From positions 1 to 64,000 of the forward strand of contig JADYXW010000047.1 of NCBI GenBank assembly GCA_020853975.1: 64,000 nt of DNA, written 5' to 3'. The DNA comes from Phycisphaerales bacterium. Its GTDB lineage: Bacteria > Planctomycetota > Phycisphaerae > Phycisphaerales > UBA1924. Position numbers and translations under genes: made by a program. The notes under the pieces were generated by a model that was given only the letters and a program-made list of their open reading frames with translations, ran no database searches and was not told the origin of the DNA. Positions 1 through 64,000 of the stretch are shown in pieces. How positions within the stretch are numbered: position 1 is the first letter of the stretch; each line of letters opens with the position of its first letter.

Positions 1-250
1 CTGGGAACGGCACGCCGAACAGCGCGGGGTTGTCGTTCACGAACGCGGCGGCGATATCGAGCGGGGCCGCGGTGCTTCGGCGGGAGAGAAAGGCGGTGGT
101 GGAGCGGATGAACGTGGGCGTGCCCAGCTCGCCGTAGGTGACGGAGACGTTGGGCGTGATTTCGCCCATCTGGGCGATCTCCTGCTCGCGGAGGGTGTCA
201 AGGTCTGGCTGCGCGAGGACGACGCGCGCCGCCGCGGCGAGGATCAGGCC
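1..250 (-). CDS. M36-like (fungalysin) metallopeptidase, N-terminal part, cut by window start
   Basis: The minus strand encodes a hydrophobic signal-peptide core (LILAAAARVVLA) and then a stretch that resembles the FTP propeptide domain of fungalysin/thermolysin-type secreted peptidases: the segments VSVTYGELGTPTF and PLDIAAAFV, and a final NPALFGV, are typical of it. The catalytic domain would lie beyond the window. No ATG, GTG or TTG opens this frame before a stop near 310. The nearest ATG, at 294-292, is out of frame because of six copies of a 7-bp repeat at 251-292. So this copy is either switched off, starts at a rare codon such as CTG, or is broken. The family call rests on about 80 residues and is moderate. 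Confidence 0.5.
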
Positions 251-292
251 GAATGCCGAATGCCGAATGCCGAATGCCGAATGCCGAATGCC
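251..292. repeat. Six perfect tandem copies of GAATGCC (7 bp)
   Basis: Plus strand reads GAATGCC six times without a mismatch (GGCATTC on the minus strand). The unit contains no stop in any frame, and a change of one unit shifts the reading frame by one base. The array separates a minus-strand ATG (294-292) from the signal-peptide codons of the peptidase gene. Similar heptamer arrays also occur as intergenic repeats in bacteria, so a coding role is inference. Confidence 0.9.
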
Positions 293-373
293 ATCGATCC
301 CCCGTGGTAAGTCAGCCCAACGGAAGATACCTGACAAGTGCCGATCGGTCAAGGGTAAAAGGGCCTCGGTTGG

Positions 374-412
374 AACAAAAAAACAACCGGCCCCGCCGTG
401 AGGCAGGGCCGG
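374..412 (-). terminator. Rho-independent terminator of the porin gene
   Basis: On the minus strand, 40 bases after the porin stop codon, an 11-bp stem (402-412 with 387-397, one G.T pair) closes a 4-base loop (TCAC) and is followed by TTGTTTTTTT. This is a textbook intrinsic terminator. Confidence 0.85.
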
Positions 413-452
413 AGGAGTTTCTCACAGTCGATCGGGCGTGAGCCCGAGCGGC

Positions 453-1685
453 TTAGAACATGACCTGCATCTGCAGGGTCAGCGCCCACTCGCCGTCCTC
501 GCCCTGGCCGAGGAACCCGTAGCGGGTGGAGTCGGAGATCAGGCCGGAGGAGGGGTCGAAGAGGTTGGTGGTCTCGTTGAAGGCGTAGCCGAACTGACCG
601 GTGAACTTGGCGGCGTGGCTCTCGGGGGAGAGGTAGTAGTTCACGCCGAGGGTGGCGAAGTGGATGTCGGTGTCGCCGCCGAACGCATCGTCATCGAGGA
701 AGAAGCCGTCCCAGCGGGCGAAGCCTTCGAACTGCTCGGTGAAGAAGAAGGAGGCGCCGAGCTCAGCGGCGAAGTTGTCGATGTCGCCGCCGCCACCCGC
801 GTCGATGTGGGCGCCGTAGAAGGCGAACCACACGCCGAAGCCCTGACCCTCGAAGGAGGCGTCGAGGGTGTAGTTGAGGGCGTCAACGTCGGAGGTGCCG
901 CCGGTCTCGCCGCCGGACTGCCAGTTGATGGCGCCGCCGATGAGGAGGCCGTTGTCCTTGGCGGACTTCCAGGAGGTGTAGTCGTTCCAGCGGTTCCAGT
1001 CGTTGCCCATGGCCTGGACGTCCACGCGGAGGAGGACGGCGTAGTCGGCCTCGGCGCCGCTGTTGAAGTCGGAGTTCTGGCTGCTGGCGCCGTCGTGGAA
1101 GCCACCGGTGACCTTGACCATGTCGGAGGTGTAGACGCCGGAGACGCCCTGGGTGTAGCCGGCGGTGAAGGCGGCGGAGGCCAGGGAGCGGTCAGCGCTC
1201 ATCTGGAAGGTGTTGTCGACGATATCGGCGCGGTTGAGGGGGGCCTTCCACTGACCCCAGCCGAGGGTGAAGTTGTTGCCGAAGTCGTAGGCGCCCCAGG
1301 CGTCCTCGAGGGTGAAGCCGCCGCCACCGGGGCTGTCGGAGGAGAAGTTGCCCTGGATCTTGTAGGAGAGGGCCTTGTCCCAGATGGTGCCCCAGAAGCG
1401 GATGCGGTTGCTGGGGGAGTTGAAGCCGTGGGTGAAGTCGTCCTGGTCGCCGGCGAAGTCCTCATCGCGGATGGTGAGGTTGTACCGGAACTGGGTGTCG
1501 CCACCGATGTGCAGGGAGTTGTTACCGCCGTCGGAGATCCAGAAGTTCTGGTCCCAGCCGGCGCCAGCGGCGGCCGAGAGGCTCGCGCGGTTGGCGGCAT
1601 CGGCCTGGAGCTCGGGGTTGCCCGCGAAGGCGACCGCGGAGAGGCTCATGCCCGCCACGAAAAGAAGAACCTTGGTCTGCGTCAT
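453..1685 (-). CDS. Outer-membrane porin, OprP/phosphate-selective type
   Basis: A 410-residue outer-membrane beta-barrel. Residues 1-21 form a signal peptide (ending SAVAFA). The mature part is rich in alternating aromatic strands and acidic Gly/Asn/Asp turns, and the last residue is Phe (QVMF), the usual BAM recognition end. Segments such as RIRFWGTIWDKALSYKIQGNF and WGQWKAPLNR match the phosphate-selective porin O/P family. The start at 1685 is chosen because AAGGAG lies 10 bases upstream and the signal peptide begins there, although the frame stays open to 1973. The gene is divergent from the PhoB/PhoR pair across a long gap, which fits phosphate-controlled uptake, but substrate is inferred. 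Confidence 0.8.
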   Translation of the reverse strand: MTQTKVLLFVAGMSLSAVAFAGNPELQADAANRASLSAAAGAGWDQNFWISDGGNNSLHIGGDTQFRYNLTIRDEDFAGDQDDFTHGFNSPSNRIRFWGTIWDKALSYKIQGNFSSDSPGGGGFTLEDAWGAYDFGNNFTLGWGQWKAPLNRADIVDNTFQMSADRSLASAAFTAGYTQGVSGVYTSDMVKVTGGFHDGASSQNSDFNSGAEADYAVLLRVDVQAMGNDWNRWNDYTSWKSAKDNGLLIGGAINWQSGGETGGTSDVDALNYTLDASFEGQGFGVWFAFYGAHIDAGGGGDIDNFAAELGASFFFTEQFEGFARWDGFFLDDDAFGGDTDIHFATLGVNYYLSPESHAAKFTGQFGYAFNETTNLFDPSSGLISDSTRYGFLGQGEDGEWALTLQMQVMF

Positions 1686-2298
1686 TTCTTGAAACTCCTT
1701 CTTGGGACCACCATCGGTCGCCGAGAATCCTTCCGGGGAGCCAGAGCGTCCGACCGCTGGTCTCCCTGCCGCGGACGCCCTCCAAGAGCATCCGCCTGAA
1801 CTACCTGTGCCCGCCGGTACCCCCGGAAGGCGCGGGCCTTTCCAAGGCCCGCTCGGCGTGAGACTCACGCCCTCGATCCTGCCCCTGCACCGGCGACTCA
1901 CCGGCCAGAAGCTTGTTTTCGGTCCTCTTCGAGCATGTCGGGTTTCACAGCCCGCCCACGCCCGCCGATTCACACACCTCGAAGCCCCACGGTCCTGACT
2001 TCCACACTCGCTCCTGGCGCCGCACTTCTCGCGCCGCTCGGAGCTCGGGGGTTGAGGGCTCGACTATACCCCCGCTCATTAGCGACTGCAAACTAGCCCA
2101 TTGACTTTTTCGGGTCGCCCCGTTATCCCGACACAAGTTTTCCACGCATTTCTGATCCGATACCCGTCTGTAATCCTTACTTATTGCAAAGACCGCATCG
2201 ACTTTGCGCGTTCTTCATGTGTCGCTTCTATCATCTCCGCCATGACAGCCACTGCCCTCGTGGTGATGCAAAGTGCTGAAAAGAAAGGGGTTGAGCGC
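1686..2298. promoter_or_regulatory. Long divergent intergenic region between porin and response regulator
   Basis: About 600 bases without a convincing gene. The half nearest the response regulator (about 2085-2240) is clearly more AT-rich than its surroundings. TTGACT at 2101-2106 with TTATCC 16 bases further on is a possible promoter for the regulator. CTGTAAT at 2168-2174 resembles one half of the enterobacterial PHO box, but the neighbouring half-site is poor. The porin side would give a leader of up to several hundred bases. Assignments here are tentative. Confidence 0.4.
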
Positions 2299-3033
2299 AT
2301 GGCCTCTCCCAAACGAGTCCTCGTGGTTGAGGACGAGAGAGACCTCAGCGAGCTGCTTGCCTACAACCTCCGCCGCGCGGCCTACGACGTCTCCGTGTGT
2401 TGTTCCGGACGACAGGCTCTTGAAACGATCTCGGCCAAACCCTTCGACCTCATCCTCCTTGACATCATGCTCCCCGAGCTCTCAGGCACGGAGATCGCCA
2501 GCCGCATCCGGTCGAACCCGGCGACGGCGTCGGTTCCCATCATCATGCTGACCGCGAAGTCCGAAGAGGTCGATCAGCTGGTCGGTCTGACCGTTGGGGC
2601 GGACGACTACATCACAAAGCCGTTCTCGATCAAGGTGCTGCTCGCACGGGTCGAGGCGGTCCTCCGCCGAGCCCAGCATGCGGATGTGGGCGGGCGGGTC
2701 CTGTCCATGAGCGACACGGTCCTGAACCTGGACACGCACGAGGCCAGCGTGCGGGGAGATCCGGTGAAGCTCACGCTGACGGAGTTCCGGCTGCTGGCAG
2801 CGCTGATCCAGGCCGCAGGGCGTGTGCTGCCCAGGTCCGCGCTCATGAGCCGCGCCATGGGCCCGGGTGTCACGGTGACCGAGCGCACGATCGACGTGCA
2901 CATCACCTCCATCCGCCGGAAGTTGGGCGACCAGGGGGCGATCATCAAGACCGTCCGCGGCGTTGGTTACCGGGCCACCACGGACTTGGAGGCGGAGGGT
3001 GCCGGCTCGGACTCGGGCGACGCCACGGCCTGA
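2299..3033 (+). CDS. phoB: PhoB-type response regulator (receiver + winged helix)
   Basis: A 244-residue OmpR/PhoB-family regulator. The receiver domain (about 5-120) has the acidic pocket E11/D12, phosphoacceptor D55 in LILLDIMLPE, the conserved Thr of MLTAKSEE and Lys of DYITKPFS. The C-terminal winged-helix domain (about 135-230) has LTLTEFRLLAAL and the recognition-helix region RTIDVHITSIRRKLG. The start at 2299 follows AAAGGGG 8 bases upstream; an upstream ATG at 2242 lacks a ribosome site and adds no domain. It is followed 17 bases later by a PhoR-like kinase and is divergent from a porin, so phosphate sensing is likely. No pst or phoU gene is in the window. Confidence 0.85.
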   Translation: MASPKRVLVVEDERDLSELLAYNLRRAAYDVSVCCSGRQALETISAKPFDLILLDIMLPELSGTEIASRIRSNPATASVPIIMLTAKSEEVDQLVGLTVGADDYITKPFSIKVLLARVEAVLRRAQHADVGGRVLSMSDTVLNLDTHEASVRGDPVKLTLTEFRLLAALIQAAGRVLPRSALMSRAMGPGVTVTERTIDVHITSIRRKLGDQGAIIKTVRGVGYRATTDLEAEGAGSDSGDATA

Positions 3034-3050
3034 GCCCCTAGCCTCTGCCC

Positions 3051-4451
3051 ATGCCCTCTCGTTCCGGCCAAGGGTCGACGTGGATGGCGGCGATGCTCCT
3101 TTGGGCGCCGACCGCCGGTCTGCTCCTGGCCTCCGGGCACGGGGGGCTCCCGCTCTGGCCGGGCCCGGTCGCGGTGATGTGCTCGCTGCTGGGGACGCTT
3201 CTCATCACCCTGGCCAGGTCGCGGCAGGAAAGGGAGACTCGCCTCGCTGCCGAGGCGGCACTCGGCGCTGTGTCGCGCGGGCTGGGGCTCGATGAGCCGG
3301 CGCCCGCTGCCGACGCGGATGTTCTGGAACTCATGGACGGCGTCCGCACGTTGGTTTCGAAAGCCTTGGAGGCGAGGGAAAGGGAGGCCAGGCAGGCCCA
3401 GGCGCTGGCCGTGGTCCTCGAGGCGCTCCCCACACCGGTCCTCTCTACCGACGCCAAGGGCGTGATCCTGTGGGCCAACCGGGGTGCGCAGGAGCACTTC
3501 CGGGACCGTGGTCCCGGGCCGGTGGGGCGCCGGGTGGACGAGCTGTTCACCAGCAGCCGGGTGCTGGCGCTGCACGCGCGGGCTGTGTCGGGCGGTTCGG
3601 GGAGCGAGGAGGTTCGGGTCCCATCCCCCCGGGGGGCCCGGGTGCTGGAGGTGGGGGCCTCTCCAACCGGGTCGGAGCCCAGCCCCGGGGTGGTGCTGTC
3701 GATCCGCGACGTCACGGACCTGTCTGAGGCGGTGCAACTCCGCACGGACTTTGTCGCCAATGCCAGCCACGAGCTGCGCACACCCCTTGCCTCCATCCGG
3801 GGTGCCATCGAGACGCTGGAAGGCGGCGCCTGGGAAGACCCCTCGATGCGCGACCGGCTGGCGCGGATGATCGCGACCAACGTCGTGAGACTCGAGGAAC
3901 TCGTTCGCGACCTGCTGGATCTCTCAAGGCTGGAGTCCCACGAGGGCCCGGTCGACGTGCGGCCGGTCAGGGCTTCGGAGGTCGCCTCGGAGGTGGTGGC
4001 GGAGCTTGCGCCGTCGGCGGCAGGCCGCAGGGTGAGCATCCGTCTTGACCTGGAGCCGGGGCTCGAGTCGATGCGGACGGATCGCCGGCTGCTGAGCGTG
4101 GTGATCCGAAACCTGGTGGAGAACGCGGTGAAGTTTGCGTTCGAGGGGACGGAGGTCCGGGTCGAGGGTCGGGTGGTGCCGGGTGCGGGCGAGCGAGCCG
4201 GGGCGAGGCTCAGGGTCATCGACAGGGGGGTCGGGATCCCGATCGAGCACCAGCAGCGCATCTTCGAGCGATTCTTTCAGGTCGGGGTCGCGCGAACCGG
4301 TAGCCCGGCGATGCGGGGGTCGGGCCTAGGCCTGGCGATCGTCCGGCACGCGGTGCGGACGCTGGGTGGGACCGTGGGTGTGGAGTCGATCTGGCAGCAG
4401 GGCACGACGATGACTGTGGATTTGCCCGCCTGTGTCGAGACCAGACCCTGA
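3051..4451 (+). CDS. phoR: PhoR-type sensor histidine kinase
   Basis: A 466-residue membrane kinase. Two hydrophobic segments (about 12-28 and 35-54) anchor it, followed by a linker coiled coil and a PAS-like domain (about 115-225). The HisKA motif NASHELRTPLAS places the phosphorylated His at residue 240. The ATPase domain shows the N box NLVENAVKF, G1 DRGVGI, F box FERFFQV and G2 GSGLGLAIV. There is almost no periplasmic loop, as in PhoR, which senses through other proteins rather than a ligand. It lies 17 bases after the regulator and should be cotranscribed. PhoR is the best name from architecture and the divergent porin. Confidence 0.8.
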   Translation: MPSRSGQGSTWMAAMLLWAPTAGLLLASGHGGLPLWPGPVAVMCSLLGTLLITLARSRQERETRLAAEAALGAVSRGLGLDEPAPAADADVLELMDGVRTLVSKALEAREREARQAQALAVVLEALPTPVLSTDAKGVILWANRGAQEHFRDRGPGPVGRRVDELFTSSRVLALHARAVSGGSGSEEVRVPSPRGARVLEVGASPTGSEPSPGVVLSIRDVTDLSEAVQLRTDFVANASHELRTPLASIRGAIETLEGGAWEDPSMRDRLARMIATNVVRLEELVRDLLDLSRLESHEGPVDVRPVRASEVASEVVAELAPSAAGRRVSIRLDLEPGLESMRTDRRLLSVVIRNLVENAVKFAFEGTEVRVEGRVVPGAGERAGARLRVIDRGVGIPIEHQQRIFERFFQVGVARTGSPAMRGSGLGLAIVRHAVRTLGGTVGVESIWQQGTTMTVDLPACVETRP

Positions 4452-4541
4452 ACCCCCCGCCAAGGCGGGCGCGGGATTGGAGAAGGACCTGCATCAGGCC
4501 GACATAGCGGGGCCGGGGTTCTGGCCCGAACCCCCGGGCGG

Positions 4542-4547
4542 TACGAT
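4542..4547 (+). promoter_or_regulatory. Candidate -10 element for the epimerase gene
   Basis: TACGAT matches the hexamer seen before many genes here. It would give a leader of roughly 65 bases before the start at 4619. No -35 consensus is evident. Confidence 0.4.
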
Positions 4548-4618
4548 CCGTACGAGCGGGCCGGACCAGACCGAGGACCTGCGGCCCGGAGACGGGCCCA
4601 TAACGCAGAGAGCGAACC

Positions 4619-5857
4619 ATGCCAAAGGCCAGAACAGTCGTGATCACGGGCGCGGGCGGATTCATCGGGGGCCACCTTGCCGCCCGGTTCCTGAGCGCGG
4701 GGTGCCGCGTCGTGTGCGCGGACATCAAGCCGCTGGATGAGTGGTACCAGGTACACCGCCACGCGGAGAACCACGCGGGGCCGGCGCGGGGCGACTGCCG
4801 CGACTTCAAGGTCTGCCGGACCATCTGCACGGGCGCCGACGAGGTCTACCAGCTCGCGGCGGACATGGGGGGCATGGGCTTCATCGAGAACAACAAGGCC
4901 CTGTGCATGCTGAGCGTGCTGACCAACACGCACATGCTGCTCGCGGCCCAGGAGGCGGGCGTCGGCCGCTTCTTCTACGCCTCTTCCGCCTGCGTCTACA
5001 ACGCCGACAAGCAGAAGGACCCCAACATCACCGCCCTCAAGGAGGTGGACGCCTATCCCGCGCTGCCCGAGGACGGCTACGGCTGGGAAAAGCTCTTCTC
5101 CGAGCGCATGTGCCGCCACTTCCGCGAGGACTTCGGGATGAGCACCCGCGTCGCGCGGTTCCACAACGTCTACGGGCCGTTCGGGACGTGGGAGGGCGGG
5201 CGTGAGAAGGCCCCGGCGGCCATCTGCCGCAAGGTCATCGCCGCCAAGGTCTCGGGCAAGCACGAGATCGAGATCTGGGGCGACGGCACGCAGACGCGCT
5301 CGTTCATGTTCGTCGACGACTGCACGCAGGGCATCGACCGCATCACCCACTCCGACATCCTGGAGCCGATCAACCTCGGATCGTCCGAGCTGGTGAGCAT
5401 CAATCAGCTCGTCGATATCGCGGAGGACATCGCGGGCGTGAAGCTCGAGCGCAAGTACAAGCTCGACGCGCCCCGCGGCGTTGCGGGCCGCAACTCCGAC
5501 AACGCCAAGATCAACGGCTACCTCAACTGGGAGCCGGGGACGCGCCTCCGCGACGGCATGGAGCGCACCTTCCGCTGGATCGAGGGCGAGTTCAACGATA
5601 AGTACACCGCCAAGACCGCCCACCTCTCCTCGATCTCCACCTTCACCAAGGGCAGCCACCCGATCCCGGGCGATGGCTTCAACCCCGACTCCAAGTACAT
5701 GGATACCTGGAAGCAGGGCATCCCCGCGGGCTACGGCGGCAAGGCCGCGGCTCCGGCCAAGAAGTCCCTCAAGAAGCCCGTCAAGAAGACCAAGCCCCCG
5801 GCGAAGGCCAAGGGTGCAAAGAAGCCCGCCCGCGCCAAGGTCGCGAAGCGCCGCTGA
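4619..5857 (+). CDS. GDP-mannose 3,5-epimerase-like short-chain epimerase with Lys-rich tail
   Basis: A 412-residue extended SDR enzyme. The Rossmann motif GAGGFIG is at 11-17. The sequence follows plant GDP-mannose 3,5-epimerase closely: LAADMGGMGFI, FFYASSACVY, FHNVYGPFGTWEGGREKAP, GDGTQTRSF and GRNSDN. Equivalents of its catalytic residues are present: C125, Y154-x3-K158 and K197. The plant enzyme makes GDP-L-galactose/L-gulose from GDP-mannose; here it may supply sugar for surface glycans. Residues 373-412 form an unusual Lys/Ala/Pro tail like histone H1 or other nucleic-acid-binding tails, absent from the plant enzyme. The gene stands alone, followed by a strong hairpin. Confidence 0.8.
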   Translation: MPKARTVVITGAGGFIGGHLAARFLSAGCRVVCADIKPLDEWYQVHRHAENHAGPARGDCRDFKVCRTICTGADEVYQLAADMGGMGFIENNKALCMLSVLTNTHMLLAAQEAGVGRFFYASSACVYNADKQKDPNITALKEVDAYPALPEDGYGWEKLFSERMCRHFREDFGMSTRVARFHNVYGPFGTWEGGREKAPAAICRKVIAAKVSGKHEIEIWGDGTQTRSFMFVDDCTQGIDRITHSDILEPINLGSSELVSINQLVDIAEDIAGVKLERKYKLDAPRGVAGRNSDNAKINGYLNWEPGTRLRDGMERTFRWIEGEFNDKYTAKTAHLSSISTFTKGSHPIPGDGFNPDSKYMDTWKQGIPAGYGGKAAAPAKKSLKKPVKKTKPPAKAKGAKKPARAKVAKRR

Positions 5858-5879
5858 GCCACTGATTCCGTGAAACACA

Positions 5880-5910
5880 GAGGGCGGGACCCACTCCGGG
5901 TTCCGCCCTC
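5880..5910. terminator. Strong hairpin between convergent genes
   Basis: A 13-bp stem (one G.T pair) around a 5-base loop sits 22 bases after the epimerase stop and 26 bases beyond the stop of the convergent PEP-CTERM gene. There is only a weak T run (CATTT), so it may act as a bidirectional terminator or RNA-stabilising hairpin. Confidence 0.6.
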
Positions 5911-5936
5911 GTCATTTGCAGAGGATGTCGGGACGA

Positions 5937-6854
5937 TCAGCGGCGGCGACGAGCGACCAGCAGGCCCGCGGCTGCCGCGAGCGCCACACCGCCCGGCGCG
6001 GGCACGAAGCCCTGCACGACGATGACCCGGCTCCCGCCGCCGAAGGTCGAGAAGAGGAAGTCGCCCGTGTACGGGTCGATGAAAGCTCCCTCGGCCCCGC
6101 TCAGGCCCGTGATGAAGTCGCGGCGGGACCCAACGATGGGGTCACCGTTCGCGTCCACGTCATACGCCGCGACGTTGCCCGCGGAGAACTCGGAGACGAG
6201 CATTGAGGGGCCGCCGAACAGGGGCGAGCCGAGCGGGACGTACACGAAGCCCTCGGGCCCGCCGGGGAGTACCGCTGTCTCGGTGACGGCGAGGATGTCA
6301 AAGGTGCCTAGGCCGTCGGGGGCATAGGTCGCGTCGTAGAACTGGCCACCGGCCCAGGAGGCGAGCTTCATGCGGCCGCCGCCCGGATAGCTCGCCGGAA
6401 CAAACCCGACCGAGGCGTTGGAGCCGGCGACACCGAGCGCCGCGAGGTTCACGATCTTGTCGGGTGCGGTGCTGCCCGGCAGGTACTGGCCCAGTTCGTT
6501 GACGGGCCAGCGCGAGGCGAAGAGGACGCCCCCCGGGCCATAGGTCACGCCGCCGTCGTTGTACTCTGCGGACGCGTACACCGTGGAGGTGCCCGTGAAG
6601 CCGTTGATGTGGCCGTTGGAGTCGCGCGTGACACCGACGGCATAGAGGGCGCCGCTGGCGGTGTTGGCCGATCCTCCGATGAGGAGCGTGTTGGCCGAGC
6701 CAGCGAGCAGCGTCAGCCCGCCGTACTGCGAGGGAACCTCGGGGGCAGAGCCCAGATCGGTGTAGGTGTAGCTGCCCGCGTAGAAGGGGTCGATCGTCTG
6801 GCCAACCGCCGCCGACGCGAGAATCGCCACGCCCGCCAATGCCATGAGCTTCAT
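5937..6854 (-). CDS. PEP-CTERM exported protein
   Basis: A 305-residue exported protein of unknown function. A signal peptide spans 1-18 (MKLMALAGVAILASAAVG). The body is rich in Gly, Ser, Ala and aromatic residues, with segments like DPYTGDFLFSTFGGGSR that recall beta-propeller strands. The end is VPAPGGVALAAAAGLLVA followed by RRRR, a PEP-CTERM-type sorting tail cut by an exosortase at the outer face of the inner membrane. GGGAGAGAG lies 6 bases before the ATG. It is one of five such proteins in the window, and no exosortase gene is nearby. Confidence 0.75.
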   Translation of the reverse strand: MKLMALAGVAILASAAVGQTIDPFYAGSYTYTDLGSAPEVPSQYGGLTLLAGSANTLLIGGSANTASGALYAVGVTRDSNGHINGFTGTSTVYASAEYNDGGVTYGPGGVLFASRWPVNELGQYLPGSTAPDKIVNLAALGVAGSNASVGFVPASYPGGGRMKLASWAGGQFYDATYAPDGLGTFDILAVTETAVLPGGPEGFVYVPLGSPLFGGPSMLVSEFSAGNVAAYDVDANGDPIVGSRRDFITGLSGAEGAFIDPYTGDFLFSTFGGGSRVIVVQGFVPAPGGVALAAAAGLLVARRRR

Positions 6855-7007
6855 GTCACTCTCTCCCTCGAAGGACTCAACAGAACAGATAAGCCCGTCG
6901 CTGGGATTCTACCGAGGAGCGTTGGAAACACAAGGCCAAACAGGGCTGGTACCCCTCCTTTTCGGGGGGAGGTCAGAAAATCACCACGAGATGGGCACCC
7001 GAGAGTC

Positions 7008-7709
7008 CTAGAACGGTCTCTTCCCGGGGTTGACCGCGAGGTTGTCCCTCCCGAGCACGAGCAGGTCCGCGACCTCGAGGGCCTCCTGCATGCTGGCCTT
7101 GGCGGCGTCGAGGTCGTGCGCTCCCGGCAGGACCCGATCGCCTTCCAGGTGCTCGACAGTGGGTATGGCGTCGCCGCAAACCAGCGTCGTGAAGCGGGTG
7201 CCCTCGATGAGCAGACCAGTGAGCCCCGGGGTCACGCCAGGCATGGGGTAGGCGAAGACGCCGTGGGCGAACTCCTCACGGGCGACGTTGGCCCGCTGGA
7301 GGATGGCGACGCCCCGCTCGAGAACCGCCGCCAGCTCGTCCTCGTCAGCGCCGGCTTCGATCCCTTCGCCGGTCCTGATCGCGCGGAGCCTCTGGGCCAT
7401 CGCCACACCCACGGTCTCGCGCTCCTCGGGCGAGACCCACCAGTCCGCGTGCGTGAAGGCGTCGACGCCCCGGGTGGTGTCGGGCTGAAAGCTGGTGAAG
7501 AAGAGGTCGGTGACGTCGTCGGGCGCGAGGTTCGCACGCTCGGAGAGGCGGGCGGAAAGCACCTGCGAGGGCAGGCCCGGGTCGACGAGGATCCGGCGGT
7601 CCTCCGCGAGAATGAGCGTGGTGGTCGCGTGCCCTGTGCGGGCGGGCGCCCGCTCACCCCAGAGCGGGTGGGCGGCGAGGCACCCGATGCTGATGACGCG
7701 GTAGTCCAT
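7008..7709 (-). CDS. Metallo-beta-lactamase-fold protein lacking the metal-binding histidines
   Basis: A 233-residue protein with the layout of a metallo-beta-lactamase-fold hydrolase: strand TLILAEDRRILVDPG (31-45), the motif-2 position at 72-80, TPGLTGLLIE and LVCGDAIP. The usual HxHxDH reads TSFQPDT, so the three His are replaced and only Asp remains; the later GHTPG reads GVTPG. It therefore probably does not bind two metals and may be a non-catalytic relative. Start at 7709 is set by TACGAT 8 bases upstream and by the fold's first strand; the open frame continues upstream without support. It is divergent from nothing and follows the AsmA-like gene by 37 bases. Confidence 0.6.
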   Translation of the reverse strand: MDYRVISIGCLAAHPLWGERAPARTGHATTTLILAEDRRILVDPGLPSQVLSARLSERANLAPDDVTDLFFTSFQPDTTRGVDAFTHADWWVSPEERETVGVAMAQRLRAIRTGEGIEAGADEDELAAVLERGVAILQRANVAREEFAHGVFAYPMPGVTPGLTGLLIEGTRFTTLVCGDAIPTVEHLEGDRVLPGAHDLDAAKASMQEALEVADLLVLGRDNLAVNPGKRPF

Positions 7710-7717
7710 GCGGGTGG

Positions 7718-7723
7718 ATCGTA
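7718..7723 (-). promoter_or_regulatory. Candidate -10 element, MBL-fold gene
   Basis: TACGAT on the minus strand ends 8 bases before the ATG at 7709, leaving room for almost no leader; no Shine-Dalgarno site is present. Confidence 0.5.
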
Positions 7724-7746
7724 CTCGGGCCGTGAGGGCCGCCCGG

Positions 7747-10700
7747 CTAGGGCTTGTCGCCCGTCGGGGGCTGGTCTCCGATCGGGGCGGAGTCGCGGGC
7801 CGGGGTGCGAGGGCGCGAGTTGGCGCGGCGTTCGATGTCTTCGAGGCGGCGCTGCTGCTCGCTGGGCGAAGAACCAAACATGGAGCCGATGAACCGCTGC
7901 GTGCCCCCGAGGGTGGTGAAGGTGACGTCGGGCTCCCTGAGGGTGCCGACCACCTGGGCGCCGACAAGCTCGTTTCGCACGCCTTCGAGCATGGGCGTGA
8001 TGAGCGGGATTCGAGTGCGGGCGCGGGGCCTGAATCGCAAATCGAGCGCGAGATCGGGCCATCGCACGGTTCCGAACCCGAAGAACTCCACGCTCCGGGA
8101 GAAGATGGAGAGCTCCTCGAAGTTCACGAGCGGCCCCTCGATGAAGTAGTCCGCCCGGACGAAGTCCAGCGTCTCTTCCAAGGGCAGTTCGAGGTTCGAG
8201 ACACGCACCAGGGGCACCAGCAGGGGCAGGCTCATGACCCGCCCGCCCGTGATGGAGCCGGTCCCACGCCCGCGCCGCGTCTCGGGCTGGTCTGCTTTTC
8301 CGCCGATGGTGAGGCTGGCGTCGAGCAGCCCGCGCGACTCGGCCTGGGCGGCGCCCCGGTCTTCCTGCCCGGGCTGCAGCGGGCCCGTGGGCGCGAACTC
8401 CGCGAGCAGCGAGGCGAAGCGCACGCCGGAGAACTGCGCGGCCATGGAGTACGCACGCCCGTCCTCGGCTGCGGGGCCGACCTCGGCCTCTCCCGCGAAC
8501 CGCCCGCCGTGGCACACGCCCGAGAGGTGGGGGATGAGCACACGGCCCGAAGGGTCGCCCACGATCCGGGCGCGAGCGCTCGTCATGGTGATGCCGCTGA
8601 CGCGCACGGAGTCAAAGAGCCCCCACACCTCGTACGCGGAGGGGGCCAGCGGCCCCGGGCGCTCGGCGCTGAACTCGATCCGCCCCTTGCCTTCCTTCAC
8701 CCCCACGCCCGGCTCCATCGACAGATCCGAGACCCCGATGGTCCCTCCCGCGGCGTAGGCCCCAAGCTCTCCCTGCGCGTCAAAGTTCAGCGACAGCCTC
8801 AGTGGCTCGAAGGAGACCGGCCCCGTGACCCGCACCTTCAGGTCGTCCAGCGCTGCCCGCAGGCCCGCGGGCATCTGCGCCAGCAGGGCCGCGGGGTCGG
8901 CGCCGCTCACCAGCGTCACCTCCGCGTGCACGGACCGCCCGCCGTCCTCATCCGTGATCCACCCGCCGGCGAGCGAGCCGGTGATCCCGCGAGGCCCGGC
9001 GCCGGTGAGCACCAGGTCGCGGGCCTGCCCCTGCCCGGGTCGGAACTCGACGCGGCCGGTGGGTGAACCCAGGGGCACGTCCTCGCCGCTCATGCTCAGC
9101 ACCAGCGAGCGAGGCGCGAGCGAGCCGGAGGCGAGCCACCCCCGCGGGCCGGGATCGAGCGTGAGCGAGAGGTCAAAGAGCCCCCGCGGATTGTGGTCGC
9201 GGATGGCCTCTTCGGCGCCGGCGATCGAACGCGAGGCAAGCCACCTGGAAACGCCGGACTCGAAGCGGTTGCCCGTGAGCTCGACGCGCAAACGCTCGCC
9301 CGCGGGCAGCCCGGTCGTGGTGATGACGCCCGAGGCGACCGCCTTGCCGTCGGGCTGGCCATCCGTTGTCAGGCCCCCGGTCCAGTCGTCGAAGCGGACC
9401 GTGGAGGGCGATGCGTCCCGGCCCCGCGAGAACGTGAACCGGCCGCTCTGTGTCGTCAGGCCGGCGCGACCGCCGGGCGTCCGGATCGAGAGCCCATCGG
9501 CGCCCGAGACCTCGATCCGCACCGAGGGCTCGTCCTCGCCCTTGAGGCTCACGTCGACGGCGCCGGACCAGCGCCCGGCGAACGCGAACTCTTCGCGGGT
9601 AGAGGCGATCTCCCCGGCGGCCTCGGGCGCGAAGGCTCGCACGAAGTCCTCGACGACGAGCGACGCGACAGCGTCGGTCGCCGTCGCCCTGAGCGTGAGC
9701 CCGGGCCCGCCCTGGGCGGAACTCCGCGCGCGGTCGAGCGACACGGCGCCGGTGCCTCCCGGCGTGTTGTCCGCTGTGGAGAGCGCACCGCTCAGATCGG
9801 CCTTCACGCGGTCGGGCGTCACGATGATGGTGCCGGAGACCCCGCTCACGCGCACTCGCCCTGCCCCTTCTGGCGGGGTCGGTGCGGCGGCCATTCCCTC
9901 GCCCCGGACCTCCACGCGGAAGTCCGGCGAGCCCGTGGGGGTGGGGGAGGTGCGCGCGTCGATGTCCAGCACACCGCTCGCGCCGAGCGCCGCGATGGAG
10001 CGTGCCACGCCCGCGGCGTCCGGGTCGGCCTCGAGCGCCGCCAGCAGCAGCCGGGTGAGCGGGACGCCCCGGGCAGCGACCTCCACCTCTGGGCTGAACC
10101 CGCCCGCGGTGAGGGACGTCAGATCGGCCTTGGCCGCGATGGTCGCGTGCCCGCCCTGGAGGCCCTCGAGCCTGCCCCCCTTCACCACGGCCTCGTCGTC
10201 GGTCTTGATGATGGTGACGTCGCGCGCGATCAGGGGGAGCGGCGCCGAGCGGGGCAGGATCCCGACCTTGGGCATCGTGATCGTGATGGTGTCGTGCCAG
10301 TTGCTCCCCGGCCCGGGCTCGCGCGTGATGACCGCGAGCACGTTCACACGCCCGCCTAGCTCAAAGACGGGCGCATCGGGCGTGGCGCGGGCCCCGCGAT
10401 CGGGAGGGGTGATGAGCCCGCGCTCGACGAGCGCGTCGTAGCGTTCCTGGCTGCACAGCTCGTCGATGATCTTTCCACGCGCCTGCATCGCGCGGGCCAG
10501 GCTCCCGTCCACGGGAAGATCGTGCACGCTCACGTTCACGCGGACCTCGGCGTCGTCGGTGAGGGGCGAGATGAACCCCGCCGCCTCGATCATCGCGCCG
10601 CCCGGGGAACCCCCCGCAACCCTCTTGATGTCGATCCGGTTGTCGGTGAACGCAAACTCGCCCGTCAGCTTCGTGAACCGGTAGGGGAACCGCTCGAACG

Positions 10701-12009
10701 CCGCGGTCGCGTCCCGGAAGCGCAGCGTTCCCTTGACGGCCACGGGGGAGGCCGCGCCCTCCGAGGGGGCCCCGCGCGAGAGCGAGACGTCAAGGTCCAC
10801 CATGCCGGTGGGGTCGGAGAACTGCTGAAGGCGCCGCCTTACCAGCCCTGGGGCAAACCGCAGCACCTGAGGCCGGGTCTCCATGAGGAAGTTCTCGCAG
10901 ACGATGCGGCAATCAAACGCGGCGGCCGAAGTGGTGCCCCGGCTCAGGAACTCCACGTGGTAGGGGAGCTCCTCGACCACGCCGTCAAAGACGCCCTGCA
11001 GGCGGTTCTGGGAGACGCTGAGCTCTCCGGAAACATTCTGCATGCGCAGGCGGCGGGCCTTGTCCTCCTCGGACATGGGCAGGGGGTTGCCATCGGCGTC
11101 CACGTCGGGCTGGGTCTGCACCGGGAGGGTGAGGGCGACGCCCGAGAGCGTGGCCCTCGCTTCCACGCCGCTCGCGTTGGTGTAGGTGAGCTCCGCGTCC
11201 GTGATGGAGCCTTCGAGCTTGAGCTGGGTCAACGCGTCGCGGACACCCGCGGGCATCGATTCCGGAGCCCACGACGCCAGCGACACTTCGCCCAGGCGCA
11301 GTCGTACCCTGTCGCCCGTCGCACGGCCCTCGAAGAGGAGGCTGCCCGGGCCCTGCATGAGCGAGCCGTCGGGGCCGAGCTGGCGGAACGAGATTGCCAT
11401 CTCCCCGTCAGAATCCGGCACGCGCTCGACCTCACCCGAGACCGGAAACTGCCGGAGCAGCCGGAAGGCCTCCTCCCCTCGGGCGAGCCTGTCGGGGTCG
11501 GTCACGTGCTCGCCGATCTCGATGACTCCCTGGCTCACCCGCACACGGGGCAGGCTCGCGGGGCGAGAGCCCGAGGGCGAGCGGGGCTCGAGGGACGCGA
11601 AGTTCAGGGTGTTGTCGTCCACGGATTGAGAGACCCGCACGACGGGGGACGTGAGCGTGAGCGACCTCACTTCGGGCGAGCCCCGGATCACGGACCACAG
11701 ACCAACCTCCGCCTCCAGCCGACCAATCCGCACGATCTCCGAGGCCGGGCCTTCGATGCCCCGCGCCCGGAGGACGAGCCCCGTGGCCTCGATGTGCCCT
11801 CCGCCGCCGACGGTCAGTGATTCAGCCGACAGGTCGCCCCCCAGGAGGCCACCGACCTGCCCGAGCACGAGCGCCCGTGTGACGAACGACCGGGTGAGCA
11901 GCAGCCAGCCCCCGATCAGCACCAGGGCCAGGACCCCCAGCGTCACGCACCGGCGCCTGAGCCTTCCCGGCTTTGGGCTGGGCGACGGGGTTGTGGGTTC
12001 CTTGCGCAT
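7747..12009 (-). CDS. Very large AsmA/YhdP-like inner-membrane-anchored protein
   Basis: A 1420-residue protein, the largest in the window. After a basic N-terminus there is one transmembrane segment (about 22-41, VTLGVLALVLIGGWLLL), then repeated beta-rich segments typical of the AsmA-like superfamily: ESLTVGGGGHIEATGLVLRA, PEVRSLTLTSPVVRVSQ and, near the end, GTGSITGGRVMSLPLLVPL and the AsmA C-terminal-like region FSRSVEFFGFGTVRWPDL. Such proteins span the periplasm and help move lipids to the outer membrane. The C-terminus is a disordered Pro/Arg/Asp-rich tail. The start at 12009 (MRKEPTT) gives a clean basic N-terminus; the frame stays open for 21 more codons over the radA start. Family assignment is by architecture. 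Confidence 0.65.
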   Translation of the reverse strand: MRKEPTTPSPSPKPGRLRRRCVTLGVLALVLIGGWLLLTRSFVTRALVLGQVGGLLGGDLSAESLTVGGGGHIEATGLVLRARGIEGPASEIVRIGRLEAEVGLWSVIRGSPEVRSLTLTSPVVRVSQSVDDNTLNFASLEPRSPSGSRPASLPRVRVSQGVIEIGEHVTDPDRLARGEEAFRLLRQFPVSGEVERVPDSDGEMAISFRQLGPDGSLMQGPGSLLFEGRATGDRVRLRLGEVSLASWAPESMPAGVRDALTQLKLEGSITDAELTYTNASGVEARATLSGVALTLPVQTQPDVDADGNPLPMSEEDKARRLRMQNVSGELSVSQNRLQGVFDGVVEELPYHVEFLSRGTTSAAAFDCRIVCENFLMETRPQVLRFAPGLVRRRLQQFSDPTGMVDLDVSLSRGAPSEGAASPVAVKGTLRFRDATAAFERFPYRFTKLTGEFAFTDNRIDIKRVAGGSPGGAMIEAAGFISPLTDDAEVRVNVSVHDLPVDGSLARAMQARGKIIDELCSQERYDALVERGLITPPDRGARATPDAPVFELGGRVNVLAVITREPGPGSNWHDTITITMPKVGILPRSAPLPLIARDVTIIKTDDEAVVKGGRLEGLQGGHATIAAKADLTSLTAGGFSPEVEVAARGVPLTRLLLAALEADPDAAGVARSIAALGASGVLDIDARTSPTPTGSPDFRVEVRGEGMAAAPTPPEGAGRVRVSGVSGTIIVTPDRVKADLSGALSTADNTPGGTGAVSLDRARSSAQGGPGLTLRATATDAVASLVVEDFVRAFAPEAAGEIASTREEFAFAGRWSGAVDVSLKGEDEPSVRIEVSGADGLSIRTPGGRAGLTTQSGRFTFSRGRDASPSTVRFDDWTGGLTTDGQPDGKAVASGVITTTGLPAGERLRVELTGNRFESGVSRWLASRSIAGAEEAIRDHNPRGLFDLSLTLDPGPRGWLASGSLAPRSLVLSMSGEDVPLGSPTGRVEFRPGQGQARDLVLTGAGPRGITGSLAGGWITDEDGGRSVHAEVTLVSGADPAALLAQMPAGLRAALDDLKVRVTGPVSFEPLRLSLNFDAQGELGAYAAGGTIGVSDLSMEPGVGVKEGKGRIEFSAERPGPLAPSAYEVWGLFDSVRVSGITMTSARARIVGDPSGRVLIPHLSGVCHGGRFAGEAEVGPAAEDGRAYSMAAQFSGVRFASLLAEFAPTGPLQPGQEDRGAAQAESRGLLDASLTIGGKADQPETRRGRGTGSITGGRVMSLPLLVPLVRVSNLELPLEETLDFVRADYFIEGPLVNFEELSIFSRSVEFFGFGTVRWPDLALDLRFRPRARTRIPLITPMLEGVRNELVGAQVVGTLREPDVTFTTLGGTQRFIGSMFGSSPSEQQRRLEDIERRANSRPRTPARDSAPIGDQPPTGDKP

Positions 12010-12022
12010 GCGCGTCGCCCGC

Positions 12023-12028
12023 AGGGTA
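12023..12028 (-). promoter_or_regulatory. Candidate -10 element, AsmA-like gene
   Basis: TACCCT on the minus strand lies 13 bases before the ATG at 12009, within the 50-base divergent gap shared with radA. Confidence 0.35.
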
Positions 12029-12047
12029 TCGGGGCCAGACGGCGCAG

Positions 12048-12053
12048 TACGAT
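12048..12053 (+). promoter_or_regulatory. Candidate -10 element, radA
   Basis: TACGAT ends exactly 6 bases before the radA ATG, so transcription would begin at or next to the start codon (leaderless). No ribosome binding site is visible. Confidence 0.55.
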
Positions 12054-12059
12054 GGTCGC

Positions 12060-13487
<1,428 letters not shown>

Positions 13488-13512
13488 GGCGGCTCTCGCG
13501 AGCTACGACCCC

Positions 13513-13932
13513 TCAGGCGCCGCCCTGAAGCGCGCGCTGCATCTCCAGCGTGGGGCCGAGCATCGCCCAAGCGCAGAGCGCCATCCACGCCACGAGCAGG
13601 AGCACAACCACCCCGAGCAACGCCTTCGCGAGAGGACGCGGCATGACGGCGCTCGCCCAGGTGAGCCCTGCGCCGACAACTACGCACGCGCCAACCACGA
13701 GCCAGCCCAGCGGGAACGCCTGGCCCGGGTTCACCATGCGCAGATCGCGTGAGAACCGGATCATGCCAATGGTGACCCCCGGCAGCGCCACGCCGAAGTC
13801 GCGGAAGATCTCCTCGCGCACGGGCACGATGAAGAGCATGTAGAACAGTGTGAAGAGGACGAACACGCCGCACGCGCCGGCCATGGGTGGCCAGGTTCGG
13901 CTGCCGCACCCGCACGACGACTCGCATGCCAT
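13513..13932 (-). CDS. Small membrane protein, function unknown
   Basis: A 139-residue protein with an N-terminal Cys-rich stretch (MACESSCGCGS) and three or four hydrophobic helices (about 17-37, 72-92, 102-124). The segment IFRDFGVALPGVTIGMIRFS resembles the amphipathic loop seen in some small membrane proteins next to type II secretion-like genes, but no family is recognised. It ends 25 bases from the radA stop (convergent) and lies 23 bases after the zinc-ribbon membrane protein, so it belongs to the three-gene minus-strand unit headed by the thioesterase. Confidence 0.6.
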   Translation of the reverse strand: MACESSCGCGSRTWPPMAGACGVFVLFTLFYMLFIVPVREEIFRDFGVALPGVTIGMIRFSRDLRMVNPGQAFPLGWLVVGACVVVGAGLTWASAVMPRPLAKALLGVVVLLLVAWMALCAWAMLGPTLEMQRALQGGA

Positions 13933-13955
13933 GATCGTCCTCCCCGGCGAAGGGC

Positions 13956-14354
13956 TCAGCCCCAGCAGAGCCACTGTACGACGCCCGCGGGCGTGTTGAG
14001 CAGGCCCCACAGGCAGATAGCTCGTGCCACGCGGCTCATCCCCGAGCGACGGCGTGCGGGCTCGGCATCGCGGCTCATCATGATTGCCAGGCCCAGCGTG
14101 AGCCCGAAGATGAAGACCGCCATCAGCACCGCCGTGTCCGCGCTTTCCAGCCAGCGGCCAAGGAGCGTGGTCGCCGCCATCAGGTAGTTCGGGAGCGCGA
14201 CGCCAAGCATGAAGGTGCGTCTGGCCCAGCGGCGGTCGTGGGCTTCGCCCGGCAACTGGGGAACGCCGCACTCCGGGCATGTGATGAGCCCGGCCTTGTC
14301 CGGCACGCCCGCCAGCCCATAGCCGCAGTCGTCGCAGCGAGGGTCGTGGCGCAT
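13956..14354 (-). CDS. Zinc-ribbon membrane protein, function unknown
   Basis: A 132-residue protein beginning with a zinc ribbon (CDDCGYGL at about 6-13 and CPECG at about 24-28) followed by three hydrophobic helices (about 48-66, 74-95, 112-130). The CxxCGYxL...CPECG ribbon at one end of a membrane protein is frequent in planctomycetes, and a C-terminal version occurs at 37151-37639. The start overlaps the thioesterase stop by one base (TGATG), indicating translational coupling. Function is unknown. Confidence 0.65.
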   Translation of the reverse strand: MRHDPRCDDCGYGLAGVPDKAGLITCPECGVPQLPGEAHDRRWARRTFMLGVALPNYLMAATTLLGRWLESADTAVLMAVFIFGLTLGLAIMMSRDAEPARRRSGMSRVARAICLWGLLNTPAGVVQWLCWG

Positions 14355-14818
14355 CAGTCGCTCCCCGCGAGCCACGCGGGCAGAACCCGCACGCGCCCAT
14401 CGCGGTCGACGCAGGCGAGGGTGCTCCCCGCGGCCGCCGCTACGATCTCGGTGGTCTGGCTCGCCCGCTCCACGACGACGACCTCGTACGCGTGGACGAT
14501 CTTGACCTTGGAGGCGGAGACCACGCGCGTTCGGACTTCCACGACATCGTCGTAGAGCGCGGGCCGCCGGTACGCCGCCTCGAGCTTTGCGATGACCAGA
14601 AAGACGCCGGCCCGCTCGAGCTGGGCATAGGCAACCCCCCCGGCGCGGAGGAGTTCGGTGCGGCCGATCTCGAGCCAGGGGATGTACGCCGCGTGGTGGG
14701 CGACGTTCATCGGGTCGCACTCGCAGTATCGCACCCGCAGGCGGGTGGTGCCGGCTCTGGGCACCGCGGAAAGGGGCGCGGGGAGGTCCGAGGCGAGCTG
14801 GTCGGCGTGTCCTCGCAT
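14354..14818 (-). CDS. YbgC/FadM-type acyl-CoA thioesterase (hot-dog fold)
   Basis: A 154-residue hot-dog-fold protein. RVRYCECDPMNVAHHAAYIPWLEIGRTELLR (28 onward) is the signature of the YbgC/FadM 4-hydroxybenzoyl-CoA thioesterase family, with catalytic Asp at D35. Later strands (VVEVRTRVVSASKVKIVHAYEV) complete the fold. It would hydrolyse acyl-CoA esters in the cytoplasm; the substrate is not evident. It heads a minus-strand unit with two small membrane proteins and shares a 27-base divergent promoter with an acetyltransferase. The start at 14818 is supported by a promoter hexamer 7 bases upstream. Confidence 0.8.
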   Translation of the reverse strand: MRGHADQLASDLPAPLSAVPRAGTTRLRVRYCECDPMNVAHHAAYIPWLEIGRTELLRAGGVAYAQLERAGVFLVIAKLEAAYRRPALYDDVVEVRTRVVSASKVKIVHAYEVVVVERASQTTEIVAAAAGSTLACVDRDGRVRVLPAWLAGSD

Positions 14819-14825
14819 GACCAAT

Positions 14826-14831
14826 AGTCTA
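14826..14831 (-). promoter_or_regulatory. Candidate -10 element, thioesterase unit
   Basis: TAGACT on the minus strand ends 7 bases before the ATG at 14818. It shares two base pairs with the plus-strand TACGAT at 14830-14835. Confidence 0.5.
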
Positions 14832-14835
14832 CGAT
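14830..14835 (+). promoter_or_regulatory. Candidate -10 element, GNAT acetyltransferase
   Basis: TACGAT ends 10 bases before the ATG at 14846 and overlaps the oppositely directed hexamer of the thioesterase gene. Confidence 0.5.
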
Positions 14836-14845
14836 CATCGTTCCG

Positions 14846-15382
14846 ATGCCCGCGAACGACGACCAAGCCGGCGCTCTCACAGTGCGCTTCCTGCTCCCGA
14901 CCGACTCGATCCCCGTGATCACGAGGCTGCTGCACCGCGCCTACGCGAAGCAGGTGGCGATGGGGCTGAGGCCCCTCGCCGGGAGGCAGGACGACAGCGT
15001 GACGCGGGAGCGGGCCGCGAACAGCGAGTGCTATGTGGCCGTGGTGGAGGCCGCCGGCGGAGGGGCGATCGCCGGGGTGATCCTGTTCGAAGAGCAGGAG
15101 CAGGCGACCTTCCCGCCCTTCTTCCTGAAGCCGCACGTGTGCCACTTCGCGCAGTTCGGTGTGGACCCGGACGTGCAGGGCCGGGGCATCGGGCGGGCGC
15201 TGCTGGAGACCGTGGAGCGGCGGGCGCGCGAGAAGGGGGCGACCGAGCTGGCCCTCAGCATGGCGGAGCCCGACCGTGAGCTGTACGACTTCTACGTGAA
15301 GCGGGGCTACCGCTTCGTCGAGCACTGGCAGTGGCCCTACACCAACTACCGGTCCTGCATCCTGAGCAAGGCACTGGCCTGA
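14846..15382 (+). CDS. GNAT-family N-acetyltransferase
   Basis: A 178-residue acetyltransferase. The acetyl-CoA pyrophosphate loop is QGRGIGRAL (about 111-119), preceded by the strand HFAQFGVDPDV and followed by ALSMAEPDRELYDFYVKRGY, the usual C-terminal strand-helix of GNAT enzymes. The substrate cannot be read from sequence. It starts 27 bases from the divergent thioesterase and ends 17 bases before nadB, so the two plus-strand genes may be cotranscribed. Confidence 0.8.
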   Translation: MPANDDQAGALTVRFLLPTDSIPVITRLLHRAYAKQVAMGLRPLAGRQDDSVTRERAANSECYVAVVEAAGGGAIAGVILFEEQEQATFPPFFLKPHVCHFAQFGVDPDVQGRGIGRALLETVERRAREKGATELALSMAEPDRELYDFYVKRGYRFVEHWQWPYTNYRSCILSKALA

Positions 15383-15399
15383 CGCACAAGCGAGGCGCG

Positions 15400-17091
15400 A
15401 TGGACGGGCAGTTTGACCAACGCCGGTACCTCATCCCTTTCAGGTCGTCGCTGCTCCCGCAGATCTTCACCGACACTCTGGTCATCGGCGCGGGTGTCGC
15501 GGGCCTCCGGGCAGCCATCGCCGCCGCGCAGCACGGCGAGGTCATCGTGCTCTCAAAGACGGACCTCAAATCCACCAACACCGCGTGGGCACAGGGGGGC
15601 ATCGCGGGCGTCATGGACGCGCACGACAGCACGGGTGCGCACGAGCAGGACACGCTGGTGGCGGGCGCCGGCGCGTGCGACCCGGAGATCGTGAGGCTGG
15701 TCGTCTCCCGCGGGCCGGCGCTGATCGAAGAGCTCTTCCGATGGGGCATGCGGCCCGATCGCGCGGAGGGGGGCGGGCTGCTCCTGGGCCGCGAGGGCGG
15801 GCACTCCGCCTCCCGGATCATCCACGCCGGGGGCGACGAGACCGGGCGCGAGCTGCAGCGCGTGCTCGCGGACCAGGCCCGGCGGTCCGCCGCGGTCCGT
15901 CTGTTCGAGCAGTGCTTCGCGCTGGACCTTATAACTCCCAGCGACGAACCCGGCAGCCCCGTGATGGGCGCCATCACCCACCACCCGAAGTACGGCCTGC
16001 AGATGATCTGGGCCAAGGCGACGATCCTGGCGAGCGGGGGCGCCGGGGTGCTCTTCCGCGAGACCACCAACCCCCCCTCCGCCACCGCCGATGGCGAGGC
16101 CCTTGCTTTTCGCGCCGGGGCCACGCTGGCGGACATGGCCTACGTGCAGTTCCACCCGACAACCCTGTACCTGCCCGGCGCCAGCCGCGCCCTCATCACG
16201 GAAGCCATCCGCGGGGCGGGGGCGCACCTGGTGGACGAGTCCGGGCGCCGGTTCATGGTGGACCTGCACCCGCTGGCGGAGCTCGCGCCGCGCGACATCG
16301 TGGCGCACGCCATCGTGAGGCAGATCGCCAAGCAGGGCGGGAGCCACGTGCTGCTCGACTGCCGCCACCTCGAGCACTTCCCCGCGCGATTCCCGGGTAT
16401 CTCGGCGCTCCTGAAGCGATTCGGCCTCGACCCCGGGACGGACCTCATCCCCGTGCACCCGGCGGCGCACTACATGGTCGGGGGCGTCCGCACCGACGAC
16501 GCGGGCCGCACCGATGTTCCCGGGCTCTACGCCGCGGGCGAGGTCGCGTGCACGGGCCTGCACGGCGCGAACCGTTTGGCCAGCAACTCGCTGCTCGAAG
16601 GGCTCGTGTTCGGCGAGCGTGCAGGACACCACGCCTCGGAGATGCGCCAGCCCGCGTCGTCCAGCGCCGGCCGTCCCGCGGGCTGGGCAGGTGCGGGGCG
16701 CTCTGCGCCCGTCCCGGTCATCAGCGACATCCGCCCGAGCGACCGGGGTGAGCTCGACCTCGCGGACGTTCGGTCCTCGCTGCGCTCCGCGATGTGGAAG
16801 AACGTGGGTATCGAGCGCACCGACCAGCGACTCGAGAGCGTGATCGAGATGATCGACTTCTGGGCGCGGTACACGCTCGACAAGATCTTCGACGAACCGG
16901 AGGGCTGGGAGACGCAGAACATGCTCGTCACCGCCGCCCTCGTCGCCCGCTCCGCCCGCTGGAGGCGGGAATCAAGGGGCTGCCACTTCCGCGCGGACTT
17001 CCCGGCCCAGAGCACGGAGTTCGCCTTGCGGGACTGCTGGCGCCGGGGCCGTGACGAGCCCGTCACCACCCCCTTCATGGCCGGCGCCTGA
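15400..17091 (+). CDS. nadB: L-aspartate oxidase
   Basis: A 563-residue flavoenzyme oxidising L-aspartate to iminoaspartate, first step of de novo NAD synthesis. The FAD-binding GAGVAGLRAA lies near residue 28; STNTAWAQGGIAG, HSASRIIHAGGDETGRE, YVQFHPTTLY and LHGANRLASNSLLEGLVFG are NadB/succinate-dehydrogenase-flavoprotein signatures, and the last favours NadB. Length fits (about 530-560). The ATG at 15400 is chosen because the previous gene ends 17 bases earlier. nadA and nadC are not in the window. A Ser/Pro-rich linker near 420-445 separates the flavoprotein domain from the helical C-terminal domain. Confidence 0.92.
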   Translation: MDGQFDQRRYLIPFRSSLLPQIFTDTLVIGAGVAGLRAAIAAAQHGEVIVLSKTDLKSTNTAWAQGGIAGVMDAHDSTGAHEQDTLVAGAGACDPEIVRLVVSRGPALIEELFRWGMRPDRAEGGGLLLGREGGHSASRIIHAGGDETGRELQRVLADQARRSAAVRLFEQCFALDLITPSDEPGSPVMGAITHHPKYGLQMIWAKATILASGGAGVLFRETTNPPSATADGEALAFRAGATLADMAYVQFHPTTLYLPGASRALITEAIRGAGAHLVDESGRRFMVDLHPLAELAPRDIVAHAIVRQIAKQGGSHVLLDCRHLEHFPARFPGISALLKRFGLDPGTDLIPVHPAAHYMVGGVRTDDAGRTDVPGLYAAGEVACTGLHGANRLASNSLLEGLVFGERAGHHASEMRQPASSSAGRPAGWAGAGRSAPVPVISDIRPSDRGELDLADVRSSLRSAMWKNVGIERTDQRLESVIEMIDFWARYTLDKIFDEPEGWETQNMLVTAALVARSARWRRESRGCHFRADFPAQSTEFALRDCWRRGRDEPVTTPFMAGA

Positions 17092-17170
17092 CCCCGCTAG
17101 AGTTCGCGGAGGTCGGCCACCACGCCCCGCGGCACGCCCGCCCGGCGAGTGCCGGGGCCGCCTCGCCGCC

Positions 17171-17755
17171 ATGCCCATCCGCCCACGCAACCTCGCTTCC
17201 CTCTGCGCTCCTGTCTGCGCGCTGGCGCTCATGGGGTGTGAGACGCGAGTCGTCCGCTACAACCCCATCCTCGGCGGCCTGCCCGGGGCCGAGTCCGGAC
17301 GCCCCGTCGTCCGTGACTTCGGCGACTACCGCGACCCGACCATCATCTCAGAAGACCAGCTCGTCCAGGAGCAGCCCGACGGCAAGAAGACGCTCATCGC
17401 CCGCACCGGCAGGCACCTCATCCTCCACATCTACAACACCCTCGAGGACGGCGAGAAGGACCTGTTCGTCGACCAGGTGCTCAGCAAGAAGACCCGCGAC
17501 GAGTGCGCCGCCATGGGTGTGGACCCGGGCAGCCTCTACGACGAGCTCTGCGAGCAGCGCCTCGACGTGTACGACCTGTTCAACCTCATGCCCATGGGCG
17601 AGCGAACCCCGGGCGCCGTCATGACCCCGGTGGGCGCCGGCGTGCAGCGGGTCTCCATCTCCGGGCTCGGCACCAGCAGCCTCCGCTTCCGCGCCATGGA
17701 CATGGTCATGGAGAGCGGCAACTGGCGCCTCCGCTGGTTCGTCGAGGAACCTTGA
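17171..17755 (+). CDS. Lipoprotein, function unknown
   Basis: A 194-residue protein with a lipoprotein signal (ALALMGC, Cys near residue 22). The rest is soluble and mixed alpha/beta; segments such as ARTGRHLILHIYNTLEDGEKDLFVDQVLS and the closing NWRLRWFVEEP give no family recognisable to me. The final part (SGLGTSSLRFRAMDMVMESGNWRLRWF) looks like a small beta domain, as in NTF2-like or DUF-type lipoproteins. It follows nadB by 79 bases and ends 5 bases from a convergent gene. Confidence 0.65.
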   Translation: MPIRPRNLASLCAPVCALALMGCETRVVRYNPILGGLPGAESGRPVVRDFGDYRDPTIISEDQLVQEQPDGKKTLIARTGRHLILHIYNTLEDGEKDLFVDQVLSKKTRDECAAMGVDPGSLYDELCEQRLDVYDLFNLMPMGERTPGAVMTPVGAGVQRVSISGLGTSSLRFRAMDMVMESGNWRLRWFVEEP

Positions 17756-17760
17756 AGCCC

Positions 17761-19095
17761 TCACGCGGCGGGGCGTTCGCCCAGGTCGCCAAGCGCCCGG
17801 TTGTCCAACGCACGCATCGCCAGAGACAGGTCAAACTCCCCGGGTGCCGCGGGTGAGAAGAGCCACTGCGCGACGTTCTGCCCCTCCGCCTCGCACACCT
17901 GCACGTCCTGGGTGGTGCGCAGGTCGATTCGCTCCAACGTGGGCTCGCGGCCGTTCCGCTTCGGGTTCAGCCCCTCGTTCAGCACCTCCACGACGGGCCG
18001 GCACGGGTCAAGGGGTGACCAACTGACCACCGCGGCGGTCTGCCCGCCCGTGATCGTCACGATCGTGCCCGGCGCGAAGGGCGGCACCACGGTCACCAGG
18101 GCCCTGAGGATCAGCGGATCGATCCGGGCGCTCAGAGGCGTGCGGAGCACATCGTGCATCGCCGCGACCGTGGGGCGTGGCGCTCGCAGGCGGTCGTCCG
18201 CGCCCGGCGCGTGGGCCGGATAGCGCAGCCTCTGCAGGGTCTCCGCCGCCGCCACGATGCGGGCAAAGACGTGAATCTCCGGGCCCCGCAGCCGGCGCGT
18301 CTCGCCGCCGAGTTCCTGGCGGGACGGGAAGCCGGTGCCGTCCCAGTGCTGGTGGTGGTGGAGGACGACGCCGGCGGCGGCCGGGTCGACCTGCCCGCTG
18401 ACCGCGTCGTGGCCGAGCTGCACGTGCGCCTGCCACGCCGGGTCGGCCTCGTCCGGGGAGAGGTTCCAACGCCTGAGCGCGTCGGGGGCGATGCGGGTCA
18501 TGCCGATGTCGTGGAGCATGGCGCCGACGCCCAGGGCCGCGAGGTTCTTCGCCGCCGCCGCGGGCATCCGTGGCCGCTCGCGGATCAGGTAGTAGTCGAG
18601 CTTGAGGGCCATGAGCAGGCTGAGCATGCACACCCCGCCATGGTGGCGCACGTGCGGGGCGTCCCCGGAAGCGAGGTCGCTTGCGAGCGCCGCCGCCGCG
18701 GGGTTGGCCGTCAGGGCCTCCAGCACGTCTGCGACGGCGCGCTTGTACGACCAGTAGTCGAGCTCCACGTGCTGCTGGACCATGCCGGCGTCGAGCACTC
18801 CCGCGAGCTCGGAGACCAGCTTGCGGTGCGTGGACATCACGCGCGGGTCGTGGTACTTGGCAAGGTGCTCCAGGCCCGGGTAGCGGATGCAGATCTCGCG
18901 GACCCCCATCTCCGCCAGCCTCACGATGCAGCGGTCGTCGAGCTGCGCGTTGCGCCGCAGCAGCACCCCGCCCGTCAGCGACGGGTGCGGAATATCAAGG
19001 CCCAGGACCATCCCGGGCCGGGCATCAACGATCGGGACCCGAAGCAAGGCACGCTCCCGGGGCGAAGGCCCCGGAGGGGTGCATCGGCGAGCCAC
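17761..19095 (-). CDS. HD-GYP-like cyclic-di-GMP phosphodiesterase, partly degenerate
   Basis: About 444 residues. An N-terminal domain (LRVPIVDARPGMVLGLDIPHP) matches the N-terminal region that often precedes HD-GYP domains. The HD core shows RHHGGVCMLSL, MLHDIGM, HVQLGHDAVSG and HHHQHWDGTGFP, where canonical enzymes have HHERxDGxGYP; the later ARIVAAAETL has Glu where Asp is usual. Metal-binding His and HD remain, so it may be active. It would lower c-di-GMP in the cytoplasm. The start is uncertain: GTG at 19095 has AAGGAG 8 bases upstream, while the frame stays open to 19167 and a TTG lies closer to the domain. Confidence 0.7.
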   Translation of the reverse strand: MARRCTPPGPSPRERALLRVPIVDARPGMVLGLDIPHPSLTGGVLLRRNAQLDDRCIVRLAEMGVREICIRYPGLEHLAKYHDPRVMSTHRKLVSELAGVLDAGMVQQHVELDYWSYKRAVADVLEALTANPAAAALASDLASGDAPHVRHHGGVCMLSLLMALKLDYYLIRERPRMPAAAAKNLAALGVGAMLHDIGMTRIAPDALRRWNLSPDEADPAWQAHVQLGHDAVSGQVDPAAAGVVLHHHQHWDGTGFPSRQELGGETRRLRGPEIHVFARIVAAAETLQRLRYPAHAPGADDRLRAPRPTVAAMHDVLRTPLSARIDPLILRALVTVVPPFAPGTIVTITGGQTAAVVSWSPLDPCRPVVEVLNEGLNPKRNGREPTLERIDLRTTQDVQVCEAEGQNVAQWLFSPAAPGEFDLSLAMRALDNRALGDLGERPAA

Positions 19096-19129
19096 GCGTC
19101 GCACTCCTTGCTCTTCTGCGGCCCGCTCG

Positions 19130-20014
19130 CTATCGGACGCTGTCCGTGGCGAGCAGGCGGAACGCACGGGTGACGCTGGGGGTCAGAACCACGACGACGC
19201 GTCTTCCGCCCCGGGCTTCGCCTCGCTCAGGCACGAGGATCGCTTCCCCCAAAGTGGGGAGGTCCGTGTCTTCCGGGCCCCGGACGCTTCTGCGGGCCGA
19301 CGACTCCCCGGGCCCCTCGGCGATGATCAGGATTGCCTCTTCGCCCAGGAGCGTGGATTCGAGGCCGAGGCGAGAGAACATGAGTGGCGGCTCCGCCTCG
19401 GTCATGGTCTGCCCGAGCACCCGCCGCGCGGGCGCGGGCGTGAAGACGGGCGCGATCTCGACCTGGAGCGCGCCGACCGTGGGGCCGTTGGCTTCCGCGC
19501 TCCAAGCCGACGCGGTGCTCCAGCAGCGCATCGCGAGCTTCAGGTGTCCCCCGGCGGCGAGCGAGAGCGGCCCGCTGTCGGTGCCGATCACCATCGGCGC
19601 GGCCAGGGTGGGCCCCCGGGCGATCTCCGTCCAGCGCGTTGCCTGCCCCAGCCACTGGGTCTGCACAGCGCCGACGGGCATGAGCGACCTGCGGAGCGAG
19701 GGCACGTCATCGATCGGAACGGTCATTACGCGCAGCCCGTTCGCGTGCCAGGCCTCGACGGCGCGCCAGGAGAGCGGCACGGGCCTCGCCTCGTAGGGCT
19801 CCAGAAGCGCGTTGATCGCCACGCCCCCTTCGCCCGAGTCACCCACGATCCACCAGCACAGCTCCATGCCCGCGGTCTCGGGGCGCTCGGCGGGGGACGC
19901 GGGGTGCGTGGCCTGCGCGGCGCCATCGCCCGCGCAGCCGCCCACCAGCGCGATGGCGAGGGTGGCGAGGGTCAGTGAGAGCAGGCCGCGGGCGGTGTTC
20001 ACTCGTGGGTCCAT
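19130..20014 (-). CDS. Lipoprotein, function unknown
   Basis: A 294-residue protein with a lipoprotein signal (LAIALVGGC, Cys near 27). The mature part is beta-rich with hydrophobic strands (ELCWWIVGDSG, PLSLAAGGHLKLAMRCW, ALQVEIAPVF, EEAILIIAEGPG) and a closing RRVVVVLTPSVTRAFRLLATDSVR. No family is recognised. It starts 9 bases after the LOG-family gene and precedes the HD-GYP-like gene by about 34 bases, so the three may form one transcript. Confidence 0.65.
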   Translation of the reverse strand: MDPRVNTARGLLSLTLATLAIALVGGCAGDGAAQATHPASPAERPETAGMELCWWIVGDSGEGGVAINALLEPYEARPVPLSWRAVEAWHANGLRVMTVPIDDVPSLRRSLMPVGAVQTQWLGQATRWTEIARGPTLAAPMVIGTDSGPLSLAAGGHLKLAMRCWSTASAWSAEANGPTVGALQVEIAPVFTPAPARRVLGQTMTEAEPPLMFSRLGLESTLLGEEAILIIAEGPGESSARRSVRGPEDTDLPTLGEAILVPERGEARGGRRVVVVLTPSVTRAFRLLATDSVR

Positions 20015-20023
20015 TGGTGCCGC

Positions 20024-21139
20024 TCAGGGGGCCGGGTCCAGGTCGTTGATTCGGTCGATCAGCGCCCGCACCATGCCGTACTTGTACTTGGTGTGGTGGA
20101 ACACGATGCGTGGCAGCTCGGGGAAGCCGTCCTCGCCCTCCACGGGGCCCATGTGCTGGGTCATTCCCCCGGCCTTGATGAGCACCTTGAACTCCGACTC
20201 CAGCCTCTGCACGTCATCGGGGCGGAAGGCCCGCCTGACGCGGATGACGAGCTGGTCGCGGACGTACCGCGATGAGTGATAGTTGCGGTAGAAGCGGATC
20301 AGGTGCCTGGCCGCGTCCTGCGGGTTCTTGGCGATGTAGTAGATATTCGGATCTTCGGGGCTGACCCAGCCGCGCTTCAGGAGCTGGCTGTGCACCCACT
20401 GGTCCCACGAGCTCCAGTAGTCGCCCCCCTGGCCCTCGAGCATCACGATGGGCATGGGCGAGGACTTGCCGGTCTGCACGAGCGTCAGGGCCTCGTAGGC
20501 CTCGTCCATCGTGCCGAAGCCTCCGGGGAAGAGCGCCACCGCTTCCGCCTGGCTGATGAACATCAGCTTGCGCGTGAAGAAGTAGCGGAAGAGGATCAGT
20601 TTCTCGTCGCCCGCGATCACCGCGTTCGCGTTGGTCTCAAAGGGCAGGCGGATCGCGACGCCGAAGCTCGCCTGCCGGCCCGGGCCCACGTGCCCGGCCT
20701 GCATGATCCCAAGCCCCGCGCCGGTGATGGACATCCAGCCCGCCTCGGCCATCAGGCGAGAGAACTCCACGCACGCCGCGTAGTCCGGGTGCGTCTCGGG
20801 CGTGCGCGCCGAGCCGAAGATCGTGACCTTGTGCGGATCCCGGAAGCGCCCGAAGACCCTGAAGGCGTAGCGCAGTTCTTTGACGGAGTTGGTCAGGAGC
20901 TTGATCTCGCCGGTGTCCCTGCCGTCGGGGATCAGCCTCAGACCGGTCTGCAGCAGTTCCCTGACGAGCCGGGCGTCGAAGGACCCGGGCTTGCCGCCCA
21001 TCTGCTCGATCAGCCGGTCCAGGGTCGCCACAATTTCAGGGTCGTCCGCCCGCGCCGCCCTCGGGCTGACGGGGCCGCCCGCGGCCTCGTCCAGCGCGTC
21101 TACGTCGATCTTCGGTTCGATCCGGTCATCCAGCGGCAT
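20024..21139 (-). CDS. LOG-family protein (lysine decarboxylase-like fold, YgdH/PpnN type)
   Basis: A 371-residue protein with the Rossmann-like LOG/TIGR00730 fold: VTIFGSART (about 105), GLGIMQAGHVGPGRQASFGVAIRLP, and the nucleotide-ribose motif PGGFGTMDEAYEALTLVQTG. Family members are cytokinin-activating phosphoribohydrolases in plants and nucleotide 5'-monophosphate nucleosidases (PpnN) in bacteria. The N-terminal extension of about 90 residues and the C-terminal about 100 residues (YYIAKNPQDAARHLIRFYRNY) are longer than simple LOG proteins and closer to PpnN. Nucleotide salvage is the likely role. It heads a minus-strand unit with a lipoprotein. Confidence 0.8.
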   Translation of the reverse strand: MPLDDRIEPKIDVDALDEAAGGPVSPRAARADDPEIVATLDRLIEQMGGKPGSFDARLVRELLQTGLRLIPDGRDTGEIKLLTNSVKELRYAFRVFGRFRDPHKVTIFGSARTPETHPDYAACVEFSRLMAEAGWMSITGAGLGIMQAGHVGPGRQASFGVAIRLPFETNANAVIAGDEKLILFRYFFTRKLMFISQAEAVALFPGGFGTMDEAYEALTLVQTGKSSPMPIVMLEGQGGDYWSSWDQWVHSQLLKRGWVSPEDPNIYYIAKNPQDAARHLIRFYRNYHSSRYVRDQLVIRVRRAFRPDDVQRLESEFKVLIKAGGMTQHMGPVEGEDGFPELPRIVFHHTKYKYGMVRALIDRINDLDPAP

Positions 21140-21356
21140 CAGGGGATTCCAAAAGAGCCCACCCGTCGGTGGGAGCCAAGTCTAGTGCGAGTCCCGGCCT
21201 GGGGGGGAACCCGCTGGACGCGCAAGAGTTGCGTGAAATCGTGGGTCCTTTCCCTTCCGCCGGCCGGCTTTATTGGGCCATGTTCGAAGACACCCGAAAG
21301 TCCGATCAACAAGGCGTCGATGGCCCTGTGTCCGGTGCCTTATCGGAGCCACGACG

Positions 21357-22010
21357 ATGATTGAGGCCCACCACACCCCGACTCGGACACGCACGAGGCC
21401 GCGACCCTCGGTGGGCGTGCTGCGCGGTGCGCCTTTCGAAGTCCTGGCGCCGGGCTGGCTTCGCACGACGCGGCTGCTGCTCCGCCCGCTGGGGCTGTCG
21501 GACCGCAAGGCGTTCCTCCGGGCGGTCAGGCTGAGCCGCGTCGACCTCGACACGCACCACCCCCTGCACCAGCAGCACGAGACCGACGAGCAACTGTTCG
21601 CAAGGCAGGTCCGGATGGCCTCGCAGGGGGAAGCGCAGGGGACTGCCTGGCGCCGGGCGGCCTTCCTGGAGGACGGGCGACTGGCGGGCTGCTTTAACCT
21701 CGGGGCAATCTCCCGGGGGCTGGAGTTCAGCGCGCATGCGTCATGGTGGGTCAGCGCCGACTGCCGGGGCCGCGGGTTGGCCTGCGAGGGCGTGCAGGCG
21801 ATGCTGGACCTGGCGCTGGACCCCGCGCCGCGGGGGCTTGGGCTGTTCACTGTGAGGGCGAGCATCGCGCCCGGGCATCACGCGAGCCGGACCGTCGCCT
21901 GCCGCGCGGGAATGCGGCGTACGCCCGAGCGGGTGTACCTGTCGGTGCAAGGCGTCCAGTCGCCCCACGACGTGTTCGTGCGCACGGTCGAGCCCTTCAC
22001 GGGGTGCTGA
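21357..22010 (+). CDS. GNAT acetyltransferase, RimJ/RimL type
   Basis: A 217-residue acetyltransferase. LRTTRLLLRPLGLSDRKAFLRAV (about 35-57) is the typical start of RimJ/RimL-like enzymes, followed by RRAAFLEDGRLAGCFNLGAISRG and SWWVSADCRGRGLACEGVQAMLDLAL with the acetyl-CoA loop (CRGRGLA). RimJ/RimL acetylate ribosomal protein N-termini, but many relatives act on small molecules. Start at 21357 is the last ATG before the domain; the frame is open 84 bases further up. Its 3' end overlaps the convergent TolC-like gene by 14 bases. Confidence 0.75.
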   Translation: MIEAHHTPTRTRTRPRPSVGVLRGAPFEVLAPGWLRTTRLLLRPLGLSDRKAFLRAVRLSRVDLDTHHPLHQQHETDEQLFARQVRMASQGEAQGTAWRRAAFLEDGRLAGCFNLGAISRGLEFSAHASWWVSADCRGRGLACEGVQAMLDLALDPAPRGLGLFTVRASIAPGHHASRTVACRAGMRRTPERVYLSVQGVQSPHDVFVRTVEPFTGC

Positions 22011-23757
22011 CGGGCGTCATGCCCGCGGGCGGGTCGATCGTGCCGTCTCGCTTCACACGCAACTGATCGGACTCCAGCAGGTACTCGAGGACCGCCACGC
22101 GCAGGTTGGTCTGGGCCCGGTCACGCTGATTGCGCGACGCGGCGAGCGAGTTTTCCGTGTCCACGATGCGCTGGGCGTCGATGGTGTCCTTCTGGAGTTC
22201 CTGCCCGCGCTTGCGGCGCTCGTTGATCTCGACCTGCTTCTCGGCGAGCGTGAGCTGGAACCGCGCGAGCTCGATGTTCCGCAGGGCCGCCCGGACCCGC
22301 ACGATCACCTCGTCCCGCGCCTGCTCGTACTCCCGGATGCTCCGCTGGAGCTGAATCTGCGATGACCGAAGGCGCAGCGCCTCTTCCTTGCGGTCCAGCG
22401 GGAGGCTCAGCGTCGCCTCGACGGAGTAGTCCGCGTCGTCGGGGCTCAGGTCCACGTGTCCCACGTTCGCGTCGTCGTCAGTGGGCAGCGTCGCCCGGGC
22501 CGAGAGGTTGAGGTCGGGCAGGAGCTGGTTCTTCGCGTTCACCACCCCTCTGCGGCGGTCGTCCAGCCGGTCCCGCTGGTTCTGAAGGTCGAGCCTCAGG
22601 TCCAGCGCGAGGAGCACGGCCTCTTCCATCTCCGCCTCGGGCTCCGGCAGGTTGACGCCCGTGGGCGCCACGTCGATGGCGTCGCTCTCCGCGAGCCCCA
22701 GCCTCACGCGGAACCGCGCGAGCTGCAGGATGTACTGATCGCGCTGGCCCGCGAGCGATGCTTCCTGTGAGAGCACCTCGCTGCGGGCGATGTCGCGCTC
22801 GAAGCCCTCCAGGCGTCCCGAGGCCACCAGCGCCTCGGTGCGGGAGGCGTTCTGCCTCAGGCTCTCGAGCTGGCGCTCCGCGTTCGCGATCGCCGCCTTG
22901 CTGTTGAGCAGCTCGAAGAAGTCCGAGGCGATCGAGACCAGGTACTCGCGCCGGAAGCGCTCGAACTCGCGGGCCGCGTACACAAGGTCTCGCTCGCCCT
23001 GGATCAGGTCCTCGCGGGCGATCAGCCCCGCGCCACGCAGCAGGGGGACCGTGCCGCTGAGCACCAGCGAGGACGACTGCCGGTACCGCCCGCTGGACTG
23101 CTCGCGGAGGTTCTCGCTCGCGTTCCATACCCACGCGGCTTCGGCGGTCCCGCCAAAGGGCAGCCGCTTGGTCACGCGAAGCCGGTTGATGAGCTGGGCC
23201 GTGTGCTCAAAGCGCCCGTCGTCCCCCTGCCCCGCGAGCGAGAGGGTGGTGTCGTTGAAGAGCCTCGGGCCCCACTGGTGCCGGGTGATGAGCAGGTCGA
23301 TCGAGGCGAGGAGATAAGCCTCCTGTGCGCTCAGGATCTCCCGCCCGGAGTCCTGGCTCTGCCTCAGCGCGTCTTCGAGCGCGAGCGTGCGGAGCGCCAC
23401 GCCCTCGGGGGTGGCCACCACCCCGTCCATCGGCACGCCCGAGGCCCGTGCGATCGCGGTGAGCCTCGAGGCAACATCCCGGTCTGCGGGTGCTGGCGTG
23501 AAAGTCAGCGCCGAGGGGTCTGGGTTCCGCGTGTCCGGACGCGTATTGATCTGAGCAGACCGGGTGCCGGTCAGGTCGGCCCGAGCTCCGAGCTCCGGCG
23601 AGATGCCCAGACGGGCCCGGCCCGCCCCCTCGGCGGCCATCCGCCTCACCTGCTCATCCACGGACATCGGGCTGGTGCCGCAGCCCGCGAGGATGACGCC
23701 GGCCGCCAGCGAATAGATGCCTGCCCGCACCATGTGTTTGTAATTTGATAGGATCAC
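21997..23757 (-). CDS. TolC-family outer-membrane efflux lipoprotein
   Basis: A 586-residue protein. A lipoprotein signal (AAGVILAGC, Cys near 26) precedes a low-complexity stretch (about 30-110) and then two TolC repeats of long amphipathic helices joined by short strands (for example FFELLNSKAAIANAERQLESL and EYEQARDEVIVRVRAALRNIELA). TolC proteins form the outer-membrane tunnel of efflux or type I export systems. No membrane-fusion protein or pump lies next to it. GTG at 23757 follows GGGAG at a short distance; ATG eight codons in is the alternative. It is divergent from the GH35-like gene. Confidence 0.8.
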   Translation of the reverse strand: MILSNYKHMVRAGIYSLAAGVILAGCGTSPMSVDEQVRRMAAEGAGRARLGISPELGARADLTGTRSAQINTRPDTRNPDPSALTFTPAPADRDVASRLTAIARASGVPMDGVVATPEGVALRTLALEDALRQSQDSGREILSAQEAYLLASIDLLITRHQWGPRLFNDTTLSLAGQGDDGRFEHTAQLINRLRVTKRLPFGGTAEAAWVWNASENLREQSSGRYRQSSSLVLSGTVPLLRGAGLIAREDLIQGERDLVYAAREFERFRREYLVSIASDFFELLNSKAAIANAERQLESLRQNASRTEALVASGRLEGFERDIARSEVLSQEASLAGQRDQYILQLARFRVRLGLAESDAIDVAPTGVNLPEPEAEMEEAVLLALDLRLDLQNQRDRLDDRRRGVVNAKNQLLPDLNLSARATLPTDDDANVGHVDLSPDDADYSVEATLSLPLDRKEEALRLRSSQIQLQRSIREYEQARDEVIVRVRAALRNIELARFQLTLAEKQVEINERRKRGQELQKDTIDAQRIVDTENSLAASRNQRDRAQTNLRVAVLEYLLESDQLRVKRDGTIDPPAGMTPVSTP

Positions 23758-23847
23758 AGGGCTCCCGGTAGGTGAGACACGGCGGGGGAGTCTAGCGGTC
23801 TTAGAGATGATTGTTGCACCAGATTCCGCCGTTCGGATTGAGGAATG

Positions 23848-23879
23848 CAGCGAGGGCCCCTATTGTTGCGGCCTCGCTG
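23848..23879. other. Imperfect inverted repeat in the TolC/GH35 divergent gap
   Basis: CAGCGAGG(G)CC and GGCCTCGCTG pair as a 10-bp stem with one bulged G and an 11-base AT-richer loop. It lies between two divergent genes and could be an operator or a hairpin in the leader of either. Nothing else was seen in the 203-base gap apart from the promoter at 23935. Confidence 0.35.
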
Positions 23880-23934
23880 AGGAACGGAGAACAGAGCGCG
23901 TGGCGGTTCATAAGTAACTATTCACAAGCACCTT

Positions 23935-23940
23935 ACACTC
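23935..23940 (+). promoter_or_regulatory. Candidate -10 element, GH35-like gene
   Basis: TACACT lies 20 bases before the ATG at 23961; the leader between them carries GAGGAGG at 23944-23950. This is a short-leader, Shine-Dalgarno-type start. Confidence 0.5.
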
Positions 23941-23960
23941 GTTGAGGAGGCCGCGCGCCA

Positions 23961-26690
23961 ATGCCCTCCGTGACCCACGACAGCCGGAGTTTTCTGATCG
24001 ATGGCCGCCGCATTTGGTTGGCTTCTGGTAGGATTCCGTACGCAAAGGTGCCACGCGATTCCTGGAATGCCCGGATTCTCGCCGCCAAGCACGCGGGCCT
24101 GAACACCATCGAGACGCCGCTCATCTGGAGCCGCCACGAGGCGCGCCAGGGCCGCTACGACTTCACGGGCGAGAATGACATCCGCCATTTCGTCGATCTG
24201 GTCGGCAAGGCAGGGTTGTATTGTATTATCGGACTCGGGCCGTTCGTAGGCGGATCGTCTGACTTCGGCGGGCTCCCGCCCTGGCTCCGGGATGTCGCGG
24301 GGGGCAAGCTGCGAGTGGGTGGCGGGCTCTTCCTCGAGCAGTGCTCACGGTTCTTCACCGCCGTGTCCGACCAGATCAAGGGCTGGCAGGCCACGGCGCC
24401 GGGCGAGGGCGGACCGATCGTGCTGCTCCAGTTGGAGTCCGAGTGGACGTGCGGCCACGACGCGATGGCACAGTCCTACCTGGGCGAACTGACGCGCTAT
24501 GTCCGCGAGGCCGGCCTCAACGTCCCGATCGTCAACTCCAACAACATGTGGGCCGGCGTCGAGGGGCACATCGACGGGTGGGCGGGCAACCGTCCGATGC
24601 TGGGCACGATGAGGCAGCTCGCGGTGGTCCGCCCGGGCCAGCCCCGCATCGTGATCGACCTGAACTTCGCATCGCAGACGCACTGGGGGCACGAGGCTGA
24701 ATCGGCTCCGGACGGGCTGACGATGCAGCGGCGCATCGCGGAGGCACTCGCGGGGGGCGGTCAGTTCAACCTGACGGGGTTCTGCGGCGGGACGCACGTG
24801 GGATTTGCGGCGGGCCGGGCGGCCGAAGCGCCCGGCGCGTACGCGACGGCGGACGCGTCCAACGGCTGCCTGATCGACGCGATCGGGAAGCAGTCCCGGG
24901 CGCTGGGTGAGGTGCGCAAGATCGCCCACGCCGCCTCACGGTTTGCGCGGGTCTTCGCGAACCTTGACCCGTCATATGCCCCTGTGTGCTTCGAGCCCCT
25001 GGGCGCCGGGCCAAAGGAGGGCGTGACGGGCGCCGTGATCCACTCTCGCGGGCCTCAGGGAAGCGTCGCGTTCGTGTTCGGATCTGAGCCCGGTGGCTCC
25101 AAGCCCCGCCTGCAGGAGCTGTCCCTGCTGATGCCGGACGGCGCCAGCCTGCCCGTGCCCCTGATGAGCGACGGCGTGGCGTGGTGCTTCTTTGATGTGA
25201 ACGTCTCCGGTCGCGCCAAGCTCGACTACACAAACCTGAGCGCGCTGGGTGCGGTCGGGCAGACCATCGTGCTCTTCGGACCGGCGGGGGCCCAGGCGAT
25301 CGTCTGCGTCAACGGCTCACCCCTCGAGACGCCCCTGCCCGCGCAGGGCGAGGCGCCGGTCATCGTGCCCCACGAGGGGTTGACCCTGGTGCTCGTGAGC
25401 AGCGAGCAGGCCGAGCAGGTGTTCTTCACCGACGACGCGGTGCTCATCGGCGTCGCGGGCCTCACGCCCGCGGGCACGGCGCGCATGGCGCCCGGGTCCA
25501 AGTCCTACGTGCGAGTGTCGGGCGAGGGGCAGTCCAAGACCATTCACGCGGAGCCGCCCCAGAAGCCCCGCGCTTCGCGCGTGGTGCTCTCCGAGTGGGC
25601 GATGGCCTGCGTCTCGGACTACATCGACGGCAGCAGCGAGCGTTACGCCAGCGTGCAGGGGTCTCGTGAGCTGGGCGCCCTGGGCTGCCCCCAGGGGTAC
25701 GGGTGGTACCGGCTCTCGTTCCCGGGCAAGGGCCCCGAGAGGGGGCGGGTGATCTTCCCCGAGGCCGGCGACCGCCTGCAGGTCTTCGCCGATGGCCACT
25801 CGCAGGCCGTGGTCGGGTCGGGACCCGGCGCGGAGCGGGTGTTCCCGTTCTCGCCCCCGAAGGCCGACAAGGCCATGGTGATCCTCGCGGACAACCTCGG
25901 GCGGACGAGCGGCGGTCACACGCTGGGCGAGCCCAAGGGCCTGACGGGCCCGGGCTATCTGGTGTCGACCATCCGCGTCGCCAAGCCCCGCGTCGAGACC
26001 GGAAGCCCGGTCGACGTGCTCGGGTTCCGTGCGCCCCTCTGGGGGTTCAGCGAGGGCGACGCCACCAGCCCCGAGCGCATTACCTGGACCCTGCCGGGCA
26101 AGCGCAAGGCGCCGGTGCTCATGCTCTTTGACGACATGCCCGAGGCGGCACTCCTCATGGTGAACGACACGGCGGTCGCCTACGTCGATCCGGCGGGTCC
26201 GGCCATCTTCACCATCTCGCCCGAGCACCTGGGCAAGGCCTCTAACATCGTGCAGCTCGCCCCGGTCGCGCACGGCGCGGCGGAGGCGATGCTCGCCCTG
26301 GCCTCCCGCGCGGTGCACTTCGAGCAGACCGAGGGAGACGTGATGGCCGGCGCGGACGTCGGCTTTGCGAAGTGGGAGCCCCCGAGCCCCGCGGCGTTCC
26401 AGGGCAAGCATCGGCACGCCGCCGGAACGCCCGCCTGGTACCGGGCTTCCTTTGAGGCCAACCCCGCGGACGGCCCGCTGGTCCTCAGCCCCGTGGGTAT
26501 GACCAAGGGGCAGGTGTTCATCAACGGCAAGCACCTCTGCCGCTACTTCGTCGCGACCGCGAGCGGCAAGCGCGTCCCGCCCCAGAGCGAGTACGTCATC
26601 CCCGCGTCCTGGTTCCAGGCCGGCGCCAACGAGATCCTCTTGTTCGACGAGCACGGCGGGCAGGCGTCCAAGTGCAAGCTCGGGCGCTAG
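23961..26690 (+). CDS. GH35-like beta-galactosidase-fold protein with altered active site
   Basis: A 909-residue protein resembling glycoside hydrolase family 35. The N-terminal barrel (1-320) follows the family outline: FLIDGRRIWLASGRIPYAKVPRD, AKHAGLNTIETPLIWSRHE, DFGGLPPWLRD. Key sites differ: the substrate-site RPGPYxCAEW reads GLGPFVGGSS, the acid/base NE of QVENEYG reads S160-E161 (LQLESEW), and the nucleophile region TEFWxGWFDHWG reads IDLNFASQTHWG with Asp near 233. Several beta-sandwich domains follow (to 909), with jelly-roll-like segments WYRLSFPGKGP and WYRASFEANPADG. There is no signal peptide, so it is cytoplasmic. GAGGAGG precedes the ATG. Activity on beta-galactosides is uncertain. 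Confidence 0.65.
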   Translation: MPSVTHDSRSFLIDGRRIWLASGRIPYAKVPRDSWNARILAAKHAGLNTIETPLIWSRHEARQGRYDFTGENDIRHFVDLVGKAGLYCIIGLGPFVGGSSDFGGLPPWLRDVAGGKLRVGGGLFLEQCSRFFTAVSDQIKGWQATAPGEGGPIVLLQLESEWTCGHDAMAQSYLGELTRYVREAGLNVPIVNSNNMWAGVEGHIDGWAGNRPMLGTMRQLAVVRPGQPRIVIDLNFASQTHWGHEAESAPDGLTMQRRIAEALAGGGQFNLTGFCGGTHVGFAAGRAAEAPGAYATADASNGCLIDAIGKQSRALGEVRKIAHAASRFARVFANLDPSYAPVCFEPLGAGPKEGVTGAVIHSRGPQGSVAFVFGSEPGGSKPRLQELSLLMPDGASLPVPLMSDGVAWCFFDVNVSGRAKLDYTNLSALGAVGQTIVLFGPAGAQAIVCVNGSPLETPLPAQGEAPVIVPHEGLTLVLVSSEQAEQVFFTDDAVLIGVAGLTPAGTARMAPGSKSYVRVSGEGQSKTIHAEPPQKPRASRVVLSEWAMACVSDYIDGSSERYASVQGSRELGALGCPQGYGWYRLSFPGKGPERGRVIFPEAGDRLQVFADGHSQAVVGSGPGAERVFPFSPPKADKAMVILADNLGRTSGGHTLGEPKGLTGPGYLVSTIRVAKPRVETGSPVDVLGFRAPLWGFSEGDATSPERITWTLPGKRKAPVLMLFDDMPEAALLMVNDTAVAYVDPAGPAIFTISPEHLGKASNIVQLAPVAHGAAEAMLALASRAVHFEQTEGDVMAGADVGFAKWEPPSPAAFQGKHRHAAGTPAWYRASFEANPADGPLVLSPVGMTKGQVFINGKHLCRYFVATASGKRVPPQSEYVIPASWFQAGANEILLFDEHGGQASKCKLGR

Positions 26691-27562
26691 TGATCGCCCG
26701 GTTCGGTGACCGGCTCGATGGCCCCCTCGGGCATCGAGGGCTCCGGGTTCGTCGCGGCCTTCGCGTACGGGTCGGGCCCCACGGGCTCGTTGGTCACGAT
26801 GACCTCCACGCGCTGGTTGAGCCGGTCGTCCTCGGAGGTGAGCGCCCGGGGGGCGACGCGGCTTGAGTCGCCGCACGCCACCACGCGGATCAGCTCCCAC
26901 TTCATGCCGTTCTCGACGAGGGCGGAAGCGACCGCCATGCCCCGCTGGTAGGAAAGGTCGCGGCCCCTCGCCTGGTTGTGCATCGTTTCGAGCGGGCTGG
27001 CGTGCCCGCGGACCTCGATGATCCAGCGCTGGTCCTTGATGCGCGTGGCGAGTTCGGCGAGGATGCTCCTCCCGTCGTCGGTGAGCAGCGCCTGGCGGTC
27101 CTCGAAGTTGATCGTGGCGTTGACGCGGTTGTAGTTGCCCTTCTCGATGGACTGGGTGGACTGGTGGCGGCCCTTGGGCCCGTCCTGGGTCGCGGGCCCG
27201 CCGTTGCGTTTCTCGAGGATGCGCCGGATGTAGGGTTGGTCCTCGGCGCGGGTCGAGTTCACGTTGATGGGGGTGTTGAAGGCCTCGCGGATGCCGATGA
27301 CGAAGTCGGCCTCGGCGACGGAGACGTTCTCGCCCATCTGGCCCTCGCCCCCGATGCCTCCGGTGGTCTGCTTGGCCATGTTCATGGCGAGCAGGATGAC
27401 GAAGAAGCCCATGAGCAGCGCGACGTTGTCGGCGAAGGAGATGAGCCACTCCGGGGCGCCCTCGTGCTCCTCGTGGCCGCCGCCGTGCCCGCCCCCATGG
27501 CCTCCGCCGTGGCCTCCGCCCTCGTGGCCCTCGCCCTCCTGGTGTTCGTGGTCTTCTGCCAT
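26687..27562 (-). CDS. motB: Flagellar stator protein MotB with Gly-His N-terminus
   Basis: A 291-residue stator subunit. Residues 1-36 are rich in Gly, His and Glu with GGGH repeats. The transmembrane segment PEWLISFADNVALLMGFF carries the conserved proton-path Asp at D45, followed by VILLAM. The C-terminal OmpA-like peptidoglycan-binding domain (about 150-265) contains TDDGRSILAEL, WIIEVRGHASP, YQRGMAVASALVENG, and NQRVEVIV. A Pro/Glu-rich tail ends the protein. It begins 16 bases after motA and ends overlapping the convergent GH35-like gene by 4 bases. MotB anchors the stator to the cell wall while MotA-MotB conduct ions. Confidence 0.88.
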   Translation of the reverse strand: MAEDHEHQEGEGHEGGGHGGGHGGGHGGGHEEHEGAPEWLISFADNVALLMGFFVILLAMNMAKQTTGGIGGEGQMGENVSVAEADFVIGIREAFNTPINVNSTRAEDQPYIRRILEKRNGGPATQDGPKGRHQSTQSIEKGNYNRVNATINFEDRQALLTDDGRSILAELATRIKDQRWIIEVRGHASPLETMHNQARGRDLSYQRGMAVASALVENGMKWELIRVVACGDSSRVAPRALTSEDDRLNQRVEVIVTNEPVGPDPYAKAATNPEPSMPEGAIEPVTEPGDH

Positions 27563-27578
27563 GGGTAGCGCTCCGTGC

Positions 27579-28361
27579 TCAGGCGGCCTTGCGCAGCTTG
27601 GTGCGGCCGGCGGCGGGGATGAAGGCGAGCATCTTTTCTTCGGTCACGCGCGGGTTGTCGCCGGCCTGGATGGAGAGAATGGCCTGGAGCATCATCTCGC
27701 GCCCGATCATCTCCTCGGCGCTGCGGAGGGCCAGCTTGTCGCCGATGGGCCCCGCGATGGCGTTCGCCACGATCGCGCCGTACATGGTCGCCACGACGGC
27801 GATGGCCAGCGCGTGACCGAGCTGCCCGATGTCGGCGCTGCCAAGGTTGCCGAACAGGCCGACCTGTCCGACCAGCGTGCCCACCAGCCCGTACCCGGGC
27901 CCGTAGACCTTGATGAGGTCGAAGAACTTCTTGCCGGCCTTGTGCCGGTCCTGCATGGCGACGAGCTCCATCCGGCAGGTGCTCTCGATGTTCGCGGGCT
28001 CCACGCCGTCGATGGCCATCTTGAGGCCCGCGGCGAGGAAGTTGTCCTTGATGTTGGCCATCTCGCTCTCGAGGGCGAGGATTCCGTCGCGGCGGGCCTT
28101 CTCGGAGAGGGTGTTGACGAGGGTGATGACCTCGACGGGTGCCATGCCCTTGTGGAACATGAACCGCTTGAGGTACCCGGGCAACCCCAGGACCTTGTCC
28201 AGGGGCATTGACATGAAGATCACGCTGACCGAGCCGCAGCCCACCATCAGCACGCCTTCGAGGGAGTAGAACATCGCGAAGTTGCCGTGAGAGACCTCGT
28301 AGAACACGAAGCCCAGCGCGCCAAACCCGATGATCAACCCGATCAGACTGGCCTTATCCAC
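27579..28361 (-). CDS. motA: Flagellar stator protein MotA (MotA/PomA family)
   Basis: A 260-residue membrane protein with four predicted transmembrane helices (about 6-24, 33-51, 155-176, 183-207). Family features are the N-terminal GLIIGFGALGFVFY, the cytoplasmic loop with LSEKARRDGILALE, and YGPGYGLVGTLVGQVGLFGN with the conserved Pro/Gly of helix 3 and ALAIAVVATMYGAIVANAI of helix 4. The GTG start at 28361 follows GAGGTGA 4 bases upstream. It is followed by motB. The rest of the flagellar set is not in the window. Confidence 0.9.
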   Translation of the reverse strand: MDKASLIGLIIGFGALGFVFYEVSHGNFAMFYSLEGVLMVGCGSVSVIFMSMPLDKVLGLPGYLKRFMFHKGMAPVEVITLVNTLSEKARRDGILALESEMANIKDNFLAAGLKMAIDGVEPANIESTCRMELVAMQDRHKAGKKFFDLIKVYGPGYGLVGTLVGQVGLFGNLGSADIGQLGHALAIAVVATMYGAIVANAIAGPIGDKLALRSAEEMIGREMMLQAILSIQAGDNPRVTEEKMLAFIPAAGRTKLRKAA

Positions 28362-28548
28362 GCGTCACCTCTGGGTGATGTCGGATCGGGGCCCCACAAC
28401 GGGGCGAATCCCTGCCCATGCATCGGTCCGGGGCGCGCCCCGGTCCAGCGTGGCGGATAACGGGGCCTCACGGCGTGCCGCACGTGCGCCGCGTGTGCCG
28501 TCTGTAGCGTCCGGTGGTGTTATCCGGCGGCGCCCGGGCCCTGGCAAC

Positions 28549-29070
28549 TCAGGCCCGGACAAAGGTGCGGGCTTGGCGGTCCTTCACGACGCCCGGAAAC
28601 GTGAGCGCGCGCCCGTGGGCCACGCAGTACACGCCCGGCTTCATGACCCCGGTGGCGAAGATCGCCTCCGTCAGGTTCTGCAGCGCGTCGCTGCGTTTCA
28701 TCTCGAAGGGCCTCATCGCCCCGGTCAGAACCACGGGAATGCGAGGCGAGGGGAACACCCTCGCCAAGTGCTCCCCGGTTACGGAGAGCGTGTCCGTGCC
28801 GTGGAGGATCACGATGCCCTCGGCGGCGGTGGGGAGGTCGGGCGCGCCGCCCGCGGCACGCACCGTCTCCGCGATCGACCGCCGGTCGTCGTCGGTCATG
28901 AGCAGGCTGTCCTTGCTCATGAGCTCGATCACGTTGATCGCGGTGTCCTGAAGACGCAGGCGGGCGAGCATGCGGCGGACGATGGAGTTCCGGTTCTCCA
29001 TGGTCCCTGATGTGTCATCAAAGACCTTTTCGATCGTGCCGCCTGTGGTGATGAGTGTGACGTGGCGCAT
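28549..29070 (-). CDS. Single-domain asparaginase-family protein
   Basis: A 173-residue protein with only the N-terminal domain of bacterial asparaginases. The first catalytic Thr lies in ITTGGTIEK (Thr 12), and the second motif HGTDTL gives T92-D93. Lys in VLTGAMRP-type context is replaced by normal family text (VVLTGAMRPFEMKRSDA). The complete enzymes are about 330 residues with a C-terminal domain that completes the active site; this short form is known as a separate asparaginase-domain group. Asn or Gln hydrolysis or another amidase role is possible. The start is supported by TACGAT 11 bases upstream. Confidence 0.75.
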   Translation of the reverse strand: MRHVTLITTGGTIEKVFDDTSGTMENRNSIVRRMLARLRLQDTAINVIELMSKDSLLMTDDDRRSIAETVRAAGGAPDLPTAAEGIVILHGTDTLSVTGEHLARVFPSPRIPVVLTGAMRPFEMKRSDALQNLTEAIFATGVMKPGVYCVAHGRALTFPGVVKDRQARTFVRA

Positions 29071-29081
29071 GGGCGTGCCGG

Positions 29082-29087
29082 ATCGTA
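29082..29087 (-). promoter_or_regulatory. Candidate -10 element, asparaginase-like gene
   Basis: TACGAT on the minus strand ends 11 bases before the ATG at 29070, in the 21-base gap after aroA's stop. Confidence 0.45.
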
Positions 29088-29091
29088 ACCC

Positions 29092-30558
29092 CTACCCGGG
29101 GCCCGCGGGCGGGCGGCCCTTGTCGGCCCGCCTGGGCCTGCACTCCACCACGCGCGCGAGGTCGGCCCAGAACGCGGGGTAGGTCTTCCCCACGCACGCC
29201 GGGTTCAGGATGCGCACGTTCGGGCGCTTCAGGCCGATCATCGTGAGGGACATTGCCATGCGGTGGTCGTCGTAGGTTTCAAACTCAACGGGCGGGGCGT
29301 CGGCGCCCTCGGGCAGGCCGCCGGGGGGCGGGGTGATGGTGATCGCGTCCGGGTCGCCGCTCACCGGGTGCTCGACGCGCACGCCGAGCTTCGCGAGCTC
29401 GCGGCACATCGCCTCGACGCGGTCGCTCTCCTTCACCCGGAGTGTCCGCAGCCCGCGCAGGATGCTCGTCCCCGGGGCGAAGCACGCGACCGAGGCCAGC
29501 GTCATGGCGGCGTCGGGCATGTCGCTGAGGTCCGCGAGCACGGGGGTGAGGGTCGCCGGGCCGGCGACGCACGTCCAGGCCTCTCCCGGCTTGCCCCGGA
29601 TAACCCGGGACCCCATGCGCGCGAGCAGATCCGGAAAGCGGCTGTCACCCTGGAGAGACTCGGGCTCGATGCCCGTGACGCGGATCGACGCGCCCGGGAG
29701 CATCGCGCCAAGCCCCCACCAGTACGTCGCGGCGCTCGCGTCGGCTTCGAGCACAAGGTCGAACGCCCCGGGGGGCGGCCCTCCCACACGCACCACGCGC
29801 AGGTCGTGGGAGTTGCGCACGTCGGCGCCCAGACGCCCGAGCAGGCCCAGCGTCATGGAGATGTACGACGCGCTGGTGACCTCGCCCGTGAGCCTCAGAG
29901 TCAGGCCCCCCGGGCCCGAGAGCCACGGGGCGATGAGGAGGGCCGCGGAGATGAACTGCCCCGAGAGCGTGGTGGGGATGGTGATGGGCGCCGGGGGCGC
30001 GACAGGTGTAGCGGGGGGCGAGACGCGCAGGGGCGGGCATCCCGGGGCGCCGAGGAACTCCACGGCCCCGCCCAGCGACCGGATGATCGCCGCGAGCTGG
30101 CCGATGGGCCGCTGCCTCATGCGGGAGTTGCCGTCGAGGGTGACGGACCCGCGAGCGAGGATCGAGGCCGCCGCGAGGAAGCGGGTCGCGGTGCCGGCGT
30201 TGCGGAGGTCAAGGGTGACGCCCGACGCGGGCCAGCGCCCGCTGACACCCGCGATCTCCGCCCTGTCACCCTGGACCGAGACGCCCGCGCCGAGCAGGGC
30301 GAGGGCGCCGAGCATCACCCGCACGTCCTCTGCTTCGGCGGGCAGACCCGTGATGACCGAGCGCCCCGACGCGAGGCCGGCGAGAAGCAGCGCGCGGTTC
30401 GCGAGGCTCTTGCTCCCGGGTGGGCGCAGCGCGAGGTCGACTTGCCGGTACTGGCCCCGGACAGCGGCAAGGGTGGGGATGGGCAGCGACGCCGGGAGCG
30501 ACGCCAGCGGCGCGCGGAGCGCATCAGCCCCGTCGGCGGTGCGTCCACGCGCTGCCAC
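29092..30558 (-). CDS. aroA: 3-phosphoshikimate 1-carboxyvinyltransferase (EPSP synthase)
   Basis: Up to 488 residues; enzyme of the shikimate pathway joining shikimate-3-phosphate and PEP. RPPGSKSLANRALLLAGLASG is the PEP/S3P-binding start of the fold, GNAGTATRFLAA appears as LRNAGTATRFLAA, and LDGNSRMRQRPIGQL, SGQFISAALLIAP, TLRVKESDRVEAM and TYDDHRMAMSL follow. The last 50 residues include NPACVGKTYPAFW. The GTG start at 30558 lies 3 bases after the GroES-like stop; about 35 N-terminal residues before the fold are atypical, so the real start may be downstream. Translation is probably coupled to the preceding gene. Confidence 0.93.
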   Translation of the reverse strand: MAARGRTADGADALRAPLASLPASLPIPTLAAVRGQYRQVDLALRPPGSKSLANRALLLAGLASGRSVITGLPAEAEDVRVMLGALALLGAGVSVQGDRAEIAGVSGRWPASGVTLDLRNAGTATRFLAAASILARGSVTLDGNSRMRQRPIGQLAAIIRSLGGAVEFLGAPGCPPLRVSPPATPVAPPAPITIPTTLSGQFISAALLIAPWLSGPGGLTLRLTGEVTSASYISMTLGLLGRLGADVRNSHDLRVVRVGGPPPGAFDLVLEADASAATYWWGLGAMLPGASIRVTGIEPESLQGDSRFPDLLARMGSRVIRGKPGEAWTCVAGPATLTPVLADLSDMPDAAMTLASVACFAPGTSILRGLRTLRVKESDRVEAMCRELAKLGVRVEHPVSGDPDAITITPPPGGLPEGADAPPVEFETYDDHRMAMSLTMIGLKRPNVRILNPACVGKTYPAFWADLARVVECRPRRADKGRPPAGPG

Positions 30559-30561
30559 GGT

Positions 30562-30903
30562 TCAGGACTCCGGACTCTGCGAGGCCTCTCGCCGGAAGAT
30601 GGCCACGACGTCCTCCACGGGCACGACCCACAGCCGGTTGTCGCCCTCGAAGTCCACGGGCACGGCCTGCTTGGGGTGGAAGAGCACGCGGTCGTACTGC
30701 TTGATCGGGTAGTCCTCGTCGCGCGCGACCTGCGCGGAGACCGCGACAACCCGCCCGGTGATGGTGGGGATCTCGACCTTGTCGGGGAGGTGAATCCCGG
30801 CCTTGGTCTGCTTCTTGTCCTGGTCCTTGCGGATCAGGACCCGCTTGCCCACGGGCTCGACGATCTCGATGGAAGCGGCGGATGGGGTCGGTCGTGAGGC
30901 CAT
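30562..30903 (-). CDS. GroES-like co-chaperonin
   Basis: A 113-residue protein matching the Cpn10 fold: VGKRVLIRKDQDKKQTKAGIHLPD corresponds to the GroES core and mobile loop, then TGRVVAVSAQ, YDRVLFHPKQAVPVDFEGDNR and the final strand LWVVPVEDVVAIF. It would cap a GroEL ring in the cytoplasm, but no groEL gene is adjacent. Its mobile loop is more divergent than in the main GroES, so this may be a second copy. A promoter hexamer lies 7 bases before the ATG, and the gene runs into aroA. Confidence 0.75.
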   Translation of the reverse strand: MASRPTPSAASIEIVEPVGKRVLIRKDQDKKQTKAGIHLPDKVEIPTITGRVVAVSAQVARDEDYPIKQYDRVLFHPKQAVPVDFEGDNRLWVVPVEDVVAIFRREASQSPES

Positions 30904-30910
30904 CGCGTTG

Positions 30911-30916
30911 AGTGTA
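30911..30916 (-). promoter_or_regulatory. Candidate -10 element, GroES-like gene
   Basis: TACACT on the minus strand ends 7 bases before the ATG at 30903; divergent from the STAS promoter at 30982. Confidence 0.5.
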
Positions 30917-30981
30917 GCCGGTGGGGGTTTTGGGGGCGGGGAGAGCTCACGCGGGGGTGAACCCAAAGGCGCGTCCCGCCG

Positions 30982-30987
30982 TACACT
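30982..30987 (+). promoter_or_regulatory. Candidate -10 element, STAS gene
   Basis: TACACT is followed by ATGTGC and then ATG at 30994, so the second ATG sits exactly 6 bases downstream, the spacing seen before other genes here. This favours 30994 as the start. Confidence 0.5.
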
Positions 30988-30993
30988 ATGTGC

Positions 30994-31347
30994 ATGGCGA
31001 CGGACTGGTCCGAGAACATCGTGATCACGGAACTCTCGGATGAGCCGGCGCTCTCTGATGAGCTCGGCGCCGTGATCGACCGCGCCCTCAAGAGCAAGGA
31101 CCATGTGCCCCACGTGGTCCTCAACTTCGGGCAGGTGTCGTACGTCAACTCGTCGAACCTCGCGCAGTTGCTACGGCTGCGCAAGACCCTCGCGGACCGC
31201 GGCGCGCACCTGCGGCTGTGCAGCGTCAGCGACCCGGTCTGGTCCGTGTTCATGGTCACAGGGCTCGACAAGGTCCTCCGCTTTGCGCCCGACCCGCTCA
31301 CGGCGCTCGCCGGGTTGCAGATCGAGGACCAGCAGTCCTCCAAGTAA
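30994..31347 (+). CDS. STAS-domain protein (anti-sigma factor antagonist type)
   Basis: A 117-residue single STAS domain. HVVLNFGQVSYVNSSNLAQLLRLRKTL corresponds to the strand-loop-helix that in SpoIIAA-type antagonists carries the phosphorylated Ser (here S53-S54-N55). RLCSVSDPVWSVFMVTGLDKVLRF supplies the C-terminal strand and helix. Such proteins release a sigma factor by binding its anti-sigma kinase, or act in stressosome-like modules. No kinase or sigma gene is adjacent. It precedes an ABC ATPase gene by 67 bases. Confidence 0.8.
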   Translation: MATDWSENIVITELSDEPALSDELGAVIDRALKSKDHVPHVVLNFGQVSYVNSSNLAQLLRLRKTLADRGAHLRLCSVSDPVWSVFMVTGLDKVLRFAPDPLTALAGLQIEDQQSSK

Positions 31348-31414
31348 CGAGTCCGCGGCGGGGCGAGGCTCCCGGCGCATCCGTGTGTTCCGAGTCCCGG
31401 ACCCGACACCCCAG

Positions 31415-32173
31415 ATGACAAACCCGCCTCCAACCGCCGAGCAGCCCTCCGTCGCGGAGCTTCGCGCGCTGCGGAAGACGTACTTCAAGCCGGACGGCAG
31501 CGTGATGGTGGAGGCCCTCAAGGGCGTTGAACTCGTCATCGGCAAGGGCGAGTACGTCGCGATCATGGGGAGCTCGGGCTCGGGCAAGTCCACGCTCATG
31601 AACGTGCTGGGCTGCCTGGACCGCCCTACCTCCGGGCACTACTACCTCGACGGGCGGGACGTTGGGAGCATGGACGACGCCACGCTCTCGGATTACCGGG
31701 GCCGCAAGATCGGGTTCATCTTCCAGGCCTTCAACCTCATCCCCGAGCTCACGATCGACGAGAACGTGGCGGTGCCTCTGTTCTACCAGAAGGTCGCGAA
31801 GCGGGACCGCCTGGATCGGGCGAGGGAGGTGCTGACGATGGTCGGCCTTGGCGACCGCCTGGACCACCGGCCCCGGGAGCTCTCGGGCGGGCAGCAGCAG
31901 CGCGTGGCGATTGCCCGGGCGCTGGTGACGCGCCCGGTCGTGCTTATGGCGGACGAGCCCACGGGCAACCTCGATTCCGCTACGGGGCGGGCGATCCTGA
32001 ACGTCTTTGACAGGCTGAACGACGAGGGCATGACCATCATCATGGTGACGCACGATCCCGCCGTCTCACGCCGCTGCAAGCGCGTCGTGAGGCTGGGTGA
32101 TGGCGTGGTGGAGTTCGACCGCGTGCAGCAGCCCGAGCGGCCCGAAGAACCCGCCCAGACCGTGGGCGCATGA
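31415..32173 (+). CDS. ABC transporter ATPase, LolD/MacB type
   Basis: A 252-residue ATPase. Walker A GSSGSGKST (52-60), Q loop FIFQAFNLIPEL, signature LSGGQQQR, Walker B VVLMADEPTGNLD and H loop TIIMVTHDP are all intact. The match to the LolD/MacB/FtsE class (lipoprotein release, macrolide export) is clear from GNLDSATG and the LIPELTIDENVAVPL region. The permease partner is not next to it, so it may work with a distant FtsX-like protein. A Pro/Glu/Gln-rich C-terminal extension (about 230-252) is unusual. Confidence 0.85.
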   Translation: MTNPPPTAEQPSVAELRALRKTYFKPDGSVMVEALKGVELVIGKGEYVAIMGSSGSGKSTLMNVLGCLDRPTSGHYYLDGRDVGSMDDATLSDYRGRKIGFIFQAFNLIPELTIDENVAVPLFYQKVAKRDRLDRAREVLTMVGLGDRLDHRPRELSGGQQQRVAIARALVTRPVVLMADEPTGNLDSATGRAILNVFDRLNDEGMTIIMVTHDPAVSRRCKRVVRLGDGVVEFDRVQQPERPEEPAQTVGA

Positions 32174-32177
32174 GAAA

Positions 32178-32205
32178 GGCCCGGCGCACACGGGTGCGCC
32201 AGGCC
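32178..32205 (-). terminator. Hairpin terminator of PEP-CTERM gene
   Basis: Two stem blocks (4 and 7 bp, one mismatch between them) around a 4-base loop, followed on the minus strand by TTTCTC. It lies between convergent genes, 22 bases beyond the PEP-CTERM gene's stop codon, so it can serve the ABC ATPase gene as well. Confidence 0.6.
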
Positions 32206-32227
32206 TCGGAAAGAGCATTGAGCCGAC

Positions 32228-32875
32228 TTAGCGGCGGCGACGACCGGCGACCAGGCCGCCGAGCGCCAGCAGGGCCAGAGAGCCGGGCGTCGGGACGATC
32301 ATGTCCTGGGTGTCACCGGAAGTCAGGGCGTACACAGGGGCGTACAGCGACGAGTTGCCCGTCAGGGAGTCCAGCCAGTCGTTGGCGAGGTCCTCGGTGT
32401 TGTCGTGCCCGTCGATGCGGATGGTCCCGGTGTGGACGTTCAGGCCGGAGTCAAAGATGATCTCCCAGACCGCGCTCTGGAACGCCGCGGCCTGCGTGGA
32501 GGTGAACGCCGGGCTGAAGTGGCGGCCCCAGAGCTCGCGGAGGAGGTCGGCCTTGGTCACGCCCATTCCGGCGCCCGGGAGCGGCGCGTCCTCGAGCTGC
32601 GTGACCGTGAACAGGTTGGACTGGTTGAAGTGGATCGTCTGGCCAAGGTCGATGCAGAACCCGATGAACGAGGGACCTAGCAGGTTGGTGTCGCCCCCGG
32701 TGACCGTGAAGTTGTTCACGCCGGTGTAGAGCGTGCGGTACGAGTCACCGCCGTTGACCGACACCTGCATGTGGCGCTCGGGCGACACGCTGTCGAGGCG
32801 GGCTTCGATGATGGTGGCGTTAGCGGCGGCAGCGATGGCGCCGGTGGCGAGCACTGCGGGCAGGTTCAGCTTCAC
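32228..32875 (-). CDS. PEP-CTERM exported protein
   Basis: A 215-residue protein with a signal peptide (VKLNLPAVLATGAIAAAANA) read from a GTG start chosen for the GGAGGAG 7 bases upstream. The body (SFIGFCIDLGQTIHFNQSNLF, LRELWGRHFSPAFTSTQAAAFQSAVWEII) matches a common family of short PEP-CTERM proteins. It ends VPTPGSLALLALGGLVAG then RRRR. An adjacent PEP-CTERM gene on the same strand lies 309 bases away. Function is unknown; cell-surface attachment is expected. Confidence 0.75.
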   Translation of the reverse strand: MKLNLPAVLATGAIAAAANATIIEARLDSVSPERHMQVSVNGGDSYRTLYTGVNNFTVTGGDTNLLGPSFIGFCIDLGQTIHFNQSNLFTVTQLEDAPLPGAGMGVTKADLLRELWGRHFSPAFTSTQAAAFQSAVWEIIFDSGLNVHTGTIRIDGHDNTEDLANDWLDSLTGNSSLYAPVYALTSGDTQDMIVPTPGSLALLALGGLVAGRRRR

Positions 32876-33184
32876 GTCTTCTCTCCTCCGAAGGGATGCA
32901 ACGGACAACACCCGACGCCACCAGGCGCCGGGACCGTGCGGGACGGATTGGAGGTTGCCGGTCCGAACGCCCGCGCCCCGGAACGGGTCCGGGTGTGCGA
33001 CGGGAACGTACAGGCGGCGGGGTCTCTCTCTCCTCCTCCGACTCGCGGGCGGAGTATCGCCGATTCCCCTTGGTTGTCAATGGGTTGTGACAAGATACGG
33101 CCCAGATTTGGAGATACCCGGGAGTGATAACGCCCAGCGGTGGTCCGCTGGGCGTTGGTGGAGATTGAGGGAGTGAAGTCAGGC
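32876..33184. other. 309-base intergenic stretch between two PEP-CTERM genes
   Basis: No gene is seen. It holds the ribosome site of the downstream PEP-CTERM gene (next to 32876), GC-rich leader sequence, and the hairpin at 33129-33156 after the upstream PEP-CTERM gene. TTGTGACAAGATACG near 33084 is the most AT-rich part and may hold a promoter, but none is convincing. Confidence 0.5.
33129..33156. terminator. Perfect hairpin after PEP-CTERM gene
   Basis: A 12-bp perfect stem with a 4-base loop (TGGT) lies 28 bases beyond the stop of the PEP-CTERM gene at 33185. There is no T run, so termination would be weak or the structure may protect the mRNA 3' end. Confidence 0.55.
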
Positions 33185-33880
33185 TCAGCGGCGGCGACGG
33201 CCGGCGACCAGGCCGCCGAGGCCGAGCAGAGCAAGGGTGCCCGGAGCCGGGACGTCGAACTGGCCCTCGCCATAGGCGGTGCCGTACACGAACCGGACAC
33301 CCGTGATTCGATTCAGATCAAAGTCGGTTGGCAGGCCATCGAGCGTGAAGCGGACTTCGTTTTGAATGAGAGGCGTGTTGGCCCCGCCGTTGTGGGTGGC
33401 TGGGTTGTCCCCCGCGCTGGCGATGCCGAACTGGAGGCCATTGGGGCTCGCGGGCGGGGCGAGGTCGGGGCCGGGGAAGCGGTCGCCGGGGCCGAAGTCA
33501 CCCAAGCCGGAAGAGCTGATGCCGTAGCGGAAACCGCCCGGATAGCCGGTGGCCTTGAAGCCGGAGGCCCACTCGCCGCCAACCACGCCATCGCCGGGCG
33601 TGGTGCCGTTGGTGACGACCGAGCCCGGGCCGAGCAGGGCGCTCACACGCGTGAGCGCGATGGGCGAGCCGCTGATTTCGAAGAAGACCGCCGTCAAAAC
33701 GTCGGCCGGGACAATGATGTCCGCGGTCGAGGTGTTGGAGAGATACACGCGCAGTTGGGTGCCGGAGGTGGTGAACTCCGCACTGGCGGCGAGACTGCCG
33801 CTCGAGCCTGAATACACGATTCCGGAGGCACCGGAAGCACCGACCACGAGCGCGGCGACGCACACACACATCTTCAACAT
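33185..33880 (-). CDS. PEP-CTERM exported protein
   Basis: A 231-residue exported protein. Residues 1-19 form a signal peptide (MLKMCVCVAALVVGASGAS). The body contains long beta strands (QLRVYLSNTSTADIIVPADVLTAVFFEISG, GEWASGFKATGYPGGFRYGISSSGLGDFGPGDRF) like the XDD-type family of PEP-CTERM proteins. It ends VPAPGTLALLGLGGLVAG then RRRR. Function is unknown. It is divergent from the NuoG-like gene across 224 bases with no further gene. Confidence 0.75.
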   Translation of the reverse strand: MLKMCVCVAALVVGASGASGIVYSGSSGSLAASAEFTTSGTQLRVYLSNTSTADIIVPADVLTAVFFEISGSPIALTRVSALLGPGSVVTNGTTPGDGVVGGEWASGFKATGYPGGFRYGISSSGLGDFGPGDRFPGPDLAPPASPNGLQFGIASAGDNPATHNGGANTPLIQNEVRFTLDGLPTDFDLNRITGVRFVYGTAYGEGQFDVPAPGTLALLGLGGLVAGRRRR

Positions 33881-34089
33881 GGACAGCCCCCTGTCTCTGC
33901 TCTCAGCGGACCCTTCGGCCCTAAATCCAAGTGCCGCAAGGCACTCCGGCTATTCCGTCAGGCTATCACCTTTGTCAAGGGCGTCAACCTGAAATCAGGG
34001 GAATCTTGACGAGGCAGGCGGGTTGCTCGGACCCCGGAAGGGTGGGTGCCTGTGCGATTCGCAGGGCGGTAGGGGTGATGGCACGCCGC

Positions 34090-34095
34090 TACGAT
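34090..34095 (+). promoter_or_regulatory. Candidate -10 element, nuoG-like gene
   Basis: TACGAT ends 9 bases before the ATG at 34105; no Shine-Dalgarno site is present between them. Confidence 0.5.
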
Positions 34096-34104
34096 GGCCT
34101 CGTT

Positions 34105-35853
34105 ATGCCGACCATCACGATCAACGGGCAGAAGTTCGAGTACACCCCCGGCCAGACGATCCTGCAGATCGCCAACGCGCGCGGGGTGGAGATCCCGCAG
34201 TACTGCTACCACGAGGGTCTGTCCGTGGTGGCGAGCTGCCGCATCTGCCTGGTGGAGTGCCAGGTCCCCAACCCCAAGACGGGCCAGATCGAACCGTTCA
34301 TGGGTGGAAAACTGGTGCCGAGCTGCCAGCAGACCGCGATGGACGGCATGGTGGTCTTTTCCGACTCGCCCAAGGCGGTCGCGAACCAGAAGGCGGTGAT
34401 GGAGTTCCTGCTGATCAACCACCCGCTGGACTGCCCGGTGTGCGACCAGTCCGGGGAGTGTTTCCTGCAGGACTATTCGTACATGTATGGCCGGGGGGTC
34501 TCGCGCTTCGAGGAGCAGAAGGTCAAGCAGCCCAAGAAGGACGTGGGCCCGCGCGTGCTTCTGTACAGCGATCGCTGCATCATGTGCACGCGATGCGTCC
34601 GCTTCACGCGGGAGGTCACCGGAACCAGCGAGCTGATGGTCCAGGGCAGGGGGAACAGGGAAGAGATCGACGTTTTCCCGGGCGTCCCACTTGCGAACGA
34701 GCTCTCCGCGAACGTGATAGACCTCTGCCCGGTGGGCGCACTGCTCGACAAGGACTTCCTTTTCGCCCAGCGCGTGTGGTTCCTGCGGGAGGCGCCGAGC
34801 GTTGACGGGCTGACCGCCAGCGGCGACAACCTGTGGGTGCATCACAACCAGGGCAAGGTCTTCCGCGTGAAGCCGCGCGAGAACGCGAAGATCAACAAGT
34901 GGTGGATCACGGACGAGGTGCGCTACGGCTGGAAGTTCGTGCACAGCGAGCGGCGGCTGCGCGGTCCGACTCGCAAGCAGCACGGCGTGCTCATGGCATG
35001 CGAGTACAGCCGCGCATACGCGGACGTCATCCGGGGGGTCTCCCGCGCGGTGCAGGGTGGCAAGCGGCTCGCGCTGATGGTGAGCCCGATGCTGAGCTGC
35101 GAGGACGCGTACCTGCTCGCGAAGGCGGCGCGGCGTATGGACCCGCAGGCGGTGCTCGCTGTGGGCCCGGTGCCGGTGGTCGGGCAGGACAAGGTGTACC
35201 CGATCGGGGCGGGCGAGAACGACCCTCGGGCGTTCCGGATCTGTGCCGAGAAGGCCCCCAATGCTCGGGGCGTGAAGCGGGTGCTGAGCAGCATGGGTGG
35301 CCGGGTCGAGGACTACGCCGGCCTGCTGGCGGTTCTGGGTAAGGGCACCGGCGCGAGCGGAGTGGGCGCGGTCATCGTGACTGGCAACTATCCCGGCGAC
35401 TGGGCCGAAAAGGACCTCGTGACGTGCCTGGGCGGCAAGTTTGTCACGCTCATCGACACGCTCGCGAGTGAGCTCTCCGATCGGGCGGACGTGGTGCTTC
35501 CCGGCGCCACATGGCTGGAGAAGGCCGGCACTTTCGAGAACACCCGCAACATGCTGCAGGGCTTCGCGCGGGCCATCCCGCCCGCGGAGGGGGCCAAGTC
35601 CGAGGCGCAGCACGCGCTCGACCTGGCCTGGGTGATGGATGGCGGGGCTTCTCCTTCGGAGAGGTCGATGTCCCTGATGCTCGAGACCACGCGGGGACAG
35701 GTGGCGGCGGGGCTGCACGTTGCGGTCCCCTTCGCGCCGGAGTTCGACGTCGCCGCGACCCGCGCGCAGATGGGCGGGGTCTTCGGGTCCGATGTAGCCC
35801 TGCCTCCTGAGGAGCGGGCCGTTTCGACCGACATGCCGATGGTCGAGGTCTGA
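34105..35853 (+). CDS. nuoG: NADH-quinone oxidoreductase subunit G-like iron-sulfur protein
   Basis: A 582-residue protein. The N-terminal [2Fe-2S] domain has CYHEGLSVVASCRICLVEC and a later Cys of VPSCQQTA. HPLDCPVCDQSGEC carries the His/Cys N5-type set, and CIMCTRCVRFTREV with CPVGALLDKDF gives a further [4Fe-4S] cluster. The molybdopterin-like C-terminal domain follows (about 240-560) without a molybdenum-enzyme Cys. This is the electron-relay subunit of complex I in the membrane arm base. Other nuo genes are absent here; the gene stands alone before two small membrane proteins. Confidence 0.85.
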   Translation: MPTITINGQKFEYTPGQTILQIANARGVEIPQYCYHEGLSVVASCRICLVECQVPNPKTGQIEPFMGGKLVPSCQQTAMDGMVVFSDSPKAVANQKAVMEFLLINHPLDCPVCDQSGECFLQDYSYMYGRGVSRFEEQKVKQPKKDVGPRVLLYSDRCIMCTRCVRFTREVTGTSELMVQGRGNREEIDVFPGVPLANELSANVIDLCPVGALLDKDFLFAQRVWFLREAPSVDGLTASGDNLWVHHNQGKVFRVKPRENAKINKWWITDEVRYGWKFVHSERRLRGPTRKQHGVLMACEYSRAYADVIRGVSRAVQGGKRLALMVSPMLSCEDAYLLAKAARRMDPQAVLAVGPVPVVGQDKVYPIGAGENDPRAFRICAEKAPNARGVKRVLSSMGGRVEDYAGLLAVLGKGTGASGVGAVIVTGNYPGDWAEKDLVTCLGGKFVTLIDTLASELSDRADVVLPGATWLEKAGTFENTRNMLQGFARAIPPAEGAKSEAQHALDLAWVMDGGASPSERSMSLMLETTRGQVAAGLHVAVPFAPEFDVAATRAQMGGVFGSDVALPPEERAVSTDMPMVEV

Positions 35854-35872
35854 CGTCCGGCCCGCGTGCGAA

Positions 35873-35878
35873 TACGAT
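35873..35878 (+). promoter_or_regulatory. Candidate -10 element before the small membrane protein genes
   Basis: TACGAT lies 20 bases before the ATG at 35899, with AAGGAGG between (35885-35891). Same layout as the GH35-like gene. Confidence 0.45.
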
Positions 35879-35898
35879 GGGGGCAAGGAGGCGGCCCG

Positions 35899-36102
35899 AT
35901 GCTCAGCGCCACCACGCTCATGTGGCTGCTCATGGGAGCGACCGTGTTCGTCGGCATTCCCTTCACCCTCTGGTGGTGGAAGCAGGCCGACAAGTGGGCG
36001 GACGCGGAGCACAAGCGCTTCAAGTCCCCGGAGGACACGCGGGAGCGGATCGTCGTGCGAGGCCCGGGGACCGATCAGCAGAGAAAGGACGGCATGCCGT
36101 GA
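35899..36102 (+). CDS. Small single-helix membrane protein, function unknown
   Basis: A 67-residue protein with one hydrophobic helix (about 3-22, LMWLLMGATVFVGIPFTLWWW) followed by a charged cytoplasmic-like tail rich in Lys, Asp and Arg. The ATG at 35899 is chosen over one 11 codons earlier because of AAGGAGG 7 bases upstream. It lies 45 bases after the NuoG-like gene and overlaps the next tiny gene by 4 bases. It may be a membrane accessory of the NuoG-like protein, but that is a guess from position. Confidence 0.55.
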   Translation: MLSATTLMWLLMGATVFVGIPFTLWWWKQADKWADAEHKRFKSPEDTRERIVVRGPGTDQQRKDGMP

Positions 36103-36194
36103 GCTGGATGCTGCTCATGATCGTCGGCGTCGTGGTGGTGGTCGGTCTTGTGGTGATCCTCGCCAACCAGCCCCGCAAGAAGAGCCGGCACTGA
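36099..36194 (+). CDS. 31-residue single-helix membrane protein
   Basis: A very small frame opening with GTG inside the stop of the previous gene (GTGA overlap) and closing with TGA. It encodes a hydrophobic helix (MLLMIVGVVVVVGLVVILA) followed by a basic tail (NQPRKKSRH), a typical layout of small inner-membrane proteins. The TTG of truA follows 2 bases after its stop. Coupled overlap on both sides supports expression, but it is too short for certainty. Confidence 0.5.
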   Translation: MSWMLLMIVGVVVVVGLVVILANQPRKKSRH

Positions 36195-36196
36195 CC

Positions 36197-37123
36197 TTGC
36201 CCCGGTACGCCCTCACCATCGCGTACGACGGGACGGACTTCTGCGGCTGGCAGAAGCAGGAGCCGCTGCTGCCCATAGCCGGCGACGATCGGCCCGGGGA
36301 CCAGGCGCCCTCGAGGCCCCGAGAGAGCAAACTTGCCGCCGCGGAGCCCCTGGAGGTTCGTGAGGGAGAGGACCGGGCGCGGGTGGCGCTGCGGACCGTG
36401 CAGCACGTGGTGGAGCAGGCGGTGATCGGAGTGGTGCGGGAGCCGGTGGTCCTGATGGGCGCCAGCCGCACGGACGCGGGCGTGCACGCGCGGGGGCAGG
36501 TGGGCGCGTTCACGTGCGGCGGGGAGGGCGAGGCGACGGGCTGGCCCAGAAGTCGCGGATCGGATCGGCTGCTGCGCGCGATCAACGGCAGGCTGCCCGA
36601 GGACGTGCTGGTCACCGCGTGCTCGGAGGCGGCTTCCGACTTTGACCCCATCCGCGGGGCGACGAGCAAGGCGTACTCGTACACCCTGCATGTTTCGCCC
36701 CCGCCGCCCAGGGGCGAGGGTCTGCGTCCCTTGTGGGACCGCCGCTACGTGCACCACGTGTGGGAGCCGCTGGACGCGGGCGCGATGGGGGCGGCGGCGC
36801 GGGCCGTGGTGGGGGAGCATGACTTCGCGGCGTTTGCGGCGGCGGGGCACGGGCGACTCTCGACGGTCCGCACGGTCTTTTCCTGCGGCGTGACGAGGCT
36901 CGAGGACGCGGCGGGCGCGCAGCGGCTCCGCATCGACATCACCGGCAACGGCTTTCTGTGGAACATGGTCCGCATCATCGCGGGGACGCTGGTGGACGTG
37001 GGGCGCGGACGGATCGAGCCCGACGCCATCGCCGGGATCCTCGCCTCCGGGGATCGGCGCCTCGCGGGGCCGACGCTCCCGCCCACGGGGCTTTGCCTGG
37101 AGTGGATCAGGTACGGCGAGTGA
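36197..37123 (+). CDS. truA: tRNA pseudouridine synthase A
   Basis: A 308-residue enzyme that makes pseudouridine at positions 38-40 of the tRNA anticodon stem. IAYDGTDFCGWQKQ opens the fold, SRTDAGVHARGQVG carries the catalytic Asp, and NGFLWNMVRIIAGTLVDVGRG and TLPPTGLCLEWI are C-terminal signatures. An insertion of about 45 Pro/Arg/Glu-rich residues lies between GWQKQ and the helix LRTVQHVVEQA. The only in-frame start is TTG at 36197, two bases after the previous stop, which suggests coupled translation. Confidence 0.92.
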   Translation: MPRYALTIAYDGTDFCGWQKQEPLLPIAGDDRPGDQAPSRPRESKLAAAEPLEVREGEDRARVALRTVQHVVEQAVIGVVREPVVLMGASRTDAGVHARGQVGAFTCGGEGEATGWPRSRGSDRLLRAINGRLPEDVLVTACSEAASDFDPIRGATSKAYSYTLHVSPPPPRGEGLRPLWDRRYVHHVWEPLDAGAMGAAARAVVGEHDFAAFAAAGHGRLSTVRTVFSCGVTRLEDAAGAQRLRIDITGNGFLWNMVRIIAGTLVDVGRGRIEPDAIAGILASGDRRLAGPTLPPTGLCLEWIRYGE

Positions 37124-37150
37124 AGGTGGTGCAAGCGCAGGGGGGAGCGG

Positions 37151-37639
37151 ATGCCGGGCTGGAGAACATCCCGGGGGATCACGGGCGTTGTGGTCGCGGG
37201 CGTGCTGGCGCTCGCGGTGCACGGGGTATACATGGCCTCGTTCGTGTTCGAGGTTCACGGTATCAAGGGGACGCGGACCAGCGGTGCGCAGCTCGCTGTT
37301 GCGAGGGGGGTCGTCATGTGGGGGTGGTGGGGGACGAAGCCATGGACGCCCCTGGCCCGGGGCTGGACGTGGAAGGTCTCGGTGCTGACCACTCCCGGCA
37401 GCCCGTACTGGCTCAACACATGGGTTCCGACCACGCCCGGGGCCGGCGTGTTCCCTCTGTGGGCACCGGAACTCGGGGCGTGCACGCTGCTCGCGGTCGC
37501 CCTCCGAAGATGGACGACCGGTCCCGGGGCCGGCTGCCCGCGGTGCGGGTATGACTGCTCGGGCGTGCGGAGCGACCGGTGCTCGGAGTGCGGTACGCTT
37601 CGTTCGTCTTGCGCATCCTCCACGTCTCAACCCGATTGA
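37151..37639 (+). CDS. Membrane protein with C-terminal zinc ribbon
   Basis: A 162-residue protein with a hydrophobic helix near the N-terminus (about 10-32), a second weaker one near 105-122, and a C-terminal zinc ribbon CPRCGYDCSG...CSECG (about 129-148). This CPRCGYD ribbon is a frequent mark of planctomycete membrane proteins; an N-terminal version is at 13956-14354. Its 3' end overlaps the glycosyltransferase start by about 30 bases. Function is unknown. Confidence 0.6.
   Translation: MPGWRTSRGITGVVVAGVLALAVHGVYMASFVFEVHGIKGTRTSGAQLAVARGVVMWGWWGTKPWTPLARGWTWKVSVLTTPGSPYWLNTWVPTTPGAGVFPLWAPELGACTLLAVALRRWTTGPGAGCPRCGYDCSGVRSDRCSECGTLRSSCASSTSQPD
37594..37599 (+). promoter_or_regulatory. 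Candidate -10 element, glycosyltransferase
   Basis: TACGCT lies inside the preceding gene and ends 9 bases before the TTG at 37609. Its position supports that start over the upstream GTG. Confidence 0.4.
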
Positions 37640-38874
37640 TCCTGGGAGGCAGCCAGGAAAACACCGTCCTGTCGTGCGAGGGGCAGGCGCGGCTGGGGCA
37701 CGAGGTGCATCTCGCGTTCGGGCCGATCTATGGCCCGGAGGGCTCGCTGCTGGAACGGGTGCGCGCGTTCCGCACGGCCGACGGACGTGGGATCACCACG
37801 CACGTGGTGCCTCACCTCTGCCGCGAGGTGAGCCCGTTGAAGGACCGGAAGGCGGCGCGGGAGCTCCGGGCGCTGTGCGAGACGCTGAGGCCGGACGTGG
37901 TACACACGCACAGCAGCAAGGCGGGCGTGCTGGCTCGGGCGGCGGCGTGGAACGCCACGCACGCCGCGGGCGCGTGGCCCTGCCGCGTGGTGCACACGAT
38001 CCATGGCCCGCCCTTCATGCCCGTGGAGGGCACGGGGCTGAGACGGCTGCGGATCAGGGCCATGAACGCGGTCTACACCCTCGCGGAGCGCTACGCGGCG
38101 AGGCGGTGCCACAGCATCGTGAGCGTGGCGGACGCGATGACGCGCGAGTTCCTCGCGAGGAGGATCGGGAGGCCCGGGCAGTACGTGACCGTGCGATCCG
38201 GCATGGAGGTAGAGCCCTATCTCACGGCGGCCCCGGGGCGGACGCGGGCGGAGGTTCGCGCGGGGCTGGGGCTCTCGGAGAGCGACTTTGTCGTGGGCAC
38301 CGTGGCCCGCCTCGCAGAGCACAAAGGGCACGACGACCTTCTCGACGCGCTGGCCGGAACCCTGCGCGAACAGCGACGCTGGAAGCTGCTGTGGGTAGGA
38401 GATGGCTGGTGGCGGGAGAGGCTGACGGCGAAAGCCCGCGCGGCGGGTCTCGCGATCGGTGAGCTCGACAGGGGTGGCCAATCCCCGAGCGGAGCACAGG
38501 TGCTGCTCACAGGATTGGTGCCGCCCGGTGAGATCCCCGGCCTGATCCGCTCGATGGACGTGCTGGCGCACCCGTCGTATAGAGAGGGCCTGCCCCGCAC
38601 GGTGCCCCAGGCCCTGCTCGCGGGCGTATGTCCGGTCGCGTACGACGTGGACGGCACGGGCGAGGTCTGCCGCGACATGCAGACGGGGCGGCTGGTGCCG
38701 CCGGGCGACGTCGCGGGCCTGCGGGGGGCGATCGCCTGGTGCGCGGACAACCCGCAGGCGAGGCGGGACCTGGCGGCGAGGGGCCGCGATGAATGTCGCG
38801 ACGCCTTCAGCGTGGAGGCGATGGTGGCGGGGCTGGAGCGCGTTTACGAAGGCCGCGGTACGATCGGGGCATGA
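37609..38874 (+). CDS. Group 1 (GT4-type) glycosyltransferase
   Basis: About 421 residues. The N-terminal MRILHVSTRLILGGSQENTV is a typical GT4 donor/acceptor start and requires the TTG at 37609; a GTG ten codons upstream is the alternative. PDVVHTHSSKAGVLARAA, VHTIHGPPF, PGQYVTVRSGMEVEPY, VGTVARLAEHKGHDDLLDAL, VLAHPSYREGLPRTVPQALLAG are GT-B family motifs, with the EGLPRT Glu at the donor site. It transfers a sugar from a nucleotide sugar to an unknown acceptor. It overlaps the next gene (ATGA). Confidence 0.85.
   Translation: MRILHVSTRLILGGSQENTVLSCEGQARLGHEVHLAFGPIYGPEGSLLERVRAFRTADGRGITTHVVPHLCREVSPLKDRKAARELRALCETLRPDVVHTHSSKAGVLARAAAWNATHAAGAWPCRVVHTIHGPPFMPVEGTGLRRLRIRAMNAVYTLAERYAARRCHSIVSVADAMTREFLARRIGRPGQYVTVRSGMEVEPYLTAAPGRTRAEVRAGLGLSESDFVVGTVARLAEHKGHDDLLDALAGTLREQRRWKLLWVGDGWWRERLTAKARAAGLAIGELDRGGQSPSGAQVLLTGLVPPGEIPGLIRSMDVLAHPSYREGLPRTVPQALLAGVCPVAYDVDGTGEVCRDMQTGRLVPPGDVAGLRGAIAWCADNPQARRDLAARGRDECRDAFSVEAMVAGLERVYEGRGTIGA
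38859..38864 (+). promoter_or_regulatory. Candidate -10 element, cupin gene
   Basis: TACGAT ends exactly 6 bases before the ATG at 38871, inside the end of the glycosyltransferase gene; a leaderless internal promoter is possible besides readthrough. Confidence 0.45.
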
Positions 38875-39365
38875 CAAGCCGCTCCGCGGCGTACGCGCCA
38901 AAGTTTGTTCCTCCCGGAGAAGGACGTGCGCTCCACGGCCCCGGCGGCGATGTGCTGGTGCACAAGATCACCTCGAAGGACTCCGGGGGCTCGACGCTCC
39001 TGTCGGACTACTTCCTGCCAGCGGGGGGCGGCACACCCCTGCACGTCCACACCCACGAGGACGAGACTTTCTTTGTCATCGAGGGAGAGGTGACGTTCTT
39101 CGTGGATGGCAAGCGGCTGGTCGCCGGGGCGGGTGCGACGGTCTTTGGGCCGCGGGGTGTCCCTCACTGCTTCAAGAACTGCTCTGAAAAGGCCGCGCGG
39201 ATGGTGCTGCTGGTCACCCCTGGGGAGAACTTCGAGCGGTTCTACGAGGTTGTGGGTTGTGAAGGTGCCTCGGGCGGCCCGCCCAGTGAGCAGGAGGTCA
39301 TCGGGCGCATCATCGCGAACGCCCCGGTGCACGGGATCAGCATCCTGGGCCCCGCTCCGCTCTGA
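38871..39365 (+). CDS. Cupin-domain protein
   Basis: A 164-residue single cupin. Motif 1 is PLHVHTHEDETFFVIEGEVTFF (two His, one Glu) and motif 2 is GPRGVPHCFKN, so a metal site with three His and one Glu is complete. A C-terminal helical part follows (NFERFYEVV, EQEVIGRIIAN). Members bind a metal and act as sugar-modifying enzymes or small-molecule binders; no substrate is evident. Start overlaps the glycosyltransferase stop by 4 bases. Confidence 0.8.
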   Translation: MTSRSAAYAPKFVPPGEGRALHGPGGDVLVHKITSKDSGGSTLLSDYFLPAGGGTPLHVHTHEDETFFVIEGEVTFFVDGKRLVAGAGATVFGPRGVPHCFKNCSEKAARMVLLVTPGENFERFYEVVGCEGASGGPPSEQEVIGRIIANAPVHGISILGPAPL

Positions 39366-39441
39366 GTTCTGCCCGCCCTGAGTTTCTGTTAGGCTCTGGT
39401 TGGCCGGGGCGCGGAGCCCTGGTCTCCTCGGGAGCACACAC

Positions 39442-40074
39442 ATGAGCCAGGTCCCGCCCCCCGCCCCGCCCCCTTCGCCTTTCCCCGCTGGTCAGCCCGT
39501 GGGCACGCCGCCCGCGGGCGGCCCTCAACCCCAGAGTTCCGCGACCAAGACCATCGCCATCGTGCTCTCGATCCTCGTGGTGCTCATGGCGCTGGTGTGT
39601 GCCGGGGTGTTCCTGGTCCTGATGCCCGCGCTGGGGAAGGCTCGTGAGGCGGCGCAGGCGGCGGTGGCGATGGCCAACGCGAGGCAGCTCATGGTCGCGG
39701 TGCACTCGTACGCGACCGAGTTCAAGGACAGGGCACCCGCGAGCGCGGACTGGGAGGCGACGCTGGATGCCTACCTGGGTGGCGGGGTCGCGGCCCCGGG
39801 GGGCATGCTCGACAGCCGGCGCATCGACGGGCCCGGGCCGGACTTTGTGTACGCCGCCCCGCCAGGAAGGCAGGGCAAGCAGCTCATTCTGAGCGACATC
39901 AGGTTTCCGTCCAAGACGATCTTCTTCCACGAGGACCTCACCAGACTCCCCCCGTCGGTGAAGACCGTGGTGGTCGCGTATGCGGACTCGAGCGTGAAGC
40001 TCGTGCCCCGGGCGGAGCTCGAGCGGGCGCTCGCCGCCCAGGCCCGGGACTATCCGCCCGATCGCGGGCCCTGA
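39442..40074 (+). CDS. Pseudopilin-like membrane protein, function unknown
   Basis: A 210-residue protein. A Pro-rich N-terminus (about 1-35) is followed by one transmembrane helix (TIAIVLSILVVLMALVCAGVFLVLMPALG) whose exit, MPALGKAREAAQAAVAMANARQLMVAVHSYA, resembles the pseudopilin/DUF1559-type proteins that are very numerous in planctomycetes. The C-terminal part includes DIRFPSKTIFFHED and KTVVVAYADSSVKLV, like the H-X9-DG region of those proteins. It lacks the usual prepilin cleavage site. It ends next to the stop of the convergent uvrC. Confidence 0.6.
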   Translation: MSQVPPPAPPPSPFPAGQPVGTPPAGGPQPQSSATKTIAIVLSILVVLMALVCAGVFLVLMPALGKAREAAQAAVAMANARQLMVAVHSYATEFKDRAPASADWEATLDAYLGGGVAAPGGMLDSRRIDGPGPDFVYAAPPGRQGKQLILSDIRFPSKTIFFHEDLTRLPPSVKTVVVAYADSSVKLVPRAELERALAAQARDYPPDRGP

Positions 40075-41514
40075 TCAGTCTTCTTCGAGCGTCTTCTTGC
40101 GACGGAGCACGTGGTGATAGTGCTGCGCGAATCGATGGGCCTCGTCGCGGATGGCCTGCACGAGCCTGAGGCCCGCGTTTGAGCGCGGCAGGCGGATGGG
40201 CGCGCTCTTCCGCTGGATGTAGATGAGCTCTTCCTTCTTGGCGAGGCTGATGACCATGGGGGGTTTGGTCGTGAGGAGGTCGAAGACCTCCAGTGCGGCG
40301 TGGAGCTGGCCCAGGCCGCCGTCGATCACGATGACGTCCGGGTACATCTCCTGCCCGTCGCCGGCCTCGCGATAGCGACGGCTGACGACCTCGCGGATGC
40401 TGGCGTAGTCGTCGTTGCCGCCCTCGACGGACTTGACCTTGAATCGGCGGTACTCGCTCTTGCAGGGGCGGCCGTCGACGAAGGAGACCTTGCTGCCCAC
40501 GGTCTCGCCACCCTTGAGGTGGGCGATGTCGATGCACTCGATGCAGCGGACGGGTTCGGGCAGGCCGAGGGTCTTCTGCAGGCTGCGGAGCGACGAGGCC
40601 GGGTCGATGTGGACCTGCTCGGTCTCGGGCTGCCACTGCTGCGAGCGCGAGCCCCGCTCGTCGAGGCGCTCGATGGCGCGGATCTGGTCGCGGATGGCGG
40701 CGGCCAGCTCGAAGCGTTGCTCTCCGGACGCTCGCTCCATCTCCTCGCGCAGCTCGCGGAGCATGACGCTGCGCTTGCTCTCCAGAAACCGGGTGAAGCG
40801 GGTGATGTCCTCGCGGTAGGCGTCACGGCTGATCTTGTCGGCGCAGGGCGCGGTGCACTGGTTGATGGCGTAGAGCAGGCACGGGCGGAAGCGCGCGTTC
40901 CTGGGGTCGTTGTTCAGGATGTCGAGCGAGCAGGTGCGGAACCGGAAGACCCGCTGCAGGATCGCCACGGCCTCGCGCAGCGCTCCGGCGTTGGTGAAGG
41001 GGCCGTAGACCTTCGCCCCGCGGAACTCCTCCGTCGCGGGGGCCCGCGTGACGACCACGCGCGGGAAGTCCTCGCGGGTGGTGACCGCCAAGTAGGGGAA
41101 GGTCTTGTCGTCGGTCAGCCTTACGTTGAACCGGGGCTTGATGTCCTTGATCAGCCGGTTCTCGGCGAGCAGGGCCTCCCACTCGCCCTCGCACTCCATG
41201 GTCTCAAAGTCGTGCACGAGGTCGAGCATCGCCTGCTTCTGGAAGCCCAGGTCGGCTGATGGGACGAAGTAGGACGAGACGCGGTCGGGCAGCGCGAGCG
41301 CCTTGCCCACGTAGAGCACCACGCCCTTGTGGTCCTTCATGAGGTAGACGCCCGGGGCGCGTGGGAGCGACCGGGCCCGGCGGAGCAGACGCTGCAGCCG
41401 GTCCTCGCGAGACTCGGTGCCCCACACCGGCAATGGCCCGCGCGGCGCGGCGGCGTTGCCCGGGTGGTCGTCGGGGCCGGGAGTGTGGGGCGTGTGCTCT
41501 TCCGGCGTGTGCAT
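40075..41514 (-). CDS. uvrC: UvrC-like nucleotide-excision nuclease lacking the HhH domain
   Basis: A 479-residue protein. The GIY-YIG nuclease domain starts at LPRAPGVYLMKDHKGVVLYVGKA (about 50-72); RTCSLDILNNDPRNARFRPCLLYAINQCTAPC is the conserved Cys-rich UvrC segment; a UVR motif (LREEMERASGEQRFELAAAIRD) follows. The RNase H-like endonuclease has CIDIAHLKG, VIDGGLGQL and RDEAHRFA, the three catalytic positions. Standard UvrC is about 610 residues with a C-terminal helix-hairpin-helix pair; here the protein stops just after the endonuclease domain. A ~30-residue disordered N-terminus precedes the fold. Confidence 0.9.
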   Translation of the reverse strand: MHTPEEHTPHTPGPDDHPGNAAAPRGPLPVWGTESREDRLQRLLRRARSLPRAPGVYLMKDHKGVVLYVGKALALPDRVSSYFVPSADLGFQKQAMLDLVHDFETMECEGEWEALLAENRLIKDIKPRFNVRLTDDKTFPYLAVTTREDFPRVVVTRAPATEEFRGAKVYGPFTNAGALREAVAILQRVFRFRTCSLDILNNDPRNARFRPCLLYAINQCTAPCADKISRDAYREDITRFTRFLESKRSVMLRELREEMERASGEQRFELAAAIRDQIRAIERLDERGSRSQQWQPETEQVHIDPASSLRSLQKTLGLPEPVRCIECIDIAHLKGGETVGSKVSFVDGRPCKSEYRRFKVKSVEGGNDDYASIREVVSRRYREAGDGQEMYPDVIVIDGGLGQLHAALEVFDLLTTKPPMVISLAKKEELIYIQRKSAPIRLPRSNAGLRLVQAIRDEAHRFAQHYHHVLRRKKTLEED

Positions 41515-41524
41515 GCGCGCGGGA

Positions 41525-41530
41525 AGGGTA
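41525..41530 (-). promoter_or_regulatory. Candidate -10 element, uvrC
   Basis: TACCCT on the minus strand ends 10 bases before the ATG at 41514. Confidence 0.4.
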
Positions 41531-41557
41531 TCGCCCGCTGGGACACTATCAGGCCTT

Positions 41558-42079
41558 TCAGGCCTTGGGCGGCTCCGCCTTGGACTTGCCGCCCTGGCCC
41601 GCGTCGGACTTGGCGAGTTTTCCGAGCGCCGGGGGCAGTTCGATCCCCGCCTGGGAGGCGAGTTCGTGCGGCCTGGGGAGCGAGCCGATCATGCCGGACA
41701 GGAAGTCCGCCGTCGCGTGGCGGCCCGAACCGCCCGTGCCCCGGTCCCACACCGTGATCTTGTCGATCTTCAGGCCCTGCACCGCCTTCACCTGCTGCTC
41801 GACGGGCTTGGAGAGGCCAGCGCAACCAAAGCCCATCGCGAAGGCGATGATACTCTGGAACGAGAGCGCCTTGAACGCTCCCGTCGGGTCCGGGTGCGTT
41901 GTGCCGGGCACGTGCGGCGCGTCAACGTTGGCGTTTGACAGGCCCGTGCTGCCTACCCGCATGAGTACCAATCGGACTACGAACACGGCGGTGCCGAAGA
42001 TCGCCGGCACTCCGAACGAGACCGCATTTCCCCGCAACAGCAGATCGAGCCTGGCCGCACCCCCCGGCGCCAGGCCCAC
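41558..42079 (-). CDS. Chimeric ORF: membrane-protein N-terminus joined to a flotillin C-terminus
   Basis: A 173-residue frame whose halves look like two different proteins. Residues about 22-86 (FGVPAIFGTAVFVVRLVLMR, FKALSFQSIIAFAMGFGCAG) match the two-helix N-terminus of the DUF1449/NfeD-like membrane proteins often found just upstream of flotillin genes. Residues about 87-173 (LKIDKITVWDRG, TADFLSGMIGSLPRPHELA, AGIELPPALGKLA) match the C-terminal end of flotillin (SPFH) proteins. The middle, including the whole SPFH domain, is missing. It reads as the in-frame fusion left by a deletion inside a two-gene operon. The start (GTG 42079 or TTG 42037) is uncertain; whether it is expressed is unknown. 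Confidence 0.55.
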   Translation of the reverse strand: MGLAPGGAARLDLLLRGNAVSFGVPAIFGTAVFVVRLVLMRVGSTGLSNANVDAPHVPGTTHPDPTGAFKALSFQSIIAFAMGFGCAGLSKPVEQQVKAVQGLKIDKITVWDRGTGGSGRHATADFLSGMIGSLPRPHELASQAGIELPPALGKLAKSDAGQGGKSKAEPPKA

Positions 42080-42269
42080 TTGGGCGGGCCCACGACCCGC
42101 ACCGGGCCCAACCAGGAGTCACAGGTCCGGGTCACATGGACCTGGGTCTTGTCGGACCCTGCTTTCGGGGCTGGGTGAGGTTCGGTTCTGAATTCGCGGG
42201 GGACGGGTTCAATCTCGGTTGCTCGGTGCCTGCGCGCGGCCGATAGATCAGTCCGCCGCAAACGACTCC

Positions 42270-42275
42270 TATCAT
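42270..42275 (+). promoter_or_regulatory. Candidate -10 element, methyltransferase
   Basis: TATCAT lies 21 bases before the ATG at 42297, with a weak GAGAGAG ribosome site between. The rest of the 42080-42296 gap shows no gene. Confidence 0.4.
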
Positions 42276-42296
42276 CCGTTTCCCGAGAGAGTGCGC

Positions 42297-43148
42297 ATGC
42301 CCCAGAGCCAAGCCATCCAACCCGAGTCTTCCCCGTACGTGCTGGGCACAGGCCAGGACGAGTCCGTGCGTCTGGGTCTGCAGCACCGGCTGTGGTCCGC
42401 CGCGGCGCACGCGTTGTGGGAGCGGGCGGGCGTCAAGCCCGGGCAGACGGTGCTGGACCTGGGCTGCGGCCCGGGGCACGCGTCGCTGGACCTCTCGCAG
42501 ATCGTGGGACCCGCGGGGCGGGTCGTGGCGGTGGACGAGTCGGCGTCGTTCCTCAAGCAGCTGCACGATCAGGCCGTCGCACGCAAGGCGCACCACATCG
42601 AGCGCGTGTTGGGCGACGTGCAGGACATCGGAACGGTCCTTTCCGAAGAGGCGGGGCAGATCGATCTCGCGTACGCGCGCTGGGTGTTCTGCTTCCTGTC
42701 GCGGCCCGAGGACGTGGTGAAGGGGCTGGCACGGCTCATCAAGCCGGGCGGCAAGGTCGCGGTGCAGGATTACTTCAACTACGAGCGGAGCCTGACGCTC
42801 GCGCCGCGTTGCGAGGCCTTCAGCCGCGTGATCAGCGCTGTGGGCGCCTCGTGGCGTTCGCGTGGCGGGGACACGGACGTGATGGGCAAGCTCCCGGGCA
42901 TGTTCCTGAAGCACGGGTTCGAGGTGACGTCGATCGAGGTGGTGCAGAGGCTCGCACGCCCGGACAGCACGATGTGGAGCTGGCCCAACTCGTTCTGGCA
43001 GAACTACGTTCCGAGGCTGGTTGAGAACGGGTTCCTGACCCGCGATGACGAGGCGGCGTTCCACGCCGCGTGGATCCGGGCGGCGAACGACCCCGGCTCG
43101 TTCGTGCTCCTGCCCCCCGTCTTTGAGCTGATCGCAACCCGGCGATAG
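42297..43148 (+). CDS. SAM-dependent methyltransferase (class I)
   Basis: A 283-residue enzyme. Motif I is VLDLGCGPGHASLDL (about 51-65), followed by GRVVAVDESASFLKQL (acidic ribose-binding residue), DLAYARWVFCFLSRPEDVVKGLARLIKPGGKVAVQDY, the typical post-I to motif III path. The C-terminal part is helical and specific (SVTSIEVVQRLARP type). Resembles UbiE/arsenite-type small-molecule methyltransferases; the substrate is not evident. The ATG at 42297 is the closest to the fold; upstream frame is non-coding. Confidence 0.8.
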   Translation: MPQSQAIQPESSPYVLGTGQDESVRLGLQHRLWSAAAHALWERAGVKPGQTVLDLGCGPGHASLDLSQIVGPAGRVVAVDESASFLKQLHDQAVARKAHHIERVLGDVQDIGTVLSEEAGQIDLAYARWVFCFLSRPEDVVKGLARLIKPGGKVAVQDYFNYERSLTLAPRCEAFSRVISAVGASWRSRGGDTDVMGKLPGMFLKHGFEVTSIEVVQRLARPDSTMWSWPNSFWQNYVPRLVENGFLTRDDEAAFHAAWIRAANDPGSFVLLPPVFELIATRR

Positions 43149-43188
43149 CCCGCCGGCAGCCCCTCGTGGCAGCGAACGCGGCTCCGGG

Positions 43189-43194
43189 TATCAT
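43189..43194 (+). promoter_or_regulatory. Candidate -10 element, HYExAFE gene
   Basis: TATCAT ends 7 bases before the ATG at 43202, supporting this start. Confidence 0.45.
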
Positions 43195-43201
43195 GGCGCC
43201 G

Positions 43202-43852
43202 ATGCAGCGCCGGCACCACTACGAGCAGGCTCTGGAGGCGTACCTCCGCCAGAGGCGCATCCCGTACCTGGCGGTGCACGAGGCACGCAAGGCGCTGCTG
43301 CCCGAAGCTCAGCCCCAGCGAGCGGCGGACGCCTCGGGCTCGCTCAAGAACTTCGATCTGGTGGTCTACGGCCACGGCTCGAGCCTGCTTGTGGAAGTGA
43401 AGGGACGGCGGATCGCGCCCCGGACCCGGGAGTCCACCTCCAAGCCGCCCCGGCTCGAGTGCTGGACCACGCAGGACGACATCGATTCACTCTCGCGTTG
43501 GGAGTGCCTGTTTGGCCCGGGGTTCGAGGCGGTGCTGGTCTTTGTCTACTGGTGCGACCAGTTGCCACGCGATGCCCTCTTTGAGGAGATCTTCGAGCAC
43601 GCCGACCGCTGGTACGCCCTGCGGACCATCCGGGTGTCGGACTACAAGAGCGCGATGCGGGTCCGCAGCCCCCGGTGGCGGACGGTGGACGTTGCCCCTT
43701 CCACGTTTGACCGCATGAGCGGACCGCTCGCACCACCTACCCCGAACCGGCTTCCGGAGGGGCTGCACGTGGGCTGGCACCCTCTCGCGGAAGGACGGGA
43801 CGACCCCCTCCCCCCGCTCCCGGCGATGGACGCCCTGCTCAAAGGCGGGTGA
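43202..43852 (+). CDS. HYExAFE-family protein, nuclease-like fold
   Basis: A 216-residue protein. It opens with RRHHYEQALEAYLRQRRIPY, the HYExAxE motif that names a planctomycete protein family. NFDLVVYGHGSSLLVEVKGRRI fits the Asp...Glu-x-Lys core of PD-(D/E)XK nucleases (D in the first strand, EVK in the next). The rest (DDIDSLSRWECLFGPGFEAVLVFVYWCD) forms the next strands, followed by a Pro-rich end. A nuclease or DNA-binding role is suggested only by this motif. Confidence 0.7.
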   Translation: MQRRHHYEQALEAYLRQRRIPYLAVHEARKALLPEAQPQRAADASGSLKNFDLVVYGHGSSLLVEVKGRRIAPRTRESTSKPPRLECWTTQDDIDSLSRWECLFGPGFEAVLVFVYWCDQLPRDALFEEIFEHADRWYALRTIRVSDYKSAMRVRSPRWRTVDVAPSTFDRMSGPLAPPTPNRLPEGLHVGWHPLAEGRDDPLPPLPAMDALLKGG

Positions 43853-43876
43853 GAAACCCGGGAGGACCGGGCGACG

Positions 43877-43882
43877 TACCAT
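43877..43882 (+). promoter_or_regulatory. Candidate -10 element, small exported protein cluster
   Basis: TACCAT ends exactly 6 bases before the ATG at 43889; leaderless transcription of the three-gene cluster is likely. Confidence 0.5.
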
Positions 43883-43888
43883 GGCTCC

Positions 43889-44128
43889 ATGAACATGCTC
43901 TCACGTGCGACGCTGTTGTGCACCCGGGCGATTGGCTGGGTTGGCGGCCTGGCCCTGACCGCCGGCATCGCCATCGCCCAGCAGGCGCCGTCGGGTCTGC
44001 CCGCGACCCCGACCCCCGCGAAGCCCGACACCCCGCCCACGCTCATGACGCTGCTGGTGGTGTTCCTGATCGCGGCCCTGACGCTCTTTGCCAGCCTGAT
44101 GCCCGCGAAGCGTGGCCACCAGGACTGA
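43889..44128 (+). CDS. Small exported membrane protein, function unknown
   Basis: A 79-residue protein: an N-terminal signal/anchor helix (about 13-30, IGWVGGLALTAGIAIA), a short Pro/Thr-rich linker, and a second hydrophobic helix (LMTLLVVFLIAALTLFASLM) ending in a basic tail. It heads a cluster with two exported proteins and the RicT-like gene. A promoter hexamer at 43877 fits a leaderless start. No family is recognised. Confidence 0.55.
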   Translation: MNMLSRATLLCTRAIGWVGGLALTAGIAIAQQAPSGLPATPTPAKPDTPPTLMTLLVVFLIAALTLFASLMPAKRGHQD

Positions 44129-44198
44129 GCCCGTCCTGCCCGTGAAGCACTGCCGCAGGCGCCCCCCGGCGGGGGAGCGCCGCGGATCGGAGGCAGAC

Positions 44199-44507
44199 AT
44201 GCGCGCGACAGTGTCCAACCGACCCGGCCTCATCATCCTGAACCTTGCGCTCGCCTCGACGCTGATCGTGCTGGCGGTGGCCAGCCGCGCGGACGGGCAG
44301 AACGCGTCGGGCCCTCCCGCGCGGGCTCGGGGCGAATACACGCTGGTTGCGGGCAAGTCCAACTCCGGCGGCTCGGACGTGGTGTACGTCGTGGACGCCA
44401 GCAACCAAGAGATCGTGGCGCTCAAGTGGGACCAGTCGAGGCAGGCGATGACCGCCGTGGGCTACCGGTCCATGGGCGCCGACCAGAGGCAGACACCGGG
44501 CCGCTGA
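44199..44507 (+). CDS. Small exported protein, paralogue of its neighbour
   Basis: A 102-residue protein with an N-terminal hydrophobic segment (about 11-31, GLIILNLALASTLIVLAVASR) and a beta-rich mature part: YTLVAGKSNSGGSDVVYVVDASNQEIVALKWDQS. This repeats in the next protein as TVLTASAGNEDVLVILDERNEALFTY, so the two are paralogues, each perhaps one blade of a propeller-like fold. GGAGG lies 5 bases before the ATG at 44199. Confidence 0.6.
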   Translation: MRATVSNRPGLIILNLALASTLIVLAVASRADGQNASGPPARARGEYTLVAGKSNSGGSDVVYVVDASNQEIVALKWDQSRQAMTAVGYRSMGADQRQTPGR

Positions 44508-44518
44508 AAGGAGCACGC

Positions 44519-44833
44519 ATGCAGCGCGACGCGCACCACTCCCGTGGCTCGGCCCCCGCCCTCTGGGTGCTCGCCGGTGTTCTCGCGGCCCTCATCGGGC
44601 TGCACCTCGTGCGCCCGCCCCCGGCGGACGCGGCGGTGGTCAGCCGCATCGGCGGCCTCACGGTGCTGACCGCGAGCGCGGGCAACGAGGACGTGCTCGT
44701 GATCCTGGACGAGCGGAACGAGGCGCTCTTTACCTATCGCACAGACACCCGTCAGGGCGTGCAGCTCATGCAGCGCATCCCGCTGGGCGAGCTCTTTGCA
44801 GAGGCCCGGGCCCGAAGCCTGGGCGGGCCCTGA
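44519..44833 (+). CDS. Small exported protein, paralogue of its neighbour
   Basis: A 104-residue protein with an N-terminal helix (about 13-31, ALWVLAGVLAALIGLHLV) and a mature part (GGLTVLTASAGNEDVLVILD, QLMQRIPLGELFAEAR) homologous to the previous protein. AAAGGAG lies 6 bases upstream. It starts 11 bases after the previous stop and precedes the RicT-like gene by 4 bases, so all are probably cotranscribed. Function is unknown. Confidence 0.6.
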   Translation: MQRDAHHSRGSAPALWVLAGVLAALIGLHLVRPPPADAAVVSRIGGLTVLTASAGNEDVLVILDERNEALFTYRTDTRQGVQLMQRIPLGELFAEARARSLGGP

Positions 44834-44837
44834 CGCC

Positions 44838-46256
44838 ATGCCGATCCACCCGCTCCCGCAGTTCGAGGCAGACGTGAAGGCGGCGCTCGCCGAGGAAGAC
44901 CGCAAGGTCTACGAGGCGCTTCGGGCGCCCAAGACACTGGTCGTCCGCTTCGGCGCGATGAACCTCGTGGGCGAGTTCCCGTACTCCGGCGAGATCAAGC
45001 CGGGCTGCGGGAGCAAGATGGTCGTGCGCACCTTCAGGGGCGTCGAGCTGGGCGAGATGCTCACGAGCACCTGCCCCAACTCCGGCTGCTCCAAGAGCGT
45101 TTCCCGCAAGGAGATGCTCTCGTACATCGATAACTCCGGTGGGCGCGACTACCCGTTCTTCACCGACGGGCGCGTCCTGCGCGTCGCGACGAAGGAAGAC
45201 CTCGACCGCCAGGCCGCTATCGAGCAGAGCAAGCACGGCATCCGCGCCCACGTCCGCGACATCGCGGCGCGGATCGGGTTCACGGCGCGGATCGTGGACG
45301 TGGAGCCGATCCTGGGCGGCGAGTCGCTCACGATCTATTGCCTCTCTGAGGAGCGCGTGGACCTTCGGGACCTGATCCGCGAGGCCAGCCGCGAGTTCAG
45401 GGCGCACGTGGAGGTGCGCCAGGTGGGCGCCCGCGACGAGGCCCGGCTGACGGCGGACTACGAAAAGTGCGGGCAGTACTGCTGTTGCAAGAACTTCCTG
45501 AAGGTGCTCAGGCCGATCTCCATGAAGTCCGCGAAGGTCCAGAAGGCCACGCTGGACCCGCTGAAGATCTCCGGGCGGTGCGGGCGGCTGATGTGCTGCC
45601 TGCGCTACGAGGACGCGACGTACGAGGAACTTCGCAAGAAGCTCCCTCGGAAGAAGTCCCGCGTCGGCACGCCCGAGGGCGACGGCATCGTGATCGACGG
45701 GCAGATCCTGACCCAGCTCGCGCTGGTGGAGCTCGACGCGCTGGGGACCGACGGCCGGCCCCGCCGGGTCGCGGTGCCCATCGAGGAGCTCACGGCCCCC
45801 GGGGCCGCGGTCGCGCCGCCGAGGCCGGAGCCAGATGCCCGCGGCATGCGCGATCGGGGGCCGGGACGAAGGCCGGGGCCAACCCAGACAGGGCCGAAGG
45901 CTGCTCCCGAGCCCGGTGCCGCGCGCCCGCCCCGCGAGCCGGGAGCACCCAGAGAGCAGAGCCAGCGTCGAGAGCAGCCTCCACGCCGTGAAGATCGCCC
46001 GCTGCGCCAGCCCGGGCCCGCGCCACGCCAACCGGGAGGCGGATCGGTGCCTCCCAAGTCACGCGACGAAGAGATCGACGAACTGCTCGAGGGCTTGGAT
46101 GACGACGCGGGAGCGCCGTCCCGGGGCCAGCAGCCCGGTGGCGAGCCCGGAGCCCAGTCCGGTGGCCAGCCGGGCGGACGCCGCCGACGAAGGCGGGGCC
46201 GGGGCGGCGGTGGCCAGCCCGGCGAGCGCGGACCTTCCGGTCCGCCCCCGGCGTGA
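44838..46256 (+). CDS. PSP1/RicT-like protein with long Arg/Gly/Pro tail
   Basis: A 472-residue protein. The conserved core (about 20-300) has the PSP1/RicT (YaaT) features: CGSKMVVRTFRGVELGEM, ADYEKCGQYCCCKNFLKVLRPISMK, KISGRCGRLMCCLRYE and the Cys set that in Bacillus RicA-F-T binds iron-sulfur clusters and helps RNA processing by RNase Y. About 150 C-terminal residues are Pro/Arg/Gly/Glu-rich and disordered, ending with an Arg/Gly stretch (GGRRRRRRGRGGGGQPG), like RNA-binding tails. The usual family length is about 275. It is the last gene of the small-protein cluster. Confidence 0.8.
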   Translation: MPIHPLPQFEADVKAALAEEDRKVYEALRAPKTLVVRFGAMNLVGEFPYSGEIKPGCGSKMVVRTFRGVELGEMLTSTCPNSGCSKSVSRKEMLSYIDNSGGRDYPFFTDGRVLRVATKEDLDRQAAIEQSKHGIRAHVRDIAARIGFTARIVDVEPILGGESLTIYCLSEERVDLRDLIREASREFRAHVEVRQVGARDEARLTADYEKCGQYCCCKNFLKVLRPISMKSAKVQKATLDPLKISGRCGRLMCCLRYEDATYEELRKKLPRKKSRVGTPEGDGIVIDGQILTQLALVELDALGTDGRPRRVAVPIEELTAPGAAVAPPRPEPDARGMRDRGPGRRPGPTQTGPKAAPEPGAARPPREPGAPREQSQRREQPPRREDRPLRQPGPAPRQPGGGSVPPKSRDEEIDELLEGLDDDAGAPSRGQQPGGEPGAQSGGQPGGRRRRRRGRGGGGQPGERGPSGPPPA

Positions 46257-46265
46257 ACGGCGCGG

Positions 46266-46271
46266 TACGCT
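46266..46271 (+). promoter_or_regulatory. Candidate -10 element, small cupin
   Basis: TACGCT ends exactly 6 bases before the ATG at 46278, in the 21-base gap after the RicT-like gene. Confidence 0.5.
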
Positions 46272-46277
46272 GCCGTC

Positions 46278-46637
46278 ATGGACGCAGAACCTCGCGTGCT
46301 CACCTGGAGTGAACTGCCCGTGGACCGCCCGATGCCGCTGATCGAGCGGCGGCGGGTCGTCGGCTCGCACGTCATGATCTCTCGGGTCGAGCTTGCGCCC
46401 GGCTTTGTCGTGCCGACGCACCGCCATCACAACGAGCAGATGGTCTGCGTGCTGTCGGGGCGTGCGGCGTTCGTGCTGGACGAGGGCACTGCTCAGGAAA
46501 GCCGCGTAACGCTCGCCTCGGGACAGGTGCTGCACCTGCCCCCGCACGTGCCGCACGGCTGCACGGCGCTGGAGCCGACCGTGATCCTCGACGTCTTCAG
46601 CCCGCCCAGCGAGAAAACGGGCGTGGACCGCGCGTGA
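46278..46637 (+). CDS. Small cupin-domain protein
   Basis: A 119-residue cupin. Motif 1 reads VPTHRHHNEQMVCVLSGRAAFVL (three His, Glu) and motif 2 reads HLPPHVPHGCTAL, so the metal site is complete. Such minimal cupins act as metal-binding sensors or dioxygenase-like enzymes; no ligand is evident. A hexamer 6 bases upstream points to its own leaderless promoter. Confidence 0.8.
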   Translation: MDAEPRVLTWSELPVDRPMPLIERRRVVGSHVMISRVELAPGFVVPTHRHHNEQMVCVLSGRAAFVLDEGTAQESRVTLASGQVLHLPPHVPHGCTALEPTVILDVFSPPSEKTGVDRA

Positions 46638-46661
46638 GAGCGTCGGCCCCGCCCGACGAGC

Positions 46662-47117
46662 TCAGAGTGTCTTGAGCGCGTCTCGCAGGCGTGCCGCGAG
46701 GTGCTGCCTCTCACCTTGGGTCAGCGAGCCCCGCAGTGCCTCGGGCGAGCGGAGCCAGACGGCGGCCCGCAGGTCGGGCTCGCCCTCGTGCCGGGGCACG
46801 ATGTGCCAGTGGATGTGGGGCACGACGTTCCCGAGGCATTCGTAGTTCAGCCTGACGGGCCCGCCCCCCTCGCCATGGGCCGCAAAGACCCGGCGGATGG
46901 CGCGTGCGACGCGCGCGACGTCTCCCCACACACGTGCCTGGCGCTCGGGCGGCAGATCGTCCATGTGCTCCGCGTGCTCGCGGAGGATGGCGACGCACCA
47001 GCCAAGGTTTCCCTGGTTCTCGCCCAGCACGACCTCGCACTCCTGGAGCGAGGCGAGGTGGTCCGGGCCCGTGGTGCGGGCCAGCGCGCAGAGGGTGCAG
47101 GGGCTCTCGGTTGACAT
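46662..47117 (-). CDS. HIT-family nucleotide hydrolase
   Basis: A 151-residue protein with the histidine-triad motif HIHWHIVPRH near 100-109, the active site of nucleoside phosphoramidases and dinucleotide hydrolases. CTLCAL at 7-12 is the zinc-binding start seen in one HIT branch, and ENQGNLGWCVAILREHAEHMDDL is the substrate-side segment. It is convergent with the small cupin and near an OmpA-like terminator. Confidence 0.85.
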   Translation of the reverse strand: MSTESPCTLCALARTTGPDHLASLQECEVVLGENQGNLGWCVAILREHAEHMDDLPPERQARVWGDVARVARAIRRVFAAHGEGGGPVRLNYECLGNVVPHIHWHIVPRHEGEPDLRAAVWLRSPEALRGSLTQGERQHLAARLRDALKTL

Positions 47118-47126
47118 GTCGAGCGG

Positions 47127-47132
47127 AGGGTA
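47127..47132 (-). promoter_or_regulatory. Candidate -10 element, HIT gene
   Basis: TACCCT on the minus strand ends 9 bases before the ATG at 47117. Confidence 0.4.
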
Positions 47133-47145
47133 CGGGAGGTGCGGG

Positions 47146-47178
47146 AATGAAAACGCCCCGGCGCTGGGCCGGGGCGTT
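47146..47178 (-). terminator. Rho-independent terminator of the OmpA-like gene
   Basis: An 11-bp stem with a 5-base loop is followed on the minus strand by TTTTCATT, 30 bases after the OmpA-like stop codon. Confidence 0.8.
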
Positions 47179-47207
47179 GGTCGAGCGGAGGATGAGGGCC
47201 CGGGGGC

Positions 47208-48095
47208 TTACTTGGAGATGTCGGTCGGGCGGGCCGGGGGCTCTTCGCGGGTGGGGGTGATGCTGGTGCCGGTGGTCGTCGGGACCGTTTCAGCCGCGGG
47301 GCCGGCGCCGGCGGACTTCACGAGGAAGATCTCCACGCGCCGGTTGGCGGGGGTGTTGCCCGAGGCGGAGTTGACGACGGCGGGGCGGAACTCACCCCAG
47401 CCAGCGGCCATGAGGCGTCCGGGGTTCACGCCCATCTTCATGAGGTCGTCGATCACGGCGATGGAGCGGTGGGCCGAGAGATGGCGGTTGGTGGGGTGCT
47501 TGGCCCGGGTGGTGGCCTGAGAGATGCGCTGGCTGTCGGTGTGGCCCTCGACGACGACGTCGTAGCCGCTGGCGGCGGAGTTGTTCAGGATCTGCGCCAG
47601 GGCGCCCAGGGCCTGCTTGGCCTGTTCCTTCACGACGTCGGAGCCGGAGTCAAAGGTGAGGTCGGCGGCAAAGCGGAGCATGCCGCGGGCCGCGTCGAAC
47701 TTGATGAGGTCGGGGTACTGGTCGGCGAGCGCGGTGAGGGCGGCGTTCACCTCGGCGGGGAGGGGGCCGAACTGCAGGCCGGCCATCTGCGACTCGAGCG
47801 TGCGGAAGTCCGCGAGCGCCCGGTCGAGCTGGCGGCGGAGCTCGTCGTTCTGCTGCTGCAGCGTGGCGAGCGCGCCCGAGGAGTTGCCGTAGTTCTTGCG
47901 GAGAAGGTCGAGGGCGGCGCGGGCCTCGTCGCGCTCGCGGGTGCGCTCGGAGAGCTGGGAGGAAAGGCTGGAGTTGGTCTCGTACAGGCGGTCGTACTCA
48001 CCCTGGTTGATGCAGCCGCCCATCAGCATGGTGAGGCCGCCCAGGCAGATCAGGCCGACGCGGGCCAACGGGGAACTCTTCATAGCGATGCTCAT
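47208..48095 (-). CDS. OmpA-domain lipoprotein (Pal-like)
   Basis: A 295-residue lipoprotein (LTMLMGGC, Cys near 28). A coiled coil (about 35-105, SSLSSQLSERTRERDEARAAL) is followed by the OmpA-type peptidoglycan-binding domain (about 140-270) with FDSGSDVVKEQAKQALGALAQ, VVVEGHTDSQRI, NRHLSAHRSIAVIDDLMKMGV and NRRVEIFLVK. It should tether the outer membrane to the cell wall. A Thr/Pro-rich tail ends it. The ATG at 48095 has AAAGGAG 8 bases upstream; the frame continues to 48254 without support. Confidence 0.85.
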   Translation of the reverse strand: MSIAMKSSPLARVGLICLGGLTMLMGGCINQGEYDRLYETNSSLSSQLSERTRERDEARAALDLLRKNYGNSSGALATLQQQNDELRRQLDRALADFRTLESQMAGLQFGPLPAEVNAALTALADQYPDLIKFDAARGMLRFAADLTFDSGSDVVKEQAKQALGALAQILNNSAASGYDVVVEGHTDSQRISQATTRAKHPTNRHLSAHRSIAVIDDLMKMGVNPGRLMAAGWGEFRPAVVNSASGNTPANRRVEIFLVKSAGAGPAAETVPTTTGTSITPTREEPPARPTDISK

Positions 48096-48275
48096 GTCGT
48101 ACACTCCTTTGACCGGTCGGCGCTCGCGGACCTCCGTGGGCGCGGTGTCTTGGTTCGCGTGTGAGGCGAATGCTATCCGATTCCCGCCCGGGGCGGGACA
48201 AACTCGGGTGTTTCTTGCGCGGCGAGGTCCCCAACCCGCCCTCGCCCATTTCATCGGGCGTCGATCGAGTTTGTC

Positions 48276-49592
48276 ATGAATCCTGAACTGCCCTTGCTGA
48301 TTCGCAACCTGCTGCCCGGAAAGGTCTTGCTGTCAGGGGCGTGCCTGGCGGGCGCGGCTTCGCGGCCCGCCGGCCTGGGCGACCTGCTGCTGGAGGTCGG
48401 CCCCGACTTCGGGGGTTCCAGGAAGGTGCGGGGGCTCGCGCCCCGGAAGGTGCGGGTTCTCGGGGTCGGGGTCGGCGCGCCGACGGACGTCCCGCGTGTG
48501 GACGCCTCGGGGTGGCTGCTGACGCCCGGGCTGGTCAACGCGCACACGCACTTGGACCTCACGCACATCGGCCCCCGCCCAGCGCCCGCCGGCTTTCGGG
48601 AGTTCATCGACATCGTGCGTGCCGGCCGACACTCGGACGGGGCGGCGATCGTGCGGAGTGTGGAGGAGGGAGTGAGCGCGTGTCTGAGCGCGGGCGTCGT
48701 GGCAGTGGGGGATATCGCGGGGGCGGTCGCTGGCCGGGCGTGCGCCGCGCCCGCGCGCGCGCTGGCGGCGACGGGTCTCCACGGCGTGAGCTTCCTGGAG
48801 TTTTTCGCGCTCGGCGCCGGAGAGAGCGCGGGGCTGGAGCACGTGCGGGAGGAACTGGCGCGAGCCACGGGGCTTGGCCGCCCGGGCTTCCGTGTCGGCG
48901 TTCAGCCGCACGCGCCGTACAGCGTTTCTCTCGCGGGGTTCGAGGCTGCCGCGGGCCTTTGCGTGCCTCGCTGCACACACCTTGCAGAGAGCGCGGAGGA
49001 GGCGAGGCTCGTCGCCGCCGCGGACGGCCCGCTGCGAGAGCTTTTGACGCAGGTCGGTGTTTGGACAGCCGGCGCCTCGCGTGATTTCGGCGCGGGAGCA
49101 TCGCCCGTGGCGCACCTGGCGCCCGTGCTGCGACAGGGCGGCTGGACAGTGGTGCACGTGAACCAGGCGAGCGACGCCGACATCGCTCTGCTGGCCCGGG
49201 CCGGCGCCACGGTGGTGTATTGCCCGCGGGCGTCCGAGTATTTCGGTGCGGAGCGTGCCTTCGGCCCGCACCGCTACCGCGACATGCTCCGCGCGGGGGT
49301 CGAGGTCGCGCTCGGCACCGACTCGGTCATCAACCTCCCTCGCCCGGACCTGTCGGTGTGGGAGGAGATGAGGGTGCTGCGTCTGCGAGATAACGTGCCG
49401 GGCGAGGCGCTGCTGCGCATGGCCACGATCGGGGGAGCGAGGGCGCTCGGGCTGGACCACCGCGCGTTCGAGTTCAGCCCGGGGGCGATGCTCGCGGGCC
49501 TTGTGGCGGTGCGGGGCGGGGGTGGGGGGCTGGACGCGGCGCTCGCGGGCGGGAATTCACCCGTTGCGCTGCTGCTCGGCGATCTCGCGTGA
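48276..49592 (+). CDS. Metal-dependent amidohydrolase (deaminase-like)
   Basis: A 438-residue amidohydrolase-fold enzyme. GLVNAHTHLDLTHIGPRP gives the HxH metal ligands, PHAPYSVS and CTHLAESAEEARL carry the next His and a substrate His/Glu, and GVEVALGTDSVINLPRPDLSVWEEM the metal-binding Asp. The architecture is that of 5-methylthioadenosine/S-adenosylhomocysteine or aminofutalosine deaminases. In planctomycetes that make menaquinone through futalosine, aminodeoxyfutalosine deaminase is the most likely role, but the sequence alone does not fix it. Confidence 0.75.
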   Translation: MNPELPLLIRNLLPGKVLLSGACLAGAASRPAGLGDLLLEVGPDFGGSRKVRGLAPRKVRVLGVGVGAPTDVPRVDASGWLLTPGLVNAHTHLDLTHIGPRPAPAGFREFIDIVRAGRHSDGAAIVRSVEEGVSACLSAGVVAVGDIAGAVAGRACAAPARALAATGLHGVSFLEFFALGAGESAGLEHVREELARATGLGRPGFRVGVQPHAPYSVSLAGFEAAAGLCVPRCTHLAESAEEARLVAAADGPLRELLTQVGVWTAGASRDFGAGASPVAHLAPVLRQGGWTVVHVNQASDADIALLARAGATVVYCPRASEYFGAERAFGPHRYRDMLRAGVEVALGTDSVINLPRPDLSVWEEMRVLRLRDNVPGEALLRMATIGGARALGLDHRAFEFSPGAMLAGLVAVRGGGGGLDAALAGGNSPVALLLGDLA

Positions 49593-49638
49593 TCATACTA
49601 TCTGAGGCCCGCCGAGCCGCGGGCTACGAGGAACCCTC

Positions 49639-52191
49639 ATGAGCCTGAAGTGGCGCCGCAACCGGGCGTGGGAAGACGCGAACCTCACCGGCCCCTGGGC
49701 ACCCGTTCGCTGGGTGCTGCGCGCCCTCAGCAGCATCACCCTCGCGGTGGTCCTTCTCGTCCTGGTCGCGCTCTATGGTGTCTCCGCGAGCGTGCCCGTG
49801 GGCCTGCTCGCGCTGGGGGTCACGTACACGGTCTATGGCCTGACGCTCGTGGGGGCTGTCCTGCTCCTGGCGGGCGGTCCGGCGCTCGTTGCGTGGCGCG
49901 TGCTCGGCGGCGTCTCCCGAACCTTCGCGCGACTGTCGTCGATCCTGGTGCTCGTCGCGCTGATCCCCGTTGTGAGCTACCTCTGGTTCGTGCTGCTCTG
50001 GCCCGCGCTGAGGTATGACCCCCTAGCACACACGGGGCTGAGGCTGTTCCCGGAGTTTGTCGAGGAGTACCGGAACCTCACGGTGCGCCGCGTGCCGGGC
50101 CTGGAGATGTCCGAGCTCGAGTATTACTCGTGGTGGCCGCTGAGGCTGATCCTGGTGCTGTTCGTGGCGAACATGGTCGTCGCGACCGTCCGGCGCATCG
50201 AGTTCACGTTCCGCAACATCGGTGTGCTCACGGTGCACACGGGCATCGTGGTGATCTCGCTCGGCGCCGTGTACTACAAGGGTCTCAAGAAGGAAGGCGA
50301 CACCGTACTCATGGCGGGGCCGGTTGACCCTGTCTCCGGCAGGATCACTCCGGGAGAGCCGGTCGACCGCTTCTTCGACAACACGGACGTGGCGCTCATC
50401 GTCCGGGTCGGCGCCGCGTATGAGCAGCGGAGGCTCAGCGGCGTGCCCCGGTATCACGAGTATGGTCTGACGGAGGTGGGCGGGCAGAGCGTCTCAGCCG
50501 TCGCGGGGTACCAGCGTCCCTGGCTCGACTGGCCCGCGAGGTCTCTCTCGCGGGCTGTGCCCGGCCCCGCCGACGGCAGCACAGAGCCATTCTCGCTGCG
50601 CGTTGTCGGCTATGCCCCGTACGCGGACCCGTACCGCGACTGGGTGCTGGCCGACGAGGGCGTGCCCGACGCCACTCCCCTGCGCGTGGTCATGCTGCAC
50701 GCCGACCTGAAGAAGGGTGAGACGCCCGACGCCGCCGCCCCGTTGGAAGACGGCGCGATCGGCGAGCCCTACTTCGCGTTTACGCTCGCGCCGAGTCTCG
50801 CGGCGGACCGCGCGTCGGAGCAGGAGGCCTTCGCGGTCGAGTACGCGATCGGCATGAGCGACGAGCGCTGGCGGGACCTTTCGGAGCCCCTTCCCGAGGG
50901 CACGCAGCACGCGCTGGTGGTGGAGGTACCGGGCGAGACGCCCTTCCGCGCGGTCTACCCGGTGGAGGAGGGCGCCACGCTGCAGGCGGGGCAGACCGGC
51001 TACACGCTTGAGGTGCGGGGCCTCTCCCCGACGCCCCCATTCCCGATCATCACGCCCGGGTTCCAGGGTGCGGGCAGCAGCGTGGCCATCGTGCGCGTCC
51101 GCACACCCAAGGGAGAGCTGTTCGATCGGTACGTGTACCACCGCTTCCCCGAGATCAACCAGGACATGCTCGAGCCGGTGACCGAGCGGGGCATGCCTTC
51201 CCGGCGCGACGCCGACCCCGCGATCCGCATCTCGCTCATCGAGGCAGACAAGGTCAGGGCGTACTACAGCGAGGATGCCACGGGCGGCGTGCGCGTGCTG
51301 GTGAGGCAGTTCGGGGGCAAGGTCAACACGTACGGCCCGCTCACACCGGGGCAGTATGTGCCGCTGGTGCCGAAGGTGAAGCTCCGCATCGCGGAGTCGT
51401 GGGCGCGCGCCGTGCGCGTGGACAGGCCCCTCCCGACGCCCGAGGAGGAGCGGGACGCGAAGTCCGTGGGCACGCACGAGCACGCGATGCTGGGCGTTGA
51501 GATTGCCTCAGGCAGTTCCCGGCGCGTGGTGTGGCTCCCCTTCGAGCGATACTGGAGCCCAGGCTCCAAGGCCGAGCGGACCGTGGCGGTGCCGGGCGTG
51601 GGGCCCGTCACCCTCGCGTTTGCCCGCCTGCAGCACGCGCTCCCGGGCTTTGCCATCCGCCTCACCGACTTCGAGATGATCGCGTACGACCATCGCGGGG
51701 CGCCGCGTGACTATCAGTCGCGAGTGCGCGTCACGCCCGTCGACGACGCGGGCTTCGACGAGTACGAGCACGTCACGCAGCTCAATGCGCCGCTGCGGGC
51801 GCCGTTCATGTGGGACGACTCCAGGCGGTCCTGGCTCGCGAACTTCGTGCTGACGCTGGCCCACGGCGTGTCGCCAAACCAGTACAAGTTCAGTCAGGCG
51901 GGCTGGGACGCACAGGGTTGGGACCGCACCCAGCGCCTCGCCGACGCGGGCCAGGCCAGGGCCCCGACCGTTCGCTTCACCATCCTGGGCGTCGGCAATA
52001 ACCCGGGCATTCACGTCATTGCTCTAGGGGGCGTGCTGATGGCCCTGGGCATCCCGTGGGCGTTCTACCTGAAGCCGTACCTGGTGCGCCGCGAGAAGGC
52101 CCGGATTCAGGCCACGCTCGCGAGGGAGAGGGGGCAAGGGGCCGGCGCCGGTGTTCGCGAGGCCGAGGCCCCGGAGGAGGTGCTGCTGTGA
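49639..52191 (+). CDS. resB: ResB/Ccs1-like cytochrome c biogenesis protein
   Basis: An 850-residue membrane protein. An N-terminal bundle of hydrophobic helices (about 25-80, 92-112, 165-185, 195-220) with WWPLRLILVLFVANMVVATVRRIEFTFRNIGVLTVHTGIVVISLGAVYYKG matches ResB. A large extracytoplasmic domain (about 225-790) follows, and a final helix (HVIALGGVLMALGIPWAFYLKPYLV). ResB with CcsA delivers and attaches haem to apocytochrome c in System II. The C-terminal end overlaps ccsA by 4 bases (GTGA). The domain is longer than in most ResB proteins (about 540). Confidence 0.85.
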   Translation: MSLKWRRNRAWEDANLTGPWAPVRWVLRALSSITLAVVLLVLVALYGVSASVPVGLLALGVTYTVYGLTLVGAVLLLAGGPALVAWRVLGGVSRTFARLSSILVLVALIPVVSYLWFVLLWPALRYDPLAHTGLRLFPEFVEEYRNLTVRRVPGLEMSELEYYSWWPLRLILVLFVANMVVATVRRIEFTFRNIGVLTVHTGIVVISLGAVYYKGLKKEGDTVLMAGPVDPVSGRITPGEPVDRFFDNTDVALIVRVGAAYEQRRLSGVPRYHEYGLTEVGGQSVSAVAGYQRPWLDWPARSLSRAVPGPADGSTEPFSLRVVGYAPYADPYRDWVLADEGVPDATPLRVVMLHADLKKGETPDAAAPLEDGAIGEPYFAFTLAPSLAADRASEQEAFAVEYAIGMSDERWRDLSEPLPEGTQHALVVEVPGETPFRAVYPVEEGATLQAGQTGYTLEVRGLSPTPPFPIITPGFQGAGSSVAIVRVRTPKGELFDRYVYHRFPEINQDMLEPVTERGMPSRRDADPAIRISLIEADKVRAYYSEDATGGVRVLVRQFGGKVNTYGPLTPGQYVPLVPKVKLRIAESWARAVRVDRPLPTPEEERDAKSVGTHEHAMLGVEIASGSSRRVVWLPFERYWSPGSKAERTVAVPGVGPVTLAFARLQHALPGFAIRLTDFEMIAYDHRGAPRDYQSRVRVTPVDDAGFDEYEHVTQLNAPLRAPFMWDDSRRSWLANFVLTLAHGVSPNQYKFSQAGWDAQGWDRTQRLADAGQARAPTVRFTILGVGNNPGIHVIALGGVLMALGIPWAFYLKPYLVRREKARIQATLARERGQGAGAGVREAEAPEEVLL

Positions 52192-53963
52192 ACTCGTGCC
52201 GCCAACTGCTTCTGGTGGTCCTGCTGCTGTGGTGCCTGTCGGGAGTCGCAAGGGCCCAGACGGCGCCCGAGGGCAACGCCCATCCCGCGCCCGCGGCGGT
52301 CTCCGCGAAGCAGGGCGCCGAGCAGCCGCCGTTCGGCCCGATTGCGCCCACCACGATGACTCCCTTGGAGAAGAGCGAGTTTGCCGCGAAGGTGAACCTT
52401 TCGCCCCTGCGCGACCTCGCGGTGCTGCACAGCGGGCGCGTGAAGGTGCTGGACACCCTCGCGGACGAGACGGTGCGGGGCCTGAGCGGAAGGCGGACCT
52501 ACCAGGATTATCTGAAGCCGGAGGGTGCGACTCCCGAGCGCGAGGCGAGAGAGGTAAAGGTCGTGAACTACGACCCGCTCTTCACGCTGCTGGACCTCGC
52601 GATCGACCCGGGGTATTACCACGACAAGGCGCTGCTGGGCGTGGATTATCTGCCCCTGCGGAAGGAGCTCCTCGCCTCGGCGTTCCCCGCCGACGTGGCG
52701 GCCCGGGAGCGATGGCTCAAGGTGGGGCGCATCACGCCCGGCATGTTCGATGCGCACGCCGGGGCGGTGGCGCGCGAGCACGTGAGCGAGGAGGGGTTCC
52801 GCTCGGGGCTCATGCGGATCGACCGCGCCTTTTCGCTGTACGAGGGGACCGGGGGGAACTTCCTGCTGGTGGCGCCCGAAGCGGCGGACAAGCCCTGGAC
52901 GCACCTCTCGCTCCTGCCCGAGGGTCACCCCGCGCGGGCGGCGGCCCTCGCGCTCGGGGCGGCGTGGCGCGCGGGCGATGCGGACGCTGTGAACCGGCAC
53001 GCCGCGACCCTGGCCGCGGAACTCCCCCGCATCAACGCGGCGGTCTATCCGACGACATCGCGCTCGATCGAGGGGCTCTACAACCGCGTGCGTGCCTTCG
53101 AGTGGGGCTTCTGGGCGTACGGCTTTGGGCTCGTCACGCTCCTCATGGCCTTCGGGACGGGGAGGAAGTGGGTCGCGTGGGTGGGTGCCGGGTTTCTCGC
53201 GATTGCGATCGCGATGCACTCCTTCGGGTTCGTCTCGCGGTGCCTCATCGCGGAGCGGTTCGCCATCCAGAACCAGTTCGAGAGCATGACGGGCCTGAGC
53301 CTCTTCGCGGTGCTGGTTGCGACGGTCATCATGGTGGCGCGGCGGCAGTGGCTCTTCGGAGCCGCGGCGTGCGCCGTCGGGTTCCTTGTGCTCATCACAG
53401 CGACGCAGACCGCGATCCCCGGAAAGAGCATCGAGCGTGAGGCCGCGATTCTCAACACCAGCGTGCTGCTCAAGTACCACGTCACGACGGTGCTCGCGTC
53501 GTACGGCCTGATCCTGCTCGGGTTCGTCGGGAGCCTCTTCTTCCTGGGGGTGCACTACACCGCCCGTCTCGGACGGGCGCAGGCGTCCCCGGCGGGTGGG
53601 GGCATGGAGATCGCGCTCGGCGCGGCACGCGGCTCCATCGCGACGCGCGACAAGCTCCTTCACGATCTCGATTCGGCGCAGATGATCCTGCTGCAACTGG
53701 CCTTCTGGACGCTTGGCGTGGGCATCCTGCTCGGTGCGTGGTGGGCCGACCACTCCTGGGGCCGGTGGTGGGCCTTTGACCCAAAGGAGACCTGGGCCCT
53801 CATCACCTGGATCGTGTACCTCATCGTCATCCATGTCCGCATCGGCATCCCGGCGAAGAAGGGGCTCGTCACGGCGTGGCTGAGCGTCGTCGGCTTCTTC
53901 ATCATGCTCTGGACGTACTTCGGGGTGAACCTCCTGCTTCCCGGGCTCCACGCCTATGCCTGA
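52188..53963 (+). CDS. ccsA: CcsA/CcmC-type cytochrome c assembly protein
   Basis: A 591-residue membrane protein. After a signal-like N-terminus (about 1-22) there is a hydrophilic region (about 25-290) and then eight or so helices containing the haem-handling WWD motif HSWGRWWAFDPKETWALITW, with KGLVTAWLSVVGFFIMLWTYFGVNLLLPGLH at the end. Conserved His residues (YHVTTVLASYG, VIHVRIG) fit the haem ligands of CcsA. GTG at 52188 overlaps the ResB stop. The long soluble N-terminal half is not part of standard CcsA. Confidence 0.88.
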   Translation: MNSCRQLLLVVLLLWCLSGVARAQTAPEGNAHPAPAAVSAKQGAEQPPFGPIAPTTMTPLEKSEFAAKVNLSPLRDLAVLHSGRVKVLDTLADETVRGLSGRRTYQDYLKPEGATPEREAREVKVVNYDPLFTLLDLAIDPGYYHDKALLGVDYLPLRKELLASAFPADVAARERWLKVGRITPGMFDAHAGAVAREHVSEEGFRSGLMRIDRAFSLYEGTGGNFLLVAPEAADKPWTHLSLLPEGHPARAAALALGAAWRAGDADAVNRHAATLAAELPRINAAVYPTTSRSIEGLYNRVRAFEWGFWAYGFGLVTLLMAFGTGRKWVAWVGAGFLAIAIAMHSFGFVSRCLIAERFAIQNQFESMTGLSLFAVLVATVIMVARRQWLFGAAACAVGFLVLITATQTAIPGKSIEREAAILNTSVLLKYHVTTVLASYGLILLGFVGSLFFLGVHYTARLGRAQASPAGGGMEIALGAARGSIATRDKLLHDLDSAQMILLQLAFWTLGVGILLGAWWADHSWGRWWAFDPKETWALITWIVYLIVIHVRIGIPAKKGLVTAWLSVVGFFIMLWTYFGVNLLLPGLHAYA

Positions 53964-54579
53964 CCGGGCGGTGCTTCCCCGTGCGTTCTTCGCCAGGGAC
54001 GCCGCGACGCTCGCGCCCGCCCTGCTCGGCACGCGGCTGGTCCGGGTGACGCCCGAGGGCCAGCGCCTCGCGGGAGTCATCGTCGAGACGGAGGCCTACG
54101 TCGGGATTCAGGACCGTGCGAGCCACGCCTTCGGCGGGAGGCGGACCACGCGGAACGAATCCATGTATGCCCGGCCCGGAACGGCGTACGTCTACTTCAC
54201 GTACGGCATGCACCACTGCGTCAACGTGGTGTGCGCCGAGGCGGGCGACCCGCAGGCCGTGCTCATCCGCGCGATCCGGCCCGACGAGGGTGTGGACGCC
54301 ATGCGTGCGCTCCGAGAGACCCGGGCCGTCGTGCGCACCGAGCGAGACCTTGGGTCCGGTCCGGGCAAGCTCTGCCGGGCCATGGCCATCGGGCGCGAGC
54401 TCGATGGCCTGGACCTGTGCGCGGGGGCCGACCTTTGGATCGAGGCGGGCCCCGGGGTGGGGCGGGTCTCCGCAGGCCCGAGAATCGGCCTCGGGGCCGT
54501 GGGAAAGTGGAAGAGCCGCCGTTTGAGGTGGTGGGCGCGGGAGTGCCCGTTCGTAAGCACGGCCCGTGGAAGGGGCTAG
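53956..54579 (+). CDS. mpg: 3-methyladenine DNA glycosylase (AAG/MPG family)
   Basis: A 207-residue glycosylase removing alkylated purines. LLGTRLVRV opens the fold, GVIVETEAYVGIQDRASHAFGGRRTTRNESMYARPGTAYVYFTYGMHHCVNVVC covers the catalytic Glu and nucleotide-flipping region, and LIRAIRP, LGSGPGKLCRAMAIG follow. The AAG Glu is in VETEAY. It overlaps the end of ccsA by 8 bases, so it is cotranscribed although unrelated in function. Confidence 0.93.
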   Translation: MPDRAVLPRAFFARDAATLAPALLGTRLVRVTPEGQRLAGVIVETEAYVGIQDRASHAFGGRRTTRNESMYARPGTAYVYFTYGMHHCVNVVCAEAGDPQAVLIRAIRPDEGVDAMRALRETRAVVRTERDLGSGPGKLCRAMAIGRELDGLDLCAGADLWIEAGPGVGRVSAGPRIGLGAVGKWKSRRLRWWARECPFVSTARGRG

Positions 54580-54667
54580 ACCGCCCACGGGGGGCGAACT
54601 AGTATCCCGGGCCGTAGGTTGTGGACCGCCCGGAATCCGGGCACGTCCGTCACGGGAGGCCGAATCT

Positions 54668-55054
54668 GTGAGCGAATCATCGCCCGACGTTCGCGATCGA
54701 ATCCCACCCCTCAGCAAGTACCCGCCACAGGCGTGTCAGTTCATCCGTGAGGGCCTGGCGCACACCGTGAAGATGGTGCACGGCGAGGCCGGAGACGCGG
54801 AGGACGAGAGCCGCCATGTGAACGGGCAGCAGCTCTGCCTTGGCCTGCGGGACTACGCCGTGAGGCGGTATGGCCTGCTCGCTCGGACGGTGCTCCGCAA
54901 CTGGAACATCCACACGACCGAAGACTTCGGCAGGCTGGTCTTCTCAATGATCGAGGCTCAGCTGATGCGGAAGACCGACGAGGACCGGCTGGAGCACTTC
55001 CAGGGAGTCTTCGACTTCGACGAGGCGTTCGGCGACCTGCCCGCCCGGCGCTGA
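54668..55054 (+). CDS. Minf_1886 (Plancto_Ver_chp) family protein
   Basis: A 128-residue conserved protein of planctomycetes and verrucomicrobia. Segments HVNGQQLCLGLRDYAVRRYGLLARTVLRNWNIHTTEDFGRLVFSMIE and DEDRLEHFQGVFDFDEAF fit the family closely. The function is unknown. GTG at 54668 follows GGGAGG 9 bases upstream. It lies between mpg and an AI-2E-type permease. Confidence 0.85.
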   Translation: MSESSPDVRDRIPPLSKYPPQACQFIREGLAHTVKMVHGEAGDAEDESRHVNGQQLCLGLRDYAVRRYGLLARTVLRNWNIHTTEDFGRLVFSMIEAQLMRKTDEDRLEHFQGVFDFDEAFGDLPARR

Positions 55055-55076
55055 GGCACGCGGTTCGCGGCGAGGC

Positions 55077-55082
55077 TAGATT
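55077..55082 (+). promoter_or_regulatory. Candidate -10 element, AI-2E-type permease
   Basis: TAGATT ends exactly 6 bases before the ATG at 55089 and favours that ATG over the GTG at 55083. Confidence 0.4.
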
Positions 55083-55088
55083 GTGCCC

Positions 55089-56399
55089 ATGCCGACGGAC
55101 CCAAACGCCCAACCAGACTGGAAGCAGTTGCATCTGTGGCAGATTCAGCCGCTGCGCGATGTGCTGCTGCTCGCTGCCGTGGTCGGCATCGTGTTCCTGG
55201 GGTACAAGCTGAGCGTCGTGACGGTTCCGCTGCTGCTGGCGATGGCGCTCGCGTACCTCTTTGAGCCGCTGGTGGCGATGCTGACGCGGAGCGGGCGCGT
55301 GGGCAGGCCCCTGGTTGCGGGGGGGCTCATCCTCGTGACGGGGCTTGTGATTGTCGTGCCGGTGACGCTCGGCATCGGCTTTGGCGCGGCTCAGGGCGTG
55401 AAGTTCGCCGGGCGCGTCACGCAGAACGTCGAAGCCCTCTCGTACGCGGTGCAGCACCCGGGCGACGCGGCGGCGAGGGAGCGGCTCTCCAGCGCGGGCC
55501 GTTCGTGGACGGAGATCTACGAGTATGTCTCGGAGCACCAGGCCCGGGCCAAGGCGTGGGATGCGTGGCGCGCCACGCCTGTGCCCGAGGGGCAGGAGGC
55601 GACGGCGCCCCCTCCCGAGCCCTCCGACGCGTACCGGCTGGTGCAGTGGGGCATCGGGTGGGTGCAGGAGAACGCCGCCGCGATCGGGAAGGGCGCGCTG
55701 AGCGTCGGGGGCGGGGCCTTGGGCGCCACCTTTAGCTTCGTCACCTCCGTGGGCGGGTTCCTCTTCGGCGCGTTCCTCACCGCGTTCTTCTTTTTCTTCT
55801 GCTGCACGGGCTGGGGCCGCGTGCTGCGCTTCTGGGAGGGCCTGATCCCCGAGCAGCGCAGGGGCCGGGCCATCTTCCTTCTCTCGCAGATGGACCGCGT
55901 CATCGCCGGCTTTGTCCGCGGGCGCCTCACGATCTGCGGCGTGATGATCGTGGTCTACACAGTGGGCTTCTGGCTCATCGGGGTTCCGATCCCGCTCGTC
56001 ATCGGGCCGATCGTGGGCGTGCTGACGATCGTGCCCTACGCCGCCGGGGCGGTCGGAATCCCTCTCGCTGTGCTGCTGCTTTGGCTGGAGCCGCACAGCA
56101 GCTTTCGCGAGCAGTGGTGGTGGACGCTGGGCTCTCCCCTGCTGGTGACGGGCGTGGTGCAGTTTCTGGATGACTACATCCTGACGCCTCGCATCCAGGG
56201 GCAGGCGACGAAGATGGACACGCCCACGATCCTGTTCGCCTCCATCGCGGGCGGGTCGCTGGCGGGGTTCTACGGCATCCTGCTGGCGATCCCCGCGGCC
56301 GCGTGCATCAAGATCCTGCTCAAGGAGGTCTTCTGGCCCCGGTTCCGCGCGTGGGGCCAGGGCCGCGCCAAGGATTTCCTGCCCATAGGCAAGGACTAG
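55089..56399 (+). CDS. AI-2E transporter-family permease (PerM-like)
   Basis: A 436-residue membrane protein with eight predicted helices. The N-terminal hydrophobic pair (about 20-60) and LLLAMALAYLFEPLVAMLTRSGR, plus the C-terminal IIGVPIPLVIGPIVGVLTIVPYAAGAVGIPLAVLLL and FLDDYILTPRIQGQATKMDTPTILFASIAGG, are the AI-2E/PerM signature with its PYxG and PxIxG loops. Members export small signals, lipids or sodium/proton-coupled solutes; the substrate is unknown. A hydrophilic region (about 145-205) is enlarged. Confidence 0.85.
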   Translation: MPTDPNAQPDWKQLHLWQIQPLRDVLLLAAVVGIVFLGYKLSVVTVPLLLAMALAYLFEPLVAMLTRSGRVGRPLVAGGLILVTGLVIVVPVTLGIGFGAAQGVKFAGRVTQNVEALSYAVQHPGDAAARERLSSAGRSWTEIYEYVSEHQARAKAWDAWRATPVPEGQEATAPPPEPSDAYRLVQWGIGWVQENAAAIGKGALSVGGGALGATFSFVTSVGGFLFGAFLTAFFFFFCCTGWGRVLRFWEGLIPEQRRGRAIFLLSQMDRVIAGFVRGRLTICGVMIVVYTVGFWLIGVPIPLVIGPIVGVLTIVPYAAGAVGIPLAVLLLWLEPHSSFREQWWWTLGSPLLVTGVVQFLDDYILTPRIQGQATKMDTPTILFASIAGGSLAGFYGILLAIPAAACIKILLKEVFWPRFRAWGQGRAKDFLPIGKD

Positions 56400-56436
56400 C
56401 CCGGCGCCCCGTTGGGCCGGCCCGGGAGATCAACCC

Positions 56437-57741
56437 ATGCTCACGCTCCTGATCCCCGCCCTCGCGCTCACCCTCGCGGAACCCCCCAAGGTCCAATGGA
56501 AGGTCGCGCTGCGCTCGGAGAGCAAGGGCTCGGCGTGCATCGGCCACGTGGACGCTGACGGCGTTCCGGAGGTCATCTTCGGAACCTCGCGGGGTGAATC
56601 CAGGCTGCTGGTCCTGCGGGGTGATACGGGCGCGGAGGTGTGGTCGTCCGACGCGGCCCAGGGAAGGTTCGACGCCTCCTGCCGCCTTGTGGACGTGGAC
56701 GCCGATGGCAGGCCGGAGATCATCGCTCCGCTCTCGAACGCTGGGCAGGTGCTCGCCTTTGACGCCGCGTCGGGGCAGCGTCTGTGGCGGGCCTCGGCCC
56801 CCGGCGGCGAGGCGATCGAGGGAGCGCCGTGGGTCGGCAACCTCGAAGGACGCGAGCACGTGGTCGCGGCGACCACCGCGGGGCGCGTGCTGGTGATCGA
56901 CGCGGCGGACGGGAAGATCGTGTACAACCTCAAGGCCGGGTCCGCCCCGATTCTCCCGGGGCCGATTGTGGCTGACGTCTCGGGCACGGGCATCCTGGAT
57001 GTGGTGGTGGTGACCGGTGGCGACAAGCCGTCGGTCCGTTGTATTGACAGCCGCGATGGCGGCGAGCGATGGTCCTTCCCGCTCACGGCCCGCGCGACGC
57101 AGGGGCCAGCGCTCGCGGACCTGGACGCGGACGGCGCGCCCGATCTGGCTATCGCAACCGCCGACGGCGTGGTCACCGCGCTGAACGCACGCACCGGGAT
57201 TCCGCTGTGGCAGGCGACGGCGGGCGAGGCCGGCCCCGCGTCGGCGAACGTCATCGCGGACCTGGACGCCGACGGCAAGCCGGAGGTCATCGCGGGTGGA
57301 CGGCGCATCACGGCGCTCGCGTCCGATGGTCAGGTCCGCTGGAGCGTGCCCGCGTCGGACCTTGACCCGCGCGACGGCGCGATCGGAGGGCTCGCCGTCG
57401 CCGACCTGGACGCCGACGGTGTGCCTGATGTGGCGTTTATCACCTCGCGCGGACTCTTTCGCGTGCTCAGCGGGCGCGACGGGGCCGTGGTCAGCCAGCT
57501 CGACGTCGGCGCCGAGGTCGCGCAGCGCGCCGAGGGGACGTCGCACGGCGTGACCATCACGGACCTCACGGGCGACGGCAGGCTGGATGTGTTTCTGGTG
57601 GTCGGGGTTCACGCCCCGTCGGGCGACGGCGCCAGCGGCATGGCGGTGTGCCTGTCGGGGTTCGAGGGCACGGGCCGGGGCTGGGCGCAGGCGCAGCACG
57701 ACGCGTCGAACACAGGCAACGCCGGCGCTCCACGCAACTGA
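56437..57741 (+). CDS. FG-GAP/PQQ-like beta-propeller exported protein
   Basis: A 434-residue protein with a short signal peptide (MLTLLIPALALTLA). At least six repeats of about 55 residues carry calcium-binding DxDxDG motifs (DADGVPEVIFG, DVDADGRPEIIAP, DLDADGAPDLAIA, DLDADGKPEVIAG, DLDADGVPDVAFI) alternating with LxALNARTGxxLW strands. This is a seven- or six-bladed propeller as in FG-GAP integrin-like or PQQ-dehydrogenase-like proteins. It should be periplasmic or extracellular. GGGAG precedes the ATG by about 8 bases. Confidence 0.8.
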   Translation: MLTLLIPALALTLAEPPKVQWKVALRSESKGSACIGHVDADGVPEVIFGTSRGESRLLVLRGDTGAEVWSSDAAQGRFDASCRLVDVDADGRPEIIAPLSNAGQVLAFDAASGQRLWRASAPGGEAIEGAPWVGNLEGREHVVAATTAGRVLVIDAADGKIVYNLKAGSAPILPGPIVADVSGTGILDVVVVTGGDKPSVRCIDSRDGGERWSFPLTARATQGPALADLDADGAPDLAIATADGVVTALNARTGIPLWQATAGEAGPASANVIADLDADGKPEVIAGGRRITALASDGQVRWSVPASDLDPRDGAIGGLAVADLDADGVPDVAFITSRGLFRVLSGRDGAVVSQLDVGAEVAQRAEGTSHGVTITDLTGDGRLDVFLVVGVHAPSGDGASGMAVCLSGFEGTGRGWAQAQHDASNTGNAGAPRN

Positions 57742-57755
57742 GCGGGGGGCGCGGC

Positions 57756-59282
57756 CTACTTGCGCTTCTTGAACTTGGCCTTCACGCTCTGCGTGTGGGT
57801 GCTGCCCCGCGTCTTGAACTGGGGGAGCCCCTGCAGCCCCGGGATCATGCCGCTGATGCCCTGGTTCCCGCCCATCTGCTTGACGGCCTTCACGCGGTCG
57901 CCCGCGGACATGGTCGCCATGGAGCGCGTCATCTTGCTGACCATGTCGAACTGCTTGACGAGCTGGCCCACGTCCTCGGGCGTGGTGCCGCTGCCCCTGG
58001 CGATCCGCCGCCGGCGGGGGATGTCAATCCTCGATGGTTTCACGCGCTCTTCGTTGGTCATCGAGCAGATCATGGCCTCGACCTTGTCAAGCTGCTTGTC
58101 CTCGATATGGACGTCCTTGAGCATGGAGCCAACGCCGGGGAGCATGCCCAGGAGCTGCTTGACCGGACCCATCCGCCGCAGCGTCTTGAGCTGCTTCAGG
58201 AAGTCGTCCATGGTCATCTCGCCCTTGGCGATCTTCTCGTTGAGCTTCTCGGCTTCTTCGGCGGAGACCTGCTCCTGGGCTTTTTCCACGAGGCTCAGGA
58301 CGTCGCCCATGCCCAGGATTCGCCCCGCGATGCGCTGGGGGTGAAACTCCTCGAGCGCGTCGAGCTTCTCGCCCACGCCGATGAACCTGATCGGCGCGCC
58401 GGTGACGTGCTTGACGGAGATGGCGGCTCCGCCCCGCGTGTCGCTGTCAAACTTGGTCAGGATCACCCCGTCGATGTTCAGACGCTGGTGGAATGCCTTG
58501 GCGGAGTTCACCGCGTCCTGGCCCGTCATGGCGTCGACCACCAGGAAGACGTGGTGGGGCGGCACGACCTTCTGCACGCGCGACAGCTCGCCCATGAGCT
58601 CGTCGTTGATGTGAAGGCGGCCCGCGGTGTCGAGGATCAGCACGTCGACCTTGGCGGTCTTGGCGGCTTCGAACGCGCGGCTGGCCACCTGCACCGCGAC
58701 GCCCACCGCCCTGCCGTACTCCGCGCACTTGTCCGGCTCGCCATAGAACGCGACCTTGCCCGGGCCGCCCTGGGCGATCACCTGGTCCGCGAGGGTGTGG
58801 AGCTGCTCCACCGCCGCGGGACGCTGCAGATCGCACGCGGCGAGCATGACGCTCTTGCCCTTCTTCTTGAGGTACGCCGCGAGCTTGCCGCACGTGGTGG
58901 TCTTGCCCGAACCCTGCAGGCCGCACATCATGACGACCGTGGGCCCGCCCGCGACGTCCATGATGGGCGGAGGCATCGGGGTGATCGGGGCCTGGGCCTC
59001 GCCGGGCCTTGGCGGCTCGCCGCCCAGCAGGGTCACCAGCCGCTCGTAGACGATGCCGACCATCTCCTCGCCGGGCTTGAGGCTCTTGGTCACCTCGCGG
59101 CCCAAGGCATCGCGCGTCACGCTCTCGCAGAACTCGTCGACGACTTCCAGGTGGACGTCGGCGTCGAGGAGGGCGGTGCGGACATCCGCCATCGCGTCGG
59201 CGACATTCTTCTCGGAAATGGTGCCCGAGCCGGAGAGGCGCCGGTAAAGGCCATTGAACGAGTCGGTGAGGCGTTGGAACAC
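57756..59282 (-). CDS. ffh: Signal recognition particle protein
   Basis: A 508-residue GTPase. The N domain (about 1-85) starts MFQRLTDSFNGLYRRLSG; the G domain has GLQGSGKTTTCGKLA, DLQRPAAVEQL, DTAGRLH, TKFDSDTRGGAA and GVGEKLDALEEF; the M domain ends LKTLRRMGPVKQLLGMLPGVGSM and GSGTTPEDVGQLVKQFD, with the basic RNA-binding RRRRIARGSG. It binds signal peptides and 4.5S/6S RNA and docks with FtsY. The GTG at 59282 is preceded by GGGAG and gives the normal N-terminus. Confidence 0.96.
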   Translation of the reverse strand: MFQRLTDSFNGLYRRLSGSGTISEKNVADAMADVRTALLDADVHLEVVDEFCESVTRDALGREVTKSLKPGEEMVGIVYERLVTLLGGEPPRPGEAQAPITPMPPPIMDVAGGPTVVMMCGLQGSGKTTTCGKLAAYLKKKGKSVMLAACDLQRPAAVEQLHTLADQVIAQGGPGKVAFYGEPDKCAEYGRAVGVAVQVASRAFEAAKTAKVDVLILDTAGRLHINDELMGELSRVQKVVPPHHVFLVVDAMTGQDAVNSAKAFHQRLNIDGVILTKFDSDTRGGAAISVKHVTGAPIRFIGVGEKLDALEEFHPQRIAGRILGMGDVLSLVEKAQEQVSAEEAEKLNEKIAKGEMTMDDFLKQLKTLRRMGPVKQLLGMLPGVGSMLKDVHIEDKQLDKVEAMICSMTNEERVKPSRIDIPRRRRIARGSGTTPEDVGQLVKQFDMVSKMTRSMATMSAGDRVKAVKQMGGNQGISGMIPGLQGLPQFKTRGSTHTQSVKAKFKKRK

Positions 59283-59415
59283 AGAACAACTCCCGCGGCG
59301 CCTCCGGGGGCGCGCGTGCCAAGGGGCGTCGGGGCTGTGACCGCAGCCGGGCAGATGGTAGAAGGCCCGCGCACGGGCCGCGGGCCATCGGAGGGGCGTG
59401 GGCTGTGGGCGGCCG

Positions 59416-60915
59416 CTACGTGCGCCGGCGTCGGGCGGCACCGAGCAGGACCGCGAGCGCGGCGAGCGGGGCAGCGCCGGGCACCGGGATGATCGTGAAC
59501 CCGTACGCGTCGCTCCAGTAGGAACCCGTCGCGTACTGGTCGGTGTCGGAGCCCCGGATGATGAACCTGGCGGCGCCGAGGTGGTTGTTGAGGGTGTCCC
59601 ACTGCCCGGCGGTCAGGGTGTACGAGGTGACGTCGCCCGGGATCGTGATGTCCAGCAGCCTCGTGGAGAGGGCGGCGTCGAACACGATCAGGCCGAAGGA
59701 ATCGTTGGCGGAGTCGTTTCGGCGGACCCACTCAAAGGTGGGCGCCGGGTCGGAGTCCATGAGGGCGTCGTCGATCAGGTCACCGATCGGGTGTGGCGAC
59801 ACGCCGTACTCCTCGAAAATCGCGCCGTAGTCGACCCGGAGAGCGTCGGTGGCGCCCGGCCGGGTGATGAGGTGATTCCACAGACCGTTGAGTTGGTCGA
59901 TGCCCGGGATGTCGTTGTCGATCATGCTGTAGAGCGAGGCGTGCCCGAGCGTGACGCGGTCGTGGGGCTCGCTCCCGCCCGTGCCGTCGGCGAGGTCCCA
60001 GAGAATGCGCATCACGGAGGTCTCATCGCCCTCGCCGGCGTTGACGCCGGTGGTGCCGTCGCCGGCGTGCGTGTCGAGGTTCACCTCGAAGGTGCTCGCG
60101 GGCGTATCGGTGTTCAGCGAGGTGTACACGGTGTCGCCCGTGGTCGGGCTGGGCGGGTGGGCCGAGACCGCCTGGGCCGCGGTGCCGTTGTACGTGGCCA
60201 AGGCCTCGCCCCAGGCCAGCCTCACACCGTTGAGCTTGCCCCCGGGGCCCGGTGTGATGTTGCTGACGCCGAAGGCGTGGGGCCCGCCCGGGTTGGCATC
60301 CAGGGTGTCGATGTCGGCGAGGTAGTGCGAGTACTCGTGCGTCAGCACGTCCCAGGCGTAGCGTCGCCACTGGCGGATGTGCAGCCCGGTCGCGGAGTTG
60401 TAGAAGGACGCGGTGCCCGCGCCGGTCTCGGGGAAGGTAGTGTTCACCCGTGCCGGCGCCGCCCCGCGCATGGCGCTGCCGTAGAGCCAGCCGGTCTGCA
60501 GCGCATCGGCGACGGCGAACGCCCGAGCCGCGTTGGGCCCTGCCGTGTCGATCGTGGTCGCGGGGATGGCCCCGCCGCCGAGCGGTGCCCCGCCGACGTC
60601 CACGTAATAGGGCGGGGCGGCCCCGCCCGACGTCACCCGCGTCGCGTCGTTCACCGCGACGGCTCGCACGAAGTATCCGATGGTCATGGGGGGCGGCGTG
60701 ACGGTCGCGGTCCACGCGCCCGAGTCGTCGGTGCGCACTTCGCCCAGCAGCGTGTCGCCCAGCGGGTTGGCGGCCCAGATCTGCATGGTGATGCGGCGCG
60801 CGGGGCGCGCCGTGCCACCGCCGTCGGTGTACGCCACAGACCCCGAGAGCCCGTCCGCAAGGGCATGCCCGGCCGCGAGCATCAGCACGCCGGCCACGAT
60901 GTAACGCGTATCCAC
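59416..60915 (-). CDS. PEP-CTERM protein with HExxH metalloprotease motif
   Basis: A 499-residue exported protein from a GTG start with GAGGAGG 8 bases upstream and a signal peptide (TRYIVAGVLMLAAGHALA). WDVLTHEYSHYLADIDTLD contains HExxH (H193, E194, H197) and GEALATY follows 40 residues on (E237), the layout of a gluzincin-type zinc peptidase. The N-terminal part (about 20-110) is a beta domain. The C-terminus has PVPGAAPLAALAVLLGAA then RRRRT, a sorting tail. It is a candidate surface protease, though its substrate is unknown. Confidence 0.7.
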   Translation of the reverse strand: MDTRYIVAGVLMLAAGHALADGLSGSVAYTDGGGTARPARRITMQIWAANPLGDTLLGEVRTDDSGAWTATVTPPPMTIGYFVRAVAVNDATRVTSGGAAPPYYVDVGGAPLGGGAIPATTIDTAGPNAARAFAVADALQTGWLYGSAMRGAAPARVNTTFPETGAGTASFYNSATGLHIRQWRRYAWDVLTHEYSHYLADIDTLDANPGGPHAFGVSNITPGPGGKLNGVRLAWGEALATYNGTAAQAVSAHPPSPTTGDTVYTSLNTDTPASTFEVNLDTHAGDGTTGVNAGEGDETSVMRILWDLADGTGGSEPHDRVTLGHASLYSMIDNDIPGIDQLNGLWNHLITRPGATDALRVDYGAIFEEYGVSPHPIGDLIDDALMDSDPAPTFEWVRRNDSANDSFGLIVFDAALSTRLLDITIPGDVTSYTLTAGQWDTLNNHLGAARFIIRGSDTDQYATGSYWSDAYGFTIIPVPGAAPLAALAVLLGAARRRRT

Positions 60916-61091
60916 GATGACGTCCTCCTCTGGAAGGACGTACACGCGGCAACGGGCCGTTGACGCCCTTCGTACTCGCGCCGAGCCATTTCGCGCGCGA
61001 GGCTCCACACAGGGAACGCAATACCCTCCTGGCACTCACGGCTTTCCGGATCGTTCGATGCGCATTATGCTCTTTCCGGTTCTGCTGTCCA

Positions 61092-61097
61092 TAACCT
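61092..61097 (+). promoter_or_regulatory. Candidate -10 element, recG
   Basis: TAACCT ends exactly 6 bases before the GTG start at 61104; the mRNA would begin at the start codon. Confidence 0.45.
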
Positions 61098-61103
61098 CAC
61101 CGG

Positions 61104-63200
61104 GTGACGAACATCACGCTCACAACCCCTGTTCGAGATCTGTCCGGTGTGTCGCCCGCACTCGCCGGGCTGCTCGATGCGCTGGGGCTTACGAACCTCG
61201 GGCGTCTGGTCGCGCACATCCCGCTGAGGCATGAGGTGCTGGAGGCTGAGACCACGATCGACAAGCTGGTGCCGGGCCAGATCGTTTCCGCGAGGGGCGA
61301 GGTCACCGCGACGCGCCCTGTGGGCGTGGGAAAGCGTGCCCGCTTCGAGGCTGTCGTCTGCGACCACACGGGAAGGCTCGACCTGGTGTGGTTCAACGCG
61401 CCGTACATGACCCGCAGGCTCCACCCGGGGATGCGCGTTCGCGTGCAGGGGGCGCTGCGTACGAGGGGCCCGGGCGTCCAGATCGCCAACCCTTCGATCA
61501 CCATTCTCTCCGACGACGAACCGCCCGCGCTGGAGCGGCTCGTACGGCCGGTGTACCCGGCCTCGCTGGACCTTTCCAGCGCCGCGCTGGGCCGGACGAT
61601 CCGCAAGGCCCTTCCGCTCGCCCTGCCCCTGATCGAGGACCATCTGCCGGCGGAGTTTCGCGCGGCGCGGGCGCTCCCGGAGCTGCGTCAGGCGTACCGC
61701 ATGCTCCACGAGCCCGCGCACGAGGCCGAGGCAGGCGAGGCCATCCGGAGGCTTGCCTACGACGAGTTGCTGCTGCTGCAACTGGGTGTGCACGTGAAGC
61801 GGGCGCACCTGCGCCAGGCGCAGCGGGCGCCGGCGCTCCGTTGGAACGACCAGGTAGACCGGCACATCCGCGAGCGCTTTCCGTTTGCGTTGACCGCCGC
61901 CCAGGACCGGGCCGTGCGGGAGATCGCGGGCGATCTCTCGAAGCCCACGCCCGCGAACCGGCTGATCCAGGGCGACGTGGGCTCGGGGAAGACCGCGGTG
62001 GCGCTCTACGCCATGCTCATGGCGGTGGCCTCGCAGAAGCAGGCGAGCCTGATGGCGCCTACGGAGCTCCTCGCGGAGCAGCACTACGCGTCCATCTCGC
62101 GGACGCTCGCCGGCACGCGGGTGCGGGTGGCTCTGCTCACGGGCGCGACGCCGGGGGCGGAGCGTGCCGCAACCCTGGCCGCGCTGGCGACGGGCGGGAT
62201 CGACATCCTGATCGGGACGCACGCGCTGCTCACGGAAGATGTGCGGTGCGCGTGCTTGGCGGTTGCGGTCATCGACGAGCAGCACCGCTTCGGCGTGGCG
62301 CAGCGGGCGCGACTCCGCGCGCAGGCCAGCGACGACGCTTCCACGCCCCACGTGCTGGTCATGACCGCGACGCCCATACCCCGGACGCTCGCCATCACGC
62401 TCTTTGGCGACCTGGACATCTCCACCATCGACGCCCTGCCGCCGGGGCGCAGCCCGGTCGGCACTCGGGCCGTCTCGTCGGACCAGCGGGTGGAGGTCTA
62501 CGACGAGGTCGCGTCGCGGATCTCCCGGGGAGAGCAGGCGTTTGTCGTCGTTCCCGCGATCGGGCCGGGCGAGGCCGGCGCCGATGGCCAGCCCCTCCGC
62601 GACGTCCGGAGCACGCTCGAAGAGCTCGGCACCCACTGGCTTGCGGGGCATCGCCTGGCGGCGCTGCACGGGCAGCTCGCGCGGGACACGCGCGACGCGG
62701 TGATGGAGCGGTTCCGGCTTGGCCAGGTCCACGCGGTCGTGGCGACCACGGTCGTGGAGGTCGGCATCGACGTGCCGAACGCCACCGTGATGGTCGTGGA
62801 GCAGGCGGACCGCTTCGGGCTCGCGCAGCTCCACCAGCTCCGGGGGCGCGTCGGCCGCGGGAGCAAGCCCGGGGTGTGCTATCTCATCGCCGACCCGCGG
62901 ACGCCGGACGCGCAGGAGCGGCTGCGGGCGCTGGAATCCACGACCGACGGCTTCGTCCTCGCCGAGAAGGACCTTGAGATCCGTGGCCCGGGCGAGATGT
63001 TTGGCACGCGCCAGTCCGGGCTGCCCCCGTTCCGCGTGGCGGACCTCGCGCGTGATCGCGAGCTGCTGAACATGGCCCGTCGCGACGCCGCCGCGTGGAT
63101 CGGGCGTTCGCCTCTGCTCGCGGCGTCGGAAGAGGCGCTCCTGCGCCGTCGCCTCATGAAGACCTACGGGGATGCGCTGGGCCTCGTGGACGTGGGGTAG
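61104..63200 (+). CDS. recG: ATP-dependent DNA helicase RecG
   Basis: A 698-residue branched-DNA helicase. The N-terminal wedge/OB domain (about 40-150) precedes the helicase core: QGDVGSGKTAVALYAML (Walker A), MAPTELLAEQHY, VIDEQHRFGVAQR (DEQH box), MTATPIPRTLAIT, and in the second lobe HGQLARDTRDAVMERF, TTVVEVGIDVPNATVMVVEQADRFGLAQLHQLRGRVGRG. The C-terminal wedge-contact region FGTRQSGLPPFRVADL is intact. Length is normal (about 690). GTG start. Confidence 0.96.
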   Translation: MTNITLTTPVRDLSGVSPALAGLLDALGLTNLGRLVAHIPLRHEVLEAETTIDKLVPGQIVSARGEVTATRPVGVGKRARFEAVVCDHTGRLDLVWFNAPYMTRRLHPGMRVRVQGALRTRGPGVQIANPSITILSDDEPPALERLVRPVYPASLDLSSAALGRTIRKALPLALPLIEDHLPAEFRAARALPELRQAYRMLHEPAHEAEAGEAIRRLAYDELLLLQLGVHVKRAHLRQAQRAPALRWNDQVDRHIRERFPFALTAAQDRAVREIAGDLSKPTPANRLIQGDVGSGKTAVALYAMLMAVASQKQASLMAPTELLAEQHYASISRTLAGTRVRVALLTGATPGAERAATLAALATGGIDILIGTHALLTEDVRCACLAVAVIDEQHRFGVAQRARLRAQASDDASTPHVLVMTATPIPRTLAITLFGDLDISTIDALPPGRSPVGTRAVSSDQRVEVYDEVASRISRGEQAFVVVPAIGPGEAGADGQPLRDVRSTLEELGTHWLAGHRLAALHGQLARDTRDAVMERFRLGQVHAVVATTVVEVGIDVPNATVMVVEQADRFGLAQLHQLRGRVGRGSKPGVCYLIADPRTPDAQERLRALESTTDGFVLAEKDLEIRGPGEMFGTRQSGLPPFRVADLARDRELLNMARRDAAAWIGRSPLLAASEEALLRRRLMKTYGDALGLVDVG

Positions 63201-63215
63201 CGAATCGCGATGTCC

Positions 63216-63254
63216 AAAAAGTCCGACCCCGGCAATGGAACGCACTTGCCGGGG
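63216..63254 (-). terminator. Rho-independent terminator of the PEP-CTERM gene
   Basis: A 9-bp stem (63227-63235 with 63246-63254) and 10-base loop is followed on the minus strand by GTCGGACTTTTT, 53 bases after that gene's stop. It may also serve recG from the other side. Confidence 0.7.
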
Positions 63255-63306
63255 CCGGGGAAGGTGGGCGAGATGTCGAACGATTGGACGGGGACTTCGG
63301 ACGGGA

Positions 63307-64000
63307 TCAGCGGCGGCGGCGGCCCATGAACCCGAGGCTCATGCCCGCGAGCGAGACCAGGCCGGGGGCCGGGACGAAGTGGGCCGTGCCGGAGAACGAG
63401 CCCTCGGAGGCCCACTGATCGACCGGGTAGGGAGCCGTCGAGCCGATCGAGACGCCCGGACCGCTGGCGGACTGGAGGAAGGAGAGGGTGAACGCGGCGT
63501 CGTCGAGGCCGACGGACTGGCCCGTGAAGAGGCCGTACGCGGGCATGTCCGCCCCGTGCCATGTGTAGACGACCTGACCGGTGATATCGCCCGCCTGCAC
63601 GCCCGCGGTGGAGCCCCAGGTGGTGGCGGTGCCGTCGGCGCTGAAGATTCCGCCGACGAACTGGGCGGTGAGCACGGGCGCACCCAGGGCGTCATAGAAG
63701 CCGAAGGACGCCGCGGGGCCCTGCGAGCCGCCGAGCGAGTAGGTGTGGAGGAACTGCCCGCCCCCGACGGGGACGCTCGCGACGTGCGTGAGCAGCGCGT
63801 CGAACTGGAACTCAAGGTCGAAGGACAGGGCGGGCAGGGGCCCGTTGTCGTCGTCGATGAGCAGGGACACCGGGTCGGTGCGGTCCTGAGCATCACGCAG
63901 CACCTGGCCGAAGCCCGCGAAGGTGAAGCTGGTGTGGTCCACATCGGACGCGAAGCTGAACGTCGTGGCGTTGGCCGAACCCGCGGCCAACAGCAACCCG
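63307..64000 (-). CDS. PEP-CTERM exported protein, cut by window end
   Basis: At least 229 residues. The window end falls in its signal peptide (LLLAAGSANA), so the true start is beyond 64000. The body has HTYSLGGSQGPAASFGFYDA and GVQAGDITGQVVYTWHGADMPAYGLF, beta-rich with no recognised domain. It ends VPAPGLVSLAGMSLGFMG then RRRR, a PEP-CTERM-type tail in which the hydrophobic stretch carries two Met. A clear terminator follows. It is the fifth such protein in the window. Confidence 0.7.
   Translation of the reverse strand, partial: GLLLAAGSANATTFSFASDVDHTSFTFAGFGQVLRDAQDRTDPVSLLIDDDNGPLPALSFDLEFQFDALLTHVASVPVGGGQFLHTYSLGGSQGPAASFGFYDALGAPVLTAQFVGGIFSADGTATTWGSTAGVQAGDITGQVVYTWHGADMPAYGLFTGQSVGLDDAAFTLSFLQSASGPGVSIGSTAPYPVDQWASEGSFSGTAHFVPAPGLVSLAGMSLGFMGRRRR

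Follow-up and report, generated by a model that had tools for sequence, protein, structure and literature searches.

The stretch of ~520 bases at positions 41558–42079 on the minus strand of the window (the whole stretch of 64,000 nucleotides from a Phycisphaerales bacterium that was analysed) is very probably what remains, in pseudogene-like form, of an NfeD2-flotillin (YuaF/YuaG-type) operon once located directly upstream of uvrC. The remnant is most likely non-functional, and it is an ordinary gene fossil, not a new protein. Its open frame joins the front of an NfeD2-like membrane protein to the tail of a flotillin, and comparison with intact relatives supports the loss of the intervening sequence by deletion.

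Composition of the fused open frame

The fused frame, which runs for 186 codons from stop to stop, contains neither an internal stop nor a frameshift. When it was compared with the genome G006, from the same genus, positions 42049–41810 matched residues 2–79 of the NfeD-like protein (51% identity, E=4.5e-16) and positions 41809–41606 matched residues 449–518 of the flotillin (74% identity, E=2.5e-26). The two matches abut at 41810/41809, with no gap and no change of frame. This confirms the preliminary description of the frame as a membrane-protein front joined in frame to a flotillin tail, with no SPFH/Band 7 domain. The 5' part holds, by inspection, the first transmembrane segment and the start of the second, and alignment with 48 relatives identified it as the N-terminal transmembrane region of the NfeD2 family. 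The 3' part corresponds to the last ~75 residues of flotillin and includes the C-terminal segment KIDKITVWD ... HELAxQAGIELP. The coordinates of these parts, of the neighbouring genes and of the intact genes in G006 are collected in Table 1.

Table 1. Features of the remnant, its surroundings in the window and the intact genes of G006 (locus L111)
Feature	Position	Strand	Remarks
Fused open frame (remnant as a whole)	41558..42079	(-)	GTG at 42079 to TGA at 41558, 173 codons
5' part: residues 2–79 of an NfeD2/YuaF-like membrane protein	41810..42049	(-)	homology to G006
3' part: flotillin from residue 449 to the C-terminus (524 in G006)	41561..41809	(-)	homology to G006
Deletion junction (CTC TCC AAG)	41807..41815	(-)	abutting matches, join at about 41809/41810
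AGG in place of the native start codon (ATG/GTG), which is lost	42050..42052	(-)	alignment with relatives
Vestigial Shine-Dalgarno-like GGGGGG	42060..42065	(-)	at the position of the relatives' GGAGG/GGGGG
uvrC (excinuclease subunit C), synteny anchor	40075..41514	(-)	43 bases downstream of the remnant stop, same strand
Methyltransferase gene, synteny anchor common to G002	42219..43148	(+)	divergent from the remnant; likely start ATG at 42297
G006 NfeD-like membrane protein	L111:4919-5491		190 residues
G006 flotillin	L111:5587-7161		524 residues; Band_7 E=1e-29, Flot E=1e-12
G006 uvrC	L111:7700		same strand as NfeD2 and flotillin

One or both halves of the frame were matched in 55 other genomes of the order. 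Among these, query residues ~90–165 matched the end of a flotillin frame that was nearly always longer than 500 residues, and in many relatives residues ~7–90 matched the front of a ~200-residue frame located ~2 kb from the flotillin match. The two-part make-up is therefore far beyond chance, given that 55 genomes match the halves and that intact loci carry them as separate genes ~2 kb apart. Searches against Pfam gave no family match up to E=10, and the sole NCBIfam match was weak and irrelevant (E=0.17); one known family spanning the whole protein, the result named beforehand as speaking against a fusion, was seen in neither collection. Matches that seemed to cover the full span, in Akkermansiaceae and others (L054, L076, L081, L086 and L088; query residues ~70–160), were rejected as ordinary full-length flotillins, in which the region preceding the tail aligns loosely across the junction. 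The front had been labelled DUF1449/NfeD-like, and only the second half of this label stood: 8 out of 12 relatives matched the Pfam NfeD model, weakly, which fits an NfeD2/YuaF-like protein, but none of the 12 matched the DUF1449/YqiJ model.

The intact operon and the deletion

In G006 an intact NfeD2-flotillin pair lies directly upstream of uvrC, with all three genes in the same orientation on one strand. With this locus as template, about 1,775 bp are missing from the window in one piece (L111:5156–6930), and more than half of each of the two coding sequences is gone. The lost portion of NfeD2 comprises residues 80–190, including the C-terminal OB-fold NfeD domain (residues 125–189 of the G006 protein). 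Flotillin residues 1–448 are absent from the window's genome, and no other copy of the NfeD2 or flotillin gene was found on any of its contigs. The long coiled coil rich in Glu and Ala is missing from the fused frame as well, since the match starts at residue 449, beyond it; in the alignment to human flotillin structures, the retained segment starts near the last alignable stretch of human flotillin-2 (9l3g). Hence, the name "oligomerisation tail" given to this segment in the preliminary description is wrong: all that is left is the C-terminal segment that followed the deleted long coiled coil, and this should not be called an oligomerisation domain.

A single deletion across two neighbouring genes had been proposed as the simplest explanation, and it gains support from a genome of the same genus, in which the operon is intact and flanks uvrC on the same side. 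The intact pair had been expected between uvrC and the methyltransferase gene; it was found beside uvrC in G006, but there the methyltransferase gene is elsewhere. As the comparison with intact relatives shows, one deletion of ~1.8 kb removed all of the NfeD2 gene behind its front, the spacer between the genes and, from flotillin, both the SPFH domain and the coiled coil, the front and the tail being joined in frame by luck. It may have occurred between short chance matches at Leu codons in the two genes; in G006, a diverged proxy, the deletion ends share few bases, and a common Leu codon (CTC/CTG-like) is the most that can be proposed. The start codon would have been lost before or after this event, with slow drift since then. 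The product would have no flotillin function left, and the remnant would be at most inert leader DNA for uvrC.

Three further observations were made at related loci. Between flotillin and uvrC, G006 carries a short frame (L111:7139–7522) with the motif HVHLLIGF, which we take to resemble a REP-associated (IS200-type) transposase. A GAF-domain gene precedes the NfeD2-flotillin operon in many Phycisphaerales loci (various, among L035–L120). An apparent insertion of ~215 bases after residue 187 of flotillin was seen in an open 715-codon frame at L035:3995–4212 and in G172 (C7:1150–1364); possible explanations are an insert, a gap or a variant domain.

Start codon, drift and distribution in relatives

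The first codon of the NfeD2 gene in most relatives is ATG or GTG, placed behind a purine-rich ribosome site. At the start region G006 reads AGGGGGTGTGCG ATG CTC GAC CTG and the window reads CGGGGGGTGCGGCC AGG CTC GAT CTG. The native start, which lies 27 bases downstream of the GTG listed at 42079, has thus most likely changed from ATG to AGG, as judged from the aligned sequences, while the Shine-Dalgarno-like GGGGGG has been preserved. With this codon lost, translation of the fused frame is probably weak or absent. A search around the remnant for a sigma-70-like promoter gave none, a result that says little in this phylum.

Several substitutions were found in the window sequence. In the motif GFGWAGL, Cys replaces a Trp that all 21 intact operons compared have in common; an Arg occurs within the first transmembrane segment, and Pro takes the place of an aliphatic residue twice. 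Radical unique substitutions amount to 5 out of 155, the highest value of 22 sequences, three others having 4. At the 25 columns with a conservation of at least 90%, the tail shows no departure. Mean identity to the relatives is ordinary for both halves, whose divergence does not exceed that of intact genes. Third-position G+C is 0.94 in the tail and 0.80 in the front half; the lower value of the front would fit an NfeD gene that was dying first and a deletion that came later, although the numbers are small. The open frame and the gene-like tail indicate that the deletion is probably young. A young deletion fits both the open frame and the conserved tail, and continued selection on the tail is also compatible with them. 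The frame would have stayed open because the deletion is recent and because stops arise slowly at a third-position G+C of ~90%.

The distribution of the fusion was analysed with one genome per species. No second fusion was present among the best 80 matches in a scan of 84,980 species genomes, nor was it found in the other six genomes of the genus, in 163 of the family or in 397 of the class. In the closest relative, G002, whose UvrC is 91% identical, uvrC and the divergent methyltransferase gene are kept and no trace of the NfeD2-flotillin pair or of a remnant was found between them. The idea that the frame might be a conserved new small membrane protein is not supported, as no other genome searched has the fusion, the region is lacking in G002 and the native start is gone. 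In G003 the GAF-domain gene that usually precedes the operon stands beside uvrC, about 105 bases apart, and the pair is gone, with no flotillin. A flotillin was matched in 102 of the 163 family genomes and in none of the remaining 61, some of which are incomplete drafts.

A collapsed flotillin was found in G019, a genome of another genus (L113:6625–6951; C61, minus strand), directly behind the same GAF-domain gene. Here flotillin residues 139–193 are joined in frame to residues 480–518 and NfeD2 is wholly gone; the absence of NfeD2 and the different join indicate that this collapse was an independent event. The two partial remnants known, that of the window (G000) and that of G019, both preserve the frame and have the same flotillin tail at their end. 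One more apparent deletion, in L072 (G187 C34; residues 202 to 446 missing), was discarded as a scaffold gap of 100 N. This gap, at L072:4892–4992 (also in L150), replaces the flotillin coiled coil and mimics a domain deletion in searches. The window locus is one stage in a recurrent loss of the NfeD2-flotillin operon in this family.

Alternative explanations and comparison with known systems

An artefact of assembly or binning, in which a mis-join over 1.8 kb would hide an operon that is intact in the organism, is very unlikely. The window's genome is a draft of 110 contigs, and the 100-N gap in place of the flotillin coiled coil in another genome of the family indicates that the region can be hard to assemble. 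However, no piece of the missing 1.8 kb occurs on any other contig, and the few bases shared by the breakpoints, with G006 serving only as proxy, are too little for a k-mer mis-join. A mis-join leaves two point changes unexplained, the lost start and the replaced Trp, and the complete loss in the sister genome G002 makes a real loss plausible.

Even less probable is a functional small membrane protein that carries the flotillin C-terminal segment and whose expression begins at the upstream GTG or at an internal start. The open frame, its gene-like base composition, the conserved residues of the tail and the in-frame GTG 27 bases upstream of the lost start would agree with such a protein, as would the independent in-frame tail of G019. 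Against this, the fusion is conserved in no relative and is absent from the closest one, the native start has been lost, and both the Arg in the first transmembrane segment and the change from Trp to Cys at a family-invariant site are unfavourable. Moreover, no flotillin is left in the genome with which the tail could assemble. A membrane-tethered function of the flotillin tail is therefore unlikely, given the lack of conservation, of a start and of a partner flotillin. It is just as doubtful that the frame, translated from the upstream GTG, is a selected membrane-anchored flotillin C-terminal peptide, in the sense that tail-only derivatives recur on loss of the operon, with G019 as the second case.

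The least probable of these accounts holds that the remnant has been kept in frame as an open translated leader, which would avoid Rho-dependent polarity on uvrC. It draws on the position of the remnant, which shares its strand with uvrC and lies only 43 bases away, and on the fact that both known remnants are in frame, for which the chance expectation is about 1/9. Nevertheless, two cases are too few, there is no uvrC near the G019 remnant within the 13 kb read, the lost start means that the leader is probably not translated, and no such leader exists in G002 or G003.

The pseudogene-like remnant of the operon matters little as a protein. It provides a snapshot of operon loss, the operon being intact in one relative, reduced to an in-frame fusion with a dead start here, and absent without residue from others. 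As its frame is still open, a gene caller would list a hypothetical protein, and it serves as a warning that open frames of this kind will be annotated as hypothetical membrane proteins.

The known counterpart is the NfeD2-SPFH2 (p-flotillin) operon, represented by yuaF-yuaG (floT) of Bacillus subtilis and yqiJ-yqiK of E. coli (PMC2636767). Both fused pieces come from the two genes of this operon and stand in operon order, but the window remnant lacks the SPFH domain, the coiled coil, the NfeD OB-fold domain and the start codon. Like fusion pseudogenes generated by deletion, it is an in-frame join of neighbours that has lost its middle and is not conserved in relatives; unlike them, it is still open in frame. 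It shares with the collapsed flotillin of G019 the family, the operon context with a GAF gene and an in-frame internal deletion that keeps the flotillin C-terminus, and it differs from it in that G019 has no NfeD2, whereas the window keeps the NfeD2 front.
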